Positions 1-37,483 of a stretch of 37,483 bases of DNA are shown here, one piece after another; positions within the stretch are counted from its first letter, which is position 1, and the number at the start of each line of letters is the position of its first letter. The position numbers and the translations under genes were made by a program. Origin of the DNA: a bacterium (GTDB lineage Bacteria > Patescibacteriota > Patescibacteriia > UBA1558 > UBA10009); assembly GCA_018672055.1 (NCBI GenBank), contig JABHGM010000001.1:571494-608976 (forward strand), read 5' to 3'. Under the pieces are notes generated by a model. The model ran no database searches and was not told where the DNA came from. It saw only the letters and a program-made list of their open reading frames with translations.

Positions 1-474
1 TGGTCAGAAGCGCAAACATATTTAATAGCCGGTGAGTATGAAAAAGCTGTAGCTGCACTTGATATGAGTATAGAGTTAGTTGAAGAGATTTCGGATCCTC
101 ATTGGTCTAAGTTTTTAATATATGGAAATATTGGTGATTTTGATAAAGCAAGTAAAGCTGCTGAGCAAGCCTTATATCATAATCATACAATACCAACTTC
201 TGGTGATGCTGATAATTTGATTAGTTTATTTCAAGATACTGATAAGTATGAACTTTTAGAAAAAATATATTTTAGTGCATCTCATTTAAAACCTAATGAA
301 TTTGCTTATTACGAAAGAGCTTTTCCTGTTTATCAAGAGCTAATTCTAAATAGTGAAGAAAGTGAATATTACAAGGAACGTGCTCTTAATGTGTTTAATT
401 TAGGAAAAGAAAATATTGTTGGTGAATACAACGAACAAGTAAGTAGTTATCTTGAACAAATTAAGTTATTTTAA
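1..474 (+). CDS. C-terminal end of a TPR-repeat protein, 5' truncated by the window edge
   Basis: The frame is open from base 1, so the methionine at base 64 is internal and the true start lies before the window. The visible 157 residues are helical and TPR-like: a segment reading YLIAGEYEKAVAALDMSIEL is followed by another helical pair around 'GDFDKASKAAEQALYHN'. Proteins with this kind of C-terminal TPR stretch next to glycan genes are often O-antigen ligase/polymerase (Wzy/WaaL-like) proteins, but the membrane part is not visible, so that identity is only a guess. The gene ends 3 bases before the next start, which suggests co-transcription with the protease downstream. Confidence 0.6.
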   Translation, partial: WSEAQTYLIAGEYEKAVAALDMSIELVEEISDPHWSKFLIYGNIGDFDKASKAAEQALYHNHTIPTSGDADNLISLFQDTDKYELLEKIYFSASHLKPNEFAYYERAFPVYQELILNSEESEYYKERALNVFNLGKENIVGEYNEQVSSYLEQIKLF

Positions 475-477
475 TAT

Positions 478-2454
478 ATGAAAATAAATAAAATATTATT
501 AATATTAATCATTTCTTTTTTTTGTACTCAAAATCTGTATGCTTATGATAACTTACCTAATGATCCAGAATTAGAAAAATTATTTTATCTTCAAAATATT
601 AAAGCTTTAAATGCTTGGGAAATTAATGCAAAAAGCCCTGATGTTGTAGTCGCTGTTATAGATACTGGAGTTGATATATATAATCCTGACTTAGAAGGAA
701 ATATATGGATTAATACAGATGAAGTTATGGCTGATGGTATTGATAATGATGATAATGGATATATTGATGACTACTATGGCTGGGATTTTATAATTTCATC
801 ACCTGACCCTCGTCCTAAGTTTCATACTAAAAAAAATAAGATTGGAATTATACATGGTACTATTGTAGCTGGAGTAATTGGAGCTCGGGGGAATAATGAT
901 TTTGGAGTAACTGGACTTACTTGGGAAACTAAAATTATGTCTCTTCGCGCTTTAAACGCTGTTGGTTCTGGTGATATGGAATTTACTATTGAAGCTATTT
1001 ATTACGCTGTAGATAATGGTGCAGATATTATTAATTTAAGTATCATAGGAGATGCTTTTCATGATGAATTAGAAAAAGCAATTAAATATGCTTATGACAA
1101 TAATGTAGTCTTAGTAACAGCTGCAGGTAATAATGTAGAAGGTGAAGCAGAAATGGACCTTGATATTTTACCTCGTTATCCAGTTTGTATTGATTCAAAT
1201 AGAAATTATGTACTAGGCGTTGGTTCAGTTAATCCAGATGATGAAAAATCATATTATTCTAATTATGGTTCAGATTGTCTTGATTTAGTAGCTCCTGGTG
1301 AAAATATATATAGTCTTAGAGTTTATGAACCAATTTTTGGTGATTATCAAGAATATTTTGGTGGCTATTACTCTGGTACTTCAATGGCAGCACCTTTAGT
1401 TAGTGCTACTGCTGCCCTTATAAAAGGTTTAAGACCGGAACTATTAAATTATGAAATATATGATTTAATAATAAATAATACTGATGATATAGATAATTTA
1501 AATTTAAAATACAAGACAAAATTAGGAAGTGGTAGATTAAATACTTACGAGTCATTATTAGCAGCTGCTTCATATGAATCTGAAGTTATGACTACTTACT
1601 TAGCACCTAAGTCTGGTTTTAAACCAGAAGTTAGAATTTTTAATAATGAAGGTCAGGTTATAAAAAGCTTTTTAGCATATAATGAAAATTTTATCGGAGG
1701 TGTTAATTTAGCTTCTGCTGATTTAGACGATAATGGAATTAAAGAGATTATAACTGGAGCAGGTACTTCGGGTGGTCCGCACGTTAGAATATTTAATCAG
1801 AATGGGGAAGTATTAAAACAATTTTTTGCTTATGATATTAATTTTGATGGTGGTGTTTTAGTTGATGCTGGAGACGTAGATAATGATGGAGAAATTGAAA
1901 TAATTACTGCACCTCAAAAAAATGCTAAACCTTTAATTAAAATATTTAATTCTGATTTAGAATTAGAATCTGAATTTTTGGCTTTTGATGAAAGTTATCG
2001 AGGTGAATTAAATTTAACATTAAGTGATATAAATGGTGATGGTAGTAGCGAGATAGTTGTTAATTCGGGTCAAGAAGTTAAAATATTTACAAATAGTGGT
2101 AAGTTAATTCATAAATTTAATATATCTGTAAATAATTTATCTAATGATGTTAGAGTTATAGCTTCCAATCTATATGGTGATATACGTAGTGAGTTTATAG
2201 TAATAGCTGGTACTACTGATAAAGCTTTTGTAAATATATTTAGTACAACTGGTAACTTAGAATATAGTTGGCAGGCATTTAATGAGTTTGATTTACATGA
2301 CTTAGATATAGCTGTGGGTAATTTTAACAAAGGACCAAATAAAGAAGTATTAGTTATTAATAAGAATCTATTAAGAGTATATAGTTTTAATGGTGAGTTG
2401 CTAGATGAATTAGTTGTTGATTATAATAATCAAGGAGTAAATATTGTATATTAA
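478..2454 (+). CDS. Secreted S8 (subtilisin-like) serine protease with C-terminal FG-GAP/VCBS-like repeats
   Basis: An N-terminal signal peptide (about residues 1-22, hydrophobic core then 'LYAYD') precedes a subtilase domain. The catalytic triad is visible as Asp62 ('AVIDTGVD'), His126 ('HGTIVAGVIGA') and Ser302 ('GTSMAAPLVSA'), with the oxyanion Asn218 in 'AAGNN'. There is no obvious long pro-domain: only about 30 residues lie between the signal peptide and the catalytic domain. Residues from about 370 to 658 form repeats with acidic 'D.DDNG.KEI' and 'DVDNDGEIEI' loops, typical of FG-GAP/VCBS beta-propellers that bind calcium. It should act outside the membrane, perhaps processing surface proteins. 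It starts 3 bases after the preceding stop with no Shine-Dalgarno. The family call is firm; the substrate is unknown. Confidence 0.9.
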   Translation: MKINKILLILIISFFCTQNLYAYDNLPNDPELEKLFYLQNIKALNAWEINAKSPDVVVAVIDTGVDIYNPDLEGNIWINTDEVMADGIDNDDNGYIDDYYGWDFIISSPDPRPKFHTKKNKIGIIHGTIVAGVIGARGNNDFGVTGLTWETKIMSLRALNAVGSGDMEFTIEAIYYAVDNGADIINLSIIGDAFHDELEKAIKYAYDNNVVLVTAAGNNVEGEAEMDLDILPRYPVCIDSNRNYVLGVGSVNPDDEKSYYSNYGSDCLDLVAPGENIYSLRVYEPIFGDYQEYFGGYYSGTSMAAPLVSATAALIKGLRPELLNYEIYDLIINNTDDIDNLNLKYKTKLGSGRLNTYESLLAAASYESEVMTTYLAPKSGFKPEVRIFNNEGQVIKSFLAYNENFIGGVNLASADLDDNGIKEIITGAGTSGGPHVRIFNQNGEVLKQFFAYDINFDGGVLVDAGDVDNDGEIEIITAPQKNAKPLIKIFNSDLELESEFLAFDESYRGELNLTLSDINGDGSSEIVVNSGQEVKIFTNSGKLIHKFNISVNNLSNDVRVIASNLYGDIRSEFIVIAGTTDKAFVNIFSTTGNLEYSWQAFNEFDLHDLDIAVGNFNKGPNKEVLVINKNLLRVYSFNGELLDELVVDYNNQGVNIVY

Positions 2455-2460
2455 AAAAAG

Positions 2461-2490
2461 TTGCCAAATACTACATATTTAGGGTATAAT
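2461..2490 (+). promoter_or_regulatory. Sigma-70-type promoter for the glycan operon
   Basis: TTGCCA at 2461-2466 and TATAAT at 2485-2490 are separated by 18 bases. The start codon of the GT2 gene at 2505 begins only 14 bases after the -10 box, so the predicted transcript leader is about 8 bases and the mRNA is close to leaderless. The gap between the protease gene and this operon is only 50 bases, and I see no hairpin terminator in it. Confidence 0.7.
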
Positions 2491-2504
2491 ATATTCTGAT
2501 TTAT

Positions 2505-3203
2505 ATGGATTTAAGTATTATCATTCCAGTATATAATGAAGAGAAAGTTATTGAATCTACGCTTGTTGATATAGTAGATTTTTTAAAAAGTCTTCACTTT
2601 GAATATGAGATTATTGTTGTTGATGATGGAAGTTTAGATAATACTAAAAAAATAGTTAATAGCTTGAATATTGATAACTTAACATTACTTGAACATAGTA
2701 AAAATATGGGTAAAGGCTTGGCTGTTAAAGATGGTGTCTTATTTTCAAAAGGTGATTATATATTATTCATGGATGCTGATAGTTCTACGACTATTAATCA
2801 TTTAACTAGTCTTATAACTAGTCTTAAATCAAATAATGCTCATATTGCAATTGCTTCTCGTGAACATAATGAATCGATAATTAAAACACGTCAAAGCACG
2901 TACAAAGAAGCATTTGGTAGGTTTGGTAATTTATTTATGAATTACATACTAAAGCTCGATCTTAAAGATACTCAGTGTGGTTTTAAATTATTTAAGAAAG
3001 AAGTTAAAGAAATTTTTAAAAAGCAGACTTTAAATGGTTTTAGCTTCGATATGGAGCTATTGTACTTAGCTAAGAAGTTAAATTACAAAGTTATTGAAGT
3101 GCCAATTACTTGGTCAAATAATATTCATTCAAGTGTTAAGTTAAAAGATTATTTTAAAACAATATTAGATATATTTAAAATTAAATTTAAAAACTATGGG
3201 TAA
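2505..3203 (+). CDS. GT2 family glycosyltransferase, dolichyl/polyprenyl-phosphate glucosyltransferase-like
   Basis: A complete GT-A fold transferase of 232 residues. It opens with 'LSIIIPVYNEEKVIEST', has the nucleotide-binding acidic pair in 'IIVVDDGSLDNT' and the metal-binding motif in 'YILFMDADSSTT', and near the end has 'DTQCGFKLFKKEVKEIF'. These match the ALG5/DPG-synthase branch of GT2, which moves a sugar from a nucleotide donor to a polyprenyl phosphate at the cytoplasmic membrane face. No C-terminal membrane helices are present, so it would act as a peripheral enzyme. It is the first gene of the long operon. Its stop overlaps the next start by 8 bases. The family is certain; the sugar is not known. 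Confidence 0.88.
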   Translation: MDLSIIIPVYNEEKVIESTLVDIVDFLKSLHFEYEIIVVDDGSLDNTKKIVNSLNIDNLTLLEHSKNMGKGLAVKDGVLFSKGDYILFMDADSSTTINHLTSLITSLKSNNAHIAIASREHNESIIKTRQSTYKEAFGRFGNLFMNYILKLDLKDTQCGFKLFKKEVKEIFKKQTLNGFSFDMELLYLAKKLNYKVIEVPITWSNNIHSSVKLKDYFKTILDIFKIKFKNYG

Positions 3204-4206
3204 GCAAAATAGTATATTAGTTTTTGGAGGAGCTGGTTTTGTAGGAAGTCATTTATGCGAAGAACTAGTTAAAAATAATCAGGTTATTTGTGTTGATAAT
3301 TTTAAAACATCTTCCATGGAAAATATTAGGTATTTATTACAAAATCCTAATTTTATTTTCATAAAACATGATATTAATGATCTACTTGATTTAAATACAC
3401 AGCCTGAACTTAAAAGATTTAATGTAGAAACTCAAGGTATTCAGGAAGTATACAATTTAGCATGTCCTACCAGCGCTAAGAATTTTGATGAATTTGTTAT
3501 TGATACTGTTTTATCTAATTCTCAAGGTGTTAAGAATATCCTAGACTTAGTATTAAAATATGATGCTAAGTTTTTACATTTATCATCTGCTGTTGTTTAT
3601 GGAGCTCGTTCCAAAAATAATGTTAAAGAAGAAGACAACGGGCAAGTTGATTTTTTAAGTCCACGTGCTTGTTATGATGAAGGTAAAAGATTTGCTGAAA
3701 CTTTAATTACTACATATAGTAATTTTCATAAAAAGAATTTTAAAATCGCACGTCTCTTTAGAACATATGGACCTCGTATGATGTTAAATGATGGTCAAAT
3801 GATGCCTGATTTTATGTTAGATGCTTTAGAAAATAGAGATTTAGTAATATATGGTGATAAGAAATTTGAAACTTCTTTACTATATATTGATGACGCTATT
3901 GCTGGTTTAACTAAATTTATGGATTCTGATCTTTCCGGTGCTTTAAATATCGGTAATCATGAATCAATAACTTTAAATAAAGTTGCTGAGATGATTATTA
4001 GTAAAGCAGATTCTAGTTCTAAGATTGTATTTAAATCACCCCTAATGTTTATGACTCCTTTATCATTACCAGATATTTCTAAAGCTAAGAATGAATTAGA
4101 TTGGTTTGCTTTAACTAAATTAGAAGATGGAATAAATAAGACATTAGATTATACTAGAGCTAATAAACAATTATTAAGTACTCAATATCAAGAATCATTA
4201 AAATAA
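3196..4206 (+). CDS. SDR-family nucleotide-sugar enzyme, divergent UDP-glucuronate decarboxylase (UXS) paralogue
   Basis: An extended short-chain dehydrogenase of 336 residues. The NAD-binding motif is 'GGAGFVGSH' and the Tyr-Lys pair is Tyr160 and Lys164 in 'RACYDEGKR', the hallmark context of UDP-xylose synthase. It resembles the true Uxs encoded at 6272, sharing 'YNLACP' and 'YGPRM'. However, the TSE catalytic segment of Uxs (Thr115-Ser116-Glu117 there) reads Ser131-Ala132-Val133 here, so the glutamate thought to act in decarboxylation is missing. It may be an epimerase, a reductase or a decarboxylase with altered chemistry. It is also longer than Uxs, with an insertion around residues 58-78. 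The start ATG overlaps the previous gene and there is no Shine-Dalgarno. Confidence 0.8.
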
Positions 4207-4214
4207 ATAAAATT

Positions 4215-5363
4215 ATGAACAAATACATTTTTACTTCAGAATCAGTTACTGAAGGACATCCAGATAAAGTATGTGATCAGATTTCTGACGCTATTTTAGA
4301 TGAATTAATTAAGCAAGATCCAGAATCAAGAGCTGGAATTGAAACTCTTGTTACTACAGGTTTAGTAGTTATTGCTGGGGAAATTAGAACTAAAGGTTAT
4401 GTTGATGTTGCAGACATCGCAAGATCTGTCATAAATGACATTGGTTATGATAATGGTAACATTGGATTTTCTGGTGATGACGTTGGAGTTATTGTAGCTA
4501 TTGATGAACAGTCTCCAGATATATCTCAGGGCGTTGATTCGGGTAAAGGTAAATTTAAAGAGCAAGGTGCTGGTGATCAGGGTTTAATGTTTGGTTATGC
4601 ATGTCGTGAAACTAGAGAGCTAATGCCATTACCAATTAGCTTAGCTCATAAAATGAGTAAGAAGTTATCTACTGTAAGAAAGAATAAGAAATTACCATAT
4701 CTTAGACCTGATGGTAAAACAGAACTTGCTATAGAATACGTAGATGGTAAGCCTAAACGTATTGATACAGTAGTAATTGCAGCTCAACATGATGAAAATG
4801 TAAGTGGTAAGAAATTAGAGCGTGATATTATTAAACATGTTATAAAACCTGTAGCTGGAAAATACTTGGATAAAAAAACTAAAATATTTGTTAATGCTAC
4901 CGGTAAATTTGTTAAAGGTGGTCCGCCTGCTGATGCTGGACTTACTGGACGTAAAATTATCGTAGATACTTATGGTGGACAAGGACGTCATGGTGGTGGT
5001 TGTTTTTCTGGTAAAGATCCTTCTAAAGTAGATAGAAGTGCTTCATATATGGCTAGATATATTGCTAAGAATATTGTGGCTTCTAATTTAGCTTCAAAAT
5101 GTGAAGTTCAACTCTCCTATGTTATAGGTCGTGCTTTACCTGTTAGTGTTATGATAGAAACTTTTAATACTGGTAAGGTTAGTGATGAAAAATTAGAGAA
5201 AATTGTTAGAAAACATTTTCCATTAAAGCCAGCTGATATTGTAAGACACTTGAAGTTAAAGCGTCCTGTATATAGAGACACTGCTGCCTATGGACATTTT
5301 GGAAGAAATGGCTTTAGTTGGGAAAATACAGATAAAGTTAAAGCGCTTAAAAAATATTTATGA
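4215..5363 (+). CDS. metK: S-adenosylmethionine synthetase (methionine adenosyltransferase)
   Basis: Makes S-adenosylmethionine from methionine and ATP in the cytoplasm. The 382-residue length matches the bacterial family (about 384). Diagnostic motifs are present in order: '[18 protein letters not shown]' at the N-terminus (ATP and metal binding), '[12 protein letters not shown]' (family signature 1), '[16 protein letters not shown]', and '[18 protein letters not shown]' (signature 2 and potassium/phosphate loop). It sits inside a glycan operon, with an 8-base gap from the SDR gene before it and a 4-base ATGA overlap with the epimerase after it. Its position suggests it supplies methyl groups, for example to the methyltransferase encoded at 14541. 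The start lacks a Shine-Dalgarno, like its neighbours. Confidence 0.97.
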
Positions 5364-6268
5364 AAATTTTAGTTACGGGTGGAGCTGGTTTTATTGGTTC
5401 ACACTTAGTAGACAAATTAATAGCTAAGAAACATAAAGTTATTGTAATTGATAACCTGACTACAGGTTACCAGAAGTTTGTTAATCCCAAAGCTAAATTT
5501 ATTAAAATTGATACTCGTAGTAAAAAACTACTTGAGGTTTTTAAGAAAGAGAGGCCTCAAGTAGTTTTTCATTTAGCTGCTCAAAAGAGCGTACCATTTT
5601 CTTTAAAAAATCCAGCACTTGATGCAGATATTAATATAAATGGTTCATTAAATGTAATTGATGCTTCTTTGAGTGTTAAAGTAAAGAAATTTATTTTTAT
5701 TTCTACAGGTGGTGCTATTTACGGAGAAACTAAAGATTTGCCAACTCCAGAAACTGCTAAGGAAAAACCAGATTCACCTTATGGTAATGCTAAATTAACA
5801 ATTGATAACTATTTTAAAAATTATTACTTACCAGTTCGTAAATTAAATTACGTATCACTTCGTTTAGCTAATGTTTATGGTCCGCGTCAAGATCCTTATG
5901 GTGAAGCAGGAGTTATCGCTATATTTATCTCAAATCTATTAAATAACAAGCAATCATATATAAATGGTACTGGTAAACAAACTCGTGATTTTATTTATGT
6001 AGATGATGTAGTAAATGCTTGTATTAAATCCATTAGTAAAGGTAAGGGGATATATAATATAGGGACTAGTAAAGAGATTTCAATTAGTAAGCTATATTCT
6101 AACATCTCTAAGTTAATAAATGAAAAAAAAGTAAAATATAAGAAAGCTATACCAGGTGAAGTAATAAGAAGTGTTTTAAAGTGTCAGAAAGCTAAGAGAG
6201 AATTAAATTGGAAGTCTCAAGTAACTTTAGAACAAGGCATAAAAAAAACTATTAACTATTTTAAATAA
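5360..6268 (+). CDS. NAD-dependent epimerase/dehydratase, UDP-glucose/UDP-GlcNAc 4-epimerase-like
   Basis: An extended SDR of 302 residues. The NAD-binding motif is '[12 protein letters not shown]' at the N-terminus, the '[12 protein letters not shown]' segment is typical of GalE-type enzymes, the catalytic serine region is 'STGGAIYGE', and the Tyr-Lys pair is Tyr141 and Lys145 in 'SPYGNAK'. The C-terminal part contains '[12 protein letters not shown]'. This set fits a 4-epimerase that interconverts UDP-glucose/galactose or UDP-xylose/arabinose; the substrate cannot be read from sequence. It overlaps metK by four bases (ATGA) and is followed 3 bases later by uxs. Because Ugd and Uxs are in the same operon, a UDP-xylose or UDP-glucuronate 4-epimerase is possible. 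Confidence 0.85.
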
Positions 6269-6271
6269 CAT

Positions 6272-7210
6272 ATGAATATACTAGTAACTGGAGGCGCCGG
6301 TTTTATAGGATCACATTTATGTGACCATTTAATAAAAGAAGGACATGTAGTAACATGTCTTGATAATTTATTAACTGGCTCTAAAGAGAATATAGAACAT
6401 TTATTAAATAATGATAATTTTAAATTTGTTGAACATGATATAACTAATGAATATGATAATGGACCATTTGATCAAATATATAATTTAGCATGTCCTGCAT
6501 CACCAATTCATTATGTTAAAGAACCGATGGAAACGATTAGAACCAATGTAATTGGTATGGACAATATGTTAAAGTTAGCTTTAAAACATAAAGCAAAAAT
6601 ATTACAAACATCTACCTCAGAAGTATATGGAGATCCTCAAGTTCATCCGCAACCAGAAACATATTGGGGCCATGTTAATCCAATTGGACCTCGTTCATGT
6701 TACGATGAAGGAAAAAGATGTGCTGAAACTCTTTGCTATGACTATCATAAAAAATATAATCTTGATGTTAAAGTCGTCAGGATTTTTAATACTTACGGAC
6801 CTCGTATGCAATATAATGATGGTAGAGCATTACCTAACTTTGTAAAACAATCTTTACTTAATGAATCACTTACTATTGCTGGTGATGGTAGTACTACCAG
6901 AGCTTTTAGTTATGTTTCTGATTTAATACGTGGTTTAACTACAATGATGAATAAAGATAACTATTTTGGTCCAGTTAATTTAGGTAATCCTGATACTGAG
7001 TTATCTATGAAGGAACTTGCTAAAAAAATAATTAAATTAACCAGCTCTAAAAGCGAGATAACATATTATCCCTTACCTAAAGATGATCCAATTAAAAGAA
7101 GACCAGATATATCCGTGGCTAAGAAAGAACTAAATTGGCAACCTGAAATAAGCATAGAAGATGGTTTAAACAATACCATTGAATATTTTAAGAAGAAATT
7201 AAACATTTAA
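6272..7210 (+). CDS. uxs: UDP-glucuronate decarboxylase (UDP-xylose synthase)
   Basis: Converts UDP-glucuronate to UDP-xylose using bound NAD. The 312-residue protein carries '[17 protein letters not shown]', 'NLACPASPIHY', and the active-site set Thr115, Glu117 ('TSTSEVYG'), Tyr144 and Lys148 ('GPRSCYDEGKR'). The 'IFNTYGPRM' and 'TRAFSYVSDLI' motifs are also family-typical. All residues expected for decarboxylation are present, unlike the paralogue at 3196. Its substrate would be made by the UDP-glucose dehydrogenase at 8893 in the same operon, which gives a complete UDP-glucose to UDP-xylose route. The intergenic gaps on both sides are very short, and there is no Shine-Dalgarno before the start. 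Confidence 0.95.
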   Translation: MNILVTGGAGFIGSHLCDHLIKEGHVVTCLDNLLTGSKENIEHLLNNDNFKFVEHDITNEYDNGPFDQIYNLACPASPIHYVKEPMETIRTNVIGMDNMLKLALKHKAKILQTSTSEVYGDPQVHPQPETYWGHVNPIGPRSCYDEGKRCAETLCYDYHKKYNLDVKVVRIFNTYGPRMQYNDGRALPNFVKQSLLNESLTIAGDGSTTRAFSYVSDLIRGLTTMMNKDNYFGPVNLGNPDTELSMKELAKKIIKLTSSKSEITYYPLPKDDPIKRRPDISVAKKELNWQPEISIEDGLNNTIEYFKKKLNI

Positions 7211-7211
7211 A

Positions 7212-8351
7212 ATGAGTAAAAGAATTTTAATTTATTCTACTGCATATTATCCATTTGTTGGAGGTGCAGAAATCGCTATTAAAGAAATAACTGATCGTTT
7301 AGAAGATTTTGAATTTGTTATGATAACTGCTCAGTTAGATAGTAAATTATCAAAAGTTGAAAAGATAGGTAATATTGAAGTACATAGAATAAGTTGTTTT
7401 TTACCAAGCTCTAAGCTAGCTAAATTTAAGTTAGCTTTCAAAGGCCATAAACTAGGTTTAAAATTACACAAAGAGAAGCCTTTTGATATAGTTTGGTCTA
7501 TGATGGCTTCGTATAGTGGTTTTGCGGCTTTAAAGTTTAAATTAAAGAGTAATCTTAAATATTTACTAACTTTGCAAGAAGGAGATCCTATTGAAGAGAT
7601 TTTAGAAAAAGTAAGATTTAGAAAAAAAACATTTAGCAATATATTTAAAAAAGCTGATGGTTTACAATCAATAAGTAATTATTTACATGCCTGGGGTAAT
7701 AAGATGGGATTTAAAGGTAGTCAGAGCGAAGTAATACCAAATGGTGTAGATATTAGTAAATTTACTAAAAAATATTCTAAAGAAGAAATACAAAGTAAAA
7801 GAAATTCATTTGGTTTTCCAGATAATTCTAAAATTGTAGTTACAGCATCTAGGCTCGTTAAAAAAAATGGTGTAGCTGATGTAATAAGAGCACTGGATAA
7901 ATTACCTGAAGAATATTGTTTTTTAATATGTGGTGATGGTGAGTTAGAGAATGAATTAAAAAGTTTAAGTAAAGATTTAAAAAAACGTGTTAAGTTTTTA
8001 GGCTTTGTATCACATGATGAGTTACCACTTATATACAAAGCAGCGGATATTTTTATACGTCCTTCTTTAACTGAAGGACTTGGCAATTCATTTTTAGAAG
8101 CTATGGCTTCAGGATTACCTACAATTGGAACTTTGGTTGGGGGTATTCCTGATTTTTTGGAAGATGGTAAGACTGGTATAGTTTGTCAGCCTGGAGATAT
8201 AGATTCAATAGTTAAAGCTATTACCAGAGCAAGTAAATTATCTGATGATGAAAAAAAAGAATTACATAGTAATTCAATGAAATTAGTTAATGAAACTTTT
8301 AATTGGGATAGTGTTGCAAATAGAATGGAACATTTATTTAAAATATTATGA
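7212..8351 (+). CDS. GT4 family glycosyltransferase
   Basis: A 379-residue GT-B fold enzyme. The N-terminal acceptor domain begins 'ILIYSTAYYPFVGGAEIA', the usual glycine-rich start. The C-terminal donor domain has 'VIPNGVDISKF', 'ASRLVKKNGV', 'LICGDGELENEL' and the E-x7-E-like segment 'EGLGNSFLEAMASGLPTIGT'. These mark a GT4 retaining transferase that uses a nucleotide sugar at the inner membrane face. The acceptor and donor are not predictable. The start is 1 base after the uxs stop, and the stop overlaps the following gene by ATGA, so it is part of the same transcription unit. No signal peptide or membrane segment is visible. Confidence 0.9.
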   Translation: MSKRILIYSTAYYPFVGGAEIAIKEITDRLEDFEFVMITAQLDSKLSKVEKIGNIEVHRISCFLPSSKLAKFKLAFKGHKLGLKLHKEKPFDIVWSMMASYSGFAALKFKLKSNLKYLLTLQEGDPIEEILEKVRFRKKTFSNIFKKADGLQSISNYLHAWGNKMGFKGSQSEVIPNGVDISKFTKKYSKEEIQSKRNSFGFPDNSKIVVTASRLVKKNGVADVIRALDKLPEEYCFLICGDGELENELKSLSKDLKKRVKFLGFVSHDELPLIYKAADIFIRPSLTEGLGNSFLEAMASGLPTIGTLVGGIPDFLEDGKTGIVCQPGDIDSIVKAITRASKLSDDEKKELHSNSMKLVNETFNWDSVANRMEHLFKIL

Positions 8352-8875
8352 AAAAGGTAATTATTGCATCTAAAAACCCAGTTAAAATGAAGGCCACAAA
8401 AATTGGTTTTGAAAAAATATTTCCTAATGAAGAATTTGAATATGATAGTATTGCAACTCCTGATGTATCTGAACAACCTGTTAGTTCTAAAGAAACAATG
8501 AATAATGCTTTAAGCAGAGTAAATAGTGCTGAAGAAAGTTTTCAAAATGCTGATTATTGGGTAGGTATTGATGGAGGTATAGAAAGAATGGGTCAAGAGA
8601 TGGAATTATTTGCATGGATTATTATTAAATCTAAAGATTTAGTTGGTAAATCTAAAACAGGTACATTTTTTTTACCTAAAGAAGTTATAAAATACATTGA
8701 TGATGGTAAAGAACTAGGTGAAGCAACAGATATTGTTTTTAAACAAAATAATTCAAAGCAAAATAGTGCTACGGTTGGTATTTTAACAAATGATATAATC
8801 GATAGAACTAAATATTATACTGAAGCTATTATTTTAGCTTTAATACCATTTAAGAATAAAAATTTAAAATTTTAA
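8348..8875 (+). CDS. yjjX: Inosine/xanthosine triphosphatase (YjjX family, DUF84)
   Basis: Removes non-canonical purine nucleotides (ITP, XTP) from the pool. The 175-residue size fits the family. The N-terminus 'IIASKNPVKMKATKIGF' is the typical substrate loop, followed by 'VSEQPVSSKETMNNALSRV' and 'YWVGIDGGIE', all standard in the YjjX/DUF84 group. It is unrelated to glycan synthesis, so its place in the operon (ATGA overlap with the GT4 before it) probably reflects genome compaction. A gap of only 17 bases separates it from ugd. No Shine-Dalgarno is seen. The identification is good; the exact substrate preference is known only from the family. Confidence 0.88.
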   Translation: MKKVIIASKNPVKMKATKIGFEKIFPNEEFEYDSIATPDVSEQPVSSKETMNNALSRVNSAEESFQNADYWVGIDGGIERMGQEMELFAWIIIKSKDLVGKSKTGTFFLPKEVIKYIDDGKELGEATDIVFKQNNSKQNSATVGILTNDIIDRTKYYTEAIILALIPFKNKNLKF

Positions 8876-8892
8876 ATAAATTTGAATAATTT

Positions 8893-10176
8893 ATGAAAAT
8901 ATCAATAATAGGCACAGGTTACGTAGGATTAGTTTCAGCTGTAGGACTAGCTGAACTGGGTCACGAAATCTGGGGTGTAAATAGATCACCTGAAAAAATA
9001 GAGAAATTAAAAAAAGGTCAACAAATATTTTATGAACCTGGTCTTTCTAAATTACTTAAAAAGAATTTAAAGAAAAATAGATTGCACTTTGGTACAGATC
9101 TAGAAGAAGCTATAAATAATACAGATTATGTTTTTATTTGTGTTGGTACGCCTCCTAAAAAAGATGGTGGAGCAGATTTATCAGCTGTTAAAACTGTAGC
9201 TAAACAAATTGCTAAAGTTGCTAAAAGAAATTTAATAGTTATTGATAAAAGTACAGTACCTATTGGTACAGCTAGAATGGTACAAAGTATATTGAATAAG
9301 AATAAACATAAGTTTGAAGTTGTAAGTAGCCCTGAATTTTTAAGAGAAGGTAAAGCAGTTGAAGATTTTTTTCATGGTGATAGATTATTAATAGGTGCAG
9401 ATAATAAGCAAACTGCTAAAAAAGTAGCAAATATATATAGTAAGCTTAAAACACATAAAATGATTACCGATTTAGAAACAGCTGAACTTACTAAATACGC
9501 TTCTAATGCATTTTTAGCAACTAAAATATCTTTTATTAATGAAATTGCTAACCTATGTGAAAAAGTAGGGGCTAATGTAGAAGAAGTAGCTTATGGCATG
9601 GGCTTAGATAGGAGAATAAATCAATATTTTTTAAATGCAGGCATTGGTTACGGTGGTAGTTGCTTCCCCAAAGATGTTAAAGCTTTAAATCATATTTCAA
9701 AAGTTAATGGTTTTGATTTTAAAATATTAAAAGCTGTTTTAGATGTAAATGAGAGACAAAGAAAATTAGTATATAATAAAGCAAAAAAAGAACTAGGTTC
9801 ACTAAAAGGTAAAACAGTTACTATACTAGGACTAGCTTTTAAAGATAATACAGATGATATACGTGAATCACCGGCTATTGATTTAATTAAATGGTTTAGT
9901 AAAGCAGGATCCAAAGTAAAAGCATATGATAGGGAAGCACAAGAGAATTCTAAAATGCTTTTAAAGGATAAAGCTACTTGGTCTAAAAATCCATATGATG
10001 CTTGTAAAAATAGTCAGTTAGTTATTATTGCTACTGAGTGGCCTAGCTTTAAGAATCTAGATTGGGCTAAGATAAAAAGAAGCATGAAGAAAAAAGTAAT
10101 AATAGATGGTAAGAATTTATTAAGTAGAGATAAAATGGAAAAGTTAGGTTTTAAATATATAGGCGTAGGTAAATAA
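8893..10176 (+). CDS. ugd: UDP-glucose 6-dehydrogenase
   Basis: Oxidises UDP-glucose to UDP-glucuronate with two NAD. The 427-residue protein has the N-terminal NAD-binding 'GTGYVGLVSAVGLAELGHE', the 'VFICVGTPP' segment, 'SPEFLREGKAVEDF' around the active-site loop, and the catalytic cysteine Cys257 in 'GYGGSCFPKD'. The C-terminal domain has 'ILGLAFKDNTDDIRESP', typical of UDP-glucose/GDP-mannose dehydrogenases. The GDP-mannose enzyme is an alternative, but the Uxs gene in the same operon argues for the UDP-glucose enzyme, since its product feeds Uxs. The start ATG has AT-rich sequence before it and no Shine-Dalgarno. Confidence 0.95.
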   Translation: MKISIIGTGYVGLVSAVGLAELGHEIWGVNRSPEKIEKLKKGQQIFYEPGLSKLLKKNLKKNRLHFGTDLEEAINNTDYVFICVGTPPKKDGGADLSAVKTVAKQIAKVAKRNLIVIDKSTVPIGTARMVQSILNKNKHKFEVVSSPEFLREGKAVEDFFHGDRLLIGADNKQTAKKVANIYSKLKTHKMITDLETAELTKYASNAFLATKISFINEIANLCEKVGANVEEVAYGMGLDRRINQYFLNAGIGYGGSCFPKDVKALNHISKVNGFDFKILKAVLDVNERQRKLVYNKAKKELGSLKGKTVTILGLAFKDNTDDIRESPAIDLIKWFSKAGSKVKAYDREAQENSKMLLKDKATWSKNPYDACKNSQLVIIATEWPSFKNLDWAKIKRSMKKKVIIDGKNLLSRDKMEKLGFKYIGVGK

Positions 10177-10179
10177 TAT

Positions 10180-10839
10180 ATGAAGACATTCATTATAATT
10201 CCATGTCTTAATGAATCAGAAAATATTGTTAAAGTGATTAATTCTGTTAAAGAGTATGGTCAAGTAGTAATTGTTGATGATTGTTCAATAGATAATAGTT
10301 ATGAACTTGCTTTAAATCAAGGTATAGTTGTTTTAAAACATTACATTAATCGCGGACAAGGAGCATCTTTAGAAACAGGTGATAGATATGCTTTAAAACA
10401 TGGAGCTGACATTGTAATTCATTTTGATTCTGATGGTCAGCATAATAGTTTAGAGATTCCTAAATTGATTGAACCATTACTTTTAGGTAAAGTAGACATA
10501 GTACTTGGTTCTAGATTTTTAAACAGTACTGATAGTACACCGTTTATTAAAAAGTATTTTATTTTAAAACCAGCTATATTATTTCAAAATATATTACTTG
10601 GTTTAAATTTAACAGATACTCATAATGGTTTTAGAGCTTTAAATAGAAACGCTTTAAGTAAAATGCATATTAAACAAGATGGTATGGCTCATGCTACGGA
10701 AATAGTTAGTTTAATTAAAGAACATGATTTAAAATATGTTGAAGTTCCAGTAACTGTTAGTTATAATGAATTTGGGCAGGGCTTTATAGGTGGACTTCAA
10801 ATATTAAAAGATTTATTATTTAGTAAATTAAATAAATAG
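10180..10839 (+). CDS. GT2 family glycosyltransferase, polyprenyl-phosphate mannosyltransferase-like
   Basis: A 219-residue GT-A transferase. It shows 'FIIIPCLNESENIVKVI', the donor-site acidic pair in 'VVIVDDCSIDNS', 'LKHYINRGQGASLETGD', the metal-binding 'HFDSDGQH' and 'DTHNGFRALNR'. This order is characteristic of the DPM1/DPG-like branch, which charges a polyprenyl phosphate with a sugar. It has no membrane helices of its own, but the next gene encodes a DUF2304 membrane protein. GT2 plus DUF2304 neighbours are a recurring pair, and the small partner may anchor the enzyme; that role is inference. The two genes are separated by a single base. Confidence 0.88.
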   Translation: MKTFIIIPCLNESENIVKVINSVKEYGQVVIVDDCSIDNSYELALNQGIVVLKHYINRGQGASLETGDRYALKHGADIVIHFDSDGQHNSLEIPKLIEPLLLGKVDIVLGSRFLNSTDSTPFIKKYFILKPAILFQNILLGLNLTDTHNGFRALNRNALSKMHIKQDGMAHATEIVSLIKEHDLKYVEVPVTVSYNEFGQGFIGGLQILKDLLFSKLNK

Positions 10840-10840
10840 T

Positions 10841-11185
10841 ATGAATTATTTACCACTACAAATTATTGTTACTGTATTTTCCTTACTTGTAATATATAGG
10901 TTAATTAAAAAGTTTAAGGATAAAACATTAAAAATTGGTGAGTTTATTACTTGGTTTTTAATATGGCTTGGTGTTTTAGTAGTATTTTGGGTACCACAAA
11001 CTACATCATATTTTGCTTTTTTCTTAGGTATAGGCAGGGGAGTAGATTTAGCTGTTTATGTTGCTGTACTTTTAATATTTTATTTAATTTTTAGACTATA
11101 CTTAAAAGCTGATAAACAACAAAAAGAAATTACTAAATTAGTTAGGCATTTAGCCTTAAATGAGAGAGAAGAGGATAATGAATAA
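10841..11185 (+). CDS. DUF2304 family small membrane protein
   Basis: A 114-residue protein with about three hydrophobic segments (near residues 4-20, 33-52 and 67-90) and a charged C-terminal tail that may form a short coiled coil ('ADKQQKEITKLVRHLALNE'). The pattern, with 'KIGEFITWFLIWLGVLVVFW' and 'GIGRGVDLAVYVAVLLIFYL', matches DUF2304. These proteins are commonly encoded beside GT2 transferases, as here with one before and one after. A role as a membrane partner of the GT2 is plausible but not proven. The start has no Shine-Dalgarno. Confidence 0.85.
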   Translation: MNYLPLQIIVTVFSLLVIYRLIKKFKDKTLKIGEFITWFLIWLGVLVVFWVPQTTSYFAFFLGIGRGVDLAVYVAVLLIFYLIFRLYLKADKQQKEITKLVRHLALNEREEDNE

Positions 11186-11188
11186 ATT

Positions 11189-12235
11189 ATGAAAAGAGTC
11201 GCTGTTATTATATTAAACTACAATGGTAAAAAGTATCTCCCTCCACTTATGGGGAGTCTTTTTAGCTACTTACCTAAAAACGTAGAACAAGAGATTATTA
11301 TTGTAGATAATAATTCAAGTGATGATTCCATTGAATATGTTAAAAGTAATTATCCGCAAGTTAAATTAATTTTAAATAATGAAAACCTTGGTTTCGCAGC
11401 TGGTAATAACGTTGGTATGAAATATGCAATCGAAAATAATTTTGATTATATCATGCTTTTAAATCAAGATACTCAAGTAACTGAAGGTTATTTAGATAAA
11501 TTAGTTGAGGAAATAGCCAGTGATGAAAAAATAAGTGCAGTACAACCTAAAATATTACTTTACCCAGAGACAGATAAAGTAAATAGTTTAGGGAATGTAA
11601 TTCATTATCTAGGCTTTGGTTATACCTTTGGTCATAAAGAGTTAGATAAAAAGTCATTATTTAAAAGCAGAAATATTAATTATTGTAGTGGTGCTGCTTG
11701 TTTATACAAAGTATCTGTTTTAAAAAAAGTAGGTTTGTTTTATGATGAACTATTTATGTATCACGAAGATTTAGATCTTGGTTGGCGTATGAAGTTACTT
11801 GGCTATAATAATATAGTAGCTAAAACTAGTGTTGTTTATCATAGTTATGAATTTTCAAGAAGTATTAAAAAATATTATTATATGGAACGAAATAGATTTA
11901 TTGTTATGTTTCAGAATTACAAACTAGGTACAATATTATTAATTTTGCCTGTTTTAGTTATAATGGAAATGGGACTATTACTTTTTTCTTTAAGTAATGG
12001 TTTTTTTAAAGAGAAGCTTAGAGTATATAAATATTTTTTAAAGAGAGAAAGTTGGCAGAAATTAAATAAAAAAAGAATTGAAGTACAAAGTAATAGAATA
12101 TTAAATGATCAGCAAGTTGTTAAAAGATTTTCTGGTGAAATATTACATCAGGAAGTAAAAAGTAACTTATTAAATTTTATAAATCCCTTATTTGATTTAT
12201 ATTGGCAAGTAGTTAAAAGATTAATAATTTGGTAA
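11189..12235 (+). CDS. GT2 family glycosyltransferase, rhamnosyltransferase-like
   Basis: A 348-residue protein starting with 'VAVIILNYNGKKYLPPLM', followed by 'IIIVDNNSSDDSIEYV', 'NLGFAAGNNVGMKYA' and the 'MLLNQDTQV' metal-binding region. 'YHEDLDLGWRMKLLGY' near residue 195 is the catalytic-base segment of WbbL/RfbF-type rhamnosyl and related transferases. A hydrophobic stretch ('LLILPVLVIMEMGLLLF', about residues 251-267) near the C-terminal third should anchor it to the membrane. The rml genes at 27477 and 32139-34711 could supply dTDP-rhamnose, which is consistent with but does not prove a rhamnosyl donor. Confidence 0.87.
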   Translation: MKRVAVIILNYNGKKYLPPLMGSLFSYLPKNVEQEIIIVDNNSSDDSIEYVKSNYPQVKLILNNENLGFAAGNNVGMKYAIENNFDYIMLLNQDTQVTEGYLDKLVEEIASDEKISAVQPKILLYPETDKVNSLGNVIHYLGFGYTFGHKELDKKSLFKSRNINYCSGAACLYKVSVLKKVGLFYDELFMYHEDLDLGWRMKLLGYNNIVAKTSVVYHSYEFSRSIKKYYYMERNRFIVMFQNYKLGTILLILPVLVIMEMGLLLFSLSNGFFKEKLRVYKYFLKRESWQKLNKKRIEVQSNRILNDQQVVKRFSGEILHQEVKSNLLNFINPLFDLYWQVVKRLIIW

Positions 12236-12239
12236 TTAT

Positions 12240-13379
12240 ATGAAGATAGCTCAAGTAGTTTCAACTTTTCCACCATACCGAGGAGGTATGGGTAATTTAG
12301 CTTGCTCAATTACTGATCAATTAAGTCTATTAAATTTTAATGTTACTGTTTTCACACCAAAGCGTGCTTTTAGTGATCATGATATTAAAAGTTATTACAG
12401 ATTAATAAGTTGTAGATCTTTAGTTAGATTCGGTAACGCTGCTATTTTACCTCAACTAGCTATTAGATTATTTGCCTATGATATTGTTCATTTGCATTAT
12501 CCATTTATTGGTAGTTCACTAGCTACTGTATTCCCTAAGTTAATAAGAGGTGATCAGCAAAAATTGATCATTCACTATCATATGGATTTAGTAGGTATTG
12601 GTTGGAAAAAATATTTCTTCCTATTTTATAATAAATTATTTTTAAAACTTGTTTTAAAGTTAGCTGACCAAATAATGGTAACTACCCTAGATTATGCTCG
12701 TGAGTCTATTATAGCTCCATATCTTAAAAAACATCCTGAGAAGTTTGTCGAAGTGCCAAATGGAGTTGATATTGATTTTTTTAAACCTCGATCTAAATCA
12801 CCAAGCTTGGTGAGAAAATATGGTTTAGAGAATAAACAGGTTATATTATTTGTTGGAGCTCTAGATAGCGCTCATTATTTTAAAGGTGTAAATTATTTAA
12901 TAAAAGCTTTTGAATTATTAAAAAGAGAAGATGTTAAATTATTGATTGTCGGTGAGGGTGATTTAAAAAAAGTCTATATGGATTTAGTTGAGTCATTTAA
13001 TTTAAGTCATAAAGTAATATTTTTAGGCTATGTACCAGATGAACAATTAGTTAATTACTATAACTTATCAGATATATTTGTTTTACCATCAATTGATAAA
13101 TCTGAAGCCTTTGGTATGGTGTTAATTGAAGCCATGGCTTGTGCTAAACCTGTTATTGCTACAGATTTAGCTGGTGTTAGAAAAGTTGTTGATGCTAGAG
13201 TAAATGGTAGGTTAGTTAAACCAAAAAATATTGAAGCATTAACTGCACAGTTTGAATATTTTTTAGAAAATGAAAGAAGAAGAATTAATTATGGTAAAAA
13301 AGGTAGAATTAAAGTAGTTAATGAATATAGTTGGTATGAAGTAGTTAAAAAAATAGTAGCTTGTTACGAGAAAGAATAA
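12240..13379 (+). CDS. GT4 family glycosyltransferase
   Basis: A 379-residue GT-B transferase. The N-terminal domain starts 'IAQVVSTFPPYRGGMGNLA' and contains 'DIVHLHYPFIG'. The donor domain has 'EVPNGVDIDFF', 'LFVGALDSAHYFKGV', 'LIVGEGDLKK' and the E-x7-E segment in 'SEAFGMVLIEAMACAKPVIA'. This pattern is like PimA/WbaZ-type mannosyl or galactosyl transferases. It begins 4 bases after the previous stop and ends one base before the next GT4 gene, in the same operon. Donor and acceptor are unknown. No Shine-Dalgarno is present. Confidence 0.9.
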   Translation: MKIAQVVSTFPPYRGGMGNLACSITDQLSLLNFNVTVFTPKRAFSDHDIKSYYRLISCRSLVRFGNAAILPQLAIRLFAYDIVHLHYPFIGSSLATVFPKLIRGDQQKLIIHYHMDLVGIGWKKYFFLFYNKLFLKLVLKLADQIMVTTLDYARESIIAPYLKKHPEKFVEVPNGVDIDFFKPRSKSPSLVRKYGLENKQVILFVGALDSAHYFKGVNYLIKAFELLKREDVKLLIVGEGDLKKVYMDLVESFNLSHKVIFLGYVPDEQLVNYYNLSDIFVLPSIDKSEAFGMVLIEAMACAKPVIATDLAGVRKVVDARVNGRLVKPKNIEALTAQFEYFLENERRRINYGKKGRIKVVNEYSWYEVVKKIVACYEKE

Positions 13380-13380
13380 T

Positions 13381-14544
13381 ATGAAATATTGTTTAATAAA
13401 TAATCTCTATCCACCTTTTTCAATAGGTGGTGCTGAAAATATAGTAGAAATAATTGCTAACTCTTTAAGTGTTAATGATCAAGTTTTAGTTATAACTTCA
13501 AGTAATAATGGAGATACAGAATTTAAAGAGATTCCTAATTTAAAAATAATACGTTTGCCCAGTAATAATATATATCACTATTTAGATAACAAGGATAAAA
13601 AAATATTTTTTAAATTAATTTGGCATATTAAAGATGTATTTAATTTTAAAACAGCGTCTTTAGTTAAAGATATTTTAAAACGTGAAATGCCTGATGTAGT
13701 TATGACACATAATTTAAAAGGCTTGTCATATGAAATACCTAAAGTAATACGTAAATTAAAATTAAAACATATTCATACCCTACATGATTATCAATTACTT
13801 GATCCTCATGGTTCATTACATAGAAAGGGAATTAATATTGAAAAATTACCTATTAGTTTAAGAGTATATAAAAATATATGTTCTAAACTGTTTAAGAATA
13901 TACCATATATCATATCTCCATCTAAGTTTGTTTTAGATAAGCATTTAGAAAATGGTTTCTTTAAAAAATCTAAAACATTTGTTTTACCAAATCCAATTGT
14001 TTTAACAGATAAAAAACATTTAAAAAAGAATAATGAAAAAATTAAATTACTTTATCTCGGACAAATAGAAGAACATAAAGGAATACAATTTTTACTTGAA
14101 TCATTTATTAAATATAATTCTGTAGATTTTGAATTACAAGTAGTAGGGGACGGTACACTTTTAAATGGGTTAAGCAAGAAATATGCTAGTGATCAAATTA
14201 AATTCTTAGGCAGAGTAGCTCATGAAGAAATAAATAATATATTTAATGATATTGATTTAACCATAATACCTTCAATCTGGTATGATAATTCACCTACTGT
14301 AATTTATGAAAGTTATGTGAATAATACACCTGTTTTAGTCTCAAATATTGGTGGCTCTAAAGAATTAGTAGAAGAGGGTAAAACTGGCTTTATTTACAAA
14401 TATAATCAATATAGTGATATGTGTGCTAAATTAGATAAAATAGCTCAAAATAGGGCAGATTTAGCTAAATATGGGGCAAATGGTTACGAATTCATTAAAC
14501 AATTTGAAGTATCTAAATATATAGATAAATTAAAGAATATATGA
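13381..14544 (+). CDS. GT4 family glycosyltransferase
   Basis: A 387-residue GT-B transferase. It begins 'YCLINNLYPPFSIGGAENIV', shows 'HTLHDYQLLDPHG' in the acceptor domain, and in the donor domain 'LLYLGQIEEHKGIQ', 'LQVVGDGTL' and 'WYDNSPTVIYESYVNNTPVLV'. It is more divergent than its two GT4 neighbours but has the expected glycine-rich and acidic E-x7-E regions. The stop codon overlaps the start of the methyltransferase gene by ATGA, so the two are likely translated in a coupled way. The sugar cannot be assigned from sequence. Confidence 0.88.
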   Translation: MKYCLINNLYPPFSIGGAENIVEIIANSLSVNDQVLVITSSNNGDTEFKEIPNLKIIRLPSNNIYHYLDNKDKKIFFKLIWHIKDVFNFKTASLVKDILKREMPDVVMTHNLKGLSYEIPKVIRKLKLKHIHTLHDYQLLDPHGSLHRKGINIEKLPISLRVYKNICSKLFKNIPYIISPSKFVLDKHLENGFFKKSKTFVLPNPIVLTDKKHLKKNNEKIKLLYLGQIEEHKGIQFLLESFIKYNSVDFELQVVGDGTLLNGLSKKYASDQIKFLGRVAHEEINNIFNDIDLTIIPSIWYDNSPTVIYESYVNNTPVLVSNIGGSKELVEEGKTGFIYKYNQYSDMCAKLDKIAQNRADLAKYGANGYEFIKQFEVSKYIDKLKNI

Positions 14545-15413
14545 GTAGTTTTAGAGAGATAAAAAGTTATTTAAATACTAAGTGTAAGGTAAAAGATGAT
14601 ATATTTATTTATCTACCTACACTTACTGATTTCCAGAAAAAAGAGATAGAATTTCATGAAAATGACAGATCTAATGAAAAAGATGTACATCAATTAAATA
14701 GTTTAAGAAATCAGTATTATCATAAGTTATTTTCTAAATATTTTAATGCTTTAAAAAAAGAAAGCATAATTTTAGAAATAGGCGTTGGTATTGGTTACGA
14801 TTTAATACCTCTGCTTAAAAAAGGTTTTAAGGTAATAGCAACTGACATATCAGAAAGTACTTTAAAAGATTTAAAAAATTATATTAATACTAATTACTCT
14901 GAGTATAAAGAAAATATTATTTATTTAGTTTCTGATGGTCAGAATTTACCTCTTAAAGATAATTCCATTGAAGCTATTTTAATTGTAGCTACTCTGCATC
15001 ACTTTGAAGATCAAAATAAGCTAGTTACTGAATTAAAACGTGTTTTAGATAGTGGTTACTTAGTACTAGGCATGGAACCATCTAAATTCATGATGTCATT
15101 TACTAAACTATTTAAGAATTCAGATAAATTGAGAGTTCATAAAGGACATAGTGAAGCTGATGAAACTCATTTAGGGTATTTAAAAAGTGATTTTAAAAAG
15201 TTAGGTAAAGTTATACGTATTAAAAGAGTTTGGTTACTTCTTGGATTTTTGCATTATTTTTTAGAAGCTATATATAGATTATTTAAATTAAAAAAGAGGA
15301 TTAAAATTCCTCTTGTTATTGAATACATATTTTTAGTATTTGATGAAATATTACTTTCTATTCCAATAATAAACTCAATTAATTTTCATTGGTTAGTGGT
15401 TATTAAATTTTAA
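14541..15413 (+). CDS. Class I SAM-dependent methyltransferase
   Basis: A 290-residue protein whose SAM-binding motif I is 'ILEIGVGIGYDLIPLL' (about residues 75-90), followed by an acidic post-I position in 'VIATDISESTLKDL'. Motif III/IV is 'AILIVATLHHFEDQ'. These fit the Methyltransf_11/UbiE-like group. The C-terminal 70 residues are hydrophobic ('FLHYFLEAIYRLFKL', then 'YIFLVFDEILLSIPI'), suggesting contact with the membrane or a lipid-linked acceptor. It closes the glycan operon, just before a bidirectional terminator. Methylation of a glycan or lipid-linked sugar is a reasonable guess. MetK and AhcY in the window would serve its cofactor cycle. Confidence 0.87.
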   Translation: MSSFREIKSYLNTKCKVKDDIFIYLPTLTDFQKKEIEFHENDRSNEKDVHQLNSLRNQYYHKLFSKYFNALKKESIILEIGVGIGYDLIPLLKKGFKVIATDISESTLKDLKNYINTNYSEYKENIIYLVSDGQNLPLKDNSIEAILIVATLHHFEDQNKLVTELKRVLDSGYLVLGMEPSKFMMSFTKLFKNSDKLRVHKGHSEADETHLGYLKSDFKKLGKVIRIKRVWLLLGFLHYFLEAIYRLFKLKKRIKIPLVIEYIFLVFDEILLSIPIINSINFHWLVVIKF

Positions 15414-15423
15414 ATATTACTTA

Positions 15424-15485
15424 AATAAAAAAGCCCGAGGTAAAACCAAGGGCTTTTGTAATATTTATTAAAATATTACTTATTT
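15424..15485. repeat. Direct repeat, 62 bases, terminator plus stop-codon region, copy 1
   Basis: Bases 15424-15485 are identical to 17813-17874 (offset 2389). The repeat contains the terminator hairpin, an AT-rich tail with a second small inverted repeat, and the stop and last lysine codon of the minus-strand gene. Identity stops abruptly at the next codon upstream in the gene. Confidence 0.95.
15429..15457. terminator. Bidirectional rho-independent terminator between convergent genes (copy 1)
   Basis: An 8-base-pair stem (AAAAGCCC at 15429-15436 with GGGCTTTT at 15450-15457) has T-rich sequence on both outer sides. It lies between the end of the plus-strand operon at 15413 and the end of the minus-strand secreted-protein gene at 15480, so it can end both. 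It is the same sequence as the hairpin at 17818-17846. Confidence 0.85.
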
Positions 15486-17606
15486 TACTAATACTATTTT
15501 TTGTAGTTCAGTAAAATTTCCAGCAATCATACTAACTAGGTAAATACCACTTGAAAAATCTGTGGCATTCCAGGTTATTTGATAATTACCAGATATTTGG
15601 TATTCATTGACTAATGAATATACTTCGCGTCCTGATATATCGTATACTATTATACTTACATCAGAATCATGAGGTAGATCATAGCCAATAGTTGTTATTG
15701 GATTGAATGGATTGGGATAGGCAGGAGATAGTTTGAATAAACTAGCTGTCTCAACTATATTTGTTGGAACTTTATTTCCAAGCCAATCAGCTACTATTGC
15801 TTTTTCAATTTTCATCTCACCGGAGTATTCGAAAACTATTTCATTTAATTCTGAACCATCCATACTAATCATGATAATCTCATTACCATTTTGTTTCATT
15901 ATCCAACCATTTGGATAGTTGGTAATAGTGAAATCGCCAGTTGTTAGTAGCTGTATGCCTGCAATATCTCCATCAACTTTGAGTGAGCCGTTGTTAAACA
16001 GGAGATTAATTAATTCAGGAGATGATCTTCCTACAGGTTCATCAATAATTATGAACAGTATTTGTACTGCATCTAAAACATTGATTTCATTATCTTCGTT
16101 CATATCACTAGCCCAGAACGTATATTCAGAACTGATTATTGTTTCAAGTGCTATACCAATTACTTGTACCAGATCCACTACATCAATTTCTTCATTGCCA
16201 TCAATGTCACCTTTCATGCCTACTTGGATAGAACCAGAATCAGCAACAGTCAGATTTAGTGGTTGTCCTTCAGAATTACTTACAGAATATTCACCAATGT
16301 AAAATTCAATATTACTTCCTGGAATAGCATCCTCATTGACATATCCCGTAATTATTAAATTTTCCAAGTAATATCCTACCCATTCACCATCCTCTTCAAT
16401 TACTTGATTAAATGGATTTTGAACTCCAATGAATTCATATGTACCACCAAAATCAGCAGCATATGAGAATTCAAATGAAGACTCATGTTGCCAGAATGTA
16501 ACTGCATTTGGGGAGTCGATTAGTTCGAATTGGATTCCAGGAAGAGGATAATCTGAAACAATATTGATAATCAATTCAGTGTGTTCATTTGGAATTGTAT
16601 AGCCATTAATAATAAACATACCTATATTCTCTTCTCCATCAGTTATGAAGATTTCAGGACCCACGGCTGGTAATTGATGCGTGTGAACTTCAAAACCATA
16701 CATACTATCTTTTAAGATGAAATTATCCTCTTCAATTGATATATGGATAATTTCATTTAGCTCAGCATCTGGATCAACGTCGGCTGCCAAATAGAAGAGG
16801 AAATTACTTTCACTTGGTAATCCATAGTTAGGTTCAATTATATAACCATTTTCAATAGTATTACCATAGAGAAAATTTACTTGATTTTCATAGTCATTGA
16901 GGCTATTATATAATCTAATATTTTGAAGGCTTTCAATACTAGAAATAGTAAAGTTAACAGCTTCAAAGTGAAGATTATTTTCCATTACATAACCTCCAAA
17001 TTCCCATAACAAGACATTTTGATCGCCAGGTTGAACAGAAATATCATTAAATTCATAACCGGAACTATTTATATAAGCATCACCGACTTCAGCATTGCCA
17101 ATAGAAATTACATTTCCTATTATCATTAAGTTATCATCTGGATTCATATCTTCATAGATTACTTCAAGTATTTCATTATGAGTATTTCTTGCAAATACTT
17201 CAGATATACCTAGGTAAAATGTGTCACCTGCAGATGGCATCGCAACATCAAGCGTAAATGTAAATGTATAATTGGTTTCTGAAAGATACAATCCCTCAAA
17301 AAGAGCTACATCATTATCAAAACTTGATAGCGAAGCAAATTCTGTCCTTTCAGGACCAAAGTTTTGCCATATGGTAATATCTGAATATTGAATAGATTCT
17401 GTTGACCCACTGATTGTAGCAGCAAATCCATCAAGTAATACGTTGTATTCAGAATCAATAACCATATCTACAATTAGTACGGGAGCGTTATTTGCTAGCC
17501 TTGCACAGGTATATGAACCTTGGTTATTTTCATTTAAAGAAAGCGTTAGTGTTTGAGCATGTCCGATGGACATTATTAACATAAGTGTAAAGACGATATT
17601 TTTCAT
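15480..17606 (-). CDS. Secreted protein with dockerin-like repeats and type IX secretion C-terminal sorting domain
   Basis: A 708-residue protein. A signal peptide (residues 1-17, ending 'SIGHA' before Gln) precedes beta-rich domains of unknown type up to about residue 455. Two dockerin-type calcium loops follow ('GDIDGNEEIDVVDLVQ' near 462 and 'SDMNEDNEINVLDAVQ' near 500). A cohesin-like domain comes next, with 'VDGDIAGIQLLTT'. The last 80 residues are a Por/T9SS sorting domain: 'AYPNPFNPITTIGYDL' near 628, 'VYDISGREV', 'GNYQITWNATDFSSGIYLV' and a terminal 'KIVLVK'. An AAGGAG ribosome site lies 5 bases before the ATG, unlike most neighbours. G+C is visibly higher than in the flanking operons. 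No T9SS machinery gene is seen in the window, so how it is exported or anchored is open. Confidence 0.85.
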   Translation of the reverse strand: MKNIVFTLMLIMSIGHAQTLTLSLNENNQGSYTCARLANNAPVLIVDMVIDSEYNVLLDGFAATISGSTESIQYSDITIWQNFGPERTEFASLSSFDNDVALFEGLYLSETNYTFTFTLDVAMPSAGDTFYLGISEVFARNTHNEILEVIYEDMNPDDNLMIIGNVISIGNAEVGDAYINSSGYEFNDISVQPGDQNVLLWEFGGYVMENNLHFEAVNFTISSIESLQNIRLYNSLNDYENQVNFLYGNTIENGYIIEPNYGLPSESNFLFYLAADVDPDAELNEIIHISIEEDNFILKDSMYGFEVHTHQLPAVGPEIFITDGEENIGMFIINGYTIPNEHTELIINIVSDYPLPGIQFELIDSPNAVTFWQHESSFEFSYAADFGGTYEFIGVQNPFNQVIEEDGEWVGYYLENLIITGYVNEDAIPGSNIEFYIGEYSVSNSEGQPLNLTVADSGSIQVGMKGDIDGNEEIDVVDLVQVIGIALETIISSEYTFWASDMNEDNEINVLDAVQILFIIIDEPVGRSSPELINLLFNNGSLKVDGDIAGIQLLTTGDFTITNYPNGWIMKQNGNEIIMISMDGSELNEIVFEYSGEMKIEKAIVADWLGNKVPTNIVETASLFKLSPAYPNPFNPITTIGYDLPHDSDVSIIVYDISGREVYSLVNEYQISGNYQITWNATDFSSGIYLVSMIAGNFTELQKIVLVK

Positions 17607-17656
17607 CTTTTCTCCTTTTCTTGTTTATTTATTCTTTTATCAACGTTCGGTAACAT
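17603..17656 (-). CDS. Possible 17-residue upstream reading frame in the leader of the 17606 gene
   Basis: On the minus strand an ATG at 17656-17654 opens a frame starting M-L-P-N-V-D-K and ending in TGA at 17605-17603, overlapping the ATG of the secreted-protein gene by four bases (ATGA). A weak AAAGG site lies about 10 bases before it. The same first seven residues (with E for D) begin a mini-frame in the second leader at 21624, but that one stops after seven codons. Expression is unproven; it could be a leader peptide or chance. Confidence 0.3.
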   Translation of the reverse strand: MLPNVDKRINKQEKEKR

Positions 17657-17816
17657 AAATACTTAACCTTTTAAAAAAGGTATTGAATTATGTTCATTTT
17701 ATTAATTTTTTAGTGTTATTTTACTTAAATATATTGACGAATAACTTATATAAGTTATTACGTATATTATTAGTAAATAACGTAAAATATAGCAAAAATA
17801 GTATATTTTGTCAATA
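17624..17816 (-). repeat. Conserved promoter-leader repeat, copy A
   Basis: This stretch matches 21592-21784 with two single-base gaps and, by hand alignment of the 176 bases from 17641, about 13 mismatches. The 43 bases at 17641-17683 are identical in both. In transcript order it holds the promoter, a perfect 20-base palindrome (17740-17759), a hairpin (ACCTTTT/AAAAGGT near 17667-17682), a mini reading frame and the ribosome site. It gives the gene an untranslated leader of roughly 170 bases, while other genes here have almost none. Confidence 0.9.
17786..17814 (-). promoter_or_regulatory. Strong sigma-70-type promoter for the 17606 gene
   Basis: On the minus strand TTGACA (17814-17809) and TATATT (17791-17786) are 17 bases apart, an exact -35 box with a near-consensus -10. 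The -35 box abuts the terminator of the upstream cassette. The predicted transcript start is near 17779. Confidence 0.8.
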
Positions 17817-17874
17817 AAAAAGCCCGAGGTAAAACCAAGGGCTTTTGTAATATTTATTAAAATATTACTTATTT
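17813..17874. repeat. Direct repeat, 62 bases, terminator plus stop-codon region, copy 2
   Basis: Identical to 15424-15485. Its left edge overlaps the end of leader repeat A, so the repeats define a cassette unit: promoter-leader, gene, terminator. Confidence 0.95.
17818..17846 (-). terminator. Rho-independent terminator of the 21573 gene (copy 2)
   Basis: The same hairpin as at 15429-15457: AAAAGCCC (17818-17825) pairs with GGGCTTTT (17839-17846). On the minus strand it is followed by a run of T. It separates the first cassette from the promoter of the second. Confidence 0.85.
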
Positions 17875-20800
17875 CAGTAAAACTACTTTTTGAGTTTTGT
17901 TGAAATTTTCTGCTACCATCGAAACTAGGTAAACGCCAGATGGTAAATCATTGGCATTCCAAGTTATTTGATAGTTACCAGAATTTTTCTGTCCTTCGTA
18001 AAGAACAGTTATTTCTTTGCCATTCATATCATAGACTATGATTTGAATAATAGAATCATCTTTTACTGAATATTCAATCGTAGTTACTGGATTGAATGGA
18101 TTAGGGTAAGGAGCATTAAGTTTGAAGTTATTAGGAATAACTTCGTTAATTGGAATTTCATTTCCTGACCAATCAACAAGTAGAGCATCAACTATGTTTA
18201 GATTACCAGTATATTCAAATATTATATTTGGTAATTCTGAACCGTCAGCGCTTATTGCTAATATGGTATTTCCATTTTTTTCAAACATCCAACCATGAGG
18301 TAGGAAAATTTGATTAATTTGGAAATCTTCGGAAACTTTGAATTGAAATCCAGCAATGTCACCGTCTGCTTCAATCTTAAACTGATTATTATCTACTGAG
18401 ATTGTTGCCTGTGAAGGTAACGATCGTCCTAGATCAAGTTGCAGAATAGCATCAACCAGTAGAACTACATCAACTATATTAAGAGTTCCATCTTCATTCA
18501 TATCAGCAAGTAGGAGTTGATACTCTGTCGGTAAGTTGAATATCCAGCTTATTAATTGAACGATGTCTACGATATTAATCATGCCATCATTATTCAAATC
18601 ACCTCTGAGATCAGCACCACTACAACTGAGTATTCTAACTACATCAAGTTGATTTATGAGGTGGCCATTGAACCAGTCCATTGAACTGAGCCAACCATCA
18701 TCATTAGTGTCGGTATGAAAGTTATTACCATCAGTACCAGTCATGTCTGACCAAATCATATATGCACCAGTACCATCATTCTCACCATCAGAACTTAGAC
18801 AATATTGTCCAGGTCCTAGATCCATATCTTCACCTTCACAAGATGGTTCAAGATACATTGGTGGAAGATAATCGGTGTCACCATCATACATATATGTTGC
18901 GATTTGATCACAGCTACCAGCGCCTGTATTTACATTATCGGCTGCAGCCTTCAAAATGTAGTACTTTGAAGTCCCAGCAGGAATTAATCGATCATCATTG
19001 AAAACAAGGAATATATCATGAATACTTATTGATTCATCGTAGTAAAGATAATCAGTCAAAGCAGTAAGTTCAGTGCCTGGATAGTTTCCATGGAATATCT
19101 GATAACTGTCAGCTCCTGATGATCCTGCAATAAGCAGAGTAGCATCTTCATAACTATTTCCTTCATAGATTTGAAAGTTGCTTAGCCTTAATAAATTACC
19201 TGTTGGAATATCATCCAATAAGTTTAATTTAAAACCTTGCTTCTTATAACCTATGGAAGTATTAGCTTCTGCAGCTTCAACTCGCCAACGATACAGTTCT
19301 GCTGGACCGTTGAAAAAAATTGTGCTGGTTTCAGTATCAGGAGTGATAGTTGGAACATTACCATGAACAATCATATCATTACCATAAATATTCCAGTTAT
19401 TACTAGTAGCAGTAAAAATTGAACCAGATTCACCATGAGCTTCAAAGTTATCATCATAATCAAATTTAGCATTTATTACATCACCAGTATACGCTTCATA
19501 TGTTTGGTTGATAATTGGGACACTAAATGTAACTTCAACAATTCTTGAGCTATTAACAGGTATAAATAATGGATTTGATGTGATATCAAAGTCCATATTA
19601 CCAAATAGTTGAACTACCTCAGCAACAATTTCTTCACCAGCTTCATTTTGATACCTAATTGTTCCTAAATCAACTGATCGATTGAATAGATTACCATTGT
19701 CTTGTCTAATACGAAGCTTGTTAACATGAAATGACTCATTAGTAGCTTGGAAGTTTAGATTAAGCATAGGAACATCATAAGTACCAGCAATAATATTCGT
19801 AGTAACAGGTTGATCCCATCCAGTAACATTTAATGTGCCAGCATTAGTGATTTTTAATCGATATGAGTTATTGAATGAAGACGATGAACCATTGACATCA
19901 GTGATAGACCAAGAAGTGCCATCGTTATCAGTTAGAGTAACATTATTTCCATTCGAATCAACTATTATTAAATCATAAATAGTTGCAATATTAACCTTTA
20001 TATACTTATTACCTGGGAAGGTAATTGAGTATGCATTATGAGCGATATCACCAACAACTTTCATTATATGAGTTTCGTTAACAGGAATGATCATGTTCAT
20101 ATCGTTAAATGAAGCAGCGCCGGTAGTTGAACTAAAAGCCTCTATAGTTTCATTTAGGTTAGTGGTCATATTTGGGTCAACTGTAATATCATATAGTCTT
20201 AAGTTTGAAACCATGTCACTGATATATACATATTCACCATCACCAGTGCCTTGTCTTCTGACCATACAATTTATAGGATCTATACCAATATATCCATAGA
20301 GAGTAAGTGATGAAATGGTCATGTCAGAACCTGGTCCAGCATTAAAAGCAATTTCTCCAAGATTTATATTAGTAAGACCTTGAACAACGTTAACCTCTGC
20401 CGGGTTTGATGCTAATGCAACACCAAGTGATGAAGCTACTACCGTCATATGATTACCTTGGGTATAGGTTGATGGTGTGATATCTGTTATCCATTCATTA
20501 GTATCTGTATTTAACATCCCGTTTAAAGGACTGATTGAATATGGAGTTTCAGGTGATGTATACCATTGACCAGTAGATCCAAGTACAGAATAGTAACCAC
20601 CAACTGAATTATTCCCAAGATCCATAATGATAGCAAAGTTTCTGGTTTGACTTGTATAGAAATCAAATGAGTCTGTAAAATCGTAATATACACCATTATC
20701 ATCGTTGTTAATGTTCATAAAATCTGAGCAATCGACTGATGCAGTACTTTCGCCATTATCAGTGTCTACAATATGAATATTATAGATCCCTTCTGTACAT

Positions 20801-21573
20801 GATAACGAAGATGTATCAAGATCAGTGGACCATTCATGTAATTCAACTCGGAGGCTTTGAAGTTCTGAATTTGTTCCAGCAGTTATAGAGAATTCCATAA
20901 AGGTAACATCATTTGTACCATATCCATAAACATTTGGTTCAGGACCTAAGAATTCTACATAAACACTATTTTCACCAGATTCAGGTATTACCGCTAGATT
21001 AGCACCATATATGATTTCATCATTTGGCCATAGGTAAGTGACTTCAGGATTATAATCCCATTCTTCGGGAATGAAGAAGAATTGTCCTTCAGTACCACCT
21101 AGATTTTCAGTATAGATTCGTAAGCTAATTGAGTTAGCTTCATCAGGCATTAGATAGAAAGCTGTCTGTTCATTAAAGAACATAACTTGTGACCAACCAC
21201 TATCATCCGTCAAATGATACGAAGAAACCATTGGAGTAATCGGTTCACCATCATATCCAAGTATTTCTGCATAGAAACTACTTGAACCGATTGAACCATC
21301 AGCATAGAACTTCATATTTTGAATATATGTCTCGATATTGTTGTAGATATCTAAGCTGATTACAGTATAGGGCAATCCGGCAGGGATTTGCCCATCTTCA
21401 TGACTTTCGTAAAAAGCTACAACTCCTTCATCCCGAGTATTCAGTTCAGGTGTATTATTAACCAGTTCCATGATATCCAGATCTGGATTAACACTAGAAA
21501 CTAGGTTGTATTCGGTATCAATTCCAGCAAACATTACTGAAATAACGATCAATGGAATAAATAATGTTTTCAT
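17869..21573 (-). CDS. Large secreted protein with dockerin-like repeats and type IX secretion C-terminal sorting domain
   Basis: A 1234-residue protein. A signal peptide (about residues 1-17, 'LIVISVMFAG') is followed by a long, repetitive, beta-rich region to about residue 930 with no domain I recognise. An EF-hand-like 'DTNDDGWLSSMDWF' precedes two dockerin-type loops near 989 ('GDLNNDGMINIVDIVQL') and 1022 ('ADMNEDGTLNIVDVVLL'). A cohesin-like domain follows ('ADGDIAGFQFKVS'). The C-terminal sorting domain starts at 'PYPNPFNPVTTIEYSV' near 1154 and ends 'KVVLLK'. From the dockerin pair onward it parallels the 708-residue neighbour, while the N-terminal parts differ. A GGGG-type ribosome site ('AAAGGGGAAATAA' then ATG) is present. 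Likely a cell-surface or released structural protein; function unknown. Confidence 0.85.
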   Translation of the reverse strand: MKTLFIPLIVISVMFAGIDTEYNLVSSVNPDLDIMELVNNTPELNTRDEGVVAFYESHEDGQIPAGLPYTVISLDIYNNIETYIQNMKFYADGSIGSSSFYAEILGYDGEPITPMVSSYHLTDDSGWSQVMFFNEQTAFYLMPDEANSISLRIYTENLGGTEGQFFFIPEEWDYNPEVTYLWPNDEIIYGANLAVIPESGENSVYVEFLGPEPNVYGYGTNDVTFMEFSITAGTNSELQSLRVELHEWSTDLDTSSLSCTEGIYNIHIVDTDNGESTASVDCSDFMNINNDDNGVYYDFTDSFDFYTSQTRNFAIIMDLGNNSVGGYYSVLGSTGQWYTSPETPYSISPLNGMLNTDTNEWITDITPSTYTQGNHMTVVASSLGVALASNPAEVNVVQGLTNINLGEIAFNAGPGSDMTISSLTLYGYIGIDPINCMVRRQGTGDGEYVYISDMVSNLRLYDITVDPNMTTNLNETIEAFSSTTGAASFNDMNMIIPVNETHIMKVVGDIAHNAYSITFPGNKYIKVNIATIYDLIIVDSNGNNVTLTDNDGTSWSITDVNGSSSSFNNSYRLKITNAGTLNVTGWDQPVTTNIIAGTYDVPMLNLNFQATNESFHVNKLRIRQDNGNLFNRSVDLGTIRYQNEAGEEIVAEVVQLFGNMDFDITSNPLFIPVNSSRIVEVTFSVPIINQTYEAYTGDVINAKFDYDDNFEAHGESGSIFTATSNNWNIYGNDMIVHGNVPTITPDTETSTIFFNGPAELYRWRVEAAEANTSIGYKKQGFKLNLLDDIPTGNLLRLSNFQIYEGNSYEDATLLIAGSSGADSYQIFHGNYPGTELTALTDYLYYDESISIHDIFLVFNDDRLIPAGTSKYYILKAAADNVNTGAGSCDQIATYMYDGDTDYLPPMYLEPSCEGEDMDLGPGQYCLSSDGENDGTGAYMIWSDMTGTDGNNFHTDTNDDGWLSSMDWFNGHLINQLDVVRILSCSGADLRGDLNNDGMINIVDIVQLISWIFNLPTEYQLLLADMNEDGTLNIVDVVLLVDAILQLDLGRSLPSQATISVDNNQFKIEADGDIAGFQFKVSEDFQINQIFLPHGWMFEKNGNTILAISADGSELPNIIFEYTGNLNIVDALLVDWSGNEIPINEVIPNNFKLNAPYPNPFNPVTTIEYSVKDDSIIQIIVYDMNGKEITVLYEGQKNSGNYQITWNANDLPSGVYLVSMVAENFNKTQKVVLLK

Positions 21574-21591
21574 TTATTTCCCCTTTATTTG

Positions 21592-21784
21592 TTTACTTAT
21601 TCATTTTTCAACGTTCGGTAACATAAATACTTAACCTTTTAAAAAAGGTATAGAATTATGTTCTTTTTTTAATTATTTATTGTTATTTTACTTAAATATA
21701 TAGACGTATAACCTATATAAGTTATTACGTATATTATTAGTAAATAACATAGAAATATAGCAGAAATAGCTTATTTTGTCAATA
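21592..21784 (-). repeat. Conserved promoter-leader repeat, copy B
   Basis: Partner of 17624-17816. The palindrome (here 21708-21725) has one change that leaves a G-U pair on the transcript. A mini frame M-L-P-N-V-E-K runs from 21624 to a stop at 21601. The 43-base block at 21609-21651 is identical to that in copy A. Confidence 0.9.
21754..21782 (-). promoter_or_regulatory. Strong sigma-70-type promoter for the 21573 gene
   Basis: On the minus strand TTGACA (21782-21777) and TATATT (21759-21754) have a 17-base spacer, the same layout as the promoter at 17786-17814. The predicted start is near 21747, giving a leader of about 170 bases. Confidence 0.8.
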
Positions 21785-21787
21785 ATA

Positions 21788-21814
21788 AAACTAACTTTTA
21801 CTATAAGTTAGTTT
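21788..21814 (-). terminator. Rho-independent terminator of the GT-C-like gene
   Basis: A perfect 10-base-pair stem, AAACTAACTT at 21788-21797 with AAGTTAGTTT at 21805-21814, has a 7-base loop. It lies 11 bases after the stop of the 21826-23916 gene on the minus strand and directly before the promoter of the next cassette. Its sequence is unrelated to the two repeated terminators. Confidence 0.75.
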
Positions 21815-21825
21815 ATAATATATAT

Positions 21826-23916
21826 TTAATTAACGTATTCAAATATATAGTTTTTACCATCAATAGCATACCAGTAATCAGCACTTTGCTTATGTTCTAA
21901 GATCCTGTCTTTAGCATCAAACCAATAATCATTTATTACTAAGTAAATAGTATTAACATCAGTTAAATATCTAGCAGTAGCAATAACATCTACTGTTTTT
22001 TCTTTAGCATAGGCTAAGTCTTCATATAATTCATATAATCTGTTGCCTGTAGGTACTGGGTAAAAGTAGAAATCATTATGATAATATTTATAACTAAGCT
22101 CAGAAATTGCAGAAGCAGAAACTGGTTGAGCAGCTAGAACTATGTATGGTCTACCTTGATTTAAGTTTTCTAAAAAGTTAACTGTTTTAATATCAGTAAC
22201 AGATGTTGAAAAACCATGATCCTCACTTATCTTATCAATTCTTGGATATGAAAGATAAAAAGAGGTGGTAAAGGCTAAAGAAATTAAAATAGTGGAGAGA
22301 AGAATAAAAGTGGAACTTTGTTTTAATAGTTTATTAATTAATAAATAGAAAGCTAAAATGATGAGAGGCAGTAAAAAGTAAAGACTCATTTCTAAAACTC
22401 GAATAGGATAATTTTGTTGTTCGTGAGATAGCAAACTAAAAAATGAAATACCTGTAACTAGTATTAAATAATTAGCTAGCATGATTAAAGTCATAACTGG
22501 ATAAATACTAAAACGTTTAAATCTTTTTTTAGTAATTAAAAATATTACAGTAATAGCTATTAAAAATACTAAGAATGCTATTATGTTATACCCATAGTTA
22601 TATATTAAATCATAAATTGAAATAAAAGGACGATAGAATAATGAGTAATCTTGATTACTTAAAACAGTAGCTAAGTTTTGAGTCCAATTACTATTTAAAC
22701 CAACTTTCATTTCTGATAGTGTTTGGGAGTTAATAAAAAAGGCAAAAGGCAAGGCAAAAAAAGAAACAACTACTATTTCCCAGAATATACTTTTACTTAA
22801 AAGTTTAGGCAGAGTAAGTCTAGATCTATGATATATAAATAGTAAAACAATAAAAATAATACAGGGTATACCAGCTAAAGGATGAATAGCTAGAGTCATG
22901 AGCGATAGTAGAGCAAGTGGCCAAATAGCAACCTTAGGATGAGATATAAAGTAAATACCTAAAAATATAGTAATTAGTAGAAATACATTAGCTAAAGCTT
23001 GAGGTGTAGTAACAATAAAATTAGTAAATGGTATAGCTAGAAGTAAAAAGATAATTAGTAAAATGGTTTTTTCTTTTATTTTAAAATTATTTTTAAGAGC
23101 ATAGTAAATAGTAAGTGGTATATAAACAGCAGACATAAGTGGTACTAGTATCTTATCTATATTAATAACTGAAAAGTTAAATAATTTATGTAAGTATATT
23201 ATTAAACTATATTGCCCAATGTAATAAAATGGCTTAGGTAGCAGAGTACCTGATTCCAAAATTAATTTAAGATTAGCTCTATGTATAAAAGGATCATAAT
23301 CAAAACCTACTTGGTAAGTAATAACAGCAATAATAGAACTAATAAAAAAATGTAATATTATTAAAGTTAAGTAATTACCTTTTTTATTAAATATTAATAA
23401 GTTAAGTAAAATAAAAGAAGCAATAAAGTAAATAAAGAATATTTGACTAGGTATTACTTCCCATGGAGATCTAATACTAAGTCCAGTTCTAGAATTAAAA
23501 ACTAAAAATGTAATTATTGATAATAGTATTAAATAGATTAAAACAAGAATTAATTTTTTTAAATTAAACTTAGTTTTTATTTTCTCTGGAAAATCAATTA
23601 ATAGAGGATACTTAATAATTATTGGTAAATAAAGTAATGGAATAATTAGTAAGTTGAATAAAAAAGTTAAATCATTTAATTTAAATAAATAAAAACAAAC
23701 AGTATTAATTAAACTAGCAATTACCAGAGTAAATAATATGCCAAAGAATATTTTACATGGATAAGAATTTTTTATAAATAGATAATTACCCAGTATTAAA
23801 GAAATATATATTAAATATAAAAGCCCAATAAGTAATTTAAAAGGGAATACTATAATTAAAACAATTAGTATTAACGAGATTAGTAAATGTTTCTGCCAAT
23901 TAATTAAATAAGTCAT
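21826..23916 (-). CDS. Multi-pass membrane protein, probable GT-C-type glycosyltransferase
   Basis: A 696-residue protein, mostly hydrophobic, with roughly 13-16 predicted membrane helices and a soluble C-terminal part of about 130 residues. After the early helices, an outside loop contains 'VGFDYDPFIHRAN', resembling the acidic D-x-D active-site motif of GT-C transferases, followed by 'YYIGQYSLIIYLH'. GT-C enzymes move sugars from polyprenyl-phosphate donors to acceptors outside the membrane, and the two DPM/ALG5-like GT2 enzymes in the glycan operon could make such donors. Its base composition and lack of a Shine-Dalgarno match the host-like genes, not the cassettes beside it. The GT-C call rests on topology and one motif. 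Confidence 0.6.
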   Translation of the reverse strand: MTYLINWQKHLLISLILIVLIIVFPFKLLIGLLYLIYISLILGNYLFIKNSYPCKIFFGILFTLVIASLINTVCFYLFKLNDLTFLFNLLIIPLLYLPIIIKYPLLIDFPEKIKTKFNLKKLILVLIYLILLSIITFLVFNSRTGLSIRSPWEVIPSQIFFIYFIASFILLNLLIFNKKGNYLTLIILHFFISSIIAVITYQVGFDYDPFIHRANLKLILESGTLLPKPFYYIGQYSLIIYLHKLFNFSVINIDKILVPLMSAVYIPLTIYYALKNNFKIKEKTILLIIFLLLAIPFTNFIVTTPQALANVFLLITIFLGIYFISHPKVAIWPLALLSLMTLAIHPLAGIPCIIFIVLLFIYHRSRLTLPKLLSKSIFWEIVVVSFFALPFAFFINSQTLSEMKVGLNSNWTQNLATVLSNQDYSLFYRPFISIYDLIYNYGYNIIAFLVFLIAITVIFLITKKRFKRFSIYPVMTLIMLANYLILVTGISFFSLLSHEQQNYPIRVLEMSLYFLLPLIILAFYLLINKLLKQSSTFILLSTILISLAFTTSFYLSYPRIDKISEDHGFSTSVTDIKTVNFLENLNQGRPYIVLAAQPVSASAISELSYKYYHNDFYFYPVPTGNRLYELYEDLAYAKEKTVDVIATARYLTDVNTIYLVINDYWFDAKDRILEHKQSADYWYAIDGKNYIFEYVN

Positions 23917-23977
23917 AGTATAATTTTAACATAATTTATCAATTAAATCAGTACTTATCTAAAACTAAAAGATTTGA

Positions 23978-23983
23978 TATAAT
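23978..23983 (+). promoter_or_regulatory. -10 element (TATAAT) before the 23998 gene
   Basis: A consensus TATAAT ends 14 bases before the ATG at 23998, the same distance as in the promoter at 2461-2490, and implies a leader of about 8 bases. The -35 region is weak (TTATCT at 23955-23960 with a 17-base spacer). Confidence 0.5.
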
Positions 23984-23997
23984 ATATAAGTAAATTT

Positions 23998-25617
23998 ATG
24001 AATAGAATATTTAGAAAGTTTAATAAGAAACTTGTAATTTTAATGTTATTTGGAATAGCTTTTTTTATTATTTATTCATTCTATGGTAATAATGCATTTA
24101 ATGTAGATTCTAGTATTAAAATATATAATTCACCTGATGCTACTGCTAATTATACGTTTAGTAAAGTTTTTTACGAAAGTAATGAGTTAAGTTTTAAAGA
24201 TGATGTTAATTCTGTAGCAGGTAAATTAGTTAGTCCTCGTAGTATGAGAGTTATTGATGGCTTAACAGTGCCTGCTAGTTTTATGGGTATGCCTCTATTT
24301 TATGGCTTACTTAGTAAAGCATTTGGTTTAAATTTAATTAATTACTTTACTCCACTTATTGCAGTATTAGGAGTTTTTATATTTTATTTCTTAATTAAAT
24401 TGTTATTTGATAAAAAAATAGCTTTTTGGTCTGCTATATTTTTATTTATTAATCCTGCTTTTTGGTTCTACTCCTCAAAGAGTATGATGCCTAATATATT
24501 ATTTATTACACTTTTCTTATTTACGTTATATTATTCTGTACTCTCAATAAAAAAGAAAAAGATATATTATTATTTATTAGGTGCTATATTTTTAGCTTTA
24601 ACTTTAATGGTTAGGACTTCAGCTATAGTATGGATATTACCTATCTTTTTTATACTTGGCATATTTAATTTTCAAAGACTTAAATGGAAATACATTATAT
24701 TATCACTACTTGTCTTTTTAATTACGTTTTCACCAATACTATATTTTAATTTAGAAAATTATGGTCATGTTTTAAGTATAGGTTATGAATTTGGCCTAGA
24801 GTTAGATGATGATAGTCTATTAAATAATAGTATTTCTTTAGTACAAAGTATATTTTTGCCATTTAGTTTTCATCCAAAAACAGCTCTATTTAATACATTT
24901 GATTATACTTTTAGGTTATTTCCTATTTGGTCTATTATTTCTTTGATTGGTTTACTCATTTTTAGTTTTAAAGCTATTACTCGTAAAAAGTATGATGAAT
25001 TAATGTATCTTTTTATATTTTCAGCAATTGGAGGATATTTAATGATATATTATGGTTCATGGAGATTTCATGATAATCCTAATCCTGATTTAATTACTAT
25101 TGGGACTTCGTATGTAAGGTACTTTTTACCTATATATATCTTTTTAATTCCTATGGTAATACATAGTATTAGTAATTTATATAAAAGGCAGAAATATATT
25201 TTACCTGTTGTCTCTGTTGTTTTATTTATAATACTCAGTTGGCAAAGTTATCAAGTAGTTGTTTTAAGTGAAGGTGATGGCTTAAAAGATGTTAGTAACA
25301 CCTTGTCAGGTTATCAAGTATTAGCTCAAGAAGTTAATAATTTAACTCCTGATAATTCTATTATAATAGCTGATCGTTTAGATAAAGTATTTTTTCCTTC
25401 AAGAAGTGTAATATTTAAATTAAATAATGATCGGGATTATAATGCAGTTTATGATTTAATTGATGCTGGATATCCTGTATATTATTTTTACTTTACTAGA
25501 TCTGATGAATTACTAAATGAATTTAATAATAAATATTTTACTAAATTTAATTTGAAAGTAGGGGAGAGTATTAAAGACTTTGAAGAACAAAGTTTATATC
25601 CAGTAAATAAATTATGA
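23998..25617 (+). CDS. Multi-pass membrane glycosyltransferase, GT-C/ArnT-like
   Basis: A 539-residue protein with an N-terminal helix (about residues 10-28) and around ten further hydrophobic segments. The first outside loop carries 'IYNSPDATANYTFSKVFYE', resembling the 'PDE..Y' acidic motif of PMT/ArnT-type GT-C enzymes, and is followed by 'MGMPLFYGLLSKAFG'. A soluble domain of about 100 residues at the C-terminus ('PDNSIIIADRLDKVFFP') is typical of the family. It would transfer a sugar from a lipid-linked donor outside the membrane. It overlaps the next gene by ATGA. It is divergent in sequence from the GT-C-like protein at 21826, on the opposite strand. Confidence 0.65.
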   Translation: MNRIFRKFNKKLVILMLFGIAFFIIYSFYGNNAFNVDSSIKIYNSPDATANYTFSKVFYESNELSFKDDVNSVAGKLVSPRSMRVIDGLTVPASFMGMPLFYGLLSKAFGLNLINYFTPLIAVLGVFIFYFLIKLLFDKKIAFWSAIFLFINPAFWFYSSKSMMPNILFITLFLFTLYYSVLSIKKKKIYYYLLGAIFLALTLMVRTSAIVWILPIFFILGIFNFQRLKWKYIILSLLVFLITFSPILYFNLENYGHVLSIGYEFGLELDDDSLLNNSISLVQSIFLPFSFHPKTALFNTFDYTFRLFPIWSIISLIGLLIFSFKAITRKKYDELMYLFIFSAIGGYLMIYYGSWRFHDNPNPDLITIGTSYVRYFLPIYIFLIPMVIHSISNLYKRQKYILPVVSVVLFIILSWQSYQVVVLSEGDGLKDVSNTLSGYQVLAQEVNNLTPDNSIIIADRLDKVFFPSRSVIFKLNNDRDYNAVYDLIDAGYPVYYFYFTRSDELLNEFNNKYFTKFNLKVGESIKDFEEQSLYPVNKL

Positions 25618-27110
25618 AAAGATTAGTAAATAATTTATATAGTTTTTTTAAAATAATTATAATTATTATTCCTTTTATATTACTAGCTTTTTTAATAAAT
25701 AAAGATTTAGTAAGAAGTGGTACTATTTCATTTGTATATGATTTTTCTCAAGATTCACCTGTTATTACCAATCTATTTCCAGCTAATCGTATGAGTGATG
25801 TAAATAAGGTTAAAGATTTTGATATTTATTGGCAGAGTATAAATAATGAACCTGTTTATTTTGAAACTAGATTACCTCAAACCTTTGATAAAGCAGAAGT
25901 AGAAGTTATGTATCAAAATAATGATTTACCTTTAATTCAAATTGGTTTAAATAATATGGGTAGTAATGAATGGAATTATGATTTTAAACCATTAGAGAAT
26001 AAGTTACTTGATAATTTAGATTGGTTTAAGCTTGAAAGTAGTGATAAAGCTTTATATCAAAGAAAAAAACAATATCTTTCAATAGATCAGTTTTTAGAAG
26101 AAAAAGATACTTTAACTAACTTTGCTGCATATAATTATGATATTGATCGTAAATTTACAATTCCAAATTATTTAGCTAGTGATGATTACAAAGTAATGGA
26201 TAAAACATTGAGAGGAACTCATAGTTTTTATACTTATATTAAAGATGAAGCTTTAGATTTTGTATTTACTATTCAAGATATAAATAGAGCAGAAGGTTTA
26301 GATGAACTTAAAATTAAATTATATAATGATCAAGGTATTTTAATTTATGAAAAAAAAGTTGATGATGATGGTTTAATAAGCAAATATGATCCAGCTTCTG
26401 CATCACGTAATATTAATTTTTATTTTGAAGGTCTAGCTGAAGGCGCATATAAGATAGTACTAGACTGCGCGGATGAAATATTTTTTAGGGAAATTAAAAC
26501 AAAACAAAAATATTTAACTTTTATTGATCGATTATACTTAGTTGATAATCCTAGTTATTCAGATGGTTTTATAGATTTAGAATACAAACCTACAGCTATC
26601 TATAGTACTATACCTAGACTTGGCTTCTATACTTCACATAAAGAAGGCAAACAGCTCATTGGGATAAATAATGAAGTTATTGAAATAGACGAAACTCATA
26701 AAAATTATTATCTAACACCAAGTAGCATGCCGGTATATATGTTTATACCTAAAAATGATATTAAAGTATTTGGTCAGGGTTTAATGAGTTTATCTGATGA
26801 TATGTATTTTAATCCAGAGATATATAATTTAAGGAATATAACTGATTTTTCAAATATTGATTATTTAATTACTGATTATATTAAACCTACCTTAGTAAAT
26901 GGTTGGCAGACAGGTAAAGTAAGTTTTGATTTAAATAATGCATCAGTTATTAACCGTAAATTACGTTTTGCAATTTCTGCGCCTGAACTTAATAGTTTAA
27001 ATGAAGAAATACCTGTTTTACAAATCAAAGTTACTTTAACAAAAGAACCACTTAGTTTAAGTGAGTTTTGGGATAAAACATTTAGTTATATTAAAAAGAA
27101 ATTAAAATGA
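25614..27110 (+). CDS. Membrane-anchored extracytoplasmic protein of unknown function
   Basis: I do not recognise a domain. The 498-residue protein has one N-terminal membrane helix (about residues 12-30, rich in isoleucine) preceded by a short basic segment, so the rest should lie outside the membrane. The outside part is rich in Asp, Asn and Tyr and looks beta-structured, for example 'DFVFTIQDINRAEGLDEL' and 'FYFEGLAEGAYKIVLDC', which resembles carbohydrate-binding or jelly-roll sandwich repeats. Genes before and after overlap by ATGA, so it is in a unit with the GT-C-like enzyme and a small membrane protein. A role in handling surface glycans or glycoproteins is inferred only from this context. 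Confidence 0.55.
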   Translation: MKRLVNNLYSFFKIIIIIIPFILLAFLINKDLVRSGTISFVYDFSQDSPVITNLFPANRMSDVNKVKDFDIYWQSINNEPVYFETRLPQTFDKAEVEVMYQNNDLPLIQIGLNNMGSNEWNYDFKPLENKLLDNLDWFKLESSDKALYQRKKQYLSIDQFLEEKDTLTNFAAYNYDIDRKFTIPNYLASDDYKVMDKTLRGTHSFYTYIKDEALDFVFTIQDINRAEGLDELKIKLYNDQGILIYEKKVDDDGLISKYDPASASRNINFYFEGLAEGAYKIVLDCADEIFFREIKTKQKYLTFIDRLYLVDNPSYSDGFIDLEYKPTAIYSTIPRLGFYTSHKEGKQLIGINNEVIEIDETHKNYYLTPSSMPVYMFIPKNDIKVFGQGLMSLSDDMYFNPEIYNLRNITDFSNIDYLITDYIKPTLVNGWQTGKVSFDLNNASVINRKLRFAISAPELNSLNEEIPVLQIKVTLTKEPLSLSEFWDKTFSYIKKKLK

Positions 27111-27484
27111 GAAAAAGATTATTAAATAATTTAGGACAACTAATTTTAAATATTTTTAAAATACTTTTTCCTGTATCAGTAATTACTTTTATAATATATT
27201 TTATTATTGAAAATTTTAAAGTAGGTATTATTTCTAATTATTTTGATATGCATTACTTACTACTTATTGCTTTAGTAAGTGGTTTCTTTTTATTAATGTT
27301 TAATCATAAGAAAAATAGCTATTTACCTTATAAAAAGCTATTATCTATTATCTTAACTTTACTTATTATATTCATTAGTTTTCAATATTTACAAAATATT
27401 GAAAAAATGAGATACTTTATATCACTTTTGATAGGTCTAGCTACTTATATTATAATCAACTTATATCCTTCAAAATATGATTGA
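27107..27484 (+). CDS. Small membrane protein of unknown function
   Basis: A 125-residue protein with about four hydrophobic segments (near residues 10-32, 46-65, 75-91 and 102-117) and a basic cytoplasmic loop 'NHKKNSYLPYKK'. No domain is recognised. It overlaps the preceding gene by ATGA and the following RmlC-like gene by 8 bases, so translation is probably coupled. Multi-spanning small proteins like this sometimes accompany GT-C enzymes, but there is no direct evidence of function. Confidence 0.6.
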   Translation: MRKRLLNNLGQLILNIFKILFPVSVITFIIYFIIENFKVGIISNYFDMHYLLLIALVSGFFLLMFNHKKNSYLPYKKLLSIILTLLIIFISFQYLQNIEKMRYFISLLIGLATYIIINLYPSKYD

Positions 27485-27953
27485 CGGCGTTAAAATTAAA
27501 AAATTAGAGGTACATAGTGATGACAGAGGCTTGGTTATGGAATTTATGAGAGATGATGATGAAATATTTGAAAAGTTTGGTCAAGTATATATGACTTTAG
27601 TTAAATACGGCATTGCTAAAGCTTGGCATTATCATAAATTACAAGATGATCATTTTGTTTGTGTTGAAGGTAAAGCTTTAGTTGCTCTATATGATATGCG
27701 TGAAGATTCTCCAACATATAAAGAATCTCAAGATTTTGTCTTATCAGCTCCTGAAATTGAAGGTGATCATTTATTAATTAAAATACCTAAAGGTGTCTTG
27801 CATGGCTTTACAGCTTATGAATGTGACCAAGCTAAAATTGTTAATACACCAACTCAACATTTTAATTACAAAGAGCCTGATGAGTTAAGATATAAGTGGG
27901 ATGATCCAGATATAGAATATAAATGGCCTAAATATGTTAAAAAAGGTGGTTAA
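27477..27953 (+). CDS. rmlC: dTDP-4-dehydrorhamnose 3,5-epimerase-like cupin protein
   Basis: A 158-residue cupin, shorter than typical RmlC (about 180). It has the family frame: 'VHSDDRGLVMEFMR' at the N-terminus, a conserved histidine at 51 in 'KAWHYHKLQDDHFVCVEGKA', 'MREDSPTYKE', 'IPKGVLHGF' and a C-terminal 'YKWDDPDIEYKWP'. Canonical RmlC reads RGLHYQ at the first histidine, so this is a divergent member. I could not find the usual catalytic tyrosine just before the 'NTPTQHF' segment. It may be the missing rhamnose-pathway step for the rmlB, rmlD and rmlA genes at 32139-34711, or a related sugar epimerase. The start overlaps the previous gene by 8 bases. Confidence 0.75.
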   Translation: MIDGVKIKKLEVHSDDRGLVMEFMRDDDEIFEKFGQVYMTLVKYGIAKAWHYHKLQDDHFVCVEGKALVALYDMREDSPTYKESQDFVLSAPEIEGDHLLIKIPKGVLHGFTAYECDQAKIVNTPTQHFNYKEPDELRYKWDDPDIEYKWPKYVKKGG

Positions 27954-27958
27954 ATAAT

Positions 27959-28369
27959 ATGGATTGTATATTTTGTAAAATTGTAAAAGGTGATTTACCT
28001 TCAACTAAAGTTTATGAAGATAAAAGGTTTTTAGCTTTTCTAGATTTAAATCCTATTAATAAAGGACATGTTTTAGTAATACCTAAAGATCATCACAATA
28101 CATTTTTAAATACACCCGTTGATTTATCAAAAGATTTATTGGCTCTAGTTAAAACATTAGCCCCAGCTGTTATGACTGCTAGTGGAGCTAATGGTTTTAA
28201 CTTATTAGTTAATAATGGTAAAACAGCTGGACAATTAGTTGATCATGTACATTTTCATATAATACCTCGCTTAAAAGATGATAATTTACATCATTGGCCT
28301 GGTAAACAATACTTGGATAATGAAATGGAACTATTTTCTAAAAAGATTATTAAAGCATTAGAGAAATGA
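27959..28369 (+). CDS. HIT family nucleotide-binding hydrolase
   Basis: A 136-residue protein with the zinc-type N-terminus 'DCIFCKIVKGDLPS' (Cys3, Cys6), the conserved 'GHVLVIPKDHHNTF', and the histidine triad His96-x-His98-x-His100 in 'QLVDHVHFHIIPR'. HIT proteins hydrolyse nucleoside phosphoramidates or dinucleoside polyphosphates. The adenosine kinase gene overlaps it by ATGA and the S-adenosylhomocysteine hydrolase gene follows, so an adenine-nucleotide role is likely. The start is 5 bases after the previous stop, without a Shine-Dalgarno. Confidence 0.93.
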   Translation: MDCIFCKIVKGDLPSTKVYEDKRFLAFLDLNPINKGHVLVIPKDHHNTFLNTPVDLSKDLLALVKTLAPAVMTASGANGFNLLVNNGKTAGQLVDHVHFHIIPRLKDDNLHHWPGKQYLDNEMELFSKKIIKALEK

Positions 28370-29325
28370 GAATATTTGTTTACGGTTCCATTGTTTATGA
28401 TAGAATAATGGATTTTCCAGATTTTTTTAAAGATTATATCTTACCGAATGAAATACATAATTTAAATGTTTCTTTTATGATTAATCAGCTTAAAGAATCA
28501 TTTGGTGGTACTGGTGGTAACATTGCTTACAACTTATCCTTAATCAAGTCTAAACCATTACTATATGGTTCAGTAGGTAAGGATTTTGAACCATACAAGA
28601 AGCATTTCAAAAATATTGATTTAACTGGGGTTAAAACTCATTTAAAAGATTTTACAGCTTCTGCATATATTATTACTGATAAATCAAATAATCAGATAAC
28701 TGGATTTCATCCAGGAGCTATGCGTTATCATACTTCTAAACCAAAGTTTAAAAAAGATGACCTAGTTATTATATCTCCAGCAAATCCAAATGAAATGCTT
28801 GATATGGCAGAAACATGTTTTAAAAAAAATATACCCTTTATCTTTGATCCTGGACAACAAATAATTCAATTTACTAAGACTCAGTTAAAGAGAGTTATAA
28901 AACAAAGTAGTATATATATAGTAAATGATTATGAACTTGCCTTAACAGTTAAGTTAACTGGTTATTCAAAAGATATTATTTTACAAAAAGCTGGTATCTT
29001 AATTACTACACTTGGCAGGAAAGGTTCATTAATTCAAGTAAGAGATGGTAAGAAAGTAATAACATATAAGATAGCTCCTGCTAAGATAAAAAAAGTAGTT
29101 GATCCAACAGGTGCCGGGGACGCTTTTAGATCAGGCCTCATAAAAGGACTTGTGGATAACAAAAAATACTTTTTAAAGAAAGAATATGTTAAAATGCCTT
29201 GGCTTGAAATAGGGCAACTGGCTTCATTAACAGCAGTTTATGCTTTAGAAAGCTACGGTACTCAGAATCATAAATATACCTTAAATAATTTAAAAAAAAG
29301 ATATAAACTTAATTATAAAACATAA
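28366..29325 (+). CDS. adoK: PfkB-family kinase, probable adenosine kinase
   Basis: A 319-residue ribokinase-fold enzyme. 'GGTGGNIAYNLSLIKSKPL' is the first PfkB signature, and 'DPTGAGDAFRSGLIKGL' is the second, with the catalytic aspartate in 'GAGDAF'. The N-terminal 'VYDRIMDFPDFFKDYILP' and later 'NVSFMINQL' and 'GFHPGAM' resemble bacterial adenosine kinases of the M. tuberculosis AdoK type rather than sugar kinases. It would phosphorylate adenosine to AMP. The adjacent AhcY gene makes adenosine, so the pair pulls the S-adenosylhomocysteine equilibrium forward. It overlaps the HIT gene by ATGA and precedes ahcY by 3 bases. A general carbohydrate kinase is the alternative. Confidence 0.82.
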   Translation: MRIFVYGSIVYDRIMDFPDFFKDYILPNEIHNLNVSFMINQLKESFGGTGGNIAYNLSLIKSKPLLYGSVGKDFEPYKKHFKNIDLTGVKTHLKDFTASAYIITDKSNNQITGFHPGAMRYHTSKPKFKKDDLVIISPANPNEMLDMAETCFKKNIPFIFDPGQQIIQFTKTQLKRVIKQSSIYIVNDYELALTVKLTGYSKDIILQKAGILITTLGRKGSLIQVRDGKKVITYKIAPAKIKKVVDPTGAGDAFRSGLIKGLVDNKKYFLKKEYVKMPWLEIGQLASLTAVYALESYGTQNHKYTLNNLKKRYKLNYKT

Positions 29326-30588
<1,263 letters not shown>

Positions 30589-30620
30589 GTACTTTTTAAA
30601 GTAACTTATTAAACAGATAC

Positions 30621-31481
30621 ATGGATAAAGAAATCATAATAATTAGAACAAAATCTGGACATAAATATGCAGAGGCTGTTGCTAAGAAGATAAATAACTT
30701 GGGTGTAGAGTGTAGTAAAATAGTATGCTGGGAAGACTTAGAAAGTTTTATGGAGCAAAATGAATGCAGTCCTGAAAATACTTTATTTCATTTTCGAACA
30801 GCAGGGCCAAATGTTAATCCCAAAGCTTTTGAACTAGAAAAACAAGGTTATCGTGTAATAAACTCAGCTAAAGTTCTTGATCGTACATCAGATAAATTTA
30901 AATCATATGAATGGGCTCATCAGCAGGGAATTGAATTACCTATTACTAAGAAAGGTAAACGAGAAGAGATAAAGGAATATATTCATAATAAGGGTATAGA
31001 TCAGTTTGTTCTTAAACCAATTAATAGTAACGGCATGGGCGCTTTTTGTTTCCGTTCTTCTTTAAATGATCCTGAACTTGATAATAAATTATCAGATGTA
31101 CCAGGTAAAGAAATTATTATTCAAGAATTTGTTAAATATATTAAAATTTTTAGAGTAATTGTAGTCGGAAATAAAGCATTAGATAAAGCTGTATTTTATG
31201 ATGAACCAACTTCTGATGATTGGAAAGTAAGCGTTTGTATTAATCCAGCCATGAAGCTTGATAAAAATCCAGATCCGAAGCTTTTAACCTATGCTAAACA
31301 TTTAGCAGACGTGTTTGAATCTGAAGTTGCTTTTATAGATATATATGAGACTAAAGATGGTTATGTTTTAAGTGAAATTAATACAGCTTGTACTTTAAGG
31401 TTACATGAAAAGAAATCAGGATATAGTATTTCAAATGATATTGCTGAATATTTAGTTTCTGAATTAAAAAAAATTAATTAA
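30621..31481 (+). CDS. ATP-grasp enzyme, RimK-like
   Basis: A 286-residue protein. The central and C-terminal parts match ATP-grasp ligases: 'DQFVLKPINSNGMGAF' (ATP-binding lysine and glycine loop), 'EIIIQEFVKY', 'FRVIVVGNKALDKAVF', and the metal-binding 'VAFIDIYETKDGYVLSEIN'. The N-terminal 100 residues have 'FHFRTAGPNVNPKAFELE', with 'INSAKVLDRTSDKFKSYEWA' as in RimK/GshB-type ligases. Such enzymes join an amino acid or peptide to a carboxylate using ATP. The substrate is unknown. It lies 32 bases after ahcY and 6 bases before a small gene of unknown function, which may be its partner or substrate. Confidence 0.78.
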   Translation: MDKEIIIIRTKSGHKYAEAVAKKINNLGVECSKIVCWEDLESFMEQNECSPENTLFHFRTAGPNVNPKAFELEKQGYRVINSAKVLDRTSDKFKSYEWAHQQGIELPITKKGKREEIKEYIHNKGIDQFVLKPINSNGMGAFCFRSSLNDPELDNKLSDVPGKEIIIQEFVKYIKIFRVIVVGNKALDKAVFYDEPTSDDWKVSVCINPAMKLDKNPDPKLLTYAKHLADVFESEVAFIDIYETKDGYVLSEINTACTLRLHEKKSGYSISNDIAEYLVSELKKIN

Positions 31482-31487
31482 AAATAT

Positions 31488-31838
31488 ATGAATTTAGAAA
31501 ATTTAGAGTCTCAAGAAGCATTATCTCCTGTTTTACAGGAAATAAAAGATATGGATCTAAAGTACTCTGAAGAGGAATTTAGTAAAGTAACCGGATCAGA
31601 AAGTAATTCAATTGATACATCTATTTATGAATTTTTAGTCATTGCTAAGAAATTAATTGATGGTCAAAAACTAGCAAATAACCCATTTGATGAAATGCTT
31701 GAAATTTTAAGAAGAGAATCAATGAAAGATCATCCAAAATTTGAATTATTTAAAGATACTGTTAGAGAGTTAGTAAAAAATTCTGTAAAGACTAAAAATT
31801 CTGAGAAGGATGAAGAAGTTTGGGAATCAAATATATAG
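31488..31838 (+). CDS. Small acidic protein of unknown function
   Basis: A 116-residue, highly charged, probably helical protein without cysteines, signal peptide or membrane segments. I recognise no family. It starts 6 bases after the ATP-grasp gene, so the two are likely co-expressed. The tail is rich in Lys, Ser, Glu and Asp ('KNSVKTKNSEKDEEVWE') and looks disordered. RimK-type ligases modify the ends of small acidic proteins in some systems, so this could be a substrate, but that is speculation from proximity. Confidence 0.55.
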   Translation: MNLENLESQEALSPVLQEIKDMDLKYSEEEFSKVTGSESNSIDTSIYEFLVIAKKLIDGQKLANNPFDEMLEILRRESMKDHPKFELFKDTVRELVKNSVKTKNSEKDEEVWESNI

Positions 31839-31845
31839 AAATAGT

Positions 31846-31865
31846 AAGTACTTTTAAAAGGAATT
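31846..31865. repeat. Inverted-repeat arm upstream of the small zinc-ribbon gene
   Basis: AAGTACTTTTAAAAGGAATT at 31846-31865 is the near-exact reverse complement of CATTCCTTTTAAAAGTATTT at 32114-32133; 16 consecutive bases match. The pair encloses the gene at 31896-32078, its ribosome site and its terminator. The arms themselves contain the palindrome CTTTTAAAAG. Confidence 0.7.
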
Positions 31866-31895
31866 AAGAAGTGTACATAAACAAGGAGAAAGACC

Positions 31896-32078
31896 GTGAA
31901 TGATACTGCGAAAGATTATGAAAATAAAGAAAAAGCAAGAGATGTTAAATCTTCATTTGATGAATGTCCTAAGTGTAATGTAGGTAACTTAGTATATTAT
32001 GATTGGATTGGTAAAAATAATGAAGGTAAATATCGTGCTTGTGATGAATTGGATTGTGAATTCGATGAAAAGATCTAA
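31896..32078 (+). CDS. Small zinc-ribbon protein, GTG start
   Basis: A 60-residue acidic protein starting with GTG at 31896. A clear AAGGAG site (31883-31888) lies 7 bases before it, unusual for the plus-strand genes here. Residues 25-28 read 'CPKCNVG', and the C-terminal end has 'YRACDELDCEFDEK', giving a Cys-x2-Cys and Cys-x4-Cys set that fits a topoisomerase/Com-like zinc ribbon. The role is unknown, possibly nucleic-acid or protein binding. It sits in its own small unit: inverted repeats flank it and a strong hairpin terminator follows. The nearest genes, on both sides, lack Shine-Dalgarno sites. Confidence 0.7.
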   Translation: MNDTAKDYENKEKARDVKSSFDECPKCNVGNLVYYDWIGKNNEGKYRACDELDCEFDEKI

Positions 32079-32092
32079 GAATAATTAATGTC

Positions 32093-32115
32093 TGGGGACA
32101 TTACTATTGTCCCCA
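32093..32115 (+). terminator. Rho-independent terminator after the zinc-ribbon gene
   Basis: TGGGGACA (32093-32100) pairs perfectly with TGTCCCCA (32108-32115) across a 7-base loop, followed by a T-rich stretch. It is the most G+C-rich stem in this part of the window and ends the small-gene unit before rmlB. Confidence 0.8.
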
Positions 32116-32133
32116 TTCCTTTTAAAAGTATTT
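32114..32133. repeat. Inverted-repeat arm downstream of the small zinc-ribbon gene
   Basis: Partner of 31846-31865. It begins inside the terminator tail and ends 5 bases before the rmlB start codon. Confidence 0.7.
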
Positions 32134-32138
32134 AATAT

Positions 32139-33137
32139 ATGAAAATATTAGTAACTGGTGGCGCAGGTTTTGCTGCCTCAAATTTTATTAGACAAACCTT
32201 AAAGAAGTATCCTGATTACAAGGTTATAAACTTGGATAAGTTAACTTATGCCGGTAATCTTAATAATCTAAAAGATATTGAAGGTAATGCTAATTACAAG
32301 TTCATAAAAGGTGATATTGCTGATAAACGTATGGTTGATAAGGTAATGCGTAATGAAAATATAGATGTCATTATTAATTATGCTGCTGAAACTCATGTAG
32401 ATAGATCTATTTTAGATCCTGATGCTTTTATTAGAACCGATGTAATAGGTACATATAATTTATTAGAAGCAGTTAAAGAGTTTAAAATTGGTAAATATAT
32501 TCAAATTAGTACTGATGAAGTATTTGGTAGTATAAAGCGTGGTAAGTTTAAAGAAGATTCATCTTTTAAACCAAATAGTCCATATAGTGCTTCTAAAGCT
32601 TCAGGTGATCTATTATGCAGATCATATATTAAAACATATGATTTACCTATTATAATAACTCATTCATGTAATTTCTATGGTCCATATCAGTATCCTGAAA
32701 AGCTAATTCCATTATTTATTACTAATTTAATTGAGAATAAGAAAGTACCATTATATGGTGATGGTAAAAACGTTAGAGAATGGATATATGTTTTAGATCA
32801 TTGTAGAGCAATTGATTTCTTATTACATAAAGGAAAACTTGGTGAAGTATATAATATAGGGTCAGGTGTAGAAAAAAAGAATATTGAAATTACTAAGCTT
32901 ATTTTAAAAGAATTAGGTCTTGGCGATGAAAGAATTAAAAAAGTAAAGGATAGGGCAGGGCATGATTGGCGTTATGCTGTTGATAGTACTAAGCTTAGAA
33001 AATTAGGTTGGAGCGCAGAATATGATTTTGATGATGCTATACGTGAAACAATACGTTGGTATCAGAATAATGATTGGTGGTGGAAACCTATTAAAAGTGG
33101 AGAATATTTAGAATATTATAAGAAACAATATAAATAA
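32139..33137 (+). CDS. rmlB: dTDP-glucose 4,6-dehydratase
   Basis: The second step of dTDP-L-rhamnose synthesis. The 332-residue SDR has the NAD-binding 'VTGGAGFAASNFI', the active-site Thr125-Asp126-Glu127 ('ISTDEVFG'), and Tyr149 and Lys153 in 'SPYSASKASGDL'. 'NYAAETHVDRSI', 'NFYGPYQYPEKLIPLFI' and 'VREWIYVLDHCRAI' are classic RmlB signatures. One oddity: the third glycine of the Rossmann motif (GFIGS in most family members) reads Ala here. It starts the rml group after a terminator. It is followed 1 base later by rmlD. No Shine-Dalgarno is present. Confidence 0.95.
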   Translation: MKILVTGGAGFAASNFIRQTLKKYPDYKVINLDKLTYAGNLNNLKDIEGNANYKFIKGDIADKRMVDKVMRNENIDVIINYAAETHVDRSILDPDAFIRTDVIGTYNLLEAVKEFKIGKYIQISTDEVFGSIKRGKFKEDSSFKPNSPYSASKASGDLLCRSYIKTYDLPIIITHSCNFYGPYQYPEKLIPLFITNLIENKKVPLYGDGKNVREWIYVLDHCRAIDFLLHKGKLGEVYNIGSGVEKKNIEITKLILKELGLGDERIKKVKDRAGHDWRYAVDSTKLRKLGWSAEYDFDDAIRETIRWYQNNDWWWKPIKSGEYLEYYKKQYK

Positions 33138-33138
33138 T

Positions 33139-33981
33139 ATGAGATTACTTATTTTTGGAGCAGGGGGAATGCTTGGACACGATTTAGTAAATGCTTTTAG
33201 TGACGAAGATATTTTTGTGGCTGATTTACCTGAGTGGGATATAACAGCAGATTATGAAACTCTAAAAAATAAAATATCTGAAGTAAAGCCAGAAGTAATT
33301 ATTAACGCAGCAGCTTTTACGGATGTTGAAGGAGCTGAAGAAAAAAAAGATATTTGTTTTAAAGTAAATGCTGAGGCTGTTACTTCATTATCTAAAATAT
33401 GTAAAGAGCTAGATATATTACTTGTACATATTAGTACTGAATATGTATTTGATGGTTTAAAACAAGAAGGTTATAATGAAGAAGATGTTACTAAAGCTAT
33501 AAACATATATGGTCAGAGTAAAGAGCAAGGAGAAAAGAATTTAATTGAGAATGGTGATAAATATTATTTAGTTAGATCATCTTGGTTATTTGGTAAAGCT
33601 CCTCAACAAGGTAAGCCTCGTGGTCTTAACTTTATTGAAAAGATGATAGAATTAAGTAAAACACAAAGTTCCATAAATGTAGTTAATGATCAATTTGGTA
33701 AACCAACCTTTACAAAAGATTTAGCACATGGTATTAAAGAGCTAATTAAAGCTAAAAAAGAATATGGTATTTACCATATAATAAATGAGGGCAGTGTAAG
33801 TTGGCATGATTTAGCAAAGGAAACATTTAAGTTAATGGGCTTAGAAGTTGATTTAAAGCCTATTTCATATAAAGAGTATGATTCTCAAATAGAAAGACCT
33901 ACCAATTCAGTATTAAATAATAATAAATTAAATAAACTTAGAACTTGGCAAGAAGCTCTTGCTGAATATATTAAACTATAA
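33139..33981 (+). CDS. rmlD: dTDP-4-dehydrorhamnose reductase
   Basis: The last step of dTDP-L-rhamnose synthesis, using NAD(P)H. The 280-residue protein has the N-terminal 'LLIFGAGGMLGHDLV', the 'VIINAAAFTDVEGAEE' segment, 'HISTEYVFDGLKQEGY', the Tyr-x3-Lys pair in 'IYGQSKEQGE' and 'VRSSWLFGK'. Near the end 'NDQFGKPTFTKDLA' is also family-typical. It lies directly between rmlB and rmlA, with 1- and 4-base gaps. The identification is strong; RmlC is separate at 27477. Confidence 0.94.
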   Translation: MRLLIFGAGGMLGHDLVNAFSDEDIFVADLPEWDITADYETLKNKISEVKPEVIINAAAFTDVEGAEEKKDICFKVNAEAVTSLSKICKELDILLVHISTEYVFDGLKQEGYNEEDVTKAINIYGQSKEQGEKNLIENGDKYYLVRSSWLFGKAPQQGKPRGLNFIEKMIELSKTQSSINVVNDQFGKPTFTKDLAHGIKELIKAKKEYGIYHIINEGSVSWHDLAKETFKLMGLEVDLKPISYKEYDSQIERPTNSVLNNNKLNKLRTWQEALAEYIKL

Positions 33982-33985
33982 TTAT

Positions 33986-34711
33986 ATGAGAGGTATTATA
34001 TTATCAGGCGGACACGCAACTAGACTTAGACCGTGTACTAAAGTAACTAGTAAACAACTATTACCAGTATATAATAGACCAATGATCTATTATCCACTAA
34101 ACACTTTAATTAAAGCTGGTATTAAAGAAATACTTATTATCGTTGCTCCAGAACAAGCAGGTGATTATTTAAATTTATTAGGTTCTGGTGAAGAGATGGG
34201 TGTAAAATTCACTTATGAAATTCAAGATGAACCTAAAGGCCTAGCTCAAGCTTTTATTCTAGCTGAGAATTTTATTGATAAGGAAGATGTAGTAATGATA
34301 CTCGGAGATAATATATTTGAAGATGATTTAAGTAATGAAATAAATAGTTTTAAAAAAGGTGGTAAAATATTTGCTAAAGAAGTAAGTGATCCAGAAAGAT
34401 TTGGAATTGTAGAATTTGATGAGAATAATAAAGTAATATCTATTGAAGAAAAACCAGCTAAACCAAAAAGTAATTACTGTGTAACTGGATTATATATTTA
34501 TGATAATAAAGTAGTTCAAATGGCTAAGAACTTAAAACCATCAGCTAGAGGTGAAATAGAAATAACTGATATTAATAATGAGTATTTGAAATTAAATGAA
34601 TTAGAAGTTGCTATGGTTGAAGGCGAATGGATTGATGCCGGAACATTTGATAGTTTATTAAAAGCTCAGAATCTTGCTAAAGAACGATTACAAGAGAAAT
34701 TAGTAATATAA
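33986..34711 (+). CDS. rmlA: Glucose-1-phosphate thymidylyltransferase (short form)
   Basis: Makes dTDP-glucose from glucose-1-phosphate and dTTP. I place the start at 33986 ('MRGIILSGGHATRLRPCTKV'), 4 bases after the rmlD stop; an in-frame ATG at 33959 would add nine poorly conserved residues and overlap rmlD. The 241-residue product has the nucleotidyltransferase loop with 'GGHATRLRP', 'SKQLLPVYNRPMIYYPL', 'VMILGDNIFEDDL' and 'FGIVEFDENNKVISIEEKP'. It is shorter than enterobacterial RmlA (about 290) because the C-terminal extension is missing, as in many archaeal-type enzymes. The gene ends the rml group before a terminator. Confidence 0.92.
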   Translation: MRGIILSGGHATRLRPCTKVTSKQLLPVYNRPMIYYPLNTLIKAGIKEILIIVAPEQAGDYLNLLGSGEEMGVKFTYEIQDEPKGLAQAFILAENFIDKEDVVMILGDNIFEDDLSNEINSFKKGGKIFAKEVSDPERFGIVEFDENNKVISIEEKPAKPKSNYCVTGLYIYDNKVVQMAKNLKPSARGEIEITDINNEYLKLNELEVAMVEGEWIDAGTFDSLLKAQNLAKERLQEKLVI

Positions 34712-34721
34712 CTTTAAATAA

Positions 34722-34747
34722 AAAAAGCGTTGAGTTCAACGCTTTTT
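34722..34747. terminator. Bidirectional rho-independent terminator between convergent units
   Basis: AAAAAGCGTTGA (34722-34733) pairs with TCAACGCTTTTT (34736-34747), a 12-base-pair palindrome with A/T runs on both sides. It lies after rmlA on the plus strand and after the 43-residue zinc-ribbon gene on the minus strand. Confidence 0.88.
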
Positions 34748-34767
34748 AGTTTTATACAATTTGTGTA

Positions 34768-34899
34768 TTAGCGAGTTTGTGTATATGGACTGATCTCTTT
34801 TAATATTTCTGTTTTTTCTGATCCACATTCTTTACATGATTCATGTTCGTCTGCAGACATCCAAACTTTGTTACATTCACCACATTTTAGTTTATACAT
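34768..34899 (-). CDS. Small zinc-ribbon protein of 43 residues
   Basis: A small gene, easily missed because of its size. The minus-strand ATG at 34899-34897 follows an AAGGAG site (34913-34908) by 8 bases, and the frame ends in TAA at 34770-34768. The product starts 'MYKLKCGECNKVWMSADEHE' and contains 'SCKECGSEKT', giving Cys6-x2-Cys9 and Cys22-x2-Cys25, a compact rubredoxin/FmdB-like zinc ribbon. The conserved cysteine spacing and good ribosome site make it convincing. It is the last gene before the terminator at 34722-34747. The function is unknown. Confidence 0.75.
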   Translation of the reverse strand: MYKLKCGECNKVWMSADEHESCKECGSEKTEILKEISPYTQTR

Positions 34900-34948
34900 G
34901 TTCAAGTCTCCTTAGTTATATATATTATTAAAACTGTTTAAGTAGATT

Positions 34949-35067
34949 TTAATAATATCTTCGTTGCATGTATGAGTTAAGATGAATTAGTCTTTTTTGA
35001 TTTTCCTCCTCAATTTTTTTAATGAAAGGAAGAGCTAATTTTTTTTGTCTTTTCTTTTTTTACTCAC
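34949..35067 (-). CDS. Possible small basic protein, frame interrupted at a run of eight A
   Basis: A GTG at 35067 sits 5 bases after AGGAG (35077-35073) and downstream of a good promoter, so something is probably translated here. In the given sequence the frame reads M-S-K-K-R-K-D-K-K-N and stops at TAG just after an A8 run (35046-35039). One base back, the other frame continues 'LALPFIKKIEEENQKRLI' then 'HLNSYMQRRYY' to a TAA at 34951-34949. A minus-one shift at the A run would join them into a basic protein of about 40 residues. An assembly error, a pseudogene or true frameshifting are all possible. The zinc-ribbon gene follows 49 bases later. Confidence 0.4.
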
Positions 35068-35093
35068 TTTTTCTCCTAATTAATATAGATTTC

Positions 35094-35122
35094 ATACTAA
35101 TTTATATTATCAAATATGTCAA
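35094..35122 (-). promoter_or_regulatory. Sigma-70-type promoter for the small-gene operon
   Basis: On the minus strand TTGACA (35122-35117) and TAGTAT (35099-35094) are separated by 17 bases. The predicted start, near 35087, gives a 20-base leader that includes the AGGAG before the GTG at 35067. The promoter lies just past the terminator at 35130-35151. Confidence 0.65.
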
Positions 35123-35129
35123 ATAAAAA

Positions 35130-35151
35130 AAGAGCTGAGGGGACAGCTCTT
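35130..35151 (-). terminator. Rho-independent terminator after the 60-residue gene
   Basis: AAGAGCTG (35130-35137) pairs with CAGCTCTT (35144-35151) around a 6-base loop. On the minus strand it is followed by a run of seven T. It overlaps the stop codon of the 35150-35332 gene. Confidence 0.85.
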
Positions 35152-35332
35152 AACATATAATTATTTTCATACTTTCATCAGCTGGCGTAGCTTTAGGTTC
35201 ATCGGTAGTCTTTTCTTTACCACTTACTATATCATTAAATAATTTAACTCTTTTTTTTGCTTCAGGATGTCCTTTTGATGGGTATAGTAAACCAAATAAT
35301 ACGTATCTTCGTATTTCATTTTGTCGATTCAT
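35150..35332 (-). CDS. Small protein of unknown function, 60 residues
   Basis: Starts at an ATG with a strong AGGAGG site 5 bases upstream and lies 9 bases after the PEGA-protein gene, so the two form an operon. The N-terminal half is basic with a short hydrophobic patch ('RRYVLFGLLYPSKGHPEAKK'), and the C-terminal half is rich in Lys, Glu, Pro and Ser and looks flexible, ending 'DESMKIIIC'. No family is recognised. The last codons overlap a terminator stem. The good ribosome site and operon position support it as a real gene. Confidence 0.6.
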   Translation of the reverse strand: MNRQNEIRRYVLFGLLYPSKGHPEAKKRVKLFNDIVSGKEKTTDEPKATPADESMKIIIC

Positions 35333-35341
35333 TATTTCCTC

Positions 35342-36658
35342 CTATTGGATTTCTACAGTATAAAATCCAGTTATGTTATTTTGTTCAGTTAATAAATATA
35401 GTTTATCTCCTTTTTTATCTATAAATAAATTATAATCATTTAATTCTAAAAAATCAATTATATTTCTTTTATCTCTACTATCAAGTTCATATATTTTTAA
35501 AGTATTATCAATTATCCCAAAAACATTAACTAAGCCTGGATGCCAGAAAGCATCTTTTAAGTTTCCTGCGGTTCTTTCTAATAGTATTGCACTATTATCT
35601 TCTGGAAAGTAAGTCCAGATTTCTGAGTTATTGTAATATACTAAATAATCATTATGCCAATTTAAATGATTAACATTTTTAATATATTTTTTAAATATTT
35701 CTTCTTTATCAGGTTCTAGTAAATAAGCTATTTCATCATCTAAATCAAGTAAAGCTAATAAATTTTGGTCTGAAGGTATAAACTTATAGTTAATTGAATT
35801 AGGTAGTACTAATAATTTAGTTGACTCGTTATTAAAATATGATTTCAAAAAGTATTTATTATTTACTGAGGTTACATATAATAATTTAGTTTTCCATGAT
35901 TCAAAAGCTAGGACTCTTTCATTGGTTACTAAGTTTATTTCTTTACTAGCTAAATCAATCTTATATAATAAGTTATTTTTTAATCCATAATATACATTAT
36001 CATTAAAATAATCTGATTTAATTTCAGTAAAGTTTAAATTTGTTAATTCAAAGAGGGAAGTTATATTATCAGTTATTGTATTATATATTAAGTAATCAGA
36101 ATTATTTTTTAAAATAAGATTTTGATTTGAATTAGTCCAAGCTATTAATTCTAAATTACTTGAATCAAAAGGAGTTTTTGATTCATTGTCTGAAATATCA
36201 TAAATAGTTAAAGATTCAATTAAATTATCTTCAGAAATTAATGCTACCTTATTTTTATCATGAGAAACTAATAACTTTGTAAAATCGCCAGGTAATAAAT
36301 TTACAAATTCTAAATTATTTTTAAATAATGTTACTTCTTCAGCAAATGTTGTTTCTTGAGGCCTGACTTCTAAATTTTTTTGCCATGTATGGTAATCTTC
36401 TTTTTCAACACGTACATCATAGAGGTTACCAAGTAAATTAGTAATCTGGGTTGGTGTTTCATTACTTTGTAGTTCATTATTTATATAGATACTAGCATTC
36501 TTAGGAAACGATTTAATAAAAATAACTCCTGTTTTTTCAATTATGCCTTTAGTAAGGTTATAGCGATAGCCTAAGGAATAAGAAATTAAAATAGGAGCTA
36601 ATATAAAAAATAATAGGATGAAAAATGAATATAATATTCTTCTTTTTTGCAGTGTCAT
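35342..36658 (-). CDS. Membrane-anchored PEGA-domain protein with a beta-propeller-like region
   Basis: A 438-residue protein with one N-terminal membrane helix (about residues 8-28) and a large outside part. Residues about 43-100 are a PEGA domain: 'GVIFIKSFPKNASIYINN' then 'TPTQITNLLGNLYDVRVEKE', the usual surface beta-sandwich. The rest has repeated blades with 'KLLVSHDKNKVALISEDN' and 'SDYLIYNTITDNITSLFEL', consistent with a WD40/TolB-like propeller. This architecture is frequent in Patescibacteria. The start has no Shine-Dalgarno, and the 60-residue gene follows it. The function is unknown; binding of surface glycan or peptidoglycan is a guess. Confidence 0.75.
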   Translation of the reverse strand: MTLQKRRILYSFFILLFFILAPILISYSLGYRYNLTKGIIEKTGVIFIKSFPKNASIYINNELQSNETPTQITNLLGNLYDVRVEKEDYHTWQKNLEVRPQETTFAEEVTLFKNNLEFVNLLPGDFTKLLVSHDKNKVALISEDNLIESLTIYDISDNESKTPFDSSNLELIAWTNSNQNLILKNNSDYLIYNTITDNITSLFELTNLNFTEIKSDYFNDNVYYGLKNNLLYKIDLASKEINLVTNERVLAFESWKTKLLYVTSVNNKYFLKSYFNNESTKLLVLPNSINYKFIPSDQNLLALLDLDDEIAYLLEPDKEEIFKKYIKNVNHLNWHNDYLVYYNNSEIWTYFPEDNSAILLERTAGNLKDAFWHPGLVNVFGIIDNTLKIYELDSRDKRNIIDFLELNDYNLFIDKKGDKLYLLTEQNNITGFYTVEIQ

Positions 36659-36696
36659 AAGTACTTGAATTTTTATCTATTTACTATTACAATAAG

Positions 36697-36702
36697 TATA
36701 AA
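36697..36702 (+). promoter_or_regulatory. -10-like element before the MurA-like gene
   Basis: TATAAA ends 16 bases before the ATG at 36719, again implying a leader of about 10 bases. No convincing -35 box is present, and this divergent region of 60 bases must also serve the PEGA gene. Confidence 0.35.
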
Positions 36703-36718
36703 TTATTAACATCATACT

Positions 36719-37483
36719 ATGTCTAAGTTTATAATTCAAGGAGGTCAGCCTTTAAAAGGTACAATTACTACAAATACCTCTAAAAACGCAGCTATTGCTT
36801 TGATTTGCGCTTCTTTGCTAAATAAAGGCACAACTACCTTATTTGGTGTGCCTAGAATACAAGAAGTTGAAAGAATTATTGAAGTTTTAGAGAGTATTGG
36901 AGTTAATTTTGAATGGTTTAAAAAACATGATTTAAAGATTACCCCACCCAAAAGAATAGACATGAAAAAGGTGAATAAGAAAGCAGCGATTAGAACACGT
37001 ATTATTATATTACTAGCTGGTGTTTTAAGTCATGATTTAAAAGAATTCTTTTTACCTAAGGCCGGTGGTTGTAGATTAGGCAAGAGAACAGTTAATCCAC
37101 ATTTTTTTGCTTTAGAAGAATTTGGTATAAAAGTTACTGAAAAATCTAATGGTAATTTAGTAACTCGTAATGTAATTAAAGCAGCTCCAGATTTAGTATT
37201 ATATGAATCAGGGGATACAGTAACCGAAAATGCACTTCTAGCTGCTTCTCGTATAAAAGACAAATCTGTAATTAAATTTGCTTCTGCTAATTATCAGGTT
37301 CAAGATTTATGTTACTTTTTAGAAACATTAGGAGTTAAGATAAAAGGTATTGGTACTACTACATTAGAAATTAAAGGTAAAAAGAAAATTAAGAAAAATG
37401 TTAAGCACTATTTATCTGAAGATCCTATTGAATCCATGTTTTATATCTCTCTAGCGGCAACTACTAAATCTTCATTTGTTATA
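36719..37483 (+). CDS. murA: UDP-N-acetylglucosamine 1-carboxyvinyltransferase (MurA) homologue, 3' end outside the window
   Basis: The frame runs open from the ATG at 36719 to the last base (255 codons visible of a family length of about 420). It has 'IQGGQPLKGTI' and 'TSKNAAIALI' (the Lys-Asn pair of MurA), the 'FFLPKAGGCRLGKRTVNPH' loop with the cysteine at the position of the fosfomycin-target Cys115, and 'LSEDPIESMFYI', which lies where the catalytic aspartate segment is found. It would start peptidoglycan synthesis by adding enolpyruvate to UDP-GlcNAc. It is diverged from the usual 'GGSKNA' and 'PGGCAIG' forms, so a MurA-like paralogue is possible. The gene is divergent from the PEGA-protein gene. 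Confidence 0.78.
   Translation, partial: MSKFIIQGGQPLKGTITTNTSKNAAIALICASLLNKGTTTLFGVPRIQEVERIIEVLESIGVNFEWFKKHDLKITPPKRIDMKKVNKKAAIRTRIIILLAGVLSHDLKEFFLPKAGGCRLGKRTVNPHFFALEEFGIKVTEKSNGNLVTRNVIKAAPDLVLYESGDTVTENALLAASRIKDKSVIKFASANYQVQDLCYFLETLGVKIKGIGTTTLEIKGKKKIKKNVKHYLSEDPIESMFYISLAATTKSSFVI

What the first reader, a model, noticed from the sequence alone, without database searches (positions are those of the whole stretch)
15424..21784. Two tandem expression cassettes sharing promoter, leader and terminator, with different surface proteins inside
Seen directly: each minus-strand unit is a strong promoter, a roughly 170-base leader, a secreted protein gene and a terminator. The promoter-leader regions are about 90% identical and the terminator regions identical over 62 bases, yet the N-terminal protein regions do not match. 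The units interrupt a plus-strand glycan island. This looks like a duplicated, possibly recombining cassette for swapping surface proteins under one regulatory frame. It may be one example of a larger family spread over the genome.
Basis: partly seen in the sequence, partly recalled or inferred. Interest (0 to 1): 0.75.

Follow-up and report, generated by a model that had tools for sequence, protein, structure and literature searches.

The report
Tandem surface-protein genes sharing regulatory frame
A tiny-genome bacterium related to Komeilibacteria carries two neighbouring surface-protein genes whose start and stop signals are nearly identical although the genes between them are very different, and one gene is a hybrid of the group's own surface-coat-like protein and a tail typical of another phylum.

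Summary
P1 (15480-17606, minus, 708 aa) and P2 (17869-21573, minus, 1234 aa) each have a near-consensus promoter, a ~173-nt leader and a terminator-like 3' end. Upstream blocks are 90% identical over 224 nt, 3' blocks identical over 62 nt. The N-terminal regions do not align; the last 249 aa do (45%): dockerin plus T9SS-type sorting tail (CTD). There synonymous sites are near saturation (pS 0.65), so one plain duplication cannot explain the conserved frame: recombination or very strong selection on the non-coding parts is needed. The full leader has two copies in the genome and none was found in 379 other genomes of the class, so a dispersed family of this leader is not supported; other CTD genes in relatives do share upstream regions within a genome (5 of 42 pairs). 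The genome belongs to the order of a Ca. Komeilibacteria genome (Patescibacteria). P2 is a chimera: residues 210-982 match at 50% the C-terminal 788 aa of the genome's own 1351-aa surface-layer-like protein, followed by a module whose best listed relatives outside the order are Neomarinimicrobiota. The T9SS translocon SprA was not found. Frame sharing by recombination, with chimeric surface proteins inside, is judged most likely. Active swapping is unproven.

The parts
21754..21782 (-). promoter of P2, TTGACA-17-TATATT with extended -10
   Evidence: one of 7 exact matches to the promoter pattern in the genome
21574..21747 (-). P2 5' leader, about 173 nt; predicted 5' hairpin about 21681-21749; inner hairpin ACCTTTT/AAAAGGT in the invariant block
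   Evidence: first 95 nt: 0 of 200 shuffles fold as well; whole leader: 11 of 200
17869..21573 (-). P2, 1234 aa: signal-like N-terminus, unassigned part to about 203, surface-layer-like core, dockerin, CTD
18628..20946 (-). P2 residues 210-982: homologous to residues 563-1350 of the genome's 1351-aa surface-layer-like protein (50% identity)
17872..18609 (-). P2 C-terminal module (residues 989-1234): dockerin 991-1043 plus Por_Secre_tail 1156-1231
17813..17874 (-). P2 3' block from the last codon to the T-run: AT-rich hairpin, then G+C-rich stem with T-run; identical to P1's
17786..17814 (-). promoter of P1, overlapping P2's 3' block by two bases
17607..17779 (-). P1 5' leader, about 172 nt; predicted hairpin about 17715-17781; invariant block 17640-17683
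   Evidence: first 95 nt: 7 of 200 shuffles fold as well; whole leader: 3 of 200
15480..17606 (-). P1, 708 aa: signal-like N-terminus, N-terminal part without a relative in 379 other class genomes, dockerin, CTD
15483..16217 (-). P1 C-terminal module (residues 464-708): dockerin 465-515, Por_Secre_tail 630-705
15424..15485 (-). P1 3' block, identical to P2's
21826..23916 (-). neighbour, not part of the repeat: 696-aa membrane-protein-like ORF upstream on the same strand; no Pfam or NCBIfam hit; its 3' end abuts P2's promoter region

Best explanation
Two tandem genes encode secreted, probably surface-displayed proteins of a Komeilibacteria-like Patescibacterium, and recombination has kept or put them in the same regulatory frame. 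Each unit is a strong sigma-70-type promoter, a long leader that begins with a hairpin (inferred to stabilise the mRNA and support high expression), the gene, and a double-hairpin 3' end. The reading frames have histories of their own. P2 is the C-terminal 58% of the lineage's own surface-layer-like protein fused to a dockerin-CTD module whose best listed relatives outside the order are in Neomarinimicrobiota; P1 carries a divergent copy of that module on a different N-terminal part. Leader and terminator copies were homogenised by conversion between the direct repeats, or were copied when a cassette duplicated and one reading frame was then replaced. Shown: the anatomy, the mismatch between coding and non-coding divergence, the chimera. 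Inferred: recombination as the cause, high expression, surface display.
For: Non-coding 90%/224 nt and 100%/62 nt against pS 0.65, dS about 1.5 in the C-module and pS 0.51 in its last 80 codons. Identity falls sharply at the ORF edges and outside promoter and T-run, as expected where homology ends. The paralogues share the leader, while the four other genomes of the family show no match at E 1e-5, although G002 has a P2 relative at 47% over residues 579-988. C-module: P2+C509 924 and P1+P2 26 of 1000 bootstraps. Shared upstream regions of at least 70 nt: 5 of 42 within-genome pairs of CTD genes, 0 of 309 between-genome pairs, 12 of 4703 within-genome pairs of other genes in fetched loci of the same 8 genomes (Fisher p 2e-7, and 2e-4 without P1/P2 and the confounded G002 pair). 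Chimera. Module relatives.
Against: No other strain of the species or genus was available, so exchange was not seen. Strong purifying selection on leader and terminator could give the same picture. One of the 5 sharing pairs (G002 g2f/g2g) lies among repeats or a larger duplication; two others align only 72 and 91 nt at 75-78%. The AU test does not reject a P1+P2 clade (p 0.106). Hairpin support is uneven: first 95 leader nt, shuffles folding as well: P2 0, P1 7, C929 12, C509 48 of 200, and no consistent pattern in the relatives folded. The 12 control hits include one CTD-like case, the tandem small secreted genes at 806-807 kb.
Confidence: 0.58

Rival explanations
1. One old tandem duplication; the coding parts diverged freely while leader and terminator were held by strong purifying selection (for example as sites of a common regulator, or RNA elements). 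No recombination after the duplication.
For: The conserved blocks end at functional borders (promoter, start codon, stop codon, T-run). A 44-nt block with a hairpin is invariant. P1 160-307 shows a weak match to the surface-layer-like profile, 6.8 bits (best domain 6.3), E 0.0032, against a best of -0.9 bits in 50 shuffles, so the N-terminal parts might be very distant relatives.
Against: The leader was not found in the 4 family relatives or the 379 other class genomes, so its sequence turns over fast between genera, yet is 90% kept between paralogues whose synonymous sites are near saturation. P1 1-463 matched only itself in 380 genomes, while P2 1-988 matched 72.
Confidence: 0.27
2. An active antigenic-variation or phase-switching locus in which surface-protein genes are exchanged through the shared upstream and downstream sequences, like relapsing-fever Borrelia vmp genes.
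For: Shared promoter-leader and shared 3' block with inverted repeats around unlike genes; direct repeats flank P2 (leaders, 3968 bp apart) and P1 (3' blocks, 2389 bp apart).
Against: No silent archive: 2 copies of leader and terminator; both units have promoter and start; no recombinase among the 27 of 35 ORFs scanned; one assembly, no reads.
Confidence: 0.1
3. Recent duplication followed by fast coding change under positive selection.
For: The frame looks young.
Against: Synonymous sites are near saturation (pS 0.65); positive selection does not change silent sites.
Confidence: 0.03
4. Assembly or binning artefact: the region comes from a Neomarinimicrobiota-like contaminant.
For: The listed outside relatives of the C-module are mostly Neomarinimicrobiota.
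Against: One 946,732-bp contig, contamination estimate 0.06%; P2's core is a paralogue of the genome's own protein; PF18962 matches 24 of 53 genomes of the relatives search, own included; the module's best listed match is a Komeilibacteria contig.
Confidence: 0.02

Closest known systems
Relapsing-fever Borrelia vmp genes with upstream and downstream homology sequences (UHS/DHS)
   Same: Sigma-70 promoter and inverted repeats near conserved upstream and downstream sequences around variable surface-protein genes (review PMC4534519, section 1.4, read).
   Different: There: about 30 gene copies, an expression site and shown switching. Here: two units, each with its own promoter, and no archive found.
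Anaplasma Msp2 expression cassette; Ehrlichia map-1/omp tandem genes
   Same: Conserved 5' and 3' ends around a variable part; for Ehrlichia, tandem mostly complete genes with functional promoters (passages of PMC4534519).
   Different: Anaplasma has pseudogene donors, not seen here; Ehrlichia has 17-22 family members, here two genes whose N-terminal parts do not align.
Type IX secretion system (T9SS) type A cargo proteins
   Same: C-terminal Por_Secre_tail/TIGR04183 domain above the cut-offs.
   Different: No SprA match in 53 genomes, own included, although the same search rings in 3 of 3 non-Patescibacteria genomes; no C25 peptidase in this genome.
Surface-layer-like ~1250-1400 aa proteins of this class (family found here, unnamed in Pfam)
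   Same: P2 210-982 is homologous to its C-terminal part, up to the penultimate residue.
   Different: P2 lacks its N-terminal 560 residues and ends in a dockerin and CTD.
Lactobacillus slpA/slpB S-layer gene pairs
   Same: Recalled: paired S-layer genes with conserved ends.
   Different: Recalled from memory; papers on it were seen only as a search listing.

Membership tests
T9SS cargo (type A CTD) | C-terminal sorting domain at the end of the protein | tested here: met
   PF18962 42.4 and 42.7 bits (cut-off 27), TIGR04183 40.8 and 43.2 (cut-off 23), ending 2-3 residues from the C-terminus
T9SS cargo (type A CTD) | Signal peptide for Sec export | tested here: inconclusive
   Lysine plus hydrophobic stretch at the N-terminus of both (hydropathy 3.0 each); no signal-peptide predictor was available
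T9SS cargo (type A CTD) | T9SS translocon (SprA) in the same genome | tested here: not met
   PF14349: 0 of 53 genomes, own included, the built-in controls silent too; positive control with the same family: 3 of 3 non-Patescibacteria genomes ring, 0 of 1 Komeilibacteria
T9SS cargo (type A CTD) | PorU-type C25 sortase | tested here: not met
   PF01364: none in the own genome; 2 of 53 genomes have it, G002 (in a 1279-aa frame that also has a CTD) and G022. None of the 14 built-in controls rang; sensitivity is shown only by these two genomes
Antigenic-variation cassette (vmp/Msp2 type) | Homologous sequences up- and downstream of the variable genes | tested here: met
Antigenic-variation cassette (vmp/Msp2 type) | Archive of silent or donor copies | tested here: not met
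   2 leaders, 2 terminators in the genome
Antigenic-variation cassette (vmp/Msp2 type) | Observed switching in a population | not testable with these tools
   One assembly, no reads, no congener
Known cis-regulatory RNA family | Match to an Rfam model | tested here: not met
   No gathering-level match in the window; with E up to 5 three matches, E 3.3-4.4, all below the gathering scores
Surface-layer-like protein family of this class | Homology of P2 to the conserved ~1300-aa family | tested here: met
   72 of 380 class genomes, own included, match P2 1-988; 50% over 799 columns to the own paralogue
Surface-layer-like protein family of this class | Forms a lattice on the cell | not testable with these tools
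   The name 'surface-layer-like' is inference from size, signal-like sequence, spread and neighbours
Dockerin type I | Match to the dockerin profile | tested here: met
   PF00404 24.2 and 30.4 bits, cut-off 22.9; dockerins of solved cellulosomal proteins match

The most novel reading that the evidence does not exclude
A modular surface-display locus in a Patescibacterium without the T9SS translocon: whole reading frames are exchanged between shared promoter-leader and terminator frames, and a tail acquired from Neomarinimicrobiota-like bacteria serves there as an anchor or export signal independent of the known T9SS, here put onto a truncated copy of the cell's own surface-layer protein.
Probability: 0.2. 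Interest if true: 0.85.

Novelty: new variant of a known kind. Interest (0 to 1): 0.58.

Why it matters
How Patescibacteria build and change their cell surface is, to my knowledge, poorly understood. The locus links three testable questions: whether a T9SS-type tail can work without SprA, how surface-layer-like proteins give rise to new display proteins, and whether regulatory frames are shared by recombination while the proteins inside are replaced. Five literature searches listed no title or abstract beginning that treats T9SS-type tails in Patescibacteria. The library is partial and the listings were too: 10 of 23 papers, 15 of 180; of the listed papers only PMC9530719 was opened, for two passages.

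Tried and rejected
Leader as a dispersed family: not supported for this leader. The strong promoter as a marker of secreted genes: 75 sites with up to 2 mismatches against 33 for the pattern read backwards; among the 30 sites that came with loci the genes downstream are of mixed kind, many but not all with hydrophobic N-termini (three of the 30 were read in the wrong direction by my script: L196, L197, L203). Known RNA family: none. Hairpin leader as a common feature: uneven support in the own genome and no consistent pattern in relatives. Full-length homology of P1 and P2: BLASTP finds only the C-terminal 249 aa; a weak profile match of P1 160-307 to the surface-layer-like family is kept as a hint; hhalign in the same run gave no meaningful alignment, and one of its options was not understood. 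Structure of P1 18-463 from one sequence: useless, mean pLDDT 35.8. Structure of P2 20-985 with 13 rows: mean pLDDT 68.4, first 181 residues below 50, otherwise almost all beta; PDB matches (integrin, pilin, antigen I/II and other beta-sandwiches) have Z at most 9.3 and mostly poor superposition, and show only tandem beta-sandwich domains; no family is claimed and none is excluded. A 14-mer shared by both leaders and the leader of the surface-layer-like gene is a weak hint (BLAST E 0.02 among 11 upstream regions).

Rows dropped, merged or limited. The first version of the sharing test held 28 genes, one of which (g24b) has no PF18962 match; one search repeats it with 27 (5 of 42 within, 0 of 309 between). 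Three small secreted genes without CTD were left out of both, and so were the CTD genes of G004, G011 and G018, fetched, which had one gene each in the fetched regions. The 27 genes lie in 8 of the 24 genomes with a match. Start codons were the first ATG of each frame, which misplaces some leaders (seen for G022 and G024). The control used 203 upstream windows, many of them partly coding. The C-module tree used 15 of the 80 loci plus P1, P2 and C509. Searches drew 380 genomes from a larger group and scored at most two or three candidates per genome.
Full report
Observation. The two minus-strand units are present as described. Each begins with TTGACA-17-TATATT (21782-21754 and 17814-17786), has a leader of about 172-173 nt, a reading frame and a G+C-rich stem with a T-run. 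Upstream blocks are 90.2% identical over 224 nt; 3' blocks are identical over 62 nt. The 3' block of P2 runs directly into the -35 box of P1. The programmed terminator scan did not flag either stem, and the total of promoter-like sites (51) is not above shuffles (60.0); only these two reach 11 of 12. The terminators are read from the sequence.

Proteins. P1 and P2 have signal-like N-termini, a type I dockerin (PF00404) and a Por_Secre_tail (PF18962, TIGR04183), the last two above their curated cut-offs. BLASTP aligns only the last 249 residues (45%, E 4e-62). A third gene of the genome, C509 at 156653-158182, shares this module (43% with P1, 42% with P2), and a fourth, C929 at 771072-773861, shares the CTD.

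Age of frame and content. In the C-module the proportion of synonymous differences is 0.65 (dS about 1.5, Nei-Gojobori with Jukes-Cantor, 242 codons), in the last 80 codons 0.51. Non-coding blocks at 90% and 100% are far more alike than silent coding sites. Identity drops at the start and stop codons and outside promoter and T-run. This excludes a plain duplication with equal divergence. Recombination or strong selection is left. For recombination: the leader was not found in the four other genomes of the family or the class (380 genomes, own included; three others show promoter-sized matches of 31-51 nt), though a G002 protein is 47% identical to P2 over 579-988. For selection: the borders are functional borders. 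In the tree of the module P2 joins C509 in 924 and P1 in 26 of 1000 bootstraps; the AU test does not reject P1+P2 (p 0.106).

Copies. By pattern with up to 3 mismatches the leader core occurs twice in the genome. By BLAST the third-best place in the genome, 77% over query 11-72 (E 1.3e-6), is the promoter and the very start of the leader before a small secreted-like protein at 779 kb; P2's upstream region also aligns with that of a small secreted gene at 806 kb, 79% over 57 nt. The terminator has two copies. So the strong promoter recurs, the full frame does not.

Recurrence in relatives. Of 27 CTD genes in 8 genomes, 5 of 42 within-genome pairs share at least 70 nt upstream, 0 of 309 between-genome pairs do (the first version had 28 genes with one that lacks a CTD match: 5 of 44 and 0 of 334). 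Among other genes in fetched loci of the same 8 genomes 12 of 4703 within-genome pairs do (one of these is the tandem small secreted pair at 806-807 kb). Fisher p is 2e-7 against that control, 2e-4 without P1/P2 and without the G002 pair, which is confounded by repeats around both genes. In the G009 pair the downstream side is shared, 96% over 101 nt. CTD genes stand next or close to each other in 6 of the 8 genomes (G000, G002, G003, G013, G022, G024).

Organism. The genome is one contig of 946,732 bp, 96.6% complete. A genome of the same order, G015, is Ca. Komeilibacteria CG_4_10_14_0_8_um_filter_37_78: the fetched stretch is 100% identical over 3228 bp to that record. In one search (best 80 of a capped search) the module's best match is this Komeilibacteria contig, then Neomarinimicrobiota; further down also Rhodothermota, Latescibacterota, Balneolales and others over the CTD. 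In the tree, P1, P2 and C509 group together (92/88) amid Neomarinimicrobiota rows, with 8 of 15 forks open. Transfer from that phylum or a relative is likely; direction and donor are not shown. PF18962 matches 24 of 53 genomes of the relatives search, own included, 23 over the cut-off.

The chimera. P2 1-988 matches 72 of 380 class genomes, own included, mostly in frames of about 1200-1450 aa. The own paralogue (L233:6053-10108, 1351 aa, no Pfam family) aligns at 50% with P2 210-982, from residue 563 to its penultimate residue 1350; in P2 the dockerin module follows within a few residues. Its neighbours are a sigma-70-family (ECF-like) factor, a DUF5667 protein and a Wzy_C protein. I call it surface-layer-like by inference. 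P1 1-463 matches only itself in the 380 genomes, with a weak profile match at 160-307. In another genome of the class, G107, an S8 peptidase and sugar genes homologous to those of this window stand directly beside a surface-layer-like gene, which fits a link between island and surface layer.

T9SS. SprA_N was not found in 53 genomes. Because no control rang there, the search was checked on three non-Patescibacteria genomes, all positive, and one Komeilibacteria genome, negative. C25 peptidases occur in 2 of 53, not in the own genome. So the tails are T9SS-like, but membership in a working T9SS is not met on the two parts tested; other T9SS parts were not tested.

Mechanism. Most likely: two surface proteins under a common frame kept alike by recombination between direct repeats. 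The repeats flank P2 (leaders, 3968 bp apart) and P1 (3' blocks, 2389 bp apart), so recombination could also delete or multiply a unit (inference). The leader's 5' hairpin may protect the mRNA (first 95 nt, shuffles folding as well: P2 0, P1 7 of 200; whole leaders P1 3, P2 11 of 200). The closest known arrangement by works-like is the Borrelia vmp UHS/DHS pair (PMC4534519, section read), but no archive and no switching are seen here, so it is not filed there.

Literature. Searches. PMC4534519 was seen as passages and one section, PMC9530719 as two passages, all others as listings with the start of their abstracts.

Noticed in passing
L233:6053-10108 (G000:C1:762052-766107, minus) and relatives L234, L235, L238-L243: A ~1250-1400 aa secreted, surface-layer-like protein family without a clear Pfam model (three members scanned), in 72 of 380 class genomes by the P2 search. 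A sigma-factor gene stands nearby in L233 (Pfam) and, by eye only, in L238, L239, L241, L242 and L243.
   Followed up: partly
L233, L234, L238-L243, up to 420 nt upstream of the surface-layer-like genes: Leaders carry GGTCG in 8 of 8 loci with enough upstream DNA (a ninth row, L217, is a truncated copy of L238); AAGGTCG in 6 of the 8, against 4 of 203 upstream windows of mixed genes, one of the 4 being the own surface-layer-like gene. No Rfam match in the six loci searched. Possible leader RNA element.
   Followed up: partly
G000:C1:806507-807085 and 807212-807784 (L073): A second tandem pair of small secreted-like proteins (192 and 190 aa) with own promoters; upstream 85% over 121 nt, dS 0.56.
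   Followed up: partly
G000:C1:779141-779539 (L071): Small secreted-like protein of 132 aa behind an exact match to the promoter pattern, with 77% likeness to promoter and leader start of P1.
   Followed up: no
G002:C9:8558-9850, G022:C30:531-1568 and G022:C4:2433-2690: C25 (gingipain-type) peptidase domains in or beside CTD genes of two relatives.
   Followed up: no
L087 and L088 (G002): Several dispersed repeats or a larger duplication around two CTD genes on different contigs.
   Followed up: no
L233 minus strand 10379-10366; window minus strand 17666-17653 and 21634-21621: 14-mer TTAAGTATTTATGT after a hairpin in the leaders of the surface-layer-like gene, P1 and P2; its first 13 bases occur only there in 135 kb of held own DNA.
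   Followed up: partly
window 478-2454 and L241:3483-5123: S8 peptidase beside sugar genes, in G107 directly beside a surface-layer-like gene.
   Followed up: partly
window 21826-23916: 696-aa hydrophobic, membrane-protein-like ORF without Pfam or NCBIfam match, same strand, just upstream of P2.
   Followed up: no
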